The position numbers and the translations under genes were made by a program. 64,000 nucleotides of DNA from Tillus elongatus (lineage: Eukaryota; Arthropoda; Insecta; Coleoptera; Cleridae): contig OZ023268.1 of the NCBI GenBank assembly GCA_964006375.1, positions 84,951,835-85,015,834 of the forward strand, written 5' to 3'. The notes beneath the pieces are model-generated. The model was not told the DNA's origin. It made no database searches and worked only from the letters and a program-made list of their open reading frames with translations. This document shows positions 1 through 64,000 of the stretch, piece after piece; within the stretch, counting starts at the first letter, position 1, and the number at the start of each line of letters is the position of its first letter.

Positions 1-40
1 CAATCATTCACTACATTTATTGCCTCTTGAAGAGTACTTG

Positions 41-253
41 CTAGTATTTGCCCCTAACCATTATGACTAGATCATCAGCATACGTCTGGACCTCAACCTC
101 CCACAGTCCCATAAATGGATATACATGTGGCGATAAATATCTTTTAAGAGAATATTCCAAAACTTTATTGAAATGTGACATTATTACGATCTGCCTGTAA
201 TTTTCAGTAAGAATGTAATCTCTTTTCTTATGAATAGGACTGGCCTGAGACAT
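41..253 (-). pseudogene. LINE reverse transcriptase fragment
   Basis: Read on the - strand, this short open stretch joins two recognisable parts of a non-LTR reverse transcriptase. One resembles the finger region (HKKRDYILTENYRQ, compare the usual KKGD..PxNYRPIS). The other is the palm motif TYADDLVIMVRG, with the catalytic aspartate pair. The roughly 100 residues that normally separate them are missing, so the fragment is internally deleted or recombined. The YADD-VIxVRG form is the one seen in the RNase H-bearing LOA/I-like elements elsewhere in this window. It lies in the dlg5 intron left of the first visible exon and is not a functional gene. Confidence 0.6.
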
Positions 254-299
254 TTTCCAGAGTTGAGTTGGGTTGTGTTGCTTTGTTTAAAAGAATCAC

Positions 300-745
300 A
301 CCACCTTTTCTCAGAGCAGAGTGATACATGCTTATGATACAAGATGCCAAGTTTTACTACCTGATGCTCACTCAACGGCCTTTTGCCAGGAAAATGTTTT
401 TTTATAACAGTTGTCGTTTTTATAATGCCCTGCCTAGTGAAATTAGAGGATTGAACACATTTACTATTTTTTTTAATCTTTGAAAGATTACCTTTGTCAA
501 AAGGGATGTTATTTCCTCGATGAGTTCTTCTTGTTATTTATTTAATGATATATTTTTTAGTTATGTTGATTATGTATATAGTTTTTATATTTTACTTGTT
601 TTTAATTATGCTTTGTGTACTATAGTTTACAATCTTGTATTATTATTGATGGACATGTACATTTTTTTAACAATATCACGAAGTAGGAACATAAATTGTA
701 TAACTGGTACCTGTGAAATTAAGATATCTATCTATCTATCTATTC
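300..745 (+). pseudogene. LINE ORF2 C-terminal end with (TATC)n tail
   Basis: The + strand, with frame changes, reads HAYDTRCQ, then FYNALPSEIRGLN-like text, then a hydrophobic tail. This is the usual C-terminus of CR1/jockey-type ORF2 (an HxYxTR motif followed by YN.LP..I). The segment ends in a short (TATC)n run at 722-742, a common 3' tail of such elements. It is a decayed 5'-truncated LINE copy in the dlg5 intron. The 79-aa open frame at 520-759 is part of this relic, not a gene. Confidence 0.5.
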
Positions 746-1081
746 TTCTTCATAATTAATTTTCTCCTTATAATACAATTCCTCTAGATAGGCTCTTCCG
801 TGTTTAACAATATCTTTTCATTGTTGTCTTTTAAAACATGACTTTTTGTTCCTAGTTTATATTGTAATCTTGTGTCATGTGGTGGTAAGCTTTATCTAAC
901 TATCGTTTTTTTATTTAATTTTCAATTTAAAAAGATGTTCACAATGTTCCTGTTACACATTATATTTTGTCATTATCACTACAAATTACCGTTAATTGAA
1001 AAATACCAGTTAGATCAAGGGGAATCATTTTGTTTCTACTAAGATATTGAATTATTAATTCGTTCATTGCTCCTATTCTAG
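746..1081. other. dlg5 intron, no feature
   Basis: AT-rich intronic sequence running into the acceptor ttctag at 1081. I see no coding or repeat signal in it. Confidence 0.5.
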
Positions 1082-1581
1082 GACTTAGACTACTACAGGG
1101 AACAACATCGTGCCGCCATGAATCAGCTAGAAGTTTCCTCTCAAGATTCAGCTTCGTTAAGAACCAAATATGCTGAGCTTTTGGCAGAGAAGCAATGTCT
1201 GGAGAGCGAAAATCAGCGGCTACGCCAAGAGCTGAACAATGGTCCTGGTAATGCAGATAAGCTATTCCTGTCCCATTCCCAGGCACTCAGTAAGCTGGAG
1301 TTGGCACAGGATGAGAACAGCCGTCTGTTGAAGCAATGTGATCTAATGAACCAGGAAAGACAGGGCTTGCAGCGTCAAGTGGCTGACCTAAAAAACCAGG
1401 TGGTTAAATTATATAAAGACTACACTAAATATAGGGAGGCGCATCAGAAGTTACAGCAGCAGTATGATGATACTGAGAAGCAGCTGCTAGCTGTCAGGAT
1501 CAAAGCTAACAAAGACTTGAAGAGGCTTACTGATGAGAGAAACGCTACTATGAATGAGTATACACTTGTTATGAGTGAAAG
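1082..1581 (+). CDS. dlg5: DLG5 exon (coiled coil), first in window
   Basis: This exon follows an acceptor ending cctattctag and stops before the donor gtaggt at 1582. The frame is open from the first base (DLDYYREQHRAAMNQLE), so it is an internal exon and the ATG at 1118 is not the start. It encodes about 166 residues of heptad-rich coiled coil, dense in Leu, Glu, Gln and Lys, matching the DLG5 region after the N-terminal CARD-like segment. The exon ends with two bases of an Arg codon, completed by the first base of the next exon across a 74-bp intron. DLG5 is a membrane-associated guanylate-kinase scaffold that in known systems acts at cell junctions and in polarity and Hippo signalling. 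The coiled coil mediates association in the family. Upstream exons lie outside the window. Confidence 0.9.
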
Positions 1582-1655
1582 GTAGGTAACACTGTCTTAT
1601 CCTTTTCCTCTTTGCCAAACATGGTAGAAACATAATTATATTTTTGTCATTTCAG

Positions 1656-4430
1656 GGATACTGTCCACAAAGAAATGGAAAAACTAAGTGATGATTTGGC
1701 TCAGGCTTTAAAGAAAAGTAAGATGCTAGATACAGACAATAAGGAACTTTTACAGGAAAAGCAGGCTTTAAACTACCAGATGGAATCACTGAGGAGAGAG
1801 ATAGCCAGTGCTCTTCATGAACGTGACAAATCTGTAAAGGAATGCAATGACTTGAGAGAAAGAGTTGGAGATTTCGGCTCAAAGTCTAAGGAAGATAACA
1901 GAGGTTCCCAGGGTAGTAGACTGACAGATAGCTACCTCTCTGGAGAGAATGTCACTAGAAAAGATCTACTAATGCTGCGACATGATTCAAGGTCGATGAA
2001 CCAGAGACAGAGGCCTGACAACCTTGATCAGGCCAACCAAGAGCTTGAGTCATTGCGCAAGAGCTTGGATAAGGTTCAGAGTGAGCTTAATGAAGCTATT
2101 AAGGAGGCTGAAGTGAGCAAGGGAAGAAGAGACTGGGCATTCTCAGAGAGAGACAAGATTGTGTTGGAACGAGAGAGTATTCGTACTTTGTGTGATAATA
2201 TGAGAAAAGAACGAGATAGAGCAGTTTCAGAACTGGCAGAATCTTTAAGAGAATCTGATGCAGTAAAGAAACAACGTAATGAACTTCTGAAGGAAGTAAA
2301 AATGCTGAAGGAACTCTTGGAAGAACAACAGGAGGTTCAGCAGCACGCTGACACTGAATTGCTAGATGTAGACCTGACCGGGGCGGCTGGAAGTGACTTG
2401 GGGTTGTCGCTTGTTGGAGGTAGAGATGACCCAATCCGTCCAGGTGACACCACTGTTTATGTAGCTTCAGTGGCAAAGGGTTCTATTGCAGATGGTAAAC
2501 TTCGTCCTGATGACTGTATTTCTAGAGTTAATGATGTGGACTGTGCCGCTGTATCTAGGCGCATGGTGTTGGAGGCGATACGCTCCAGCCTGCCGCAGGC
2601 CAGAGTTGTAGTGAGGCGCAGAAGGAACGCTCCTGTTCGATGGATACACACCGCTCGTTTGGTACCTGGATGTCATGGCATCACTCTCAGAGCAGGCGTG
2701 TACATAGCCCGTATCAGTGATGGATCGTTAGCAGCCAGAGACCGCTCGCTAGCTGTTGGTGACAGGGTACTCAGGATAAATGACACTTCACTGGAAGAGA
2801 TTACTGACCTTGGCCCTGCTGTAGAAGCGCTTAATGACGATACCGCAGATGTTTTAACCATAACTACCCTAAAAATGGGGCCTCCTGACACTCCCAATGT
2901 GTTTGTGCCTGTGAGGAAGCTTCGTAAAGAAAACCGTAGTTCACAAACTGAAGATCTTGATACCTACCATGACGGAAAGTTTAGTGGAAGTAGCGGTGCA
3001 TGGTTGAGAGACAAGCTTGATCTTATGCGTGGTAGGAGACATTCTAAAGAGAAGTATAGAACTAATTCTCCTAATCCAGAACAGGCAATTGCAGAATTAG
3101 ACCTGGTGTTGGATAGTTATCATGGAAACAGCAGCAGTAATAACACTGGCACAATAAAACGTTCCAAGCCTAAGCACAAGGAAGATAAGAATGGAGGGAC
3201 ATGGCCGAAAGCACGTGCTCATGCTGTGCTTACAGGAGGTGCGGGTCCAGCGGGCACGAACACAGGTACTACGGTTGTACGTCCCAAGCGAGAGAGAGCT
3301 CCGCTTAGTCTTTTGGTAGACACAAAAGACTGTTGCAATCGCAACTCTACTCCATTGCCTCTGATTATGTCACCATTATCTCCTTCTCCTAGGTACCCAG
3401 TATTTCGTAGTTTGGATGGTGGTAGTGTCAACTCAGCAGCTGTAGTGGGTGACTCACTGGAGAAACTGCGTGGTAATCATCCTCACCGACACAGTCACCA
3501 CCTAGACTTAAAAGAACCCCCAGGAGCTGCTTACTATAGGAAGATGTTCGGAGGTAAGACAACCACTGGAGATTGGGAATTGTGGAACCGCAGTCTGCAC
3601 CACCCTTTCCAGCCACACCCCCACCCACATCAGACACAGTCACCACCGCCTTTACCACCTTCTGCACATCATGCATCTTCCAGAGATAGCTTTAGTTTTG
3701 AACCCAGTGGTTGGCATACCCATAGCTCTTCTACAGATTGCGGCTCTTATCTGCGTTATCAGCAGCACCAGCCGAGAGGTGGAGGAGTGCCTCCACATCA
3801 GCACCAACATCATCATCATCTGGATTACATGGAAGGTGGCACTTTTCCCAGGAATCAGAGGTTCAGAGTACCCTCAAACCCCAGCGTGGTGAGCAGTAAG
3901 CTGTCCACAGGCAGTATAGAACGTGGTGTTTGTACTGGCGGAGGTGGTGGTTCGGAACGTGGTAGTCCTGCTCCTATTTTTCACGTGGAAGTACTGAGTC
4001 AAGGTCCCTCAGAACTAAGACGTGTCCATATAGATAAGAGCAACGAACCTTTAGGCATACAGATCAACTGTCCTGAGAATGGTGGCATATTTGTAAGCAC
4101 AGTGAACGATGGTAGTCTGGCGAGCAGGGTAGGCCTTCAGATAGGTGATCAATTGCTTGAAGTGTGTGGTATTAACATGCGAAACGCTACGTATAACCTG
4201 GCGGCTAATGTGCTACGGCAGTGTGGTAACTCCATTACCATGTTGGTCCAGTACAGCCCAGATAAGTACAATGAGCTGAGAACCTCTTGTGACCCTTCCA
4301 GTGACGATGATGATGATCCTCCATCTACATCGGCGGCTTCTCCGCCGAGAGATGCTGATGATGCAACACCCTGTAACTCACCCAAACAGATTAGAAAGAT
4401 ACAGGGTTCCTGTTTACCACAGCTTACAAA
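1656..4430 (+). CDS. dlg5: DLG5 large exon: coiled coil, PDZ1, PDZ2, PDZ3
   Basis: A 2,775-bp exon bounded by the acceptor atttcag (1655) and the donor gtaagt (4431). Counting from 1657, residues 1-228 continue the coiled coil (SERDTVHKEMEKL is a DLG5 signature across the splice). PDZ1 is about residues 233-323 with carboxylate loop LGLSLVGG. PDZ2 follows at about 327-406 (HGITL, GDRVLRIND). A long low-complexity linker rich in Ser, Gly, Pro and His covers about 410-780, including His runs at 3610-3830. PDZ3 is about 785-868 (LGIQI, GDQLLEVCG). An acidic Asp tract follows. A linker between a PDZ pair and a second PDZ pair is the DLG5 layout. Translation past the donor would hit a stop, so splicing at 4430 is required. 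Confidence is high from domain order and reading-frame continuity. Confidence 0.95.
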
Positions 4431-4503
4431 GTAAGTGCTGCCTCATCCTATCCTATAAATTTATACAAAAAAGGTACATTAGGTATTTGTTGTCTAATTC
4501 TAG

Positions 4504-4769
4504 CGAAGAAGAGGCACCAAGATATTTGAACATGAAAACAATGAAAAGTTCAAATTTGGGCATATCATTAGTTGGAGGTAATGCAGCTGGTATCTTTATC
4601 CACTCTGTTCAGCCAGAATCACCAGCTTACCGTGCAGGTCTGCGTATTGGAGATCAGATATTGGAATATAATGGCAGTGATCTGAGACAAGCTACGGCTG
4701 AAGAGGCTGCCTATGAACTGGCTAAACCAGCAGATGAAGTCACAGTTCTTGCACAACAACGAATAGCAT
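4504..4769 (+). CDS. dlg5: DLG5 exon: PDZ4
   Basis: A 266-bp exon after a 73-bp intron (acceptor attctag at 4503, donor gtaagt at 4770). The split codon is aa plus c, giving Asn. It encodes one complete PDZ domain, with the carboxylate-binding loop LGISLVGG followed by GIFIHSVQPESPAYRAG and GDQILEYNG. This is the fourth and last PDZ of DLG5 and sits just before the SH3 exon, as in the family. The exon leaves one base (t) to begin the codon completed at 10058. The next intron is 5.3 kb and full of mobile elements. Confidence 0.92.
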
Positions 4770-4773
4770 GTAA

Positions 4774-4943
4774 GTATATCTTGTTCTTAATCTTCGTTAA
4801 TGACATTAAAAGTATCAACCCTTTAGAAACAACTAATTACCTTTTATGTACAAGGTGGTCTAAAAGTAATGGTGCACAGAGCAGCAGTAGATTCTTCAAA
4901 ATATTACAATATATCCAAACTTACCTTAATTCAAAAGATAAAA
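4774..4943 (+). other. dlg5 intron start, no feature
   Basis: The frame stays open past the donor to 4972. That text has no domain similarity and runs into LINE debris, so it is treated as intron. Confidence 0.4.
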
Positions 4944-5200
4944 TTAAAAGTGATACAGGGTCTTTAAAGTGAGAAATTGATTATTTTTAAAAGTCTTTGA
5001 GGTATTGGTTCCTGATTCTTGTGACAGTAGTAGTTGTGTAACCTCATGTTTTCTGCAGTGAATCCTCGTTATATCTGTGAATTTCTGTCGAACAGCTTCC
5101 CATCTCTTGCATTTGTATAGCGTGTGTTTCACGTCATCTCTCTATTCACAGTAGCTGCAGTGTTCTGTTTGGTCCTTGCCTTGAAAGTGCTTAAGATGCT
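4944..5200 (-). pseudogene. LINE ORF2 C-terminal CCHC fragment
   Basis: On the - strand the text reads CSYC, an in-frame stop, then HTLYKC, that is CX2C...HX4C, followed by RWEAVRQKFTDI. This is the zinc-knuckle-like end of ORF2 in RNase H-bearing LINEs of the I/LOA group (compare AQHIILCECKA in the element at 16660-18860). There are at least one stop and no neighbouring RT on this strand, so it is a short relic. Confidence 0.5.
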
Positions 5201-5259
5201 TGCATTGGGGAAAGGCCACATACTATTCCTTTTCAACATCTCTTCAGTATACAATCTAA

Positions 5260-6057
5260 TGCTGAGGAAGTAGATGAAATCACAGCTAAAATGCCGAAAT
5301 ATTGTTTACCATACCGCTTAGACCCTCTAACACACATAGTCAATTGTTCTTTGGGGAGTGGGGTGTTTCCTCTGCTTTGCTATAATCACACCTATTCCTA
5401 AATCAAACCAAAGACCAATTAGCATTCTATGTTGCCCTTCTAAAATATTTAAAAAAGTAGTGTATGTCCAGCTAAATGAACACCTAGAATACAATGAGAT
5501 TTTAACTAAATTTTAGTCAGGTTTTAGGAAAGGCTACATTTTCCACTCAGCTTTGTGCAAAATCACAAATGATGCCCCTGCTTTTGATAATGGGAAGATA
5601 CACAGGAGGTTTTCATTGATATGACTAGAGCTTTTGATTCCATTAATACTGAATTCCTGTTAGCAAAAATCATATAGTGTCAATGGTATTGAGCTAGACT
5701 GGTTTTGCGGCTATCTTGTGCACAGATGGCAGGCTGTTGTGTTTAGTACTGAAGGTTATCAGATGTCTACTTTTCCAGAGAGCACTCCGGGCGTTCCTTA
5801 GGGATACATTTCAGGACCCGTTCTTTTTTCACTCTATATATCGGATCTATCTAATATCATTGAATTTTTCAACTTGCACATCTAGTTGGCGACTTACAAA
5901 TGTATTTTTCCTTTAATGAATTAAACTCTATGTATGCGATGTAGCTTCTCAACCTTAATCTTCAAAAAATATCTAAATATGCAGCTGAAAACTGTCTAGA
6001 AGTTAATCCTGGAAAGCACAAGCCATACTGTTCAGCAGAAATAAGGTCGTTGGAGAA
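5260..6057 (+). pseudogene. CR1-like reverse transcriptase, 5' part
   Basis: Broken + strand coding for the RT domain of a CR1/jockey-type LINE. In order, with frame changes and stops, it reads ITPIPKSNQRPISIL (fingers), SGFRKG, MTRAFDSIN (motif A region) and GVPQGYISGPVLFSLYISDL (motif B region), then LEVNPGKHK (thumb side). It stops being RT at 6057, where the hammerhead-bearing repeat begins. The thumb resumes in frame at 8668, after a repeated 9-mer gttggagaa. The two halves are therefore one LINE split by an insertion. It lies sense within the 5.3-kb dlg5 intron and is plainly non-functional. Confidence 0.75.
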
Positions 6058-6073
6058 GGCTAGATGCATTCTC

Positions 6074-6142
6074 ACCACAATTATAACCATAGACCGGTTT
6101 CACTCTAATTAGAGCTCGTCAGTACGGCATACCAATTGTAGC
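6074..6142 (-). ncRNA. Hammerhead-ribozyme-like motif, copy E
   Basis: On the - strand: GCTACAATTGG (stem I side), CTGACGAG core, CTCTAATTAGAG hairpin (stem II), TGAAAC core, CCGGTCTATGG (stem III), then TAATTGTGGT, which pairs with the first strand over about 10 bp. The CUGACGA and GAAA core boxes are intact. It is antisense to dlg5 transcription. Confidence 0.65.
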
Positions 6143-6404
6143 GAAAATACACCTATAAAGTAATACGGCTATGGTATCCATCCTTCCAACACTAAGTGAA
6201 TGGTAAGACATGAAGCAACGTGCCGCCACCTAGTTGCAGAACCAAGTAGTATGCTGTCATGCCAGCTCCAAATAACACAAAGTGTTAAAAAATAGAAACT
6301 GTATACAACTAACTAACAATTCAGTAAATTGTCAGCCCTGACCCCCTGACAGAGTATGCAAGGTTAGATGCATTCTCACCACAATTAGAACCGTAGACCG
6401 GTTT

Positions 6405-6917
6405 CATTTTTGAGGAATTCAGTCCTGTGTTGCGGGATATCTAGTAGAAACAGAATGTAACTCAGACCTTCAAACGACAAGTTCTTGCAGATACGGTGGT
6501 GAATTCAGGTTTACAACTTTGTATATGAAGCAACTCGTATGGAGAAATCTTTTCTGAGTCATAGTTAGCCACCCTGCAGTTTGTCGGTATGGTGTAACAT
6601 GATGATACCTCCAAAGTGTATATGCAAATCTCAGACAATTTAGCATTTTCCATATGAGGTACTTATTTTCTGTGAGATAGGGACCATAGACAATGTCCAT
6701 ATAATTGATATGATTCAAAACAAAGTGGTCAGTCAGCATCAACTTCAAATTAGTCAACTCTAAATTATGAAAGCTCTTTTAATTTGAGAAAGGCAGTTTT
6801 GCACATGTGGTTGACTTGCCAGTTGAAAGTGAATGCTTCGTCCGATTGTAAACCAAGGCTTTTGAGCTCTTTGCTTCACTGTATGGCTTGTCCATTTAGT
6901 CCAAGATCAAGTTCTCC
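6405..6917 (-). pseudogene. Inverted copy of the CR1-like LINE 3' end
   Basis: Near-identical reverse complement of 8670-9190, coding on the - strand for the thumb and C-terminal region (HINYMDIVYGPYLTENKY and TAGWLTMTQKRFLHTSCF). It includes the same join between repeat monomer and LINE (gttggagaacttgatc). The inversion therefore arose after the repeat had inserted. See the palindrome finding. Confidence 0.75.
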
Positions 6918-7127
6918 AACGACACCAAGTGAGTGGTGAGACACCAAGCAACGTGCCGCCACCTAGTTGCGGAATCAAGTAGCATGTTGTCACGTCAGCT
7001 CCAAATAACACAAAGTGTTAAAAAATAGAGACTGTATACAACTAACTGACAATTTAGTAAATTGTCAGCCCTGGCCCATTTCTACTCTTAAGATAGGGAC
7101 AAAGTATGCAAGGTTAGATGCATTCTC

Positions 7128-7196
7128 ACCACAATCAGAACCGCAGACCGGTTTCACTCTAATTAGAGCTCGTCAGTACGGTGTACCAATTGTAGC
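7128..7196 (-). ncRNA. Hammerhead-ribozyme-like motif, copy F
   Basis: Read on the - strand, it carries CTGACGAG, a 4-6 bp stem II closed by TAATTA, TGAAAC, stem III ACCG/CGGT, and outer stem I strands ACAATTGG and TGATTGTGG. The core boxes are intact. Confidence 0.65.
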
Positions 7197-7448
7197 GAAA
7201 ATACACCTGGAAAGTAATACGTAATATACCATATTAGGGTAGAAATCGGCCAGAGCTGACAATTTACTAAATTGTTAGTTGGTTGTATACAGTCTCTATT
7301 TTTTAACACTTTGTGTCATTTGGAGCTGTGGTGACAACATACTATTTGGTTCCGCAACTAGGTGGCAGCACGTTGCTTCGTGTCTTACCACTCACTTAGT
7401 GTTGGAAGGCTGGCTACCCTAGCCATATTACTTTATAGCTGTATTTCC

Positions 7449-7518
7449 GCTACAATTGGTATGCCGTACTGACGAGCTCTAATTAAAGCGAAACCGGTCT
7501 ACGGTTCTAATTGTGGTG
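7449..7518 (+). ncRNA. Hammerhead-ribozyme-like motif, copy A
   Basis: On the + strand: GCTACAATTGG, CTGACGA at 7469-7475, stem II GCTC/AAGC (one mismatch), GAAA at 7490-7493, stem III ACCG/CGGT, then TTC and TAATTGTGGT. It is the only + strand copy in this array with both CUGANGA and GAAA intact. It is sense to dlg5. Confidence 0.65.
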
Positions 7519-7762
7519 ATAATGCATCTAGCCTTACATACTTTGTCCCTATATTAGGGTAGAAATGGGCCAGGGCTGACAATTTACTAAATTGTTAGTT
7601 GGTTGTATACAGTCTCTATTCTTTAACACTTTGTGTTATTTGGAGCTGGCGTGACAACATACTACTTGGTTCTGCAACTAGGTGGTGGCACGTTACTTTG
7701 GGTCTTACCACTCACTTAGTGTTGGAAGGCTGACTACCGTATTACTTTATAAGCGTATTTTC

Positions 7763-7831
7763 GCTACAATTGGTATGCCGTACTGACGAGCTCTAATTAG
7801 AGCAAAACCGTTCTGCGGTTCTAATTGTGTT
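7763..7831 (+). ncRNA. Hammerhead-like motif, copy B (core mutated)
   Basis: CTGACGA at 7783-7789 and stem II GCTC/GAGC are intact. The GAAA box reads AAAA (the essential G is lost), so I expect it to be inactive. Confidence 0.55.
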
Positions 7832-8081
7832 GAGAATGCATCTAGACTTACATACTTTGTCCCTGTATTAGGATAGAAATGGGCCAGGGCTGATAATTTA
7901 CTAAATTGTTAGTTGGTTGTATACAGTCTCTATTTTTTAACACTTTGTGTTATTTGGAGCTGGCATGACAACATACTACTTGGTTCCGCAACTAGATGGC
8001 GGTACGTTACTTTGGGTCTTACACTCACTTAGTGTTGGAAGGCTGACTACCATAGCCATATTACTTTATAAGCGTATTTTC

Positions 8082-8150
8082 GCTACAATTGGTATGCCAT
8101 ACTGGCGAGCTCTAATTAGAGCAAAACCGTTCTACGGTTCTAATTGTGGT
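8082..8150 (+). ncRNA. Hammerhead-like motif, copy C (core mutated)
   Basis: Same layout, but the first box reads CTGGCGA and the second AAAA. Two core positions differ from the ribozyme consensus. Confidence 0.5.
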
Positions 8151-8399
8151 GAGAATGCATCTAGCCTTACATACTTTGTCCCTGTATTAGGATAGAAATG
8201 GGCCAGGGCTGACAATTTACTAAATTGTTAGTTAGTTGTATACAGTCTCTATTTTTGAACACTGTGTTATTTGGAACTGGCGTAACAACATTCTACTTGG
8301 TTCCGCAACTAGGTGGCGGCACGTTGCTTCGTGTCTTACCACTTACTTAGTGTTGGAAGGCTTGCTAGCATAGCCGTATTACTTTATAAGTGTATTTTA

Positions 8400-8468
8400 G
8401 CTACAATTGGTATGCCGTACTGACGAGCTCTAATTAGAGCAAAACCGGTCTACAATTCTAATTGTGGT
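8400..8468 (+). ncRNA. Hammerhead-like motif, copy D (core mutated)
   Basis: CTGACGA is intact. GAAA reads AAAA, and the stem III 3' strand is changed (ACAATTC instead of ACGGTTC). Confidence 0.5.
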
Positions 8469-8667
8469 GAGAATGCATCTAGCCCTACATACTTTACCAT
8501 ATTAGGGTAGAAATGGGCCAGGGCTGACAATTTACTAAATTGTTAGTTGGTTGTATACAGTCTATATTTTTTAACACTGTTTTTGGGAGCTGTCGTGGCA
8601 ACATACTACTTGGTTCCGCAACTAGGTGGCGGCACGTTGCTTCGTGTCTTACTACTCACTTAATGTT

Positions 8668-9205
8668 GTTGGAGAACTTGATCTTGGACTAAATGGACAA
8701 GCCATACAGTGAAGCAAAGAGCTCAAAAGCCTTGGTTTACAATCGGACGAAGCATTCAGTTTCAACTGTCAAATCAACCACATGTGCAAAACTGCCTTTC
8801 TCAAATTAAAAGAGCTTTCATAATTTAGAGTTGACTAATTTGAAGTTGATGCTGACTGACCACTTTGTTTTGAATCATATCAATTATATGGACATTGTCT
8901 ATGGTCCCTATCTCACAGAAAATAAGTACCCCATATGGAAAATGCTAAATTGTCTTAGATTTGCATATACACTTTGGAGGTATCATCATGTTACACCATA
9001 CCGACAAACTGCAGGGTGGCTAACTATGACTCAGAAAAGATTTCTCCATACGAGTTGCTTCATATACAAAGTTGTAAACCTGAACTCACCACCGTATCTG
9101 CAAGAACTTGTCGTTTGAAGGTCTGAGTTACATTCTGTTTCTACTAGAAGTTGCTCTTTACTTCATATCCCGCAACACAGGACCGAATTCTTCAAAAACT
9201 CTTGC
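8668..9205 (+). pseudogene. CR1-like reverse transcriptase, 3' part
   Basis: This is the continuation of the LINE split at 6057. The thumb begins ELDLGLNGQAI and is followed by an open 95-codon stretch at 8831-9118, which includes NHINYMDIVYGPYLTENKY and RQTAGWLTMTQKRFLHTSCF. That is the conserved C-terminal domain following RT in CR1/jockey-type ORF2. A few stops and frame changes are present. The LINE text ends near 9205, ten bases before a SINE with its own target duplication. It is not functional. Confidence 0.75.
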
Positions 9206-9225
9206 CTAACAAGCTGTTTATATTT

Positions 9226-9589
9226 GTGTGTGTGTGTGTGTGTTTTTTATTTCTTTAACGTCAGCCTATTTCCGCGACTATGGCCAATCACCGACGCCAG
9301 GGAGCAGTTTCACCCCACTATCCTGGAAATGTTGTTGAAACCCCGTCTTTCTGTATGGAGGGTAGGGATCTTTAACGTGCCCAACATCGCATGGACACGG
9401 GACCGACGGCTTTACGCCCCCTCTGAAGGGCGGAACATGCAGACATTCAACTTGCTCAAATACAATGCCACAACCTCGGATGTTAATTGTACAGTATGTA
9501 CTGAAAAAGTGAAAGGAGTACCGTGGGATAGAACCCAGTACCCTTCAGTTCAGAGGCACACATTCTCACTATTGAACCACCAAGGCTCT
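9226..9589 (-). mobile_element. tRNA-derived SINE, full-length
   Basis: On the - strand the element starts at about 9589 with a tRNA-like head: box A-like TGGTTCAATAGTGAG and box B-like GGGTTCTATCCC about 40 bp later. It continues with an unrelated body (for example TAAAGCCGTCGGTCCCGTGT) and ends in AAAAAACACACAC at 9226-9245. An 11-bp direct repeat, tgtttatattt, lies on both sides (9215-9225 and 9590-9600), the mark of LINE-assisted insertion. Two 5'-truncated relatives lie at 19047-19316 and 22557-22853. Confidence 0.8.
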
Positions 9590-9600
9590 TGTTTATATTT

Positions 9601-10057
9601 ATAACCTGCTTTATAACTTTTAGCAGCAATTCTCTACTTAATTCAAGAACCAGGTCAAAGAGTTTGTAATTAAAACTTATGTTTGACTGAATATAGGTTT
9701 ATTTGGTAATGTCACTATCATCATTGTTATTATCATGTATATATTTAAGTTAATTACATATAGTTAGGTATAGATGAAAACCCACGTAGTGGACCTTATA
9801 CCCTTTGCTTCGGGCAATCAATTGTTATTATTATTTTATTTGTTGTATTCTTATATTGTCTATTGTTCTTGTATGGCCATTTTCTTGTCAGACATGAAAA
9901 TGAAAATAAGTATATAGGCACTCCATTATTTTGCTTTATTTAGTTTTTTGTGACGTTAATTTATTTTATCAATAGTTTTATATATATTCCAATACTTATT
10001 TCTCTGTTAATATTTTTGTGTCTAGTTTGTCATACCTATACTGACGATTTGTTGCAG
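9601..10057 (+). other. dlg5 intron, no feature
   Basis: AT-rich intron leading to the acceptor gtttgttgcag at 10057. I see nothing coding. Confidence 0.5.
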
Positions 10058-10392
10058 TATACAACGAAATTAAAGACAAGCCAGGTGACAGTTTGTATGT
10101 AAGGTGCGGCTTTGACAGAAGCGGCAACGAATTGACAGATCCTCCTGAATTGTCATTTAGCAAGGACGATGTACTGTATGTTGATAACACAATGTTCAAT
10201 GGTGTGCCAGGTCATTGGCGTGCTTGGAAGTTGGACGCGGATGGTCATCGCCAACACTGTGGTATTATACCTAGTAAATACAAGGTAGAAGAAGAGTTAT
10301 TGTTAAGACGGTCCAGTACAGATACCGCCACTGCAAGAAGGTCCTTCTTTAGAAGAAAGAAACACCAAAGGGCTGGTAGCCGAGACTCGAAG
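10058..10392 (+). CDS. dlg5: DLG5 exon: SH3 domain
   Basis: This 335-bp exon takes the single base left by the PDZ4 exon to complete a Leu codon. It then reads YNEIKDKPGDSLYVRCGFDR, the DLG5 link into SH3. The domain shows the usual landmarks: the YVRCGFDR strand in place of ALYDY, an LSFSKDDVLYVD acidic/diverging turn, GHWRAWKL with the conserved Trp, and CGIIPSKYK matching GxIPSxY. A basic Ser/Arg hinge (RRSFFRRKKHQRAG) follows, then the donor gtaaat at 10393 in phase 0. SH3 next to GK is the MAGUK core, where the two domains pack together. The first two-base remnant and exact frame were checked by hand. Confidence is high. Confidence 0.93.
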
Positions 10393-11198
10393 GTAAATAA
10401 ATATTAGTTATTTCATGTAAACTGTCTTAGATTCAACACGGGAAGTTGTCTTCCTTTTTCTCCCACATTCCCCCTTCTGCTGAACTTCAACTGATCCAGT
10501 CCTTTTTTGTTTAACCATCCTATTTACAGCTCTCAAGCTTATGGAGCACTCACTAGTAATGTCTCTGCATCATGGATCTGTGCCCACAAAGTGTAATTAT
10601 CCTTTCTTTTTTCCGTGTCGTAATGTCCGTGATGCCACAAACACAAAAAACGAATTAAAACATGCGATTTCTCCCAAAAAACACGTGTAACTTAAGTCAC
10701 AATAACTGGCAAAACGACTGACATAGAAAATAAACTAATGCAGAATAACAAGTTATGGGATATGTCAAGAAACACCTGCCAGAATTGATACAGCAGTTTT
10801 GCCAAGTTGAAATAATAAAGAAATTCACAATGTTCATATTAATTTGCACAATACTGTATTTGGTGGTTATACTGATTATAAAAAGAATACCAAAGCTGCA
10901 GAGTAACTGTTGGATTACTAAAACGTCTGCGTCTTCTGATATCCATTTTGTTCGATTTATGACTGTTCCAACAAACCAACAGCGATTTCTCGTTAATACC
11001 TGAAGCAAGTCTCGCTTCATTTTATTGCTATGCTACAACTTAACAGCTGCTGATATTTTAGTGAGACAAGCTGCTTATGACGCCGATGTCCTCATAATTG
11101 ATATAGCTATGTAACAGTTCAATACAAATACAACTACTACTGTTGTTTGGTGAAAATGTCAATTTGTTAATAATACTGACTCCACGAACTCCTATTGA
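10393..11198 (+). other. dlg5 intron, no coding feature
   Basis: AT-rich intron. The 82-aa and 107-aa open frames here show no domain features and lie on opposite strands of the same stretch. Confidence 0.45.
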
Positions 11199-11353
11199 TA
11201 AGATTCTGCTAATATAATATTTATCACTTGTTCCAAAATGCTTATTGTATTTTTTTTATTAAAGGAGTTGGCCTAAGATTCTGCTAATATAATATTTATC
11301 ACCTGTTCCAAAATGCTTATTGTATTTTTTTATTTTTATTCAAGGAGTTGGCC
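11199..11353 (+). repeat. Tandem duplication of the GK-exon splice acceptor
   Basis: Two ~75-80 bp direct repeats (11199-11273 and 11274-11353) each contain the acceptor tract and the first nine exon bases, gagttggcc. The second is the working acceptor because its frame continues. Using the first (exon start 11265) gives Glu-Leu-Ala and then an in-frame stop. Confidence 0.85.
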
Positions 11354-11572
11354 AGCTTTTGTAACCTTTCGCCGGCAGCATGGTATTCTGAGCATGAGGA
11401 AACAACTTACCAGAGAGTGGAGCGTCTGGTGTATGCTGAATTTAGACCTTTGTTGGTATTGGGACCACTTGCAGAATGTGTTCAAGATAAGCTTGTGTCT
11501 GACTTCCCAGATAAGTTCGCCCGTGCACAGTCGGAGACCAGAAGATGTCCGCAGGCACAGTTAGAGCAAGAG
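11345..11572 (+). CDS. dlg5: DLG5 exon: GK domain, N-terminal half
   Basis: A 228-bp phase 0/0 exon (acceptor attcaag at 11344, donor gtttgt at 11573). It encodes ELASFCNLSPAAWYSE, linking SH3 to GK, then YQRVERLVYAEFRPLLVLGP, the first GK strand. In true guanylate kinases that strand is followed by the nucleotide-binding loop GxxGxGK. Here it is LGPLAECVQ, so the loop is lost, as is typical of MAGUK GK domains, which bind protein partners instead of catalysing phosphate transfer. The exon ends in a short Gln/Glu-rich segment. The next exon is 8.1 kb away across a transposon-filled intron. Confidence 0.92.
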
Positions 11573-12232
11573 GTTTGTATCGTATTATATTATACATATC
11601 TTATTTCTAGTAGAGGTGTGCGAAGCTTCGCAATTCTGAACCGAACTCGAACTCAAAGTGAACTTTCAGTTCGGAAAATTATTCGCCTTAGGCGATGTTA
11701 AGTAGTTAAATAGATCGAAGTTCGTTGCTCAAAAATACTTCGAAATTGGACTTTACAGGCATTCTATGCTGCCAAAGGTAGGAAGTTGGTAACTCTGTAG
11801 CGGCCCTGTTAACCCAGTAGTGTAACCTCAGGAGATTTCATTCTTGCATATTTTTGACAGTTTGTGTGACACTGATACATAACAGAGCCATTTACCCATC
11901 ACAGAATTATTATTTTTTATATATCATAGCATCCCAGTGCCTTTTTCGGTTAAAACATTATAACGACAGTGTTCGAAACTGATCAGTAAAGTACATTTTC
12001 AGAATTTATGAAGCCAATTGCAGATTGTCTTCCAGAAGCACAATATTAAGCATCCTTTGTTTTACAATGAGCCAAAACAGTTTAATATTCACAATCAGGA
12101 GATCCTTAAAGTTTTTAGTTCTTATTTTATATGTACCTATCATCTTCACTTTCAACCCCCTCAATCTGTTAATATAAAACTGCCTAGCTAATACCAAGCA
12201 ACAACAAAATGTTTATAATTGAGCTTAGCTAT

Positions 12233-14818
12233 ACAGTGTGTCCCAAACTGGATGGAAATTTATTGCTATCTCCCTTATTATTAGAGATAGGGAGATGGTT
12301 AAATTAGCAATGTTTTTTAGAATTTCATGCTTGTTCCAAATATGACTTGTATTTTGTCCTGCCTCTTTTCGTTTTAGAGTTATTTTGAAAACACCAAAAT
12401 TTGTCGATTTCTTTTTTCATCAATTTCTAAGTAGGCGTTGATCTGACATGTCTAAGACTTGCGCATTATCAGGACACTTTTTACAAAGTAATCTTTTTGT
12501 GCTATTTTCAACTTTGGATTGTCATTTGTTTTTGAGCTACAGGTATCAAGGTTTGTTTTTATTATGGCAGCCATATTGGATTTTTTGCTCATGTGATAGC
12601 CTGTGAAAAGAGCTTTCCAATGATGTTCAACATGATTGAGAAATCTTGCAGTTGCACTGACAATTTTGAGAATAACCGCTTTGAGGATAGTAGGCTATGA
12701 AATCCAATACCAGAAAACAAATGACAAAAACAAAGTGTTCAAAAAGCAGTAGGCCAAGGAGTCTAACAATAGACTTCTACTTTTAACATAATTTTCCGTA
12801 ATGATTCACGAAAAAAAAAAAGTGATTTAATTTACAATACTTAATTAGGTAATAATGCTAGGTAATATTATGTGAAACAGTTTAATAACAAAACCCGGCA
12901 ATAACAAATAGTAACTTAAACTGCACAAAAAGACACAATTAGTAACGGAACTCAACAAATTATAAGATAGAAACTTAAAAATACACTAAATAGAAAATTG
13001 TTCAATATGGCAACCATTTTGTTCAATGAACTTTATACACCTTTTTGAAACATGCCTGCAAACTCTGGTGATGGTGTTTTGGTTAATATGATTTATAGCT
13101 TCCGTGATTCCGTTTCGTAATTCATTGATATTTTGTGGTGGGATCGAATTTATACACATCATGCTTCAGAGTACCCCAAAAATAAAAATCCATGGGTGTT
13201 ATATCAGGACTTCGAGCACACCAATGAACCAGCCTATTGTTACAAATAACACGATTATAAAAATTTTGGTACAAAAATTCTTTGACGATCCTAGCATTGT
13301 GAGCTGGACAACCGTCTTGTTGGTACCAAATCTCGTCTAAATTATCATGAACTCTTATAATTGTTGGTAAGATGTCATTTCTCAATAGATTAAGATACCT
13401 TTCCCCAGTTAAATTATTTTCAAAAAAGAACGGACCAACAATGACTGTATAATCTACAAATAAAAATAACAGTTTTTTACCTAATAAGCCGCACCAAACA
13501 TTAATACCAAATCTGTGTTGTAATCGTCTTTCTTCCTTTAGATAGTGATTTTCATTTGCCCAATAATGCCTATTATGGCGCTTATACACACCACAATTTG
13601 TAAATCTGGATTCATCAGTCCATATTATTTTCAAATGAAAATTTTCATCTTGCTGACATTGTCCTTGAAACCATCTGCAGAATTGAAGTCGCTTAGGGTC
13701 ATCGTCAACATTTAAGCCTTGTACAATTGTAGGTTTGTATGGATGGTAACGACTTTGTTTTAATACCATACTTTTTTGAACGTCAATTTTTTCACCATAA
13801 AACCGAACATATTGCGTAGGGTTTTCGTTTGAAACCTGTAAGACGGCATTATTTCTTTCTTCATTTCGAGGCATTTGTAGTTTCTTTGCATGGAAGCTAC
13901 GTGTTAAATATATTGGTCACTATCCTGCGAAATATTTTGGTGTTTGGTTGTCGTCTTTCTGGGTATTTGTTTTGATACGAATTTGCAGCTGACTCAGTAT
14001 TTCGGTTAGAACATTCCAACATGTCAAAATAATCTTCATTACTGACCATATTGTTGAATAATATTTAAAATAAACAGGAAACAAACTATTTAGTACAAAA
14101 TTTTAAGCAACGTGTTAAATATACCTTAAATTGTTCAGATAATTAAGAATGACAGTATTCTTAATTGTCACGATAGTGTTATATCCATAGCAACCTTTCT
14201 TATGTTGTTTTTCAGTTCAAATCAAACAATTTTCAAAGGCGTCTTTGTAAATCATTAATCTGCTTTTTATTGAATTCTGTTAGTAAATTTGGTTATTTAC
14301 TAGGTTTACCTATTTAATTAAATTATAACCATTTTTTCAGATAATGTTGTAATGTAAAATATCATTTGTAATAATGGGCCGATTCATTGGTGTGCTCAAA
14401 GTTCCTTTTTTTTAATCGTGAATCATTATGGAAAATTATGTTAAAAGTAAAAGTCTATTGGTAGACTGCATGACCTACTGCTTTTTGAACACTTTTTTTT
14501 GTCATTTGTTTTCTGGAATTGGATTTCATAGCCTACTATCCTCAAAACGGTTTTTCTCAAAATTGTCAATGCAATTACAAGATTTCTCAAGCATGTTGTA
14601 CATCATTGGAAAGCTCTCTTCACAGGCTATCACATGAACAAAAAATCCAATATGGCTGCCATAATAAAAACAAGCATTGATACCTGTAGCTCAAAAACAA
14701 ATGACAATCCAAAGTTGAAAATAGCACAAAAAGATTACTGTGTAAAAAGGGTCCTGATATGTGCAAGTCTGAGACATGTCGGATCAACGCCTACTTAGAA
14801 ATTGATGAAAAAAGAAAT
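12233..14818 (-). mobile_element. DD41D-type Tc1/mariner-superfamily transposon with long TIRs
   Basis: The left end is TA followed by cagtgtgtcccaaactgg. Terminal inverted repeats are very long: about 12416-12820 matches the reverse complement of about 14400-14818, with shared tracts such as gccatattggattttt. The right end lacks the outermost ~170 bp plus a few tens of bases of its host, by comparison with the hAT copy at 40024-41031. A decayed transposase is on the - strand. Confidence 0.75.
12986..14049 (-). pseudogene. DD41D transposase, frameshifted
   Basis: The start is at 14049 (MVSNEDYFDML) with a helix-turn-helix region (YPERRQPNTKIFRR). A one-base frameshift lies near 13900, then a 250-codon open stretch at 13122-13874, then another shift to the natural end at 12986. 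Catalytic landmarks on the - strand are WTDESRF (first Asp), WYQQDGCPAH (second Asp) and RSPDITPMDFYFWG (third Asp). I count 41 residues between the second and third Asp, so DD41D, unlike mariner DD34D or Tc1 DD34E. It would cut and paste its own element at TA sites. Two frameshifts make this copy inactive. Total length would be about 354 residues, normal for the group. Confidence 0.8.
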
Positions 14819-15177
14819 TCCATATGCCTATTTGTATTTTTGATTCAACGTTGATTCATCTTCACTACCAACATTAGCACTGGAGGACATTATCATCCAA
14901 TCAACCTGCTAATTTTGTCAAACCTTTCTTTTTTGTTCTACATACAAAATATTGTATGTTACAATGTACCTAAATTCTGGCTCTAAGGAAATTGTATGTG
15001 ATCATTGAAAATGTTGATTAGTTCAATGTTCGATTTAATATTTTTGAGTAGTTCGAAGTTCGACTGTGAACCTTAGACATGCCGTCTCAGAGGTTCAAAG
15101 TTCAAAGCAACATTTGCTTGGATTCGTTTATAGTTCGGTTTGAAAAAAACATGGGTTCGCACACCTCTACTTTATAG

Positions 15178-16650
15178 GCAACAAAAATATATTGCTCTAA
15201 GAAAGCGGGTAGGGTGAAATATGAAGATAAATTGACTACAAACAGCAAAGTGTTATACTCACATATTAGAAGGGGCTGGCATCCAGAGTCTGTACCGTTG
15301 GTTAGAGGTCCAGATGGATATGTGTCGGAGAATAATGGCCAGTCTGCCAACGTCTTAGCCAATAACTTCAGTGAAGTGTATACTTCAGGCGTCCATGGTG
15401 ACGCATGTATGCCCGGTAACCCTTGTTTGGGGACCATCGAGGATGTGGTAACCTCAGAATCCCTGGTTTTAAAGAACTTCAGTCACTGAAACTGGACTCA
15501 TCACCGTGTTCTGGTGGCATCTCACCCAGGCTTCTCAAACTCTGCGCAAGGCAACTCCATGTCATCCAATTTATTATTATTATTATACTTAGAACTTCCC
15601 TACGTGAAGGAATTCTCACACAGGACTGGTGGCGAGCAAATGTTACGGCTGTGTTTAAAAAGGGTGATAAGCTGGACCCAGTGAATTATAGGCCCATTAG
15701 TCTAACATCAGCTGTCTGTAGGGTGATAGAGCAGTTACTAGTGAAGCAGATTGTGCCCTTTTTACTTGAGTATGGAATGTTGCATGTTGCTTAGCATGGT
15801 TTTCTCCCTGGAAGGTCTGCTATCACTAATCTGCTGTGCTCATTTAATGAATGGACCAAATTACTGGATGCTGGGTAGCCGGTCGATGTCCTGTATTTGG
15901 ATTTCAGCAAAGCTTTCAATTGGGTTCCACATGGTCTGCTTGTTCGCAAACTTCATCACATGGGTATCAGTGGTCGCCTGCTGCATTGGATTAGAAGCTT
16001 TTTAAACGACCGTACATTCTCAGTGAAGGTTAGTGCCATTTTTCCAAGCTATCACAGTGTCACAAGTGATGTGCCACAGGGGTCTGTTTTGGGACCCTTT
16101 TTGTTCCTTATGTACACCGCCGATCTTTTAAGTGTGTTAAAATCTGGTCATAGTGCCTATGCAGATGACGTTAAGCTGCTTGCCTGCCCAACAACAGATG
16201 GTGCTCGCTTTTGGGAAGATTTTAGTTTTGTTGGTGGATGGTACACGACTTGGTGTATACCTCTGAATCTCAGCAAGTGTTCTGTCCTGCACATGGGTGC
16301 CAACAATCCAAGAAACTCATATTTTATCGATGGTCAACTGCTTGCTGCGGAGAACGTGCATGGTGACTTGGTAGTATGCGCATATCGACTTGCGACTATC
16401 CATAGCAGGTGACTCTGATTGGTCATCGCAGATTATTTCTGCTGTGAAGAGGGCTAATCGCATGTTGTTTTTACTTAGGAAGACGTTTTGTGACCCATAT
16501 TCCGGGTTTGCTAAGAGTTTATATGTAGCATATGTTCATCCGCTTCTGGAGTACAGGCTGCCGGCATGGTCATCGGTATTAATTAAGGACACCGACCTAT
16601 TGGAACGTGTACAACACGCTGCACCCTGGTGGCATCGTCAATTGCGACAA
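15178..16650 (+). pseudogene. CR1-like LINE reverse transcriptase
   Basis: ORF2 fragment on the + strand, starting in the linker before RT and covering fingers (VFKKGDKLDPVNYRPISLTS), HGFLPGRS, motif A (LYLDFSKAFNWVPH), motif B (VPQGSVLGPFLFLMYTADL), the catalytic YADDVKLL and the thumb (IPLNLSKCSVLHMG), then the LLEYRLPAW region. Frame changes occur near 15480, 15790 and 16370, and at least two stops. It is cut off at 16650 by a LOA-like LINE inserted in the opposite direction. Its 3' end does not resume beyond 18871, so it was truncated or deleted there. It sits in the last dlg5 intron, same strand as the gene. Confidence 0.85.
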
Positions 16651-16659
16651 CTTAGTGTT

Positions 16660-18860
16660 TTTTTTTTCGTTTTTTTTTCCCCAGGGCTCGTCCGCGGCCT
16701 TGCCGCCCTGATAGCACTGCAACCTTTGGTTGATTGTGCATACCCTTAGTCTTACTCCACCCATTCCAAAATCACTGTGCCTTAACCTAGTCTGCACAGC
16801 GATTGGTAGGGTGAAGTTTTATATTGCTCTGTCTCCAGTCTAGACTGACCGTAGATCAGTTGTCTTTTGTGGTTCAGAGCTTTACACTCGCACAAGATGA
16901 TGTGCTGCGCTGATTCATCCCCCTTGCCGCAGAGTCTGCATGCGAGGTCCCCTTCGAACCGCCCCATTTTATGCAGGTGTTTCTTGACGGCCATGTGTCC
17001 CGTCAAGAGACCTGTTGTGTTTCTGAGCTGTCCTCTGCTAAGATTTAGCAGCTCCACAGCTCTCTTTGAACTGGGTCCCTCAATTATTGACATCCCATGT
17101 CAGCCCTGGACAGTCCGCCCAGTACACCTTGTCTTGGTTTCTGACCCAGGACTTAACGGCTCCCATGGCAGTGCTCTTTGTCACGCCCAGAGCCGGTTCT
17201 GGTCCCATAAATGGTTCTGATGATCCTCTCTTCGCGAGACTGTCAGCTTCTTCATTGCCTTTGACCCCGGAGTGACCCGGCACCCAGATGAGGGTCACCT
17301 CATTCTGCCCGGCCAGGTTGCTCATCTCGTCTCGGCACTCACTCACCAGCCAGGAATTTACCTGTGGGCTACTTAGTGCCTTAAGGGCTGCCTGGCTATC
17401 TGTGGCTATGAGGATCCGCTTGTTGGTGTAGCTCCTTCTCTTGTTCTCCCGCACACAGTGCAGGATGACGTACATTTCGGCCTGAAACACCGTTGCATGG
17501 GCTCTGAGGGAAATACTATGACTTACCCTCGGTCCTTCAGAGTAAACACCTGTCCCCGTCCCACCCTCCCCACCGGATCTGTCCGTGAACCAGACAAGTA
17601 CGTCCCGTGGTATGCCCGGCGTCTCCTCCCGCCATGCCTCGCGGTCAGGGATTTCCACTGTAAAGTTGTTTTCCCTGCACATTCGTGGGCTTGCGAAGTC
17701 TGACCTCATTTCAAGCATGGGCTCCGTCACGATCTCCTGAATTTTGCAGTGGCCCCTGAAGCCTGGGTTGATCTTCAGTCTACCATTGCAGGCTAGTCTG
17801 TATAGTCCTAGCCTGGCCTTCCCCATTATAACTTAATGTGTGTGTGTGTGTGTGTGGGGGGGGGGGGTGTGCAGATCCAGCAACACCTCCATGGCAGCTG
17901 TTGGGGTTAAAAACATGGCCCCTGTGATGCCTAGGCAAGCCATCCTTTGGATCTTGCCTAGTTTTTGTTTGGCACTGGATTGTGTCACCTTAGGCCACCA
18001 GACCAGTGCTGCATATGTTAACGATGGTCTGACCACCCTTGTGTACTAGGTCTTAGTCCCCACGTTTTTCCATATAGCCGCTTAGTGACGGCTAAGGTCA
18101 TGACTGCCTTACACAGTATTTTTCCAATGTGACCATTCCAGGTTAGCTTAGAGTCTAATACGACCCCAAGATATTTTACCTCCCTGGTCATTGGAATGCT
18201 CCTACCGTATAGAGTAAGAGTTCTGTGGCTGTCGCACTTCCTCCTCGTAAACGGCACGACGGTTGCTTTCTCGGGGCGCACCCCGAGCCCTTGATCAACC
18301 GTCCACCCTTCCACCACTTTCAGTGCAGTCTGCATGCGCTCCCACACTGCCTGTGTGACCCTTCCTCGGACTATAATGATAATGTCGTCCGTATAGCCTT
18401 GTACCTCATACCCCCCTCCTGAGAGCCTCCCCAGCAGGCTGTCGACGACTAGGCACCAGTGCAAGGGAGACAGAAGGCTCTCCTGCGGACACCCCGCCGC
18501 GACCCCTGCCAGCAGAGTCCCTTCCGCGAGTGAGGTGAACACCGCCCTGTCCCTGAGCATGGAACTGATCCACCTGCAGCAGGTCTCCTCTATTCTACGC
18601 TCCCGGACAGCTGCCAGAACCGATCCAAACGAGGTGTTGCTAAACGCCCCCTCGATGTCTAGGAAGGCCCCCAGCGCCACCTTCCTGTTCTCCAACGTAT
18701 TCTCCAGTTTCAGCACCAGTTGGTGCAGTGCTGTTTCTGTTGAGAATCCTGCTCTGTATGCATATTGTCCGCAGTGTAGGGGATATGCTTCCAGTACACC
18801 GCCCCTAATGTGCCAGTCGAGCAGAGCCATCAGTAGTATGGCGGTGGCTGCCCTCCTGTG
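16660..18860 (-). mobile_element. LOA/I-like LINE, 5'-truncated, with 11-bp TSD
   Basis: The element runs on the - strand from about 18860 to a poly(A) (poly-T on +) at 16660-16678. It carries the RT palm and thumb, RNase H, a CCHC-type end and a ~120-bp 3' UTR. The direct repeat aacttagtgtt lies at 16649-16659 and 18861-18871. Short relatives of its 3' end are at 23745-23836 and 62981-63223. Confidence 0.85.
16782..18830 (-). pseudogene. LOA/I-like ORF2 (RT, RNase H, CCHC), frameshifted
   Basis: In - strand order: an RT segment (YRAGFSTETALHQLV, then GAFLDIEGAF in motif A), QGYTDDIIIIVRG with the palm Asp pair, then a thumb region to about 18020. A frameshift leads to YAALVWWPKVTQ. RNase H follows at 17080-17826, with WFTDRSGGEGGTGTG, AEMYVI, IATDSQAALKAL and WVPGHSGVKGNEEADSLAK, that is the catalytic Asp, Glu, Asp, Asp order. 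The end has CRLCGKGDESAQHIILCECK. A (TG)n(G)n run at 17838-17868 inserts a His/Thr run and breaks the frame between thumb and RNase H. RNase H plus CCHC is typical of the I/LOA branch of LINEs. Inactive. Confidence 0.85.
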
Positions 18861-18871
18861 AACTTAGTGTT

Positions 18872-19046
18872 ACATTGTTACTTTTTATATTGCAGTATAG
18901 ACATTTGTCTGTGTAGTTTATTCTTCAGAATAATATTCATTTCCTTACATAATCATATTAATATGTAACATATAAGTTAGTCAAGCTTAGATTGAATTAT
19001 GAAACGCAGGGAAATGTCAAGTACAAAAACCACAATAATTGCAATG
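18872..19046. other. dlg5 intron, no feature
   Basis: AT-rich intronic sequence. The CR1-like reading frame does not resume here. Confidence 0.4.
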
Positions 19047-19316
19047 TGTGTTTTTGTTTCTTTAACGTCAGTCTATTTCCGCGACTATAGCCCATCACCG
19101 ACGCCAGGGAGCAGTTTCATCTCACTATCTTGCAAATTTTGTGGAACACCTGCCTTCCTGTAAGGAGGGTAGGGATTTTCAAGGTGCCCAACATAGCACT
19201 TACACGGGACCGACGGCTTTACACCCCTCCGAAGGGCGGAACATGCATACATTCACCTTGCTTAAATACAATGCCACATCTAAAGCTGTGTGGCACACCT
19301 TGATTGGTATTTTTAA
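19047..19316 (-). mobile_element. SINE, 5'-truncated copy
   Basis: Matches the body and tail of the SINE at 9226-9589 in the same orientation (tttctttaacgtcag, gggaccgacggctttac, gaagggcggaacatgc). The tRNA-like head is missing. Confidence 0.75.
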
Positions 19317-19687
19317 GATGCTAGCCTAAACAACAGTCAATGCTTGAACTAAATACATTTTAATTTGAATGTTTCATTAAGCAACCCAAAAGCCTTAATT
19401 GAAACATTTATATATTTAATGTTGAAAATTTTTAAGTTCATGCTCTAATCTTGGATGTGTCTTCTTGAATAGTTTTCCGAAAATTCAATAAAATAGTGTA
19501 AATGGAGAGATTACATAAATCAGTCTTTTATGTAGAGGTAAATTTGGTAATAAGCACAAAACTAGATATGTGAAATTGCTTGATTGAAAGGAAATTTTAA
19601 ACCCAGATAGTTTATAGTTTCTACAGTTGGAGACTTCTGATATTGGTATTTGGCTGTTAACTAATTACATAAAATTTATTCTTTCAG
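19317..19687. other. dlg5 intron end, no feature
   Basis: AT-rich intronic sequence ending in the acceptor attctttcag at 19687. Confidence 0.45.
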
Positions 19688-20119
19688 GTGGCAGAAGGAT
19701 CCTTATTGGAATATCGAAGAAGAGGTTCATGTTATGAGTGCACCACTGTAGCAGCAGTGAGATCAGTAGGCCAATCACGGGTCCACTGCATGTTAGATGT
19801 GTGTGCATCCAGCATCGAGCGTTTACACAGACAAGGCGTATTTCCTGTAGTGCTGCTTCTCAAATTCAAGTCGACAAAGCAAATCAGGGAGCTGAAAGAT
19901 GCACCACGTTACTCCCCAGATAAACTAAGTGCTAAAGCTGCTAAAGAGATGTTCGAGCATGGTCACAAGCTGGAGACTGAATACAGGCACCTCATAACAG
20001 CAGTGTTGGCGGCTGGGGCCAACGTGGCACATATCTGTGCTCAGGTAAAAGCTGCAGTCGAACAAGAACATGCTAAATCACAGTGGGTGCCCTGCCCTTT
20101 CAATAATGCCAGTCACTGA
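19688..20119 (+). CDS. dlg5: DLG5 terminal exon: GK domain, C-terminal half
   Basis: The last exon begins in phase 0 after attctttcag and ends at the tga stop at 20117-20119. It completes the guanylate-kinase-like domain. The text HCMLDVCASSIERLHRQGVF and PVVLLLKFKS corresponds to the usual MAGUK segment in which a peptide strand is followed by an I/V-rich strand and K-S/T. A helical AKEMFEHGHKLETEYRH-like lid region and a C-terminal helix follow. The protein ends KSQWVPCPFNNASH. Together the six exons give 4,536 nt in one uninterrupted frame. Enzymatic activity is not expected, because the P-loop in the preceding exon is absent. Confidence 0.94.
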   Translation: MAEGSLLEYRRRGSCYECTTVAAVRSVGQSRVHCMLDVCASSIERLHRQGVFPVVLLLKFKSTKQIRELKDAPRYSPDKLSAKAAKEMFEHGHKLETEYRHLITAVLAAGANVAHICAQVKAAVEQEHAKSQWVPCPFNNASH

Positions 20120-20313
20120 TTGGACCTGATTTAGCCTCTGACATGAGCGTTATTGTTAACTTTATTTCTTTTGAAAGTTTGTATAAAATAAGTTATTAAT
20201 TGCGTTAAGTTTATTATTTGTTTATGATCTACTTACACTGTAAGGGTAATAGGATACAATAAGGTGTTACTATATTTAGTAATAATGTTTTTTTTTCTTT
20301 GAGAAACGAAACC

Positions 20314-20319
20314 ATTAAA
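20314..20319 (+). terminator. Possible polyadenylation signal of dlg5
   Basis: ATTAAA about 195 bp after the stop is the closest signal-like hexamer I see. No canonical AATAAA is evident before the hAT-type element at 20447. Weak evidence. Confidence 0.3.
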
Positions 20320-20446
20320 ATGTCACAATGTCAATGAATTTCTGTGATATTTGTAGATCAGATTATGATTTTGTATGGATTAGACCAAATTGTAAATGGT
20401 AATATTGGATTGACGATGTCTTAGATACCTTTTTAGCTCTTTAAAT

Positions 20447-21043
20447 TAGAGGTGTATGAACCCATGTTTTTTCCTAACTGAACTATGAACGAACCCAAGC
20501 AAATATGTTGCCTTGAACTTCGAACCTCAGAAATAGTATATCTAAGGTTCACAATTGAACTTCGAACTTTCCCATTCTTTTAAAACAAAAAAAGGAAAGG
20601 TTCAACAAAATTTGCACGTTTTGCTTTTGAACACTGCAATCATAATGTTTTAACCAAAAAAGGCGTTGGGATGCTAGGATATATAAAAAATTATAATTCT
20701 GTGATTGTGAAATGACTCTCAGGTCTTAATGTGCCACACCAACTGTCGAAAATATGCATGAGTGAAATCTCTCGAAATTACGCTATCGACTCAGTGCAAC
20801 CAATACTGAGTTTGAAGCGCCGCTACCAAGTTACAACTTCGCTACCTTTGGCAGCATTGAATGCCTGTAAAATTCAATTTCAAAGTAGTTTTGAGTAAAG
20901 AACCTCGAACTATTTTGGAGTTGTAAGTATTTGGAACTTCGAACTACTTAAACACCCCTAGCACGAACACTTTTTCGAACCAAAGGTTCAGTGTAAGTTC
21001 GGGTTCGGTTCGGTTAGACATTTCGAAGCTTCGCACACCACTA
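20447..21043. mobile_element. hAT-type nonautonomous element, copy 2
   Basis: 597 bp bounded by tagaggtgtatgaacc and cttcgcacaccacta. The interior is dense in ttcgaac. It matches copies at 11611-15169 (inverted) and 40024-41031. Flanking octamers ctttaaat and ctttattc agree in their first five bases only. It lies about 330 bp past the dlg5 stop. Confidence 0.65.
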
Positions 21044-21276
21044 CTTTATTCATATTTACTTGTCGAAATTTCAAAGTGAAATTATATAGTATTTATTTAA
21101 AGTTATGCACAGATTTTTTTCAAAATAGATTAAGGCTTGTTTATATTTTGAAGTCACTATTTACACAAACATATCAAGGTCTTTGAAGTAGATTTTTTTA
21201 TTTGAACATTTAAAATATGTGGCGCCTTCAGATTTGTCACTTAACAAGGTACCATCACACGGGGATATTTGGAAGG

Positions 21277-22500
<1,224 letters not shown>

Positions 22501-22556
22501 GAACTTTTCGAGCTGCCAATAATACACAATGCAGGTTTACTTTCTGTTCACAATTG

Positions 22557-22853
22557 CATGCTGTGTGGGTTCCCCTTTTACTTTTTCAGTACATACTGTA
22601 AAAATTAACATCAACAACCAAGGTTGTGGCATTGTATTTGAGCAAGTTAAATGTCTGTACGTTCACCCATTCGGCGGCGGTGTAAAATCGTCGGTTCCAT
22701 GTCCATGCAATGTTTGATATGTTAAAGATCCTTACCCTCATTACAGAAAGGCTGAGGTTCGGCACAATTTTGAGGATAGTGGGCTGAAACTGCTCCCTGG
22801 CGTCGATGATTGGCCATAGTCACAGAAATAGACAGACGTTAAAGAAACAAAAA
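22557..22853 (+). mobile_element. SINE, 5'-truncated copy, + orientation
   Basis: Reverse orientation relative to the other two copies. It starts inside the box B region (ggttccccttttac) and ends acgttaaagaaacaaaaaca. Body landmarks include ttgtggcattgtatttgag and gtcgatgattggccatag. Confidence 0.75.
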
Positions 22854-22859
22854 CACAGA

Positions 22860-23744
22860 TACGTATTGATTTCAGGTACCTACCTAGATTGTTCATTATT
22901 GATTTGCACTTTTGAAAGTAGACAGTTTTAAGACCTCTACTTTGATTGGTAATTGAAAATCTTCTGTTCTCACCACGATTTGATCTGCTAACTGCATGTT
23001 AGAAATCGGACCTCCTTATGCAGAAAGGAATCAACCACAAAAGTACAAATGTGAGAAAATTGCTCTAAAATTTTGTAGCTAGTATTGTTTACATAAAAAA
23101 GTACTGTTTATGTACTTAGATGCTAGTTTAAACAAATTAGATGCCCTATTATAATGAAAAAGAATATGGTTTAATGGATTTTTTGTCAGAAAAATGTAAA
23201 TTGGTTATTGTCTTCTTTGGTTGCTTTCTGGTTCTATTGGGATATTTAAACAACTATTTCCCTTAAAATCCACCATTGGAAAACATTTTCCATTTTGACA
23301 AAATTATAAGTCATTCCTCATCAAAGGGGAACCTAAAGTCGATTGGCACCCAGGATCCATCTAAATCATCATCAACTCAGTTGTCAGATATCAAAGACAT
23401 GTAGAACGGGTTACCATCTTCCTCGATCAGATGCAGCATTTGTTGTAAATTCTGCAACTCTTTACGTGTTATGGAGTGACAAGTGCTCAAGAAAATTATG
23501 ATTTTTTTGGGTCCTGTTTTCTTCTGGTTTCTCCCTGTTCAATGCTTAGAATTTGGACAATCATCTGCCTGGAAACTTTGCTTCTTTTTCATTATGTTAT
23601 ATGACTCATTTTTGTTGATAGTAATCTCGCTAGTCTTTAGCCAGCTAAGATTTTCACTAGTTGTACTTTTTTTCTATTAGTAACATTTTTTTGCTGTTGA
23701 TAAAGTCTTCCGCTTTTAATTCTTTGCAATGAGTTTGTTTTTTG
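22860..23744. other. No gene; possible - strand transposon debris
   Basis: AT-rich. At about 23340-23460 the - strand reads RKELQNLQQMLHLIEEDG with an open neighbourhood, which looks protein-like but matches no family I can name. Confidence 0.3.
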
Positions 23745-23836
23745 TTCTGCGATAGCACTGCAACTTTTGGTTGATTGTGCATGCCCTTAGTCTTACTCCA
23801 CCCATTCCAAAATCACTGTGCTTTAACTAGTCTGCA
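23745..23836 (-). mobile_element. LOA/I-like LINE 3'-end fragment
   Basis: About 92 bp matching the 3' UTR of the element at 16660-18860 (gatagcactgcaactttt, ttactccacccattcc). Confidence 0.75.
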
Positions 23837-24024
23837 GTTCTGTAAAAAAACTGCCCATGTGTTAAAAATCTCAGAGAACGGTTTTAATGGTTTGGTGACT
23901 ATATAAATGCTCATAAGCTTCAAAACTAGTTTAATGTTATGGTTTTGACCGTTACATGAGCCTGTTCATAAATTAGGGTCTTAATTTCACCAGAAATGTT
24001 GCCAATGTGTTTCAGTAAAGCAGT

Positions 24025-24135
24025 AGAACCAAATACTATACAATGACAATACAGGACACTCCTATGCTTTAGCACTGCTAAGATTTGTGACAAGCACACT
24101 AGCGCCACCTCACGTGACGTACTGTCAACTGAGCG
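24025..24135. repeat. Inverted repeat arm (partner 26237-26340)
   Basis: The tract ccaaatactatacaatgac followed by aatacaggacactcc reads as the reverse complement of sequence at 26300-26340. Similarity continues inward for about 100 bp with mismatches. Confidence 0.55.
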
Positions 24136-24743
24136 GGTAATTTGAATGGTATATTTCCCTAATATTCTTAATGTAGACAATTACATGCACATGACAAAAC
24201 TGAACATTTTCTGATTATTTGTTGAACATATAATTTTTATCAGCAATCAGCTTGAAACCTAAATAAATTCAGCATGAATAATTGTGCAAATTTCTCTTAC
24301 ACATAATCTCATTTCATGATAATTTGAAGTACTAGCTTGAAACCGTTAATAAACTACTATTTCAAGGGGATGTATAAGAATATACTGAGAGCTGACGATA
24401 TTAAGTTACCATCTGTACTTACCTATAAATAATTGTTCTAGGTATAAATGGTAGCACAGTACTCAATTTGCTATATCTCTACATGAAAACTGTCTTATTA
24501 ATCTAATATTTTGAAATATATAACTGACATACTTAGTACATAATTAGTGTTTGTCAAATAAATGAGACTGAAGCTTTTTATTTTAAGAGATTGTGCAGAT
24601 TAAAGGTGAGACTAACTCTCACTTTCGTGAATAAATCTATTCTAGGTCTGAATCTGCTATTTCTACTACTCTTTAAAAACTTGTCTTAGGAATATAATTA
24701 AAAGCATTACCAAGTAAAATAAGTTTAAATGCAAAAAAATCTC
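24136..24743. other. No gene
   Basis: AT-rich sequence between the inverted repeat arm and the (TA)n-cored element. I see no coding signal. Confidence 0.4.
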
Positions 24744-25625
<882 letters not shown>

Positions 25626-26236
25626 ATAATTTATGCCATACTGGAATAGAACAACATTTACTATTAATGCAAAACTTTTTTTGCCTTAATATTTCTTTTC
25701 TTTGATGTATTGGAAGACAGTTTGATTGAAAACCTTCAACCATCCGTTTACAAAGTTTATCTATAAATGCATTATGGCAAATATTAATTATCTTGTGTGA
25801 ACTGTACATATTGGCATAAAAGTGATTCTGAATGTGTCTTCTGCTTCAACAAATTAATTATGTTGGAAGTAACATTAAAATGTAAAATGCACCTTGTGTC
25901 TTCAATACTATATCCAAATCAGTTATTTTTGATAATAGTACCATTTTCTTGCATCTATAATAGAAAACGATCGTCAATTTATGTTATAGTTATTGTTTAA
26001 TATTAACTATTAGGCGAATTTCTGGAAAAATTCGCTGGTCACAAAATAAAACCCAAAAATCATACGTTTCGGGGCCCTTTGGAACCCTATCAAATGTCTT
26101 TGATATATTTAGCATGTTATAATTTGAACAATTATAGATTGCACACACCCTACCACTGTCATTTATTGTTAAAAACACAGCTCAAACTTGATTATACACA
26201 GTTAAACAACAGCAGTCGCTAGTGTTTACATAAAAC
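25626..26236. other. No gene
   Basis: AT-rich sequence. Short open frames on both strands have no recognisable domain. Confidence 0.4.
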
Positions 26237-26340
26237 ACGTTCTCGAATGACATAGTATCAGTACTATCCGCTAGGGACGCTGATATGCTTGAAACACGAA
26301 ATCAGCCGGAGTGTCCTGTATTGTCATTGTATAGTATTTG
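26237..26340. repeat. Inverted repeat arm (partner 24025-24135)
   Basis: Contains ggagtgtcctgtattgtcat and tgtatagtatttggtagaac, the reverse complement of the left arm. The pair brackets about 2.1 kb that includes the (TA)n-cored element. Confidence 0.55.
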
Positions 26341-26481
26341 GTAGAACCTACCACCTGGGCTCTTCCTCTTCTACTCAGGCTCTACAGTAGGTATCCTCTG
26401 TCGTCTTTTTTCGGGCAAGCCCCCAAGTTATAAATCCATAACTGTGTTTTTACAGAAAGCAATGTTTGTGGGAATTTTAGA

Positions 26482-27400
26482 CAGTGGCGGAGCCAGTATT
26501 GAGTGGGCCCTCTTGCAAGAGCCAAGTGGTGGGCCCCTGCAAAGCGGGAGGTTGAGGAATTCAATTAATCAGAATCGCTTATCATTTTCTATTCATTTAT
26601 TCTAACGAAAAAATTATAGTGTCTTAAAAAATAAATATTTTTAATTCTAAAATATTTTTTCCAACAAACATAAAAATAAAAACAAGAAACGTAACAATAA
26701 TTATTATAACCACGTTTGCTATTTAAAAAAATTCAAAAGATACCGTTCTAGTTTTCTTTTCGGCAAATACATTACATTAATTTGTCCATTTTTTGGGATG
26801 ATTTAAGATTTCGCAACTCATTTTCTATGGACATTATTGCTAAATCTGCCAACTTTTCTTGAGACATTGGGTTTTGTAAATAGCGATTAAATCATTTTAA
26901 TTTTGAGAAGCTTCTTTCAGCTGTTGCTACTGTAACAGGTAATGTTGGAAGTAGTAAACAAGCTGTAATAACTTCTGAGAAATTGGAAGATACGCTACTG
27001 AATTTAATTTAAATTAATTCAGGCAATTCTTTGTGATTTCTGTACTGAGTTTCAAAGAAATTAGTTGGTTAGAAGAATCGTCACTAATATTGGTTTTGTA
27101 TTTATTTACAAGCTCCAGTGCTTTGCTTTTCAGAATCTCTTCTGGAAGGGAAATTATATTTTTTGGTTGCAAAATTTCAAATATAGAATTTATCTTAAAC
27201 ACGCTTTGAAACCTGTGTGTAATCTGTGATATGAATATATGCAAAATAGGTTGAAAATATTAATTCTAAAATAATTTTCAGAATAGTTCATTTTTTTGTC
27301 ATGTACCGTTTCATAAAAAGAAACGTTTGACTTTTCTTCACCTTTTGTTTTTGAAAACTGGTGCGACTTTCCACCGCCTTGCTATTTCTTCGGAATTCTG
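26482..27400 (-). pseudogene. hAT transposase relic (ZMYM1-like), with 3' TIR
   Basis: The left edge is cagtggcggagccag, a typical hAT terminal repeat. Reading the - strand, decayed coding appears as SLPEEILKSKALELVNKYK (27014-27244) and then LPVTVATAERSFSKLK with MSQEKLADLAIMSIENEL (about 26830-26960). The latter is the hAT C-terminal dimerisation domain. Many stops and shifts are present. The 5' end and its TIR are not visible, so the copy is truncated. hAT transposases cut and paste with 8-bp target duplications. Only one side can be judged here. Confidence 0.7.
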
Positions 27401-28096
27401 TCATTGATACAGATGATACAGCAGTGGCTACGACTCTGATTTTAGACAGTGACAGTGTTTTCTGTAACTCAAAAGTTGAGCATTATGCAGTTTCACCTGT
27501 TCTGACAGTTGCAAATCAGTTCTCATTTTGTGTTAAATGGTCTTCAATTTTTGTATATCGTTGCCTTAAACATGCAAATGTCACAAATGCAAAGTTTGTC
27601 AGGAAATAGAAAGAAAATCCATAGAAAAAGAAGTATGTCCATCTAAGAAGTGTTGTTTTCATTTATACATTAAAAAGATGTAACTCCTGTGCGATTTTTC
27701 TTGAAAACGTTATTAGTGTTCGTGTATGTAGATATCTGAAAGTTTGTGAACTGGTTCCTTTTTGTTTGCATAAGATGGTCCAAATATTAATCTCCTGTAT
27801 GCATGATTCTACTAATCTCATTTTGAAATGTAATAGTCCTTCAAACATTTTAAATTGTGTCAGATTGTGTTTTGAAATTTTTCCCTAATTTTTAAGCCAA
27901 AAATATAGCAATACCACAAAATTTTGGGCATATATGTAGACTTGTAAACCATTTAATTTCATTTTAGTTTGTTTTCAAACTCATTTTCAGCCACCCAGCA
28001 CCATGGAACAAAACTGAACTCAAACATTATATCCTGCATTAATAATGACCGAACACAAAACAAAATAGTGCTGAAAATGGAATCATAACTTCCTCA
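27401..28096. other. No gene
   Basis: AT-rich. The 82-codon + strand frame at 27361-27609 overlaps the hAT relic and shows no domain. Confidence 0.4.
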
Positions 28097-28877
28097 GAGC
28101 TGTGATAATCTACTCTCCCCAGAAAGACACTCTCATGAAATGAATTTACGGTCCATGACTTGACCACAAAGAAAATATTTATATTCCTGTACCCATAAAC
28201 CTCTGAAACATCATTATACTCGAGTTTTAAGGAAAAAAATAAAAATTTTCATCAAACCACCCCTTGTTTATCCCCTACCCATGAAGCGATCTTACCCAAA
28301 AACAATTCGAAGCGTACCTTTGTCGGTTGCTAACTGGATACCAAATGTGAAGATGATATCTCAATTCGTTCGAAAGTTATTGCACCTGCTAACAGACAGA
28401 CGTACAGGCCGACAGGCCGACTGACTAACAGACCGACGGATTAAAAAAATCGTTCTAGAATCAAGTTTTCTAAATGTTTTGAGACTTCTTACGCCATTTT
28501 AGAAAAAAAAAAGCGAAATCTCATCGTTTTCCACCCCAACACATTCAACCTCAAATTTAATTTCAGCACATAATACCAGATGTTTGATAACATTTAAAGT
28601 TTTCTAATAAACAAACTCTAAAACTTTAAATTACTCGAGTTTTAGCGACAAACATCAATTTTCACCAAATCATCCTCCGTTCATCGCCTACCCCCTGGAC
28701 AGACTTTACCCAAAAACAATAGTTTGTCGGGTGCTAACTACATACCAAATTTGAAGATGATATCTGAATTCATTCTAAAGTTATTGTGGCTACAAACATT
28801 CACACATACTATGTTTAAGCGAAGAAAATTTTTGTCGCCGATGCCAATACTTTCACATGTATTGGCGATGTGGAAGT
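28097..28877. mobile_element. TTCCACAT-ended nonautonomous element, copy 1
   Basis: The right end is gtattggcgatgtggaagt, with an adjacent hairpin gccaatac...gtattggc. The interior carries tracts also seen at 48761-49470 and 51519-52372 (for example ccaaatttgaagatgatatc, a cagacagacgta tract). Opposite orientation to the other two. No coding. Confidence 0.55.
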
Positions 28878-29020
28878 AATAAAATAAGAATAAAAATAAC
28901 GATTACATTCTTGAAAAATAATAATCCAAAAGTTTTATATTGTTTTCACTGTAATATTATAAGAATCTAGAAAAGGAACGACATACATTCAGCTTAGTTA
29001 TCTAAAATCATAAATCATGT

Positions 29021-30710
29021 CATAGATTTTACTTACCATTCAGTTTATGTGACATGACATTAAACACTAAACAAGAGTATAACTATGTTTATTAGCCACT
29101 ATACAGATTTTGCTTATCATTCAGTTTATGTGACATGGCATTAAACACTAAACCGGAGTATAACTATGTTTATTACCCACTATATAGATTTTACTTATCA
29201 TTCAGTTTATGTGACATGGCATTAAACACTAAACAAAAGTATAACTATGTTTATTAGCCACTATACAGATTTTGCTTATCATTTAGTTTATGTGACATGG
29301 CATTAAACACTAAACAAAAGTATAACTATGTTTATTAGCCACTATACAGATTTTACTTATCATTCAGTTTATGTGACATGGCATTAAACACTAAACAAAA
29401 GTATAACTATGTTTATTAGCCACTATACAGATTTTACTTATCATTCAGTTTATGTGACATGGCATTAAACACTAAACCGGAGTATAACTATGTTTATTAC
29501 CCACTATATAGATTTTACTTATCATTCAGTTTATGTGACATGGCATTAAACACTAAACAAAAGTATAACTATGTTTTTAGCCACTATACATATTTTGCTT
29601 ATCATTCAGTTTATGTGACATGGCATTAAACACTAAACCGGAGTATAACTATGTTTATTACCCACTATATAGATTTTACTTATCATTCAGTTTATGTGGC
29701 ATGGCATTAAACACTAAACCGGAGTATAACTATGTTTATTACCCACTATACAGATTTTACTTATCATTCAGTTTATGTGACATAGAATTAACCAGTACCC
29801 GGAGTATAACTATGTTTATTACCCACTATATAGATTTTACTTATGATTTAGTTTGTGTTGCATGGCATTAAATACTAAACCAGAGTATAACTATGTTTAT
29901 TACCCACTATACAGATTTTACTTATCATTCAGTTTATGTGACATGGCATTAAACACTAAACAAAAGTATAACTATGTTTATTAGCCACTATACAGATTTT
30001 GCTTATCATTCAGTTTATGTGACATGGCATTAACCAGTACCCGGAGTATAACTATGTTTATTACCCACTATATAGATTTTACTTATGATTCAGTTTATGT
30101 GGCATGGCATTAAACACTAAACCAGAGTATAACTATGTTTATTAACCACTATACATATTTTACTTATCATTCAGTTTATGTGGCATGGCATTAAACACTA
30201 AACTGGAGTATAACTATGTTTATTACCCACTATACAGATTTTACTTATCATTCAGTTTATGTGACATAGAATTAACCAGAACCTGGAGTATAACTATGTT
30301 TATTACCCTCTATATAGATTTTACTTATCATTCAGTTTGTGTGGCATGGCATTAAACACAAAACCGGAGTATAACTATGTTTATTACCCACTATACAGAT
30401 TTTACTTATCATTCAGTTTGTGTGGCATGGCATTAAACACTAAACCGGAGTATAACTATGTTTATTACCCACTATACAGATTTTACTTATCATTCAGTTT
30501 ATGTGACAGAATTCACCAGAACCTGGAGTATAACTATGTTTATTACCCTCTATATAGATTTTACTTATCATTCAGTTTGTGTGGCGTGGCATTAAACACT
30601 AAACCGGAGTATAACTATGTTTATTACCCACTAAACCGGAGTATAACTATGTTTATTATCCACTATACAGATTTTACTCCTATAACTATATTTATTACCC
30701 ACTATACGAC
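29021..30710 (+). repeat. 81-bp satellite array, about 21 copies
   Basis: Head-to-tail repeats with period 81 bp (gatttt landmarks at 29106, 29187 and 29268). The unit contains cattcagtttatgtgacatg and agtataactatgtttatta. Later units are more variable, and one partial unit is inserted near 30630. Because 81 is 27 codons, the frame stays open for up to 140 codons, giving a repetitive Tyr-rich peptide. I treat this as satellite, not protein. Confidence 0.9.
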
Positions 30711-30909
30711 GCTATTAAGCAAGCTTTCAATGAAAATTATAGGTAGTGGAACTTATTAACTCTCCAAGGTGCAAAATGGCAAATCATCTTATGGAGTGGA
30801 ATGCAATAAATTGTGTCAATTGTAACGTACACCAGTAGTGAAAGGTTTAAGATAATTTAAATAAAAATGTCATATGTTCAATAATTCTCTTTTTCTCAAT
30901 AAATAATAA

Positions 30910-32110
30910 GGCATATTCATACAGTAAGGGCCGTTTGGTCACTAAAAAAATAAACTCGAAAGAAAAGGTTTGACAGTTTTAGTTTACTACATATCTACTT
31001 CACTTTTCCACATAATCGCCTTCCAGTTTTAAGCACTTTTCGTAATGCTGCACCAGTTTCTTTAAGCCCTCTGCATAGAAGTTCGCTGTCTGAGAATTGT
31101 CCAGTTAATAACGGCAGTCTTGAGTTCCTCGACATTTTCAAACCTTTTTCACCAAGCTACTGTTTCAAATGCAAGAAGAGGAAGTAGTCGCTAGGTCGGG
31201 ACTATATAGAGGGTTGTCGATAAGTTCCCAACAAAAATCTTGAATCTTCTTCTTGGTTACGGCAGCGGTGTGAACACGTGCATTGTCATAAAGGAGGATT
31301 ATGCTGGACGACAGTTTCCCGCGTCTTCAGTTTTGGATCGCATGTCTCAGTTTGGTGAGCGTTTCACAGTATATGTCAACTGTAATTGTTGAACCATGTT
31401 CCATAAAATCAACCGAAATTACGCTCTTCTAGTTCTAGAAAACGGTAGCCATCAATTTTCGAATTGAGTACGGAGATTGCATAAGCTTTTTCAGTTTTGC
31501 TGAATTTTAATGGCCCCACTGTTGTTTCGCTTCTGCGTTGGTGTAGGAAATCCGCGTTTTGTCGCCAGTAACAATGTGGGAAAACAAATCATCCCTACCT
31601 TGTTGATAAAGATCTAAAAATGTTCGTCCACTACACATTTTTTGCTCTTTGTACTGGTCAGTGAGCATTTTCGGTACCCAATTGCCCCATATCCGAGCTT
31701 TTCTGTAATAGTTGTGTAGAGATGCACTAACTTGCGGAAATTCATCAGCCAGAGCATCAATCGTCAATTGCCGATCACTTCACAGTTCGATTCACTCGTT
31801 CAACAATTTCGTTGGTCTGAGTACTGGACCTGCCACTATGCTTTTCGTCATGCACATTTGTGCGGCCATTTTTAAAATCTAGACACTGCTTTCTAACTTT
31901 CCTTCACTCATTTGCTGTAGGTCCATACACAAGACACAAAAATTGAATCAGCGTGCACTTCACAACTAGCGGGAGAAACGAGTGTTGTGGACCTTGCTAT
32001 CTGCATTCACCAGTAGGCAGCAACTGGAGCAGCTTTGTATATAGCCGGTAGATGGAGACTGTTCATGCCTGCTAACGTATAAGCAGACAGCCCTTATTTT
32101 ATGAATATGC
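30910..32110 (-). mobile_element. mariner transposon, decayed
   Basis: The inverted ends are gcatattcatacagtaagg and, read inward from the right, gcatattcataaaataagg. The - strand carries transposase pieces: VPKMLTDQYKEQK, DLFSHIVTGDKTRISY (first Asp region, normally TGDE), LYDNARVHTA (second Asp) and YSPDLA (third Asp). This is the mariner (DD34D) pattern. There are several stops and frame shifts. The longest open piece is 31507-31767. About 1.2 kb, near the normal 1.3 kb. Confidence 0.8.
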
Positions 32111-33407
32111 TTCATATATTAAAATTATATTTATGTAATTCAGTAATTATTAGGATTTTCCATTACTGGGTTTTTCAGGTTTGTTTTTCTGTGAGTGTGG
32201 TTGTTATGTTAATTAAATAACGTTTGCAAGTTATTTATATATTTTGCTGCTTATCTATAAATTAAAATATGCAATTTACAGCAAAAAATATTAGTTATTT
32301 GTATTTTTGAATCCAATTTTAACTGACTGCAGCTGCAGATACAGTTATAATATTAACCATCAATTAATAATTTGCAGTTCCCTTCTTTCTTTTTGCGTGA
32401 CTATTTTGCTAAATATCGAGGGAATATTGTTTAAAATTTGCTTCTAATTTTATGTTTCTTGTGGTTTGAAACACAATTTAAATTAATCTTAAATTAATGA
32501 AAATGTTTTGTTTTCAATTTTTCTGTTGAATAATTATCAATTAACCTATAAAGAAAACTTCAGCGAAGTAGTCTCTACAAAATTTTGTTTACTATTCAGT
32601 GTTGACCCTTTTAAAAAATTAACTGAAACTGGTGTCAAATGTTTACTTTCTTAGAAATGTTTTTTTATTTTTCGTTTACTGCTGATGTAACATGTTGGTG
32701 CCGTGTTCACTAGATTTATACCCAGTTGATTTCTCTTGGTAGGTTTTTTTAGGTGTACCTATTATTTTTAAGTACACAAGGAAAATATTTTCAGTTACTA
32801 AAATCATTAAATGCCGTTGATGATTTGATAAATAGACCAACAGATGTTTTTACTTTATAATATTCACTATACTCTACTTCAGATTGTAGAGAACCTGAAA
32901 TGTAGTCGATATTCAGAATCACAAACAAATCAAGTGGGTATAAATCTGCAAATGGAATGGACATCTCTATATCATTTCACAGAGGCAATTTTTATATATA
33001 GCTGATAAATGTTTAACAATGAATTATATTTACATGTGAACTTTTAAGATTCACAATAGCACTCGTCTATCTGATTTTCTGTGATTGTCAAACTATGCAA
33101 TTTTATTTCTATGTATTTTAGTTCTAAACGTGTTTGTTTATATTATAAACTAGCTATTTACATATGTGTTAAATATATTATAAGCATAAGTACATCCTTC
33201 TTATTTTTACCACCCCTCGTATTTAAAGTTGGGCCATTGGTTTTTTCCACACATGTTATCAAGCGTGAAGTAGTTGATTGAGATGAGAACTAATCAGCAT
33301 CACGAGTAACTGATTAAAATATAAGTACTAAAAACTTAGGTAAGTTCTGTATATAGGTGTCCCAAAAGCACTACACTGAGCAGCAGGAGATTCTTGACAT
33401 CAAAATA
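32111..33407. other. AT-rich, no gene
   Basis: I see no coding or repeat match. At 33355 the text taggtgtcccaaaagcac resembles the end of a Tc1/mariner-type element. Confidence 0.4.
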
Positions 33408-34916
33408 CAGTGGAGCTTCTATAACTGGTACTTCTCCAAGTCGAATTATTTTATTATTCAATTTTTTTTTACTAAGGCCATTAAATTTTGAACAGATTTT
33501 AGTACTGTTTAATCTGTGTGTTCTATATCTCGATGATTTATGTAAATTGAAGAAAATTTGGGTACTCAAACCATTTTTTATTATACAAAACATCTCTATA
33601 AGCCGATGTTGAAAAAATGAATGTATGTTGTCAGAAGTTGATTCTACAAAACACCAAACACAACCTTCATAAATCTCAAACGCCATCAATATTTATGACT
33701 TCCTTTCTATTATACAGTTCACTACGGATCCGATATTCGGACCGCCTGTAATACAAAATAGATATTCTACTTGTGACACTACAATAATGCATTTTGTGGA
33801 AATTAGTTAAGAAATCCAATTCCTATTTCTGACCATCTACAACTTTGGAATATTTTATGTATGTAGCGTGCCGGCTGTCAGCTCTTCTTAAACTTTTATC
33901 TGCTGTCCACTTCTAGTGTGATTCATTCAGTATCTCGACATCATCTAGCCCAGTATCTTTATTTTACATTAAGTAGAGAATTTTAATGTCAGTTCCAATT
34001 CACTATGAGCAATAATACAAAGTTAAAGTGTCTGTCAGTGCAAGAAAAACTAAATGTTTTAAAAGAAGTAGATAAGGGTCTTTTTAAGAAAAAAGATACC
34101 GCAAAAAAATTTGGCATTCCACCAAATACGCTATCCATAATTCTAAATAACCATGACAAACTTGAACATGGCTTGAAGAAAAATTGTATAATTACCCCCT
34201 GAAAGAGAATAAATGCCTGTGTAAACGCTGATGTTACTGTGGATCACTGCTACCCGTGACCTAAATTTGCTGTTATTTGGGCCAATTATCCGACAAAAAG
34301 CTCAAGAATTTGCAACGAGATTTGGACACAACAATTTCAGCCAGCTTGATAAGTTTAAACAACGTCATAATATTCAAAAAGCTGTTTGTGGTGAATGTGG
34401 TGATGTTAACAAACAATCGGCGACTGACTAGAAGAATACTGTTTTACTGAATCAAGTTAGTAAATACCATCCCAATGACATTTTTAATGCTGACGTAACC
34501 GGTCTATTTTTTAAGTGCTAAATAATTAAACATTGCCTTTTAAAAATGAAAAGTGTCATAGTGGAAAGCGTAGCAAAAAAACGACTAACAATAATGGTTG
34601 CTTCAAACATGACAGGGTCTGAAAAATTAACATTATTAGTGATTGGGAAGAGCAAAAATCCACGGTGTTTTAAGGGCAGAAAATCGTTGGTAGTAAAATA
34701 TGGAACCAACAGCAGGGCATGGATGACCAGCGACTTATACAGAAAGTGGCTTGTCGAACTAAACAGAAAATTCGCTCAACAGAATAGAAAAGTTTTGTTA
34801 TTTGTTGACAACTGTCCAGCTCATCCCAAAAATATTAGTGGTCTATCCCATATAGATCTTGTGTATTTTCCACCCAACATGACTTCGGTTTTGCAACCGG
34901 TTTATTTTTCTAGGTA
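33408..34916 (+). pseudogene. Tigger/pogo-like transposon with transposase relic
   Basis: Begins TA plus cagtggagcttctataactg, a Tigger-type terminus. From 34005 the + strand reads SVQEKLNVLKEVDKG and KKFGIPPNTLSIIL, the CENP-B/psq-type helix-turn-helix. QEFATRFGHNNF follows, then FNADVTGLFFK (first catalytic Asp), LLVIGKSKNPRCF, LLFVDNCPAH (second Asp) and VYFPPNMTSVLQP just before the expected third Asp. Stops at about 34200 and 34430 and a frame change near 34530 break it. The third catalytic residue and right terminus are lost at 34916. Confidence 0.75.
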
Positions 34917-34949
34917 AGATGTTTCTTAAAAAAAAAAATAACGCTTACC

Positions 34950-35260
34950 AGAAAAAGCACTTCTCAGCGTAATAGATAACGCACCAAGTCATCCTCCTGA
35001 AGAGGAACTTAGAACAGATGATGGACTTATAATTACCATGTACATGCCAACCCCCCACCCTAATGTAACTTCTTTGATCCAGCCAATGGATCAAAATATT
35101 ACTAGGTTAACAAAACTTACCATTCAAGTTTTTTGGCAATGGTTGTGGCTAACAAGTCAAAGGATATGAGCCAGATTTTAAAAGAATACAATCTCATGGA
35201 TGCTATGTTTAATTTGCCAAGAGCATAGAGTTTAATTTAACAAGAGCGTGGCAAACATTG
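34950..35260 (+). pseudogene. Second Tigger/jerky-like transposase fragment
   Basis: Reads IDNAPSHPPEEELRTDDG (second Asp region) and PNVTSLIQPMDQNITR (third Asp region). It covers nearly the same part of the protein as the end of the previous element but with different sequence, so it belongs to another family. Ends by 35260 with no TIR seen. Confidence 0.6.
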
Positions 35261-35520
35261 GAACCGCAAATAATATAAATAATAACGTTTATTTAGCAAA
35301 AATGCTAAAATTGCAATAAAAATAAATGCAAAACCTACAAACTTATTACTAATATAAAACTTAGGTGTAAAACCCTTATTATTACTATAATACTTTCACC
35401 ACGTAAATTCTATCAAACATAACTGATTGCACAAAAATATAATAGTAACAATGTAAAACTAAAACTAACTATATTTTAGTCAGGTACTCTTTAACATTAA
35501 TTTTAACAACCTAATACTTT
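35261..35520. other. AT-rich, no feature
   Basis: Contains no coding text and no recognised terminus of the adjoining Tigger or piggyBac relics. Confidence 0.4.
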
Positions 35521-36490
35521 TTATGTTTGGGATGATTTGAAAATTGCACAGAACACTGTTATTCCTATCAACGAATTGATTTCGTCATTTGTTGTGTCCT
35601 TGTAGTAGTGGCTATCAAGCTTTTGATTTGTGTAACGGACATTTTTGGTTATCATTTCATCCGTGAAAAACAGCCTCCAAATTTGTTCTGGTGTAGCCTT
35701 ACTTCTAAGTAGAGTAGGGCCCTGCAGTTTCCTCAACCTTACTCTGAGTATGTTCCGAGCAGCAGCTTGTGTGGAACTTTGTACAGGTCTCAAATTCCAT
35801 GTGAAACAGTTCTTTTTACCACTGAAAGTGACAGGTGCCTGTTCATCTCACTCTCAGAGGATTCGTTCTCTTCCGAACTAATGATGTTGGCTCGTCTTCC
35901 ATGGAACCTTCGCCTAATTCGCACTGTACTTCGTTCGTCAGATGACTCCTTCTATAAGGTTGTGCTGGAGTGGGCTCACAGACTAGGGAAGGTGGTTCGT
36001 AGTCTTCATCTGAATTATCGTTTCTTTTGAAAATAGTAACTTCTTCAGGCTCAGCATATGAGTCATCTGAGTCACACTCCTCGTCCGAAGCGTCAAGCTG
36101 AGTGGCTCTTGTCAGTGCGAAATTCATAAACTTTACAATACGTTGCGAGATTTGAAAAGGTATTTCTCTATCAAAAAAAATAATAATAAACATTTAGAAC
36201 GAATTTCCAAAAAAACAAAGAACTAACAAATCCACATTTCATACAGAGTATCAGGTCCACCAGTCATTTTGACCCTGTAGGCCTACCGGTCATTTTGACA
36301 GTGTATGGATTCAAGTGTATAGAAACAGGCCTACCAGTCATTTCGACCACTATACTTTTATAAAATTACAACTTACTGGCAAACAACAGAGAACTGGTGA
36401 AATTCTGATGCACTCTCACTCACGTTTATGAACTAACTGAGGATGTGTGAGCCACCGGTCATAATTACAGTAGGCCGGTTAGAGGGTTAA
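35521..36490 (-). pseudogene. piggyBac-like element, 5' half
   Basis: At 36487-36490 is TTAA, followed on the - strand by CCCTCTAACCGGCC, the expected piggyBac end at its TTAA target. Subterminal repeats ccggtcattttgac occur at about 36265-36345. The - strand then encodes an acidic N-terminus (DASDEECDSDDSYAEPEE) and, after a frame change, TPEQIWRLFFTDEMI and NDEINSLIGITVFCAIFKSS, the start of the piggyBac transposase domain. The sequence stops before any catalytic Asp, so the copy is 3'-truncated and inactive. Confidence 0.8.
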
Positions 36491-36589
36491 CCTAAACTCT
36501 AAAGCGTAATCATTCATACCTACATCCGGAATACTATTTACTATGATTCTAATATAGTCTACAAATTATTAAATTGATTAGCTATTACT

Positions 36590-37123
36590 TTTTGATTATT
36601 CAATCTACCTTCCCCAAATTCTATTTCTTTTCTGCCTTTCCTGAAATTATTGTTCATGGTCCTCCACATTTGCTTCGGATCATGTTTACTTTCATCAACC
36701 ATTCATGAAAATGGTTTACTTTTTACTGCCTGATCATTGTTACAACTTGTTTTTTCTGCTTCTTATAAGTTTCCCAGTCCCCAGTCCTTGTATAAGCTGT
36801 CACATATTTTCATCGGTACAATTATTTCTGTAGTTATGAATCCTTTATATTTATTTGACATTTTTATTCCCCTTTGGTGACATTTCATCAACTATAGCTA
36901 AAAAGTTTTTATAAAAACCATATCATATTTTTCATCGATATCATTTAGGCGATAATTATAGTGTAAATTGTCCATTTTCTGTCTAAGCAAGTCAATATTA
37001 TTAAGTCTCAATCTTTTAACTACAAACTGGCTGTTATTTACACGATAACACAAAAAGCCTACTTTAATAAGTAAATGGTTATTAAAAACATTCATTTTCA
37101 CTTCCGTAGTGATAGAGATATGA
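36590..37123 (-). pseudogene. Host LINE, part after the insertion
   Basis: On the - strand this continues the endonuclease-bearing LINE from 39349. The first codons after the 13-bp repeat read NHISITTEVKMN, and a 67-codon open piece follows at 36898-37101. Then comes the linker before RT, with text like SKHDPKQMWRTMNNNF. It stops near 36590, just before the piggyBac TTAA. Removal of the 37137-39335 insertion leaves the frame open across the junction. Confidence 0.65.
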
Positions 37124-37217
37124 TTGGCTACAACTAGGTTAGGTTAGGTTAGGTTTTAATGTGAGTGGGCCATACCGGTCGCTCCACCGCGACCATAAGG
37201 TCTATTGTGGCTCACGC

Positions 37218-38251
37218 CTAATGGTTATATTTCGCCCAACAAAGCCAGCCTCCTGCAGAGGTCGAAAATCTTTGTGGGCGAAAGTTGATCCTGATCTTCC
37301 AGAGCAAGCTTTGTCTTGCCAAAGAGCAGGTATCTAGTCCTGTCCGCCGCCGGACAGGAACACAGTATGTGCTCTGCTGTCTCGTTACTCTCCATACATA
37401 GCCGGCATTCTGTTTCCTGACCGACTCCAATTCGGTGCATGTGGTGACGCAAGCGGCAGTGTCCTGTATACAGGCAGACTAGAGTACTCAGTTGTTGTCT
37501 GTTTAGCTCTAGAAGTTTTTTAGCCCTTGACTTAGACAGGACATTTATGAAGACGCCTTAGAGTGAGCTAATCCTGGCATATTTTGCCGTTGCTAGATTG
37601 TCATTCTTTCTGTCCAGGTCTTTAAGGTGGGTTTTGCTGTGCATGATGTTATCCCCAGCACGGGTTCTGGTCCGATAAAGTCCCTCTGGGCACCACTCCT
37701 GGCAAGCGTGTCGGCCGCAACATTGCCATCATGACCCGAGTGACCCGGTATCCAGACCAGCGACACCTCATTGCAGCTGCCCAGTTCGTTAAGGGCGGAT
37801 TTACAACTCCATACCGTTTTTGAATTGCAACGGTAGGAACCAAGAGCCTTTATTGCAGCTTGGCTATCTGTATATATCTTTATCGATTTGTGTGTGCACT
37901 GGTTTTCTCTACTTTCCCCTCGACTACTTTCATCTCGATGGCATACACTTCTGCCTGGTGTATGGTTGCGTACTTGCCGAGGCTAGTTGATAGTCTAGCA
38001 TCGGTGTTGCCCCCATATGCGCCGGCTCCTACTCCCATATTGGTTTTGGAGCCGTCAGCATACCAGCAGAGATCGGCTCTCAATAGGGTCGTTTGATTTC
38101 GTTCCCAGTCCTCCCTTTCCGGGAGGACGGTCTTGAAGGACAGATCTCTACTGATCTTTGTAGGCATCAAGTCTGAGACCATTCCCAGAATCCCATGACC
38201 CTCAATGTCAGCGAGGAGTCCGGACCCTCCCAGACTGACTTCCTTCGGCAT
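37218..38251 (-). pseudogene. LOA-like ORF2 remnant: RNase H and CCHC end
   Basis: The - strand reads RADLCWYADGSKTNMGVGAG (first RNase H Asp), HQAEVYAIEM (Glu) and, after one frameshift near 37880, IKIYTDSQAAIKAL (Asp), WIPGHSGHDGN and AADTLA (last Asp region). Near the 3' end it has CRLCMESNETAEHILCSC, a CX2C...HX3-4C knuckle. In the intact family this region follows an RT domain, but here it joins ORF1 directly at about 38260. RNase H would degrade the RNA strand of the cDNA hybrid. The frameshift and the missing RT mean it cannot act alone. Confidence 0.82.
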
Positions 38252-38268
38252 GCTGTCAGGCGTTTGTT

Positions 38269-39000
38269 TTAGTCTGTACGTTGTCCAACTACTCCCTCCA
38301 GCCAGCGCGAGCTGGCTTCGTCCTCACAAGTAATAAGGAGCCAGCCAAGCCGATTTGCACAGCCCCGGAACCTTATACTTGGCTCTTCATCTGAACTGCA
38401 CTGCACAGCCTTCAAGATAGACCCTTGCAGAAGCAGTAGTTGTTCATTATTCAGTGAGGAGGAGGGATATTCAGAGTGGATAATGCCCACTTTCACCCCT
38501 CCACTCACCTCACTGAACGTCTTCCTGGCAGCACCCTCTCGGGGCCTTTTTGCCCCCTGTTGTGGTGTGCTGCCGTCCGACCGGAGTCGCTTTCCGCTGA
38601 TGGCACCCTCAGTAGCAGCATCAGACACCTCGGGTCGTTTTATCGTACCCTCAGAGCCCTCAACCTCCACCCGAGCACGGCGGGACCCGACTTCCGCTAG
38701 TATCTGACTCAAGGCGGTTGAATATGGCACACCCGCCTTGAGCAGACGACTAAGCTGTCTCCTTGCGGTTGTTGTTTTTTCCTCCGTGCGGCGCACGGGA
38801 GACTTTAGGAGCTCCCGCTTCCCATCGGAGGACAGAGATTTGGAGGATAGGGAGAGGATGACCCCCGTCCCCCCCATTATCGGTTTTGCGGTAAGAGAGG
38901 GGACAACCCCCATGGGTTCTCCAGATGTCTGGAGATCGAGAGTATTATTACCCATCTCGTTTGGGTCTGTGTCTGTCGTGTCCATGTTCTGATCCCACAA
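38269..39000 (-). CDS. LOA-like ORF1 (gag-like, DUF4780-type)
   Basis: An open frame of 243 codons, uninterrupted. The N-terminal two-thirds is basic and Ser/Gly-rich (KRPREGAARK). The C-terminal part reads VKVGIIHSEYPSSSLNNEQL, then SIRFRGCANRLGWLLITCED and SRWLEGVVG. This is the pattern I associate with the DUF4780 domain found in ORF1 of LOA-group LINEs (from memory). Such proteins are thought to bind element RNA. In full ORF1s a zinc-knuckle region can follow. It is absent here because the deletion joint lies just past the last residue. It starts at 39000, the first Met after a 335-bp leader. Whether it is translated is unknown. Confidence 0.7.
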   Translation of the reverse strand: MWDQNMDTTDTDPNEMGNNTLDLQTSGEPMGVVPSLTAKPIMGGTGVILSLSSKSLSSDGKRELLKSPVRRTEEKTTTARRQLSRLLKAGVPYSTALSQILAEVGSRRARVEVEGSEGTIKRPEVSDAATEGAISGKRLRSDGSTPQQGAKRPREGAARKTFSEVSGGVKVGIIHSEYPSSSLNNEQLLLLQGSILKAVQCSSDEEPSIRFRGCANRLGWLLITCEDEASSRWLEGVVGQRTD

Positions 39001-39348
39001 GCAGCTGGGGAAAATTGTGTTTAACCTCCATGGAAGAGCTCCGCATCCATGGAGAGACCTTTATACACAGGGAGGTCGCCCGGTTTCCCTGCGGAGGATT
39101 ACGTTAGGGGCAGAATTACCAAAGTGCCAATGCCCGGCCATATCGGCCAAAAGCATCATCGCTTCGGCACCAACCCGCCAATGACCTTGCTATGTGTTTT
39201 TTATAGAGGTCTCTCCTCGCAATGCCGGCCGGTTATGGCAAGCATTCCTGGCCCTCCTAAGACATTACTAGATAGGGTTACGGTATTACATCCCTCCTCC
39301 TTTCTCAGCTGGCTTGGGACCATCCATGGCGGAGTTTGGCTACAACTA

Positions 39349-39560
39349 ACTCAATTAACGATTTTCCTCCATTTATTGAGAAGTGAGTGAATTCGGGTAC
39401 ATACTGTTCTAGTCCATAACTATTCAAGCATTTCCTAAGTCTATTTGAGTATGTGTATCTTGTATTTAAATAAATATTAAAGTCTCTCATTACTATCAAT
39501 GAACCTATGTTATTTTCAATGAAATCATCACACCACTTCTCAAAACAAATTTAAGAAATT
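39349..39560 (-). pseudogene. Host LINE endonuclease fragment
   Basis: The - strand reads IVMRDFNIYLNTRYTYSNRL, the GDFN motif of LINE apurinic-type endonuclease with Gly changed to Arg. SYGLEQYVPEFTHFS and GGKSLIELVVA follow. At that codon the sequence enters the 13-bp repeat and the inserted LINE. 5' of 39560 I see no more of it. Confidence 0.65.
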
Positions 39561-40023
39561 TTGCTTCTAAACTACTCAACAACTACTACTACTACTATAG
39601 GAGAGTGATATACACAGTCTAATCTGTATTTTACACCTCCTATATCTAATACAAAAAAACCAATAATTTTTTTCTAAAACATACTTTGCTATTTCTTTAA
39701 ACTGCATCTGCTCTTACTGCAGTCCTCCAGAAGCTCTGCTCGAGGGATCTACAGCTACCGTTAAGTAGACACATCCCGTCAAACCACAGTGAACTCGCAT
39801 GGCTCACTTAGTGTGCAGTGTTTCTGGCATGTGCTTTTTACCCTCTCGCAAAATAAGAAATAACTAAATGTTCGCAGAAATTTACCTTAATAATAATATA
39901 ATTACTCATGTACACTAACTCCATGGTCACTGATATTTTCTGTTAAATGTGTTTTAGTTAACACATAATTGCTGGCTAGATTGTTACAATGAAATGTTTT
40001 ATTTCATCAAAATGAGCCACTAC
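39561..40023. other. No gene
   Basis: AT-rich sequence with a short (CTA)n run at 39583-39598. I see no coding signal. Confidence 0.4.
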
Positions 40024-40241
40024 TAGAGACCCATGTTTTTCTCCAACCGAACTATGCATGAACTCGAGCAAATATGTTGCTTAGAACTTCGAATCTCTGA
40101 AATAGTATGTCTAAGGTTCATATTCGAACCTCTTAAAAATTCCAAATTGAACATCGAACTAACCAAAATTCTCAATGTTCATATATCATTTCGTTAAGTA
40201 CAAAATTTAGGTATATTGTAGCATATAATATTTGGTATGTA

Positions 40242-40329
<88 letters not shown>

Positions 40330-41031
40330 TTTATGCAAAAAGCAACGGTTCGACTAAATTTGCAGATTGAAAATGCCTTTGCTGATGTTAGTTGTGAAGA
40401 TAGGTCGACATTGAATCAAAAACACAAAAAGGTACATTGAAAACTTTTTTAGATTTCTACATCTATAGTTAAGCTCAATTATATATCATTTTTGTCATTC
40501 GGTGTCTAGGCATTTTTAACAGTCTTAAATTGAATTTTTAACTGTGTATTGATTGAGAATATTTAATTTTGTTTTGGGTCATTGTGTAATAAAGCATGTT
40601 TAATCTAGTATTTCCGGAAGGCATCTGCAAATATCGTCATAAATTCTGAAAAATTAAATCACCCATGGCTTTTGAACTTTGCTATCATAATGTTGTAACC
40701 AAAGAAAACATTGTGATGCGGGATATATTAAAAAATCAAATCTGTAATTGTTAAATGACCATCAGGTCTCAATGTGTCTTACCAACTGTCAACAATACGC
40801 ATTAGTGAAATCTCAAAATGCGCTACAGACTCATTGGGGCCGATAGTTTAGAGTGCCGTTACTTCGCTACCTTTGGCAGCTTTCAATGCCTGTAATGTTC
40901 AATTTTAAAGTATTTTTGAACAACAAACTTCAAACTATTTTTGAGAATTACGTATTTCTAACTACTTTAACATCACCGCGGAGTACTGTTTTTCAAAGCA
41001 AACGATCGGTTTGAAGGTTCGCAGACCTCTA
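40024..41031. mobile_element. hAT-type nonautonomous element, copy 3
   Basis: Bounded by tagagacccatg and ttcgcagacctcta. Flanking octamers gccactac (40016-40023) and cccactac (41032-41039) match at 7 of 8 positions, supporting an 8-bp hAT target duplication. Contains an 84-bp (TA)n run at 40244-40327. The interior supplies the uninterrupted reference for the site where the DD41D element entered copy 1. Confidence 0.7.
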
Positions 41032-41373
41032 CCCACTACGCTTTAAAGAAAAATTACCTCTTGCACTCTGCTCTTGACTAATGACTTTGAAGACAGCATG
41101 TCAAATACTTTTTCTAGATATCAAGGAAAATCAACATTCAATTTCTCAATTAATACCCTGTATCTCTTTTAATTTTGACTGAGGTAGGTTTGACTCAATC
41201 ATAATATTTTGATGCCAAGAATCTACTGCTACCTGTGTACCATTACTTTTTGACCACTATATATTCCAAGTTAACAAAATGCATCAGGAAATAAACAAGA
41301 TCATGTATTATGAGCAGAGGGGTTCGATTATTTTAAATATAATAAATAAAAATATGTAAAATCTTAAATAGTT
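41032..41373. other. Intergenic, no feature
   Basis: AT-rich sequence downstream of the zinc-finger gene. Confidence 0.4.
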
Positions 41374-41379
41374 TTTATT
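41374..41379 (-). terminator. Polyadenylation signal of the zinc-finger gene
   Basis: AATAAA on the - strand (tttatt on +), about 165 bp past the stop codon, a normal distance. Confidence 0.5.
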
Positions 41380-41540
41380 TTGTTAGCAGCACAAAAGGTT
41401 AAATGACTATTATAATTTAGAGCATATACAAAATGTTAAATTATAACCTACTTATGTTTCTTTAAAATAAACAGACTTGCATTAACTTTTCTCACAAAAC
41501 ACTTTCATTATGAAAGAATACAAACATATAATTCTATAAT

Positions 41541-43676
41541 TTATAAACATGTATATTCTGTAGCACCTTGATCCAAGGAACTGTAATCAACGTCAACACG
41601 TTCAATGTTTTGTGGAACAGACTCAAAATTCATACGATCTGGAAACACACCTGGCTCAATTCCATTAACAGTTTCTGCAAGAGGTAGATCTAATGGTAAT
41701 GACAATTCAGATTCTTTTTTTATTTTCTTAGTTGGCAAATCAGAGCCCACTTCACTTTCAGTTGTCTCTAACAAAAGAACTTTAGGCTCTAACATAGCAG
41801 ACATAACATCAATGCCATCTTTCTCCAGTTTAGGTAGTTTATCTTCAACTTTAACGTTATCAGCGTCACTTGACATATCATTGTTAGAAAAGATTTCATT
41901 ACTGATTTCATCTTCTTCTTCAATAATAGACTGACTTTCAGTTGATCCAGTTTTTTTCTGTGAAGCATGCCATCTTAAGTGACTGTGCAAAGCAACCCTA
42001 GCCTGAAATGATGAATTGCAAAACTTACATTTAAATGGTGTGTCCACCATATGTATAGCAAGATGCTTGTCTAGTTTTACCCTACGCAAACAAGTGACGT
42101 TACATATATGACACTTAAATTGACGGGCATGATTTCTTCTATGTTTTTTAAGTAATACTGCATTTAAGAATTCCTTACCACAATCAGGACATTTGTTAGC
42201 ATTACCATCACTTGTATGCTGTAATGCTTTGTGAGATCTACAGTAACTCTCTATCTGGAAACGTTTGCCACAGATGTCACATGCAAAAGGCCGAAGTTCC
42301 ACTTGCTTCTCGTAGTCTTTATGGGTGATAACATGCTTACCAAAATCCACCTTATTAAAGAAAACCTTATCACACATGAAACAGTTTAATGCCTTATGTG
42401 TTACCTTTATGTGCTCTAAGAGATCTCGTCTTGTATTGAAACTATCAGTGCAATGATCACAAGGAAACTGCTTGTCAACCCTCTGAGATTTAGGTAAGTG
42501 TGTTTTCATATGCCTGCTCAAACTGCTTTTTCTTTTGAAAAGTTCATCACAAAGAGTGCATTTGATCAATTTGACAGGTTGGTGCATTAGACGTACATGA
42601 AGTTTCAGGTAAGGTTTACAAGCAAATACTTTTCCACAATGATCACACATAAAGCTCTCGTTACGATGCTTGTACTGCTGATGGTTTGACAATGTCTTGG
42701 CAGTTTTACATATAATACCACACTCGCCACATTGATGAATTTCATCGGGGTCGCCACCTTCTTCATTTATTCTTGCCAGTTTCTCAGCATGTTCTATGTT
42801 TTCTTCAGGTGTTTTGTTATGTTTTGTGGACAGATGAGTGGTAAGGCTTTGGCTAAGTTTGCAAAGAATACCACAGAAAGAGCATTTAAAGTTAGCAACT
42901 GCTTCTAAATCATCTATCAGTTCATCTTTAACTTTGTTTTCTGGTTTCTTATCTGTAAGAGATGTGAATTGTTTGTGTTTTTGCCATAAGTGATTTGTGA
43001 GACCTTTGCTGGTTTTACAAACTGTTCCACACAGTGAGCATGTGCATTTAGCAATCCTTGATGGATCAGTCATCTCCTCTCTAATTCGCTGTTCTACAAA
43101 TGCTTTATCTACTTCCATTATTTCTAATGGCATGCCTTTATGCTTATCTCTGACGTGATTTTGAATGTAGCACTTTCTGGTGAATACCTTTCTACAGTAA
43201 ATGCAGGCGAATCTCTTGTCTTCATGCATCTCCATATGTCTTTCTAGATATTTGACTTTCTTGCTACAGATGGTACATCGCACTGGTTTAATTGCTTCTC
43301 TGTGGACATCCATATGTTTATCAAGATGTTTCACCTTTTTACCACATACCGAACATTCCACAGGCTCTCCGCCTTCATGGGATTCCAGATGTTTCTCCAG
43401 GTACTTAACTGTTTTGCCGCAGATGTTGCATTCCTCATACCTTGCTTCATGATGTTTAGCGGGAGTTATTTTAGGCCGCAGTATTGTGGCTAGAAATGGA
43501 TACTTTTGATTGTTCAATATATCCAAATCTTCGATGTCATCTTCCTCATCCCCTAATGGTTCCTCTTTGATTTTGTCTAAAGTGGTCTCTTCAAACTCTA
43601 TGTCACCATTTTCATTGGGGTCTGTAACTTCTTGCTTGATTTTCATTAAGTCATTTAGAACAGTACTTACATCCAT
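41541..43676 (-). CDS. C2H2 zinc-finger protein, 711 aa, single exon
   Basis: Intact 711-codon frame. The start Met at 43676 follows an in-frame stop 15 nt upstream. An acidic N-terminus (residues 1-75) precedes about 15 C2H2 fingers in residues 80-580. The first three (starting CNIC, CSVC, CTIC) are short, C-X2-C-X9-H-X3-H, and follow one another closely. The rest have the normal X12 spacing, many with long H-X4-H. A Ser/Glu-rich tail follows. Four sites fit the SUMO motif psi-K-x-E (IKQE, IKEE, VKVE, IKKE). The likely role is nuclear, sequence-specific DNA binding. Linkers are mostly not TGEKP, so it is not a classic KRAB-type array. No ZAD domain is seen at the N-terminus. I cannot assign an orthologue. 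Confidence 0.9.
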   Translation of the reverse strand: MDVSTVLNDLMKIKQEVTDPNENGDIEFEETTLDKIKEEPLGDEEDDIEDLDILNNQKYPFLATILRPKITPAKHHEARYEECNICGKTVKYLEKHLESHEGGEPVECSVCGKKVKHLDKHMDVHREAIKPVRCTICSKKVKYLERHMEMHEDKRFACIYCRKVFTRKCYIQNHVRDKHKGMPLEIMEVDKAFVEQRIREEMTDPSRIAKCTCSLCGTVCKTSKGLTNHLWQKHKQFTSLTDKKPENKVKDELIDDLEAVANFKCSFCGILCKLSQSLTTHLSTKHNKTPEENIEHAEKLARINEEGGDPDEIHQCGECGIICKTAKTLSNHQQYKHRNESFMCDHCGKVFACKPYLKLHVRLMHQPVKLIKCTLCDELFKRKSSLSRHMKTHLPKSQRVDKQFPCDHCTDSFNTRRDLLEHIKVTHKALNCFMCDKVFFNKVDFGKHVITHKDYEKQVELRPFACDICGKRFQIESYCRSHKALQHTSDGNANKCPDCGKEFLNAVLLKKHRRNHARQFKCHICNVTCLRRVKLDKHLAIHMVDTPFKCKFCNSSFQARVALHSHLRWHASQKKTGSTESQSIIEEEDEISNEIFSNNDMSSDADNVKVEDKLPKLEKDGIDVMSAMLEPKVLLLETTESEVGSDLPTKKIKKESELSLPLDLPLAETVNGIEPGVFPDRMNFESVPQNIERVDVDYSSLDQGATEYTCL

Positions 43677-43745
43677 TTCTATGTCTTTTTATTTTCAATT
43701 TAGTTCACTGTCCCAATAATTTAGTAAATGTCAGATTACTTGGGT

Positions 43746-43776
43746 GCAGATCGATCTGATCACAAAATCGATCTGC
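43746..43776. promoter_or_regulatory. Inverted repeat upstream of the zinc-finger gene
   Basis: GCAGATCGAT and ATCGATCTGC are perfect 10-bp arms separated by 11 bp, about 70-100 bp upstream of the start codon on the - strand. Each arm holds ATCGAT, the centre of insect DRE-type promoter motifs. Function is inferred only. Confidence 0.4.
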
Positions 43777-43779
43777 AAT

Positions 43780-44570
43780 ATGTTACAACTTTCTGATTTT
43801 ACACATTTTGAGGCATGAAAACTTACATCCCTTCTTGTATAAGCCATAATTGAATTAACGGACAGCTTCTTTTGTGACACATAACATCATTATTATAACA
43901 AACACAATTCTTAATTCTTGCCCTTGCAAATATAAAATGAATAATAAATAAATAATGCTACAATTGACAGTTGACAGTGACACTAATGACATGCAGGGCT
44001 TGCTCAAATAAATAAAATAAAACACAAATTTTGTTTTAGGATTGACTGTCAATTGCTATCTTCTTCTTTTCAAATACTTGTAGCAAATCTGTTATTTCTG
44101 GTGAACCAGCTACATATTTGCAGTAATTACGGAAGGCTTATATCAATATATTAAAGACTATTATAGGGTTCTCTTTATTAAACGGAGTCGAAAGCAGTTT
44201 ATCAGTATCCTTTTCTATCAGTCAACCACTGAAAGTAGACCATCGCTATCATCACAAGTTCAAAACTATACCTACTACCTACTTTATAAACGCTGAGTGA
44301 AAAAATCGTCCGATAAGCTTTTTTATTGTAAGTTTCAAACACATCTCATACAATGCTTAAAGCTGCATCCGGGATATTGTTATTAGCAACTAAACGATAA
44401 ACTAGTATATAATTATGTTGTTGTCGTTATCTCTATAAATTAAGTACATTATCGCGATTAGTGTTCACTATAGAAATCAGAGTAAAAATGTAAATAGTTA
44501 TCAAGTTATTACAACTATATTAGATCTTGGAGATTTATCTATTTTAGAAAGTCCAATACTTTAAAAAGTC
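43780..44570. other. No gene
   Basis: AT-rich sequence upstream of the zinc-finger gene. I see no exon-like signal. Confidence 0.4.
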
Positions 44571-45040
44571 TGGACGCAGCAAGTGCGTTATGATCGCGAA
44601 TTTTCTTTAAAACGTTTTTAATAGCGAATGTCTTTCTTTGATGAAAGCAGGCATCAAACTTGGTTGCCCATATAGTAGAAACAATGTACCATATTTCATC
44701 GAAATAACTTTATTGTTTGAAAATATATAAACATATTTCAAAAGTCTGGATGCAGCAAATGTGTTATGGAAATGAATTTCCATAAAAATGTTTTTAATAG
44801 CAAATGCGAGCAGGCATCAATCTGATTACCGGTATAGCCTATGTAGTAGAAACAATGTACTATATTTTATCAAAATTACTTATGGTTTGAACATATACAA
44901 AAAATTTCCAAAAATAAACTTTAATGTTGGTTTCCTAACCAACAAAGCTTACGTTAATAGCAAATTGAGTTATTGAAATTTGAAGGATTTAATGAAAATT
45001 CGCTACCAAAACGCACTTACTGCGTCCATATTTTTTTAGT
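44571..45040. mobile_element. Small inverted-ended element (GCAGCAAGTGCG type)
   Basis: Left end tctggacgcagcaagtgcgt and right end acgcacttactgcgtccata are inverted, with inner gaattttc tracts also inverted. A second direct copy of the left end is at 44743. The same terminus closes the (TA)n-cored elements at 24744, 53125 and 58796. Confidence 0.5.
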
Positions 45041-46869
45041 GACAGCCACTATCACGGGACCAATTATTACCTACCTCTGTTTTTGTGCTTGCTTTCTTTG
45101 TCTTGAAAATTATTTCAAGAATAATATCTCTCACACTCTATGTTCTAAAACCATCTTTCTTTTATTTCAATTCTATAGATATTAGCGACGCCACGAGTCA
45201 ACATAAATAATTAAGTTTTCTGATGCCTTATATTTGGATGTCTTGAGTATTTAAATCTCAACAGATGCAAGTTTACTGTCAAAATATAGTGATTTGTGCA
45301 TCCAAAAATTACGCGCCTTCGAAATTTGCAGTTTTTAATAAAAAGAATATATCACGTAATATACGACATTTCACATCATTGCCCTCAAAGTGCTGAAAAT
45401 TGTATTCTAATTTACTTTCCTGTACATAAAACTTGATTGTGTAAAGATTTGCGACTATAACTGCAAAAACAGCAATAAGTTTTAGATATTTATCCTAACA
45501 GTATAGGGTAATAATGGCGTCGTAGATCTCCATCTACAAAAATGGCGTATTTCAAAACAAACACTTTGAAGTAGTATTCACTAAAATATGGAACTTGAAA
45601 GTAGTTACAACTTGTCTGTGGTGAAGATTACCGAAAATCCGGAACTTTGAAGTTACTTTCACTAAAAACTACCAACTGGGACTATCACTTAACATTGTAT
45701 AGTTACTTTGCAGTAACGGCTACGTCTTAATTTATGAATTGGGTGTTTATAGTCCTCTTTGCCCTCTATTGTTTCAAATAGAGAAAGATATTTTTAGTTG
45801 ATGGCGTACATGCGTTTTTGTGTTTTGTACGGCATTATCGTTTTGAAAAGGAAAGTGCTTTATGAAAAATTAAATAAAGTAAATTCAAACCATTTGATTT
45901 TCATATATGTAATAGATTTGTAAACGCACTGTGGCTTATTTTATGACAATGATACCATGTTCTAAGTTGTTCCAATAGCGAAATCTGTGAAACGATAGAA
46001 TCTTGTTCTCGATCTTAACTATAAAATTCATTGTCATCTTCAGGAGGGATGATGCAGTCACCCTCATCACAGTAATTGAAACATGGTTGGTATACTGTTT
46101 TAAAACAACTATCCTCACTTGTACTAAATGTTTCACTGATGTTTGTTGACAATAATGGCGTGTTCATAACAGCATTATACTGTGTTAAACTGCTGTTTTC
46201 ACCTGTTTCACTTTCCTACAAAATGTTGTAGAATGTCTGTAAAGTTTTGTTTGTTTCTCAAGTGACTTGCTTTTATTGATGTATGACATTATTACTGGAT
46301 CACACACATTAACACTCTACTAGACTTACACAACAGCATGTTGTGATGGAACAATCATCCTTTATAAATCAGTGGGACTGTAGGATGAAAAATACTTTAT
46401 AGTGAAGTTGAAAGGTTACTACTACCTTATAGTCGCCACGAATAGTAAAATTTACTTCTTCAGATAGCGGAAACGTGACTGCCACCAGTATATATCACCA
46501 CGAAGTTCCACAACTATAAGGTGTAATATGAAAGGGCCGGCAACGTCGCGGCGACTATTAATGGCACTTGAAAGTGGCTGCAACTTTGATTTAGCATTTC
46601 AGTAACATAAGATAGTTTCGGCTACTGTCATTTGCTGCCTTCAAATTCCTGGAACTTTTGAGTCATTATGTGAGTAACGGCGACGTTCCTAATACCTTGA
46701 AAGCAACTAAGAAGTTGCGTAACTCTAAAGTAGTTATAAATGGTAAATATTAAGTAATTGTCACTGCTAAAGTGTAATATAAAGTTATTTTCACCACAGA
46801 GTCGTAGAATTAGTGGCGATTACGTAATAACTACTCATTTCAAGTTCCGATCTCTGTTGCAATCACTTT
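45041..46869. repeat. AT-rich tract with degenerate short repeats, no gene
   Basis: At 45540-45740 and 46390-46860 variants of aactttgaagtagttac and tcacta recur in both strands at irregular spacing. I cannot assign a family. The 66-codon - strand frame at 45936-46136 has no domain. Confidence 0.35.
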
Positions 46870-47700
<831 letters not shown>

Positions 47701-47809
47701 TTATGGGCCAGCCTGTAATTGTAGAAATATTTTTTTAAGATGTAGCTTAAGACACCCTATAATTAATGTATACATTTTTTTTTTCGTATCGTGCATAATA
47801 ACGGATATA

Positions 47810-48640
<831 letters not shown>

Positions 48641-48760
48641 TGGTTTGTTTAATAAAATCGGGTGAGGTCTATTGTTTTAGTGTGTTTCCAAGTTTTTTAT
48701 ATTTTTAGAACAAGGATTTACGTAACAGTCACATGGCATCAGTCACTCATCTATTATTAT

Positions 48761-49470
48761 TACTTCCACATCGTCAATACGTGTGGAAGTATGACGAAGG
48801 CGACAAAAATAAAAAAAAATCTGTTAAACGTCGTAAAATGTGTCAAAACCTAGAGAAAACATGTTTTGGGAACGAACATTTTTGCGTTTGTCGGTTTGTA
48901 TTTCTGTCTGTTTGTAGCAAAGATAACTTTATAACTAATATTGGTATATCGTCTTTAAATTTGGTATATAGTTATAACCCGACAAACTAACGGTTTGGAT
49001 TGTTTTTGGGCAAAATCGCTCCAGGAGGTAGAGGATGAATGGGGTATGATTTGGTGAAAATTGACATTTTTTCGTTAAAATTCGAGTAATATAACCTATT
49101 AGGGTTTGTTTATTAGAAAACTTTCAGTTTCATCAAACATCTGGTATTCTATGCTGATATTAAATTAGGGATTGAATGTGTGAGGGTGGAATATCGGTGA
49201 CAGAATTTTTTTGCTAGAACGGCGTAAGAGGTCTCAAAACACATAGAAAATTTGATTCTTGTAACAAAAACCGTTTGCTGTCGGTTTGTCGGTCAGTCGG
49301 CCTGTCGGCCTGTATGTCTGTCTGTTAGTAGCTGTAATAACTTTCTAACGAATTAAGATATCATCTTTAAATTTTGTATCCATTTAGCATCTGATAAAGG
49401 AACGCGCCGAAATGTTATTGGCTAAGATCGCTTCAGGGGGTAGGGGATAAATGAGGGGCGATTTGATAAA
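48761..49470. mobile_element. TTCCACAT-ended nonautonomous element, copy 2
   Basis: Begins cttccacatcgtcaatacgt with an immediate hairpin. The interior matches 28097-28877 (inverted) and 51519-52372. The right end is unclear because a (TA)n-cored element starts near 49480. Confidence 0.5.
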
Positions 49471-49479
49471 AATTGACCT

Positions 49480-50510
<1,031 letters not shown>

Positions 50511-50960
50511 TTTGATTCTAGAATACTGTGGTCTCTGCAAGCGCAGTCGTATTGTAAATAATGCTATCACAACGTTGGGTAGACCGGCGTTCTATTCATT
50601 TGTCTTGAGCGATATTTTACAGCTCACTGCAGTGTTAAAGTCAATGGTATTTTCCTCACTATTTTAAACACGTGGGTGGGGGACTGCATTGTACATCAAT
50701 ACCACTCCATCGACTGAAGTTGTTCGGAAATATTAACGCACACTTAACCCGAATTCATTCCCCGTTGCTAATGACCTACTCATATTCTCTGAATATGTTA
50801 AAAGACGTGGTACCTACTTCATTCTAAGTCACTATTAACCGACTATTTATGAAATCAAATAAGTAAATTAAATCGATTGTCATAAAATATGTAGTGTATT
50901 AAGACTAAGGGAAAAAGAAATAAAACATATTTAACTGTGCACATTTTGATTATATTTTAG
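50511..50960. other. Apparently single-copy sequence before the exon candidate
   Basis: No match to the repeat families of this window. It leads into the acceptor tatattttag. Confidence 0.4.
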
Positions 50961-51026
50961 GGTGTGCGGCGCTCACCTAGCTCACTAGGAGAAATCGCCA
51001 CTGAAAAACTCGCTAATAATCTAATG
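50961..51026 (+). CDS. Candidate 66-nt exon of an unknown gene
   Basis: The sequence lies between an acceptor (tatattttag, 50960) and a donor (gtaaga, 51027). It is 66 nt, or 22 codons, phase 0/0 if read from the first base. Only that frame is open; the other two contain stops. The peptide includes RRSPSSLGEIATEKL, polar and Ser-rich, and does not match a domain I know. GC content is well above its surroundings, and the flanks do not match the repeat families nearby. It could be a small exon of a + strand gene whose other exons are outside the window. The acceptor has a weak pyrimidine tract, so chance remains possible. Confidence 0.4.
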
Positions 51027-51192
51027 GTAAGAATGTCTTTTGGTTGTGTATAATAAAGCATCCAGATAACACATTCGTCAGTGTATGAGGACCTATTCAA
51101 TATTCATCTTCGACAACAAATTTTATAAGTATATATTATGCCTACCTTTGTACCTTGTGACATCTCCTCACTTGTAGGTAACAATCATTTTT

Positions 51193-51376
51193 AACAGACT
51201 TCAAAAAAGGGAAGAGGTTCTCAATTTGATTGTCTTATTTTTTATGTGGGTTACCTCAGAACTTTTTTTTTGATTATTCTTTTTTTATTTGAAATCTGGT
51301 ACTTCTCATCTGGTCCCATATAAATTTGATCAAGATCTGACAAGTAATTTTTGAGTTATACTTCATGAAGTCGGTT
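51193..51376. mobile_element. 184-bp TIR repeat (AACNGACTTCA ends)
   Basis: Ends aacagacttcaaaaaa and tgaagtcggtt are inverted over about 11 bp. The interior gaagaggttctcaatttgat and gggttacctcagaact resembles a short repeat I have seen in many insect genomes (from memory). Confidence 0.6.
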
Positions 51377-51518
51377 TTCTATTTTTTTTACTTGTTCTTT
51401 AAGCAAGAGGTCACATTTTTCTGTTTTTACTAAATATTATATTTTCTTTCAGCTCTGATCAGTTTTGTACTTTTGTGGTTTTAATTTTTACCATTTGCAC
51501 TTATTACACTATATATCT

Positions 51519-52372
51519 TCCACATCGTCACAACGTGTGGAAGTATCGCATCGGCGACAAAAATTTCTCTTTCTTTTTTTCACCTAAACGTCGTAAAATG
51601 TATCAAAACATATAGAAAACATGATTTTGGAACGAAATTTTGTTGTCTGTCGGTCTGTACGTCTGTATGTCTGTCTGTTTGTAGCCACGATAACTTTAGA
51701 ACGAATAAATATATCTTCTTCAAATGTGGTATACTGTTAGCACTCGACAAACAAACGGTTCTAATTGTTTTTGGGTAAAATTGCTTTACGGGGTAGGGGA
51801 CGAATAGGGGATGATTTGGTGAAAATTGACATTTTTTCGTTAAAATACGAGTAATATACCGTTTTAGGGTTTATTTGTTAGCAAAGTTTTAATTTCATCA
51901 ATCATCCGGTATTCTGTGCTGAAATTAAAATAGGGGTTGAATGTGTGGGGATGGAATATTGTTGACAAAAATGTAGAATTTGCTAAAACGGCGTAAAAAA
52001 TCTTAAAACATATAGAAAACTTGATCTCTAGAACGAAAAATTTTCTGTCTGTCGGCATGTACGTCTGTTAATAGGCGCAGTAACTTGAACAAATTGATAT
52101 ATCATCTTTAAATTTGATATCCAGTTAGCATTCGACAAAGGAACGCTTGAAATTTTTTTTTGGGTAAGATCGCTTCAGGGGGTAGGGGATAAATAAGGCG
52201 TGATTTGGTGAAAATTGACATTTCTTCAATAGAACTCGAGTAATATAACTCTTTAAAAGTTTATGGGTGCAGGAATACAAATATTGTCTTTGTAGTCAAG
52301 TCATGGGCACTAAATTCATTCCATGAGAATGTCTTTCTGAAGAAAGTAAATCATCACAGCAATGTGGAAGTT
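51519..52372. mobile_element. TTCCACAT-ended nonautonomous element, copy 3
   Basis: Left end cttccacatcgtcacaacgt, right end caatgtggaagtt, inverted over about 11 bp. About 0.85 kb with no coding. Confidence 0.55.
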
Positions 52373-52387
52373 ACGATTCAATTTGCA

Positions 52388-53125
<738 letters not shown>

Positions 53126-53944
53126 TTGTTTACCTATCTGCATATTTGTTTTCCTTGCTACTAAGCAGTGGTAATTATTTTTAGAATATAGTATGTTGTT
53201 GCTACTCTTTTAATATTCTATTTTGCTGATTTGACTAACCATTTTTTGCAGGTATAATAGAAGTTTTATATTTCAGGCCTGATTTTATATTTTATTTAGG
53301 AAACTATTTTTTTTTAGGTTTTTAAAATTTATGAACCGCTTAGGTCATTAGCGGAGTGAGTGAACGAAGGGTATGTGATGGTATGATATTTTTAATTCTT
53401 TCTCAACAAAATAAATGTTTTGCTATAAAAGGGACGCGAACTCGGATCAGAACGTACCAAAGTTGACAAGCGGTTGTTAGCCCATGTTAGCCAATGTTAG
53501 CCGATTTTCAAACTGAGTCACGTTTGGCTCTTCAGGTGTTTTATTCCAATGTATTTTCCATTTGTGTATTATACATTTTTTATTATAAATTGTATGTATA
53601 CATACCAATTTTTTAAAGTTGTGATTTTGTCATAATCATCACAGTCTCCAGGCGATATCTCCTTGTCAACCACATCATGACTTTCTGTCTTTAGCAGTTC
53701 TCTTGAGTTAAATGTAGCTTACGCAATTCATCAATTCAATCAGGTGTCCCAAAAATGTTTGTCTTTCTCTACCTCGTTCCTTTTTTCAAGTATGTGTCTC
53801 GCAAATACTGTTGTTAAAAAGTTATGTCTAAGAATGTTTCTAATAAATTAACCTGTCTCCTCTCAATGTCTCCCAGCAAGCATCTTTATTCTACCACCTT
53901 TTCTACCATATTTGATTCGTCTTTTCCTCGGTCTAGGTTGTCTT
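53126..53944 (-). pseudogene. Mostly empty; RTE-like C-terminal fragment
   Basis: At about 53740-53840 the - strand reads ILRHNFLTTVFARHILEKRN and then FWDT. It resembles the tail of RTE-type LINE proteins (LLTT..EGxIxGKRGRGR). Nothing else is readable in this stretch. Confidence 0.35.
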
Positions 53945-54048
53945 GATAATTTTAACGAATTTTCTTAAAATAAAAAAATAATCACGAATGAGATCCCGAC
54001 AAAAAATTTCTTCAAATGACCGCGAACTAGGCTCCCTAGAACCCATAT
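53945..54048. mobile_element. (TA)n-cored element, left part, split by the foldback
   Basis: Hairpin-end text followed by ccctagaacccatatcc, where it is interrupted. The other end of the family resumes at 58640-58796. Confidence 0.55.
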
Positions 54049-55460
54049 CCAGCCATAGATTTACACGTAGAGTCAGCAGAAACGGGATGGATCGTCGCGA
54101 TCACAATATCAGTGAAGCGGATTCAACGTAGTAAATTTATGGCTAGCCATAGATGCCAGCCATGGCTACTGCACCTTACCGAAGAAAAAGGAATTTCTCT
54201 TAAGTGTTTTGCAATCACATAATAACACTAAACCAATTGTTTATTATTAACATAGTCACAGAGGAAAACTAAATTTAAAAGAAAAAAAAACATAAGAAGA
54301 TTGGGATAGCAATTAAGACGTTTCCGAAATATGAACTATTTTACATATTTGCAATAGATGTGCCAAAATCATAAAAACAAAAAATGATTACCAAGGCCCT
54401 AGTGTATGATAAGATACACAAATTATTTTTTGTCACCCTTTGCAAAAGTGAGAAAAACGCATATGAAGATCGGGATAGCAAATAAGACGTTTCCGAAATA
54501 TGAATTATTTTTTGATATTTTTAGTAGATGTGCAAAAATCGTAAAAACAAAAAATTATTACCAAGGCCCTAGTGTATAATAAGATATAAAAATTATTTTT
54601 TGTCACCCTTTGCAAAAGTGAAAAAAATGCCTATGAAAATCGGGATAGCAATTAAGAAGTTTCCGAAATATGAATTATTTTTTGAATTTTGCTGTAGATG
54701 TGCCAAAATTATAAAAACAAAAAAATGATTACTAAGGCCCTAGTGTATAATAAGATATGCAAATTATCTTTTGTCACCCTTTGCAAAAGTGATAAAAATG
54801 CATATGAAAATCGGGATAGCAATTAAGACGTTTCCGAAATATGAATTATTTTTTGATATTTGCAGTAGATGTGCCAAAATCGTAAAAACAAAAAATGATC
54901 ACCAAGGCCCTAGTGTATAATAAGATATGTAAATTATCTTTTGTCACCTTTTGCAAAAGTGAGAAAAATGCATATGAAGATCGGGATAGCAATTAAGAAG
55001 TTTCCGAAATATGAATTATTTTTTTGATATTTGCTGTAGATGTGCCAAAATCATAAAAACAAAACATGATTAACAAGGCCCTAGTGTATAATAAAATATG
55101 CAAATTATCTTTTGTCACCCTTTTCAAAAGTGAGAAAAATGCATAAGAAAATTGGGATAGCAATTAAGAAATTTCCGAAATATTAGTTATGTTTTGATAT
55201 TTACAGTAGATGTGCCAAAATCATAAAAACAAAAAACGATTACCAAGGCCTTAGTGTATAATAGGATATGTAAATTATCTTTTGTTACCTTTTGCAAAAG
55301 TGAGAAAAATGCATATGAAAATTGGGATAGCAATTAAGAAGTTTCCGAAATATGAATTATTTTTTGATATTTGCAGTAGATGTGCCAAAATCATAAAAAC
55401 AAAAAATTATTACCAAGGCCCTAGTGTATAATGAGATATGTAAACTATCTTTTTTCATTG

Positions 55461-55463
<3 letters not shown>

Positions 55464-55532
<69 letters not shown>

Positions 55533-55588
55533 TATTATTACTATTATTATTATTATTATTATTACTATTATTACTATTATTATTATTT
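55464..55588. repeat. (TTA)n microsatellite
   Basis: About 125 bp of TTA/TAT repeat with a few substitutions. Confidence 0.95.
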
Positions 55589-56778
55589 GCGTATATAATT
55601 TTTTGTCGTATCCATGGTTAATAATGAATATATTGGGTTTACCATAGAAATGCGCCCCCTGTAAACAGATAGAAAGTGAAACTGACCCTGGATATGGGTC
55701 CTAGGGATCCTTCTGCGCTTATTTGATGAAGTCTTCTCAAAATTCAAAAGTCGCGGTCTTCCTAAAACGAATTTTTTCTACGAACATTCGCTAAAAATTA
55801 TAGACTATTAAAGCATCAAAAAAGGGTCTGTCTAAAATGAATTTTCTGCGAATATTTTAATAAAACGGACAATGGCGGTTAAAGCTGATACTTAAGGCTT
55901 TGTCAAATTAACTTCTTACAACATTTCCTCTACATAACCAGTATTCGCTTCAGGTTCTTTGTCTAAAAATTGTCAGTTTTGACGTTTCAAATCGCGAGTT
56001 TGAAATTTTACAAAGAAAATGTATGAAGTTCTCAACGTAATTTTTTGGCTTTTTCTTGACCTTTTTGCATTTCTCTAGTCATCACTGGCACCTAAATTTG
56101 TTTTTTAAAAGCCTATAACTTTTTTTGTTTTAACTTATAAATCCAAATTTTTGTATATATTATATGTTATACTTTGCGTAATATAAATTTGCATACCAAA
56201 TTTGGGTCTAGAGCTTTGTTATTCTCGGAGAAATTTTTTTTCGAAGGAAACTCAAAATTGTCCTGAAAAAACTATGCCGATTTTTCTGGATACCAAATTT
56301 ATCAAAGCCACTTACAAGAGAAAGGTACCTACCAAATTTCATCAGAATCGGCCCATTCTTTTTTGAGTTATCGGTGTGATAAAAGACAAACATATCTTGA
56401 ATATAACTTCTAGATACTTGTGCCTTCATTTGAAAAAAGTATTGGATAGCCTTACAATTGCAATCTCGTCAATAGTTCACTTTTTTCACAAAAACTCGCT
56501 TTAAAAGAAGATGTAGCACATATGCTGTGGATATAGCCTTAAATGAAAAACATTGATCTGTTTAATTTAAACAAAGGAAACGAGGGAATAAGGTCCGCTC
56601 TTTTTACAGCTTTAGTTTTCGTCAGGTAGGTACCAAATTTTATAATAAAGTTTTGCTGTATTGTCAAAGGTCTGGTTGTAAATTATCTAAAGATAAGAGG
56701 CCCTTGATACCCCTATAGACTTTAGCCGAAGGAATGCCGAGCATATTTTGGAGACCTAACCATCGTTTCGCTAGCCAT

Positions 56779-56833
56779 GTTAGCTTCATCAGATGATGAA
56801 TGTTCAGACTATTCATCATCTGATGAAGCTAAC
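56779..56833. repeat. Perfect 23-bp palindrome with 9-bp spacer
   Basis: Arms 56779-56801 and 56811-56833 are exact reverse complements (gttagcttcatcagatgatg plus three more bases), with spacer gttcagact. A short acidic open frame (SSDDECSDYSSSDEAND) crosses it. Confidence 0.85.
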
Positions 56834-58639
56834 GATGTTATCGTTAGGTTTTTAAAAAGATGTGTTGTGGTGATTTGGGTTTCTCCAAGTGTACTTATGT
56901 GTGCTCATCACAGGTTTCAGTCCACATCTAGAAGTCTTAATAAATCGGTAGGTCCATTTCGTGGAAAAAATTCAGTGTTTTACCATTAGAGCAGTCTACC
57001 GAACAATGCAATAAAATCTAGCATTTTAATAGAAAAAAAAATGCAAATTAAGAGTATTAATATTTATATTACTGCGTTTTTATACACTACAATTATTTAT
57101 CACTAATCTCCATTTTCAAAGCGGTCAGTAGCGGACTTAAAGTAATTAAGAAAAAAAATAATTCATATTTCGGAAACTTCTTAGTTGCTATCCCGATCTT
57201 CATATGCATTTTTCTAACTTTTGCAAAAGGTGACAAAAGATAATTTACATATCCTATTATACACTAGGGCCTTGGTAATCATTTTTTGTTTTTATGATTT
57301 TGGTACATCTACTGCAAATATCAAAAAATAGTTCATATTTCGGAAACGTCTTAATTGCTATCCCGATATTCATATGCATTTTTCTTACTTTTGAAAAGGG
57401 GTACATAAACGATAATTTGCGTATCTTATTATAAACTAGGGCCTTGGTAATCATTTTTTGTTTTTATGATTTTGGCGCATCTACTGCAAATATCAAAAAA
57501 TAATTCATATTTCGGAAACTTCTTAATTGCTATCCCGATCTTCATATGCATTTTTCTCACTTTTGAAAAGGGTGACAAAAGATAATTTGCATATCTTATT
57601 ATACACTGGTGCCTTGGTAATCATTTTTTGTTTTTATGATTTTCGCACATCCACTGCAAATATTAAAAAAATTATTCATATTTCGGAAACTTTTTAATTG
57701 CTATCCCGATCTTCATATGCATTTTTCTCACTTTTTCAAAACGCGACAAAATATAATTTACATATCCTATTATACACTAGGGCCTTGGTAATCATTTTTT
57801 GTTTTTATGATTTTGGCACATCTACTGCAAATATCAAAAAATAATTCATATTTCGGAAACGTCTTAATTGCTATCCCGATTTTCATTGGCATTTTTCTCA
57901 CTTTTGAAAAGGGTGACAAAAGATAATTTGCATATCTTATTATACACTGGAGTCTTGGTAATCATTTTTTGTTTTTATGATTTTGGCACATCTGCTGCAA
58001 ATATCAAAAAATAATTTATATTTCGGAAACTTCTCAATTGCTATCCCGATCTTCATATGCACTTTTCTCACTTTTGAAAAGGGTGACAAAAGATAATTTG
58101 CATATCTTATTATACATTGGAGCCTTGGTAATGATTTTTTGTTTTTATGATTTTGGCACATTTGCCGCAAATATCAAAAAATAATTCATATTTCGGAAAC
58201 TTCTCAATTGCTATCCCGATCTTCATATGCATTTTTCTCACTTTTGTAAAAGGCGACAAAAGATAATTTACACATCCTATTATACACTAGGGCCTTGGTA
58301 ATCATGTTTTGTTTTTATTATTTTGGCACATCTACTGCAAATATCTAAAATAGTTCATATTTCGAAAACGTCTTAATTGCTGCCCCAATCTTCTTATGTG
58401 TTTTTATTTTAAATTTAGTTTTCCACTATGACTATGTTAATAATAAATAATTGGTTTAGTGTTATTATGTTATTGCAAAACACTTAAGACAAATTCCTTT
58501 TTCTTCGGTAAGGTGCAGTAGCTATGGCTGGCATCTATGGTTAGCCATAAATTTACTACGTTGAATCCGCTTCAGTGATATTGTGATCGCGACGATCCAT
58601 CCCGCTTTCTGCTGACCTTACGTTTAAATCTATGGCTGG

Positions 58640-58796
58640 GAAGTTATGGATAACTTCACGCAAACTAGGTTATACCCTTAACCAAATTTGATGCCTGCTT
58701 TAAATTAAAAAAAAAAGACATACTTATTTGGTATTAAAACTTTTTTTTTGTGAAAACTCATTACCATAACGCAACTGCTGCGTCCAAACTTTTTAA
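58640..58796. mobile_element. (TA)n-cored element, right part
   Basis: Ends ccataacgcaactgctgcgt, the shared terminus of the family. Together with 53945-54048 it brackets the foldback element. Confidence 0.5.
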
Positions 58797-59690
58797 ACTC
58801 AAAACGGTCGCATGATACGACTACAACTAAGTACGCCAGGTACTCATTAGTATTTTAAAACAATTTGCAAATATTAATCATATATTTTCTTTAATTGTTT
58901 AGAAAAATATTTACCCCTGTAAAGACACACCTTTCATATAATTTGTTTACTTTAGTAGTTTTTTACAATAATATAATATTACACTTAAATAAATCTTAAC
59001 AATTAGTACTCCAACAAGTTTTGTGTCTCATTTATGTTCACAATTATGATATAGGACACTTAAAACAATAATAATGATAAATTGTACGATAACTAGCAGT
59101 ATCAAAATTCGTGCTGGCCAATCACACCTAAAAAATTCTGTATAAGTAAAGCTGGTAGAAGAATTAATGTGTTACCTCCTAATATATCTCTTCCAAGGGG
59201 TCAACTTTGAACAATTTTTCACATATCTTTTACTAGTATATTATGGCACATCTATCAAAACCATTAAGTAAACATTGGAAAGCTAGTCAACCCCTCGTCA
59301 CTGAAACAGCTTTGTAAACATGTCTTACCTTTCACACAAGCAACACATTTTATTCTAAATAGAAATAAGACTTATTTGGATTTTGTCAAGGTACAATGAC
59401 AGTGTCAGGTTTCTGACATTACATGCTTGTTAAAAAATTTATGATGTTATATACAGGATTACCAAATATTATAATACGATAGGATTCAAAAGGTACCGAA
59501 TCATCACACCAGGGGTGAGTGAAACCAATTATCAGTGGTTGTCATTTATGAAATCAAAAATTTTTCTGTAAGCTTTTTTGCATAAAGATATAAACTTTGA
59601 AAAATACGGTTTTCATTTAGATTTTAGTAAGGGCCTGAGAAGTAAAACATTTTATTTTGGTTTTCACGATAATTCATTTATTTATTGGGT
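58797..59690. other. AT-rich, no gene
   Basis: I see no coding text or repeat match here. Confidence 0.4.
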
Positions 59691-59697
59691 AATTTTT

Positions 59698-61510
59698 TTA
59701 TTTTTTTATTTCAACAACACACCACGAGGGCTTACAGCCTAAATAATATCGCACCGTGGGTGTCGACAAGGAGGAAAGAGACAACTTGTTAATTCTGGAC
59801 TTGAAGGTTTGGAGGTTCGGAGGAGAAGGAAAAACATGCGCCGGCAAGGAATTCCACAACTTGGAAGTCCTCGGGACAAAAGAGCGGACATAACAAGATG
59901 TTCTATGTCTGGTGACCTGGACAGTAAAAGGGTGAATTCGCTCTGTTCCCCTGGTAGATCTGTTGGGGGCAGCAGGTGTAGGAACTATGTGAGAAAGCTC
60001 CTCTGAGCAGTGCCCGTGCAGATATCTATAAAAGAGAGAAAGGTCACCAACGGAGCTTCGGTGGGCAAGGAATGGCAGCCTTTGGATAATGATAGGGTCA
60101 CCGATGAGACGTATAGCTCTCTTCTGAATGGAGTCCAGGATAGCGAGTTTAGAAGCGGCCGCAGCACCCCAGATGTGGGAGCAGTATTCGAGGTTTGGCC
60201 TTATTTGTGAAGTATATAAGGTATAGAGGTTAGCTGGTGAGAAGCATTTGCGAGCCCGAAAGAGGAAACCTAATTTCTTAGCAGCCGCTTCTGCAATTGA
60301 TGTGACATGTTGGTGCCAATTGAGATTTCGATCCACAGAAATGCCAACAAGTGAAAAGGACTCATTACTTTGAATAACTTGGTTGTTCATTGTGATGGGT
60401 CTAGGGCTGGTGTATCTCTTATGAGAAAGAAAGCAAGACTGAGATTTGGTGGGGTTGAATTGTACAAGATTTCTACTTCCCCAGTCTAATATTTTTTGGA
60501 GATCCACGGAGACAGAATCCTCCATGAGTCTGCAATCCTCATCTAATTGGGCTAAAAAGACAGGCTTAGAATATTGTATATATGAGTGGAGGGTGATGTC
60601 GTCCGCGTAACTGTGAACTGGGTATTGGATGTGCTAGAGGTGAGGTCATTGATGTGGAGAAGAAACAGAGTAGGGGCTAAAGCTAAACCTTGAGGAACTC
60701 CTGCATTAATTGGATATAGTTTAGAGGAATGGCCATCCACGACAAGAGGAATGCTCCGGTTGGAGAGGAAATTTGCTGTCCAGGTACGGAGTTCAGGTGG
60801 TAGGCCATAGGCAGGAAATTTATTAAGCAGCGCTGCGTGCCAGTGCTGGTAGAATGCTTTGGATATGTCTAGAGCGACAATCTGGGATTCACCGTGTAGT
60901 TCTATAGACTTGTGCCAAGAATAGGTGATAAAAGGAAAGGAGGTCGGCAGTTGATCTGCGCTGACGGAATCCATACTGCCTGTCGAGGATTAGACTGTGT
61001 TTTTTAAGAAATTTTAGTAATTCGGTGTTTATATACTTTTCCATCACTTTAGAGACGACTGAAAGGAAAGAAATAGGTCTGTAGTTGCTAGGAAGCGCTT
61101 TGGTTCCTATCTTGGGGACGGGTTGTACTCTAGCAGTTTTCCAGTTACTAGGGAATATGCCCCTATTGTAAGATGTCTGAAACAGACGAGTCAAGACAGG
61201 AGCAAGTTCTGGTGCGCATTTTTTGAGAACAATTGCTGGGATCTCGTTAAGGCCAGAGGCTTTCCTGGTATTAGGAGAAGAGAGCATCTTTCGTACTTTT
61301 TTAGTTTTGAAAATGATATCCGTCATTTTATGTGAGACATTGTGGACTGTTGGTGGTTGAACATTTAGAGGTGGGTTGAGAGGAGAATTGCCGGCGAACA
61401 ACGAGGCAAAAAGTTCAGCCTTGCCCAGGGTGGTAGAAACAATTTCATCCCCTGAGACAAGAGGTGGGAATGTGCTCTTGCAGAAATTGACATGAGAAAG
61501 AGGTTTCCTT
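59698..61510 (-). pseudogene. CR1-like LINE ORF2, three frames
   Basis: Read on the - strand from about 61510: a linker (SGDEIVSTTLGKAELFASLF), fingers (VPKIGTKALPSNYRPISFLS), YGFRQRRSTADLL, then after a frame change VALDISKAFYQHWH (motif A) and NAGVPQGLALAPTLFLLHIN (motif B). After a second change comes LVQFNPTKSQSC (thumb), and a 275-codon open stretch (59698-60525) ends in the LINE C-terminal domain (PNLEYCSHIWGAAAASKL, KLWNSLPAHVFPSP). The catalytic YADD region falls at a frame break near 60560-60600. The stop lies in an A-rich tail at 59698. 5'-truncated and inactive. Confidence 0.85.
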
Positions 61511-61890
61511 TGGCGGTAAAAACGAATATCTGGTTATTTTTTTGTTTAATATACACGGCGGTCTAAGCTCCTGCACGACCATATTACTTTCTTCAATTTT
61601 GTTAGGAATAGTGAAATTTGAAAAATAATCCAGTTTATTTGAAAAACCATGTGATTTTCTCCAAAAAATATATACTAGTAAGTCGGTAAAATGCACCATC
61701 CTAGAAAAACCGAGTTTACAGTTAGTGTCCAAAATTTATGGATTGCTGTACACTTTCTCAATTTGAGAATGTTTATGTAGTAAGTAGGTAGTTAATTAGT
61801 TGTCTAATTCGTTTTTAGCATTAAAGATAATTACTTTAATGTATGATATATTTTGCTATTCCTGTACATATAGAACGCCGCGGCATACCT
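61511..61890. other. No gene
   Basis: AT-rich sequence between the LINE and the transposase relic. Confidence 0.4.
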
Positions 61891-62188
61891 TATTATCAAA
61901 TACTGAAATGACCGATATGATATCAGTTTATGCCCGCGCAGGGGCCAGAAGTTACGTAGATATGTATCCCAGTCGTAAACAGCCCAAGCGCAAGTTGTTT
62001 TCGAGTACGCTTATTAGATTAACGGAAGATGGAAGTTTTCGCCCAAACAGACATTATGCACCACGTGTGGTGCGAACTGTTCAGTAGGGGAAAGCGGTAT
62101 TAAAGATTATTCAAGATGACCCAACAACAAGCATTCTACCAAGGTTGGATTGAGTCAGGGTACTGTATTACTTTATAAGTGTGTACTC

Positions 62189-62257
62189 GCTGTAATTAAT
62201 ATACGGTACTGATGAGCTCTAATTAGAGCAAAACCGGTCTGCGGTTCTAATTATGGT
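62189..62257 (+). ncRNA. Hammerhead-like motif G (core mutated)
   Basis: CTGATGAG at 62209, stem II hairpin CTCTAATTAGAG, second box AAAAC instead of GAAAC, stem III ACCG/CGGT. Confidence 0.5.
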
Positions 62258-62494
62258 GAGAATACATCTAGCCTTACATACATTGTCCCTATATTAGGGA
62301 AGAAATGGGCGAGAGCTGACAACTTACAAAATTGTTAGTTGGTTGTGCACAGTCTCTATTTTATAACATTTTGTGTTATTTGGAGCTCTCGTCACAACAT
62401 ACTACCTGGTTCCGCACCGAGATGGTGACCCTGTCGTACATCTCACAATGTTCTAGGACGCTGGCTACCATAGCTATATTACTTTATGTGTGTG

Positions 62495-62562
62495 TTTGTA
62501 ATTAGTATACTGTACTCATGAGCTTTTATTAGAGCGAAACCGGTCTGCGGCTCTAATTATGG
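62495..62562 (+). ncRNA. Hammerhead-like motif H (core mutated)
   Basis: The first box is CTCATGAG (G to C), the second GAAAC intact, stem III CCGGTCTGCGG. Confidence 0.5.
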
Positions 62563-62980
62563 TGAGAATACATATAGCCTTTCAGGGTACTGTGTTTAAC
62601 ATTTTAAGGGAACAACAAGTATACCCATAACATTTTCTCCGGTCCAAAACATACTGCCAGGTGATCTTTTAGCAAGAACAAATTTTTGTGAATTCATCTT
62701 CAATAAAAATAAACATGATCCACTTTTGTAAGTAAAATTATATTCACTGGTGAGGCAACATTTACGAGAAGAGGTATTTTCAACTACAAAAGTTATCACA
62801 CATGGACTGAAGAAAGCCCAAAAGTATGAGAATGCGTCACTTTCAGCACAAATTTAAATTAAACGTTTGGTTTGGTATAGTTGAAGATAGCCTTGTAGAA
62901 CCATTTGAACTTCCAGCAACACTGAAAGGACAAGACTACTTAGATTTTCTCCAGTGTAATTTATTGGATGTGCTAGATGA

Positions 62981-63223
62981 TGTTTATTTTTCTCCCTCAG
63001 GGCTCGTCCGCGTCTTAGCCACCCCGATAGCACTGCAGCCTTTGGCTTATTGTACATGCCCTTAGTCTTTTCTACTCCAACCATTCCAAAAGCACTGTGC
63101 CTTGAACTAGTCTGCACAGCGATTGGTAGGGTGAAGTTTTATATTGTTGTCTCCGGTCTAGACTGACCGTAGCTCAGTTGTCTTTTGCGGTCCAGAGTTT
63201 TACACTCGCACAAGATGTGCTGG
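62981..63223 (-). mobile_element. LOA/I-like LINE 3' fragment with 9-bp TSD
   Basis: 243 bp matching the 3' end of 16660-18860 (cagggctcgtccgcg, ctgcacagcgattggtaggg). Flanked by gctagatga at 62972-62980 and 63224-63232. The insertion is strongly 5'-truncated. Confidence 0.85.
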
Positions 63224-63442
63224 GCTAGATGAGGTTCTTTTAAATACAACGTTTCGTATGTGGTACTTACAAGATGGCGCTCCTGCCCATTATCCCATAG
63301 CAGTACGAAATTATTTAAATAATTTATTCCTCCATCGATGAATCGGACGAGCAAGTGAACATTCATGCGGCCTTCACGTAGTCCAGATTTAAATCCACTA
63401 GATTTTTATTTCTGGATATATATATATATATATATATATATA

Positions 63443-64000
63443 GTAAGATCCTAGTTTATTGTGGTCCTATACTGTTAATACCAGAAATGAACTGTGGAAA
63501 AAATAGTGGCTGTCGGGCAAATGAAAGTAGGCAAATCCATCCGACATTTTTCTCAGTTAGAAGACATTTCGTAGAAAGGTGTAGAAATACACTGAAGCAA
63601 ATGGCGGACATTTAAAAAAACAACTTTAAAACGAGGATTATCATTTTGGTATTGCTTTTAGGTTAAAATACTATATTTTTTAAACTGTTATTTTCAAAAG
63701 TGGTTTATCTTTCATGTTGCTATATTTTTTAATGTTTAGCTTTATGTCATTTTCGTTTTTCGTTGTTACAAGGACTGTTGTAACTGCAACACATTTTTGC
63801 ATCAATTTGTTATAATTCATGTATTATATAATGTTCCAAACTTAATATATATTTTAAACTCTGTTTTCTCTAAAATGTTGCATTTTAATGACTTGCAACA
63901 AGTAAACCTTTTCTAGAGGAAACTGAATGCTGTTTCAAATTAAGTAGTTACTTCCAAAAATTACAATACTTAAAAACACTGCAGAAAATAATATAGTGAT
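63443..64000. other. AT-rich, no gene
   Basis: I see no feature after the (TA)n run at 63418-63442. Confidence 0.4.

Follow-up and report, generated by a model that had tools for sequence, protein, structure and literature searches.

A block of hammerhead-bearing repeats interrupts a decayed LINE in the 64-kb stretch of DNA analysed here (the window), which raises the question of whether the repeats are a mobile element in their own right, satellite DNA, pieces of another element or, in their arrangement, a product of assembly. The block (6058-8667) lies between two copies of gttggagaa, found where the initial annotation had placed them, and the pseudogene around it reads, from the joined flanks, as a non-LTR LINE (Table 1). 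The suggestion that excision restores one LINE frame held insofar as the sequence reads on across the junction, but stops and frameshifts mark this LINE as a pseudogene. Tandem monomers of ~315 bp, as first described, were recovered by TRF (7231-8668, period 314, 4.5 copies, 91% matches), though not as a plain tandem array: beside the tandem plus-strand part (7231-8667) there are minus-strand monomers (6058-6406 and 6923-7221), together with a stretch of the LINE's right flank copied in inverted orientation. A profile search of the window placed the family at two loci, which contain every one of the 11 strong matches (E 3e-16 or better); 12 of the 14 weaker matches (E 0.009 to 7.2) lie on the opposite strand within the same two loci, leaving just two matches (E 4.4 and 7.2) elsewhere in the window. 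Relative to the majority base, the monomers of locus 1 carry 36 G-to-A and 18 C-to-T changes, an excess that was set aside as evidence because the monomer copies share ancestry.

Table 1. Features of the two retrozyme loci, in window coordinates
Feature	Position	Strand	Remarks
Locus 1, left target-site duplication	6049-6057	+	gttggagaa, in LINE; sequence reads on across joined flanks
Monomer m2	6058-6344	-	element end TAGCC adjoins left duplication
m2 hammerhead motif	6071-6142	-	core bases all kept; GUC site
Partial monomer m2b	6345-6406	-	broken off within hammerhead at TGAAACCGGTC
Inverted copy of LINE right flank (8668-9198)	6407-6922	-	98.4% identical outside 17-nt gap
Monomer m1	6923-7221	-	meets inverted LINE copy at the nucleotide also used at the 8668 junction
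m1 hammerhead motif	7125-7196	-	core bases all kept; GUC site; best match to Rfam HH9 within locus 1
Monomer p1	7231-7544	+	within the TRF array
p1 hammerhead motif	7449-7520	+	core bases all kept; GUC site; one stem II C-A mismatch
Monomer p2	7545-7858	+	hammerhead 7763-7834; core G after stem II (G12) changed to A
Monomer p3	7859-8177	+	hammerhead 8082-8153; two changed core bases
Monomer p4	8178-8498	+	hammerhead 8400-8471; G12 changed to A
Partial monomer p5	8499-8667	+	AATGTT end against right duplication
Locus 1, right target-site duplication	8668-8676	+	gttggagaa, exact repeat of left copy
LINE right flank	8668-9198	+	source of inverted copy 6407-6922
Locus 2, left target-site duplication	62155-62166	+	tcagggtactgt, 12 bp
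Locus 2, diverged retrozyme	62167-62581	+	~1.4 monomers; TAGCCTT end
Locus 2, first hammerhead	62189-62260	+	A at G12
Locus 2, second hammerhead	62495-62566	+	CUCAUGA
Locus 2, right target-site duplication	62582-62593	+	joined flanks give ...KVGLSQGTVFNILREQQ...

Of the type I hammerhead parts first described, CUGACGA, a GCUC/GAGC hairpin, GAAAC and outer strands able to pair were confirmed. In the register given by the Rfam alignment, stem I, which is in two parts separated by an internal loop, abuts the core, GUC stands at the cleavage site and helix III is reduced to a single A-U pair with a palindromic CCGG as its loop. The initial annotation had instead taken ACCG/CGGU as stem III with a GUU triplet, and had cautioned that an A before CUGA and a C past the cut were unpaired and that GUU, though allowed, is uncommon; both caveats vanish in the GUC register, where GCCGUA and UACGGU form a helix beside the core. 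Eight full-length motifs were compared, six from locus 1 and two from locus 2, a ninth that is cut short (6345-6406) being left out. Contrary to the first description, an intact hammerhead core is not found in every monomer: the core is complete in only three of the eight (m2, m1 and p1) and changed in five, and the GUC site is kept in six and lost in two. The present copies are decaying, and part of this decay is probably due to deamination of a CpG where stem II meets G12.

With the whole 64 kb searched, the Rfam model HH9 (RF02275 Hammerhead_HH9) matched at both loci (E 0.0074, 0.0084 and 0.035), and in local searches E reached 4.5e-4 and 1.2e-4; the best matches span the full model (positions 1-77 of 77), but none attained the gathering score (52 bits; best match 28.1 bits). 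These matches agree with HH9 in the core, in stem II, in the site and in having an internal loop in stem I, but lack five of its helix III loop positions. A strict hammerhead scan, whose rules were set only after the motif had been seen, gave three matches in the window, all at locus 1, compared to two in 150 dinucleotide-shuffled windows; the three count as one event because they are copies of one another, at a background of roughly 0.013 per window. Pairing in the chosen stems holds for 94.9% of 176 cells, compared to 30-46% for slid pairing. Covariation among the eight copies did not exceed that of shuffled controls, of which 206 of 500 attained the score, and a two-sided change at one pair was equalled by 315 of 500. 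In the three core-complete copies, the catalytic single-motif fold (-10.4 to -6.8 kcal/mol) lies well above the minimum (-25.6 to -22.6 kcal/mol), and the hammerhead dimer fold is likewise not the cofold minimum.

The same comparisons bear on the ACCG/CGGU pairing with a GUU site and the distal strands as stem I, which pairs in 96.1% of 152 cells, slightly above the GUC register, has a covariation score or percentage paired that 40-45 of 500 shuffles reached, and has, in every one of the eight copies, a computed folding energy below that of the single hammerhead. As the ribozyme register it is nonetheless barely credible: ten unpaired bases would separate the outer stem from CUGA, and the Rfam alignment, which puts GUC at the site, prefers the other register. 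It was rejected as the ribozyme, and the pairing may represent a competing inactive fold.

The second locus is independent of the arrangement at the first. Exact target duplications occur at both (9 bp at locus 1, 12 bp at locus 2), and in both cases the host sequence reads on once the flanks are joined; at locus 2 that sequence (KVGLSQGTVFNILREQQ across the joined flanks) reads as a transposase pseudogene. An element end, TAGCC(TT), is common to the two loci, 34 and 36 nt downstream of the cleavage site, with the TT that follows TAGCC in m2 ambiguous between element and target. Hammerhead tandem arrays in newt and cave cricket were first described as satellites, and core changes in five of the eight motifs would suit satellite DNA with a decayed or vestigial hammerhead, spread through DNA-level exchange rather than retrotransposition. 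Such an origin is very unlikely here given two short arrays at unrelated sites, each set between exact target duplications in host sequence that reads on, with one end common to both.

The units themselves resemble a known class. The four measured are 306-319 nt long, inside the span of about 150-450 bp taken for such elements, with a GC content of 39.5-40.9%, below 50% in each case, and their circular folds are 66-69% paired (z -4.46, -3.01, -3.29 and -1.79), the fourth being only weakly better than shuffles. The longest stop-free run was 44 codons in a three-fold repeat of the one unit tested, and no LTR-internal region was seen in the arrays. Published accounts of metazoan non-LTR retrozymes give a unit length of ~170-400 nt, hammerheads of type I, a GC content below 50%, no LTR and large target-site duplications. 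The likeness to these elements (Cervera and de la Pena 2020, PMC7229834) extends to ~314-bp non-coding tandem units with a GC of ~40%, a type I hammerhead, target duplications >4 bp and a strongly paired circular fold; the inverted, mixed array within a LINE is unlike them. From its sequence, the ~314-bp element looks like a new family of known animal retrozymes. Together with the HH9 matches and the target duplications at two loci, the features that agree with these published traits make the earlier proposal of a mobile, non-coding, hammerhead-bearing retrozyme in a LINE well supported by sequence in its substance, though not in its register, triplet and simple layout. Scans for relatives by DNA pattern gave no matches in viral contigs (two scans) or in genome contigs (one scan of a prokaryote collection, which is a weak test).

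Penelope-like elements, whose pseudo-LTRs carry minimal hammerheads, offer another source for the repeats, and their type I hammerheads, like the motif described here, often have a weak or missing helix III and possibly cut as dimers. The published Penelope hammerheads are however minimal variants without helix III or loop contacts, whereas here stem I is extended, in two parts around an internal loop, and the best HH9 matches are full-length. Beside its repeats a Penelope-like element would be expected to have a reverse transcriptase frame with a GIY-YIG endonuclease; the units here are contiguous and the one tested has no long frame, a property that stray terminal repeats would share, and the pseudogene on either side looks like a non-LTR LINE. 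We regard a Penelope origin as highly improbable.

The inverted copy of the LINE flank invites a different doubt. Inverted copies joined via a repeat family are a common type of misassembly, and the arrangement at locus 1 could be such an artefact, in which case the retrozyme reading would stay intact. Between the LINE arms there are 8 mismatches in 514 bases (98.4% identity) plus a 17-nt gap, so that a single sequence merely placed twice by the assembler would not account for them, and locus 2 does not depend on the arrangement; an artefact is unlikely. The retrozyme parts adjoining the arms are less alike (87.4% identity, 37 mismatches in 293; Fisher p 1e-10), with the shift in identity at the junction. 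This ruled out an inversion by simple duplication of the array plus its right flank, and CpG decay alone was rejected as the cause of the difference, as only 3 of the 37 mismatches touch CpG.

The motif in its register, the monomers, the target duplications and the common end are features of the DNA. Very probably, they belong to a non-autonomous, non-coding, non-LTR metazoan retrozyme, whose RNA would cleave itself, circularise and enter the genome through target-primed reverse transcription. What is known of relatives suggests the steps from transcription and cleavage, with its dimer action, to circles and a mobilising enzyme. Tandem genomic monomers would be transcribed, and their type I hammerheads would release units of ~314 nt by cleavage after GUC. 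Cutting would probably occur as a dimer, the ACCGGU of one copy pairing with that of another, because helix III offers only the A-U pair and the palindromic CCGG. The cut units would be ligated into circles, and a non-LTR reverse transcriptase, from a LINE or a Penelope-like element, would insert concatemeric cDNA by target priming, leaving target duplications of 9-12 bp. More tentatively, and with the balance against it, the reverse transcriptase may enter the circular or multimeric RNA at a fixed UAGCC(UU), 34-36 nt past the cut rather than at it, and at locus 1 may have primed both target sides, in a twin-priming-like manner, from mixed RNA templates.

Axolotl retrozymes (HHR_Amex1 type) have the same one-base-pair helix III and palindromic tetraloop cap, with dimer action expected, in a unit of about 330 bp compared to ~314 bp here. 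According to one review, a stable helix III is open to the majority of type I motifs from invertebrates, though the same review also calls a weak helix III common in type I. The Dolichopoda pDo500 satellite (PMC2837043) is an insect hammerhead repeat for which a double-hammerhead form was also proposed, but its repeats are ~500 bp and, even when doubled, each stem III is formed by a single sequence. A dimer-type helix III beyond the amphibian retrozymes would widen the known range, provided that the host is an invertebrate. In the animal retrozyme literature, LINEs or Penelope-like elements are candidates for the inserting enzyme, and the repeats have no motif that points to either. The common element end, the inverted mixed array and the unusually legible insertion scars stand out at these loci: clean target duplications with a common end away from the cut would make the inserting enzyme testable in one genome, aided by monomers whose divergence exceeds that between the two copies of the host flank. 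If the fixed entry were true, the loci would hold a readable record of the insertion of a circle without a 3' end.

No Rfam family reached its gathering score anywhere in the window, but Hammerhead_HH9 (HH9, RF02275) matched at both retrozyme loci: locus 1, where the initial annotation had proposed hammerheads, and a diverged locus 2 that the annotation did not include. A permissive search of 5900–9300 returned 10 matches in total, with HH9 at six places, the best on 7124–7194(-) (27.9 bits, E = 4.5e-4) and 7451–7521(+) (26 bits, E = 1.8e-3) and the remaining four weaker (E = 0.06 to 3), and four matches to snoRNA families (E = 3.9 or worse). Searching 61900–62900 placed HH9 on 62191–62261 (28.1 bits, E = 1.2e-4) and 62497–62567 (17.5 bits, E = 0.3). 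Across the whole window (E up to 1), there were seven matches: three to HH9 (E = 0.0074, 0.0084, 0.035), all within the two retrozyme loci, and four to mir-297 (E = 0.024 to 1), which fall on AT repeats. A strict scan, with rules fixed after the motif had been seen (CUGANGA, stem II, GAAA, NUH, five stem I pairs, and a stem III closing pair plus one pair), gave three hits in the window, all at locus 1 and counted as one because they are related to each other, and two hits over 150 shuffled windows.

Within the window, BLAST and a profile search located the retrozyme family only at locus 1 and at 62160–62584 (locus 2). Two exact copies of gttggagaa (6049–6057 and 8668–8676) bracket the locus 1 block, 6058–8667, in which the monomer period is ~314 bp (TRF: 4.5 copies, 91% matches, 7231–8668) and monomers are 86.8–95.2% alike (pairs with ≥100 comparable columns).

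Layout of the retrozyme loci (window positions; m, minus-strand monomers; p, plus-strand monomers)
Feature	Position	Strand	Location
Monomer m2	6058–6344	-	locus 1
Partial monomer m2b	6345–6406	-	locus 1
Inverted copy of LINE right flank	6407–6922	-	locus 1
Monomer m1	6923–7221	-	locus 1
Nine unassigned bases between m1 and p1	after 7221, before 7231		locus 1
Monomers p1–p5	7231–8667	+	locus 1
Locus 2 including 12-bp target duplications	62155–62593		within putative transposase pseudogene

Four natural units, each delimited by two successive cleavage sites, span 306–319 nt, two of them ending in an altered UUC. Their circular folds pair 66–69% of bases (z = -4.46, -3.01, -3.29 and -1.79; 100 shuffles each), and in a triple repeat of the one unit examined the longest stop-free runs are 44 codons (plus strand) and 31 codons (minus strand). 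The window contains a PDZ protein, C2H2 zinc fingers and RT pseudogenes, a gene content that points to an animal host; long frames occupy 1118–4972, including one (1675–4434) with three PDZ stretches that, by reading, we take to be DLG5-like. Other tandem arrays include an 81-bp/242-bp array at 29024–30633 (short unit, ~20 copies) and two ~170-bp arrays (54281–55457 and 57153–58405) that look by eye like one satellite in opposite orientations, with units resembling reverse complements.

In the best hits, the HH9-aligned register reads GCCGUA-CUGACGA-GCUCU(AAUU)AGAGC-GAA-A(CCGG)U-C-UACGGU (bases of the commonest copy, stem II drawn one pair longer than the HH9 alignment). Stem I directly adjoins the core, helix III is a single A-U pair plus a palindromic CCGG, the pair adjacent to C3 is A-U in all eight copies, and the cleavage triplet is GUC in six of eight (UUC in p2 and p3). 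Past an internal loop, the distal strand CUACAAUU base-pairs with AAUUGUGG, and here a single pair has changed on both sides from one locus to the other (C-G to U-A). The initial annotation had instead taken an ACCG/CGGU hairpin as stem III, a register that the Rfam alignment does not pick and that leaves ten unpaired bases from the outer stem to CUGA. This earlier pairing may nonetheless be a competing fold, because its pairs are equally kept (96.1% of 152 cells vs 94.9% of 176 for the HH9 register), it fares slightly better against shuffles (40–45 of 500 doing as well on two measures vs 206–257 of 500), and its computed energy is below that of the single hammerhead in 8/8 copies. The HH9 register was preferred because of the Rfam alignment and known hammerhead anatomy, not because of pair, shuffle or energy counts. 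For the three core-complete copies, energies computed without tertiary contacts were -10.4 to -6.8 kcal/mol for single-hammerhead folds vs minima of -25.6 to -22.6, and -41.1 to -33.9 for homodimer hammerheads vs cofold minima of -63.2 to -55.4; such values are no proof of ribozyme activity.

Every core base is kept in three of eight motifs. G12, the core G after stem II, is A in four (among them p3, with a second core change), and in q2, a locus 2 motif, C replaces the G of CUGA. The stem II/G12 step in nine copies (CG, 2; CA, 4; TG, 3) is as expected if an ancestral CpG had decayed. Relative to the family majority, locus 1 monomers (6058–8667) carry 36 G-to-A vs 18 C-to-T changes in the element sense, uncorrected for ancestry.

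LINE sequence, here a pseudogene with stops and frameshifts, is continuous over the joined locus 1 flanks. At locus 2, joining the flanks gives KVGLSQGTVFNILREQQ, by reading a putative transposase pseudogene, and tcagggtactgt is repeated exactly at the edges (62155–62166 and 62582–62593); because further 10–12-nt direct repeats are present in the same kilobase, the weight of this repeat lies in its position at both element edges. The literature drawn on comprises PMC7229834, PMC7761336, PMC2837043, PMC6155905, PMC4918200 and PMC2837659. Where metazoan retrozymes have target duplications, these are longer than the 4-bp ones of plant retrozymes (PMC7229834), and those of Nematostella were 15 bp and LINE-like (PMC4918200). 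Both loci share an element end, TAGCC(TT), 34 and 36 nt 3' of the cleavage site; for these two loci, and assuming that ends fall anywhere on a 314-nt circle, the chance of ends within two bases is 1.6% (3.2% with either locus 1 end). The opposite ends are not alike.

With plus and minus monomers inside one target-duplication pair, locus 1 resembles the twin-priming products described for L1 (PMC2837659), but twin-priming does not account for the inverted LINE flank. Different templates may have been primed independently at one break, the arrangement may stem from later exchange with other arrays, or it may be a misassembly. The inverted LINE arms are 98.4% identical, but the adjoining retrozyme segments, fused to both arms at one shared nucleotide position, are only 87.4% identical (6407–7221 vs 8375–9198). 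Given this difference and the spread among monomers, the locus 1 monomers probably already differed before meeting the LINE, which argues against the copying of one circle.
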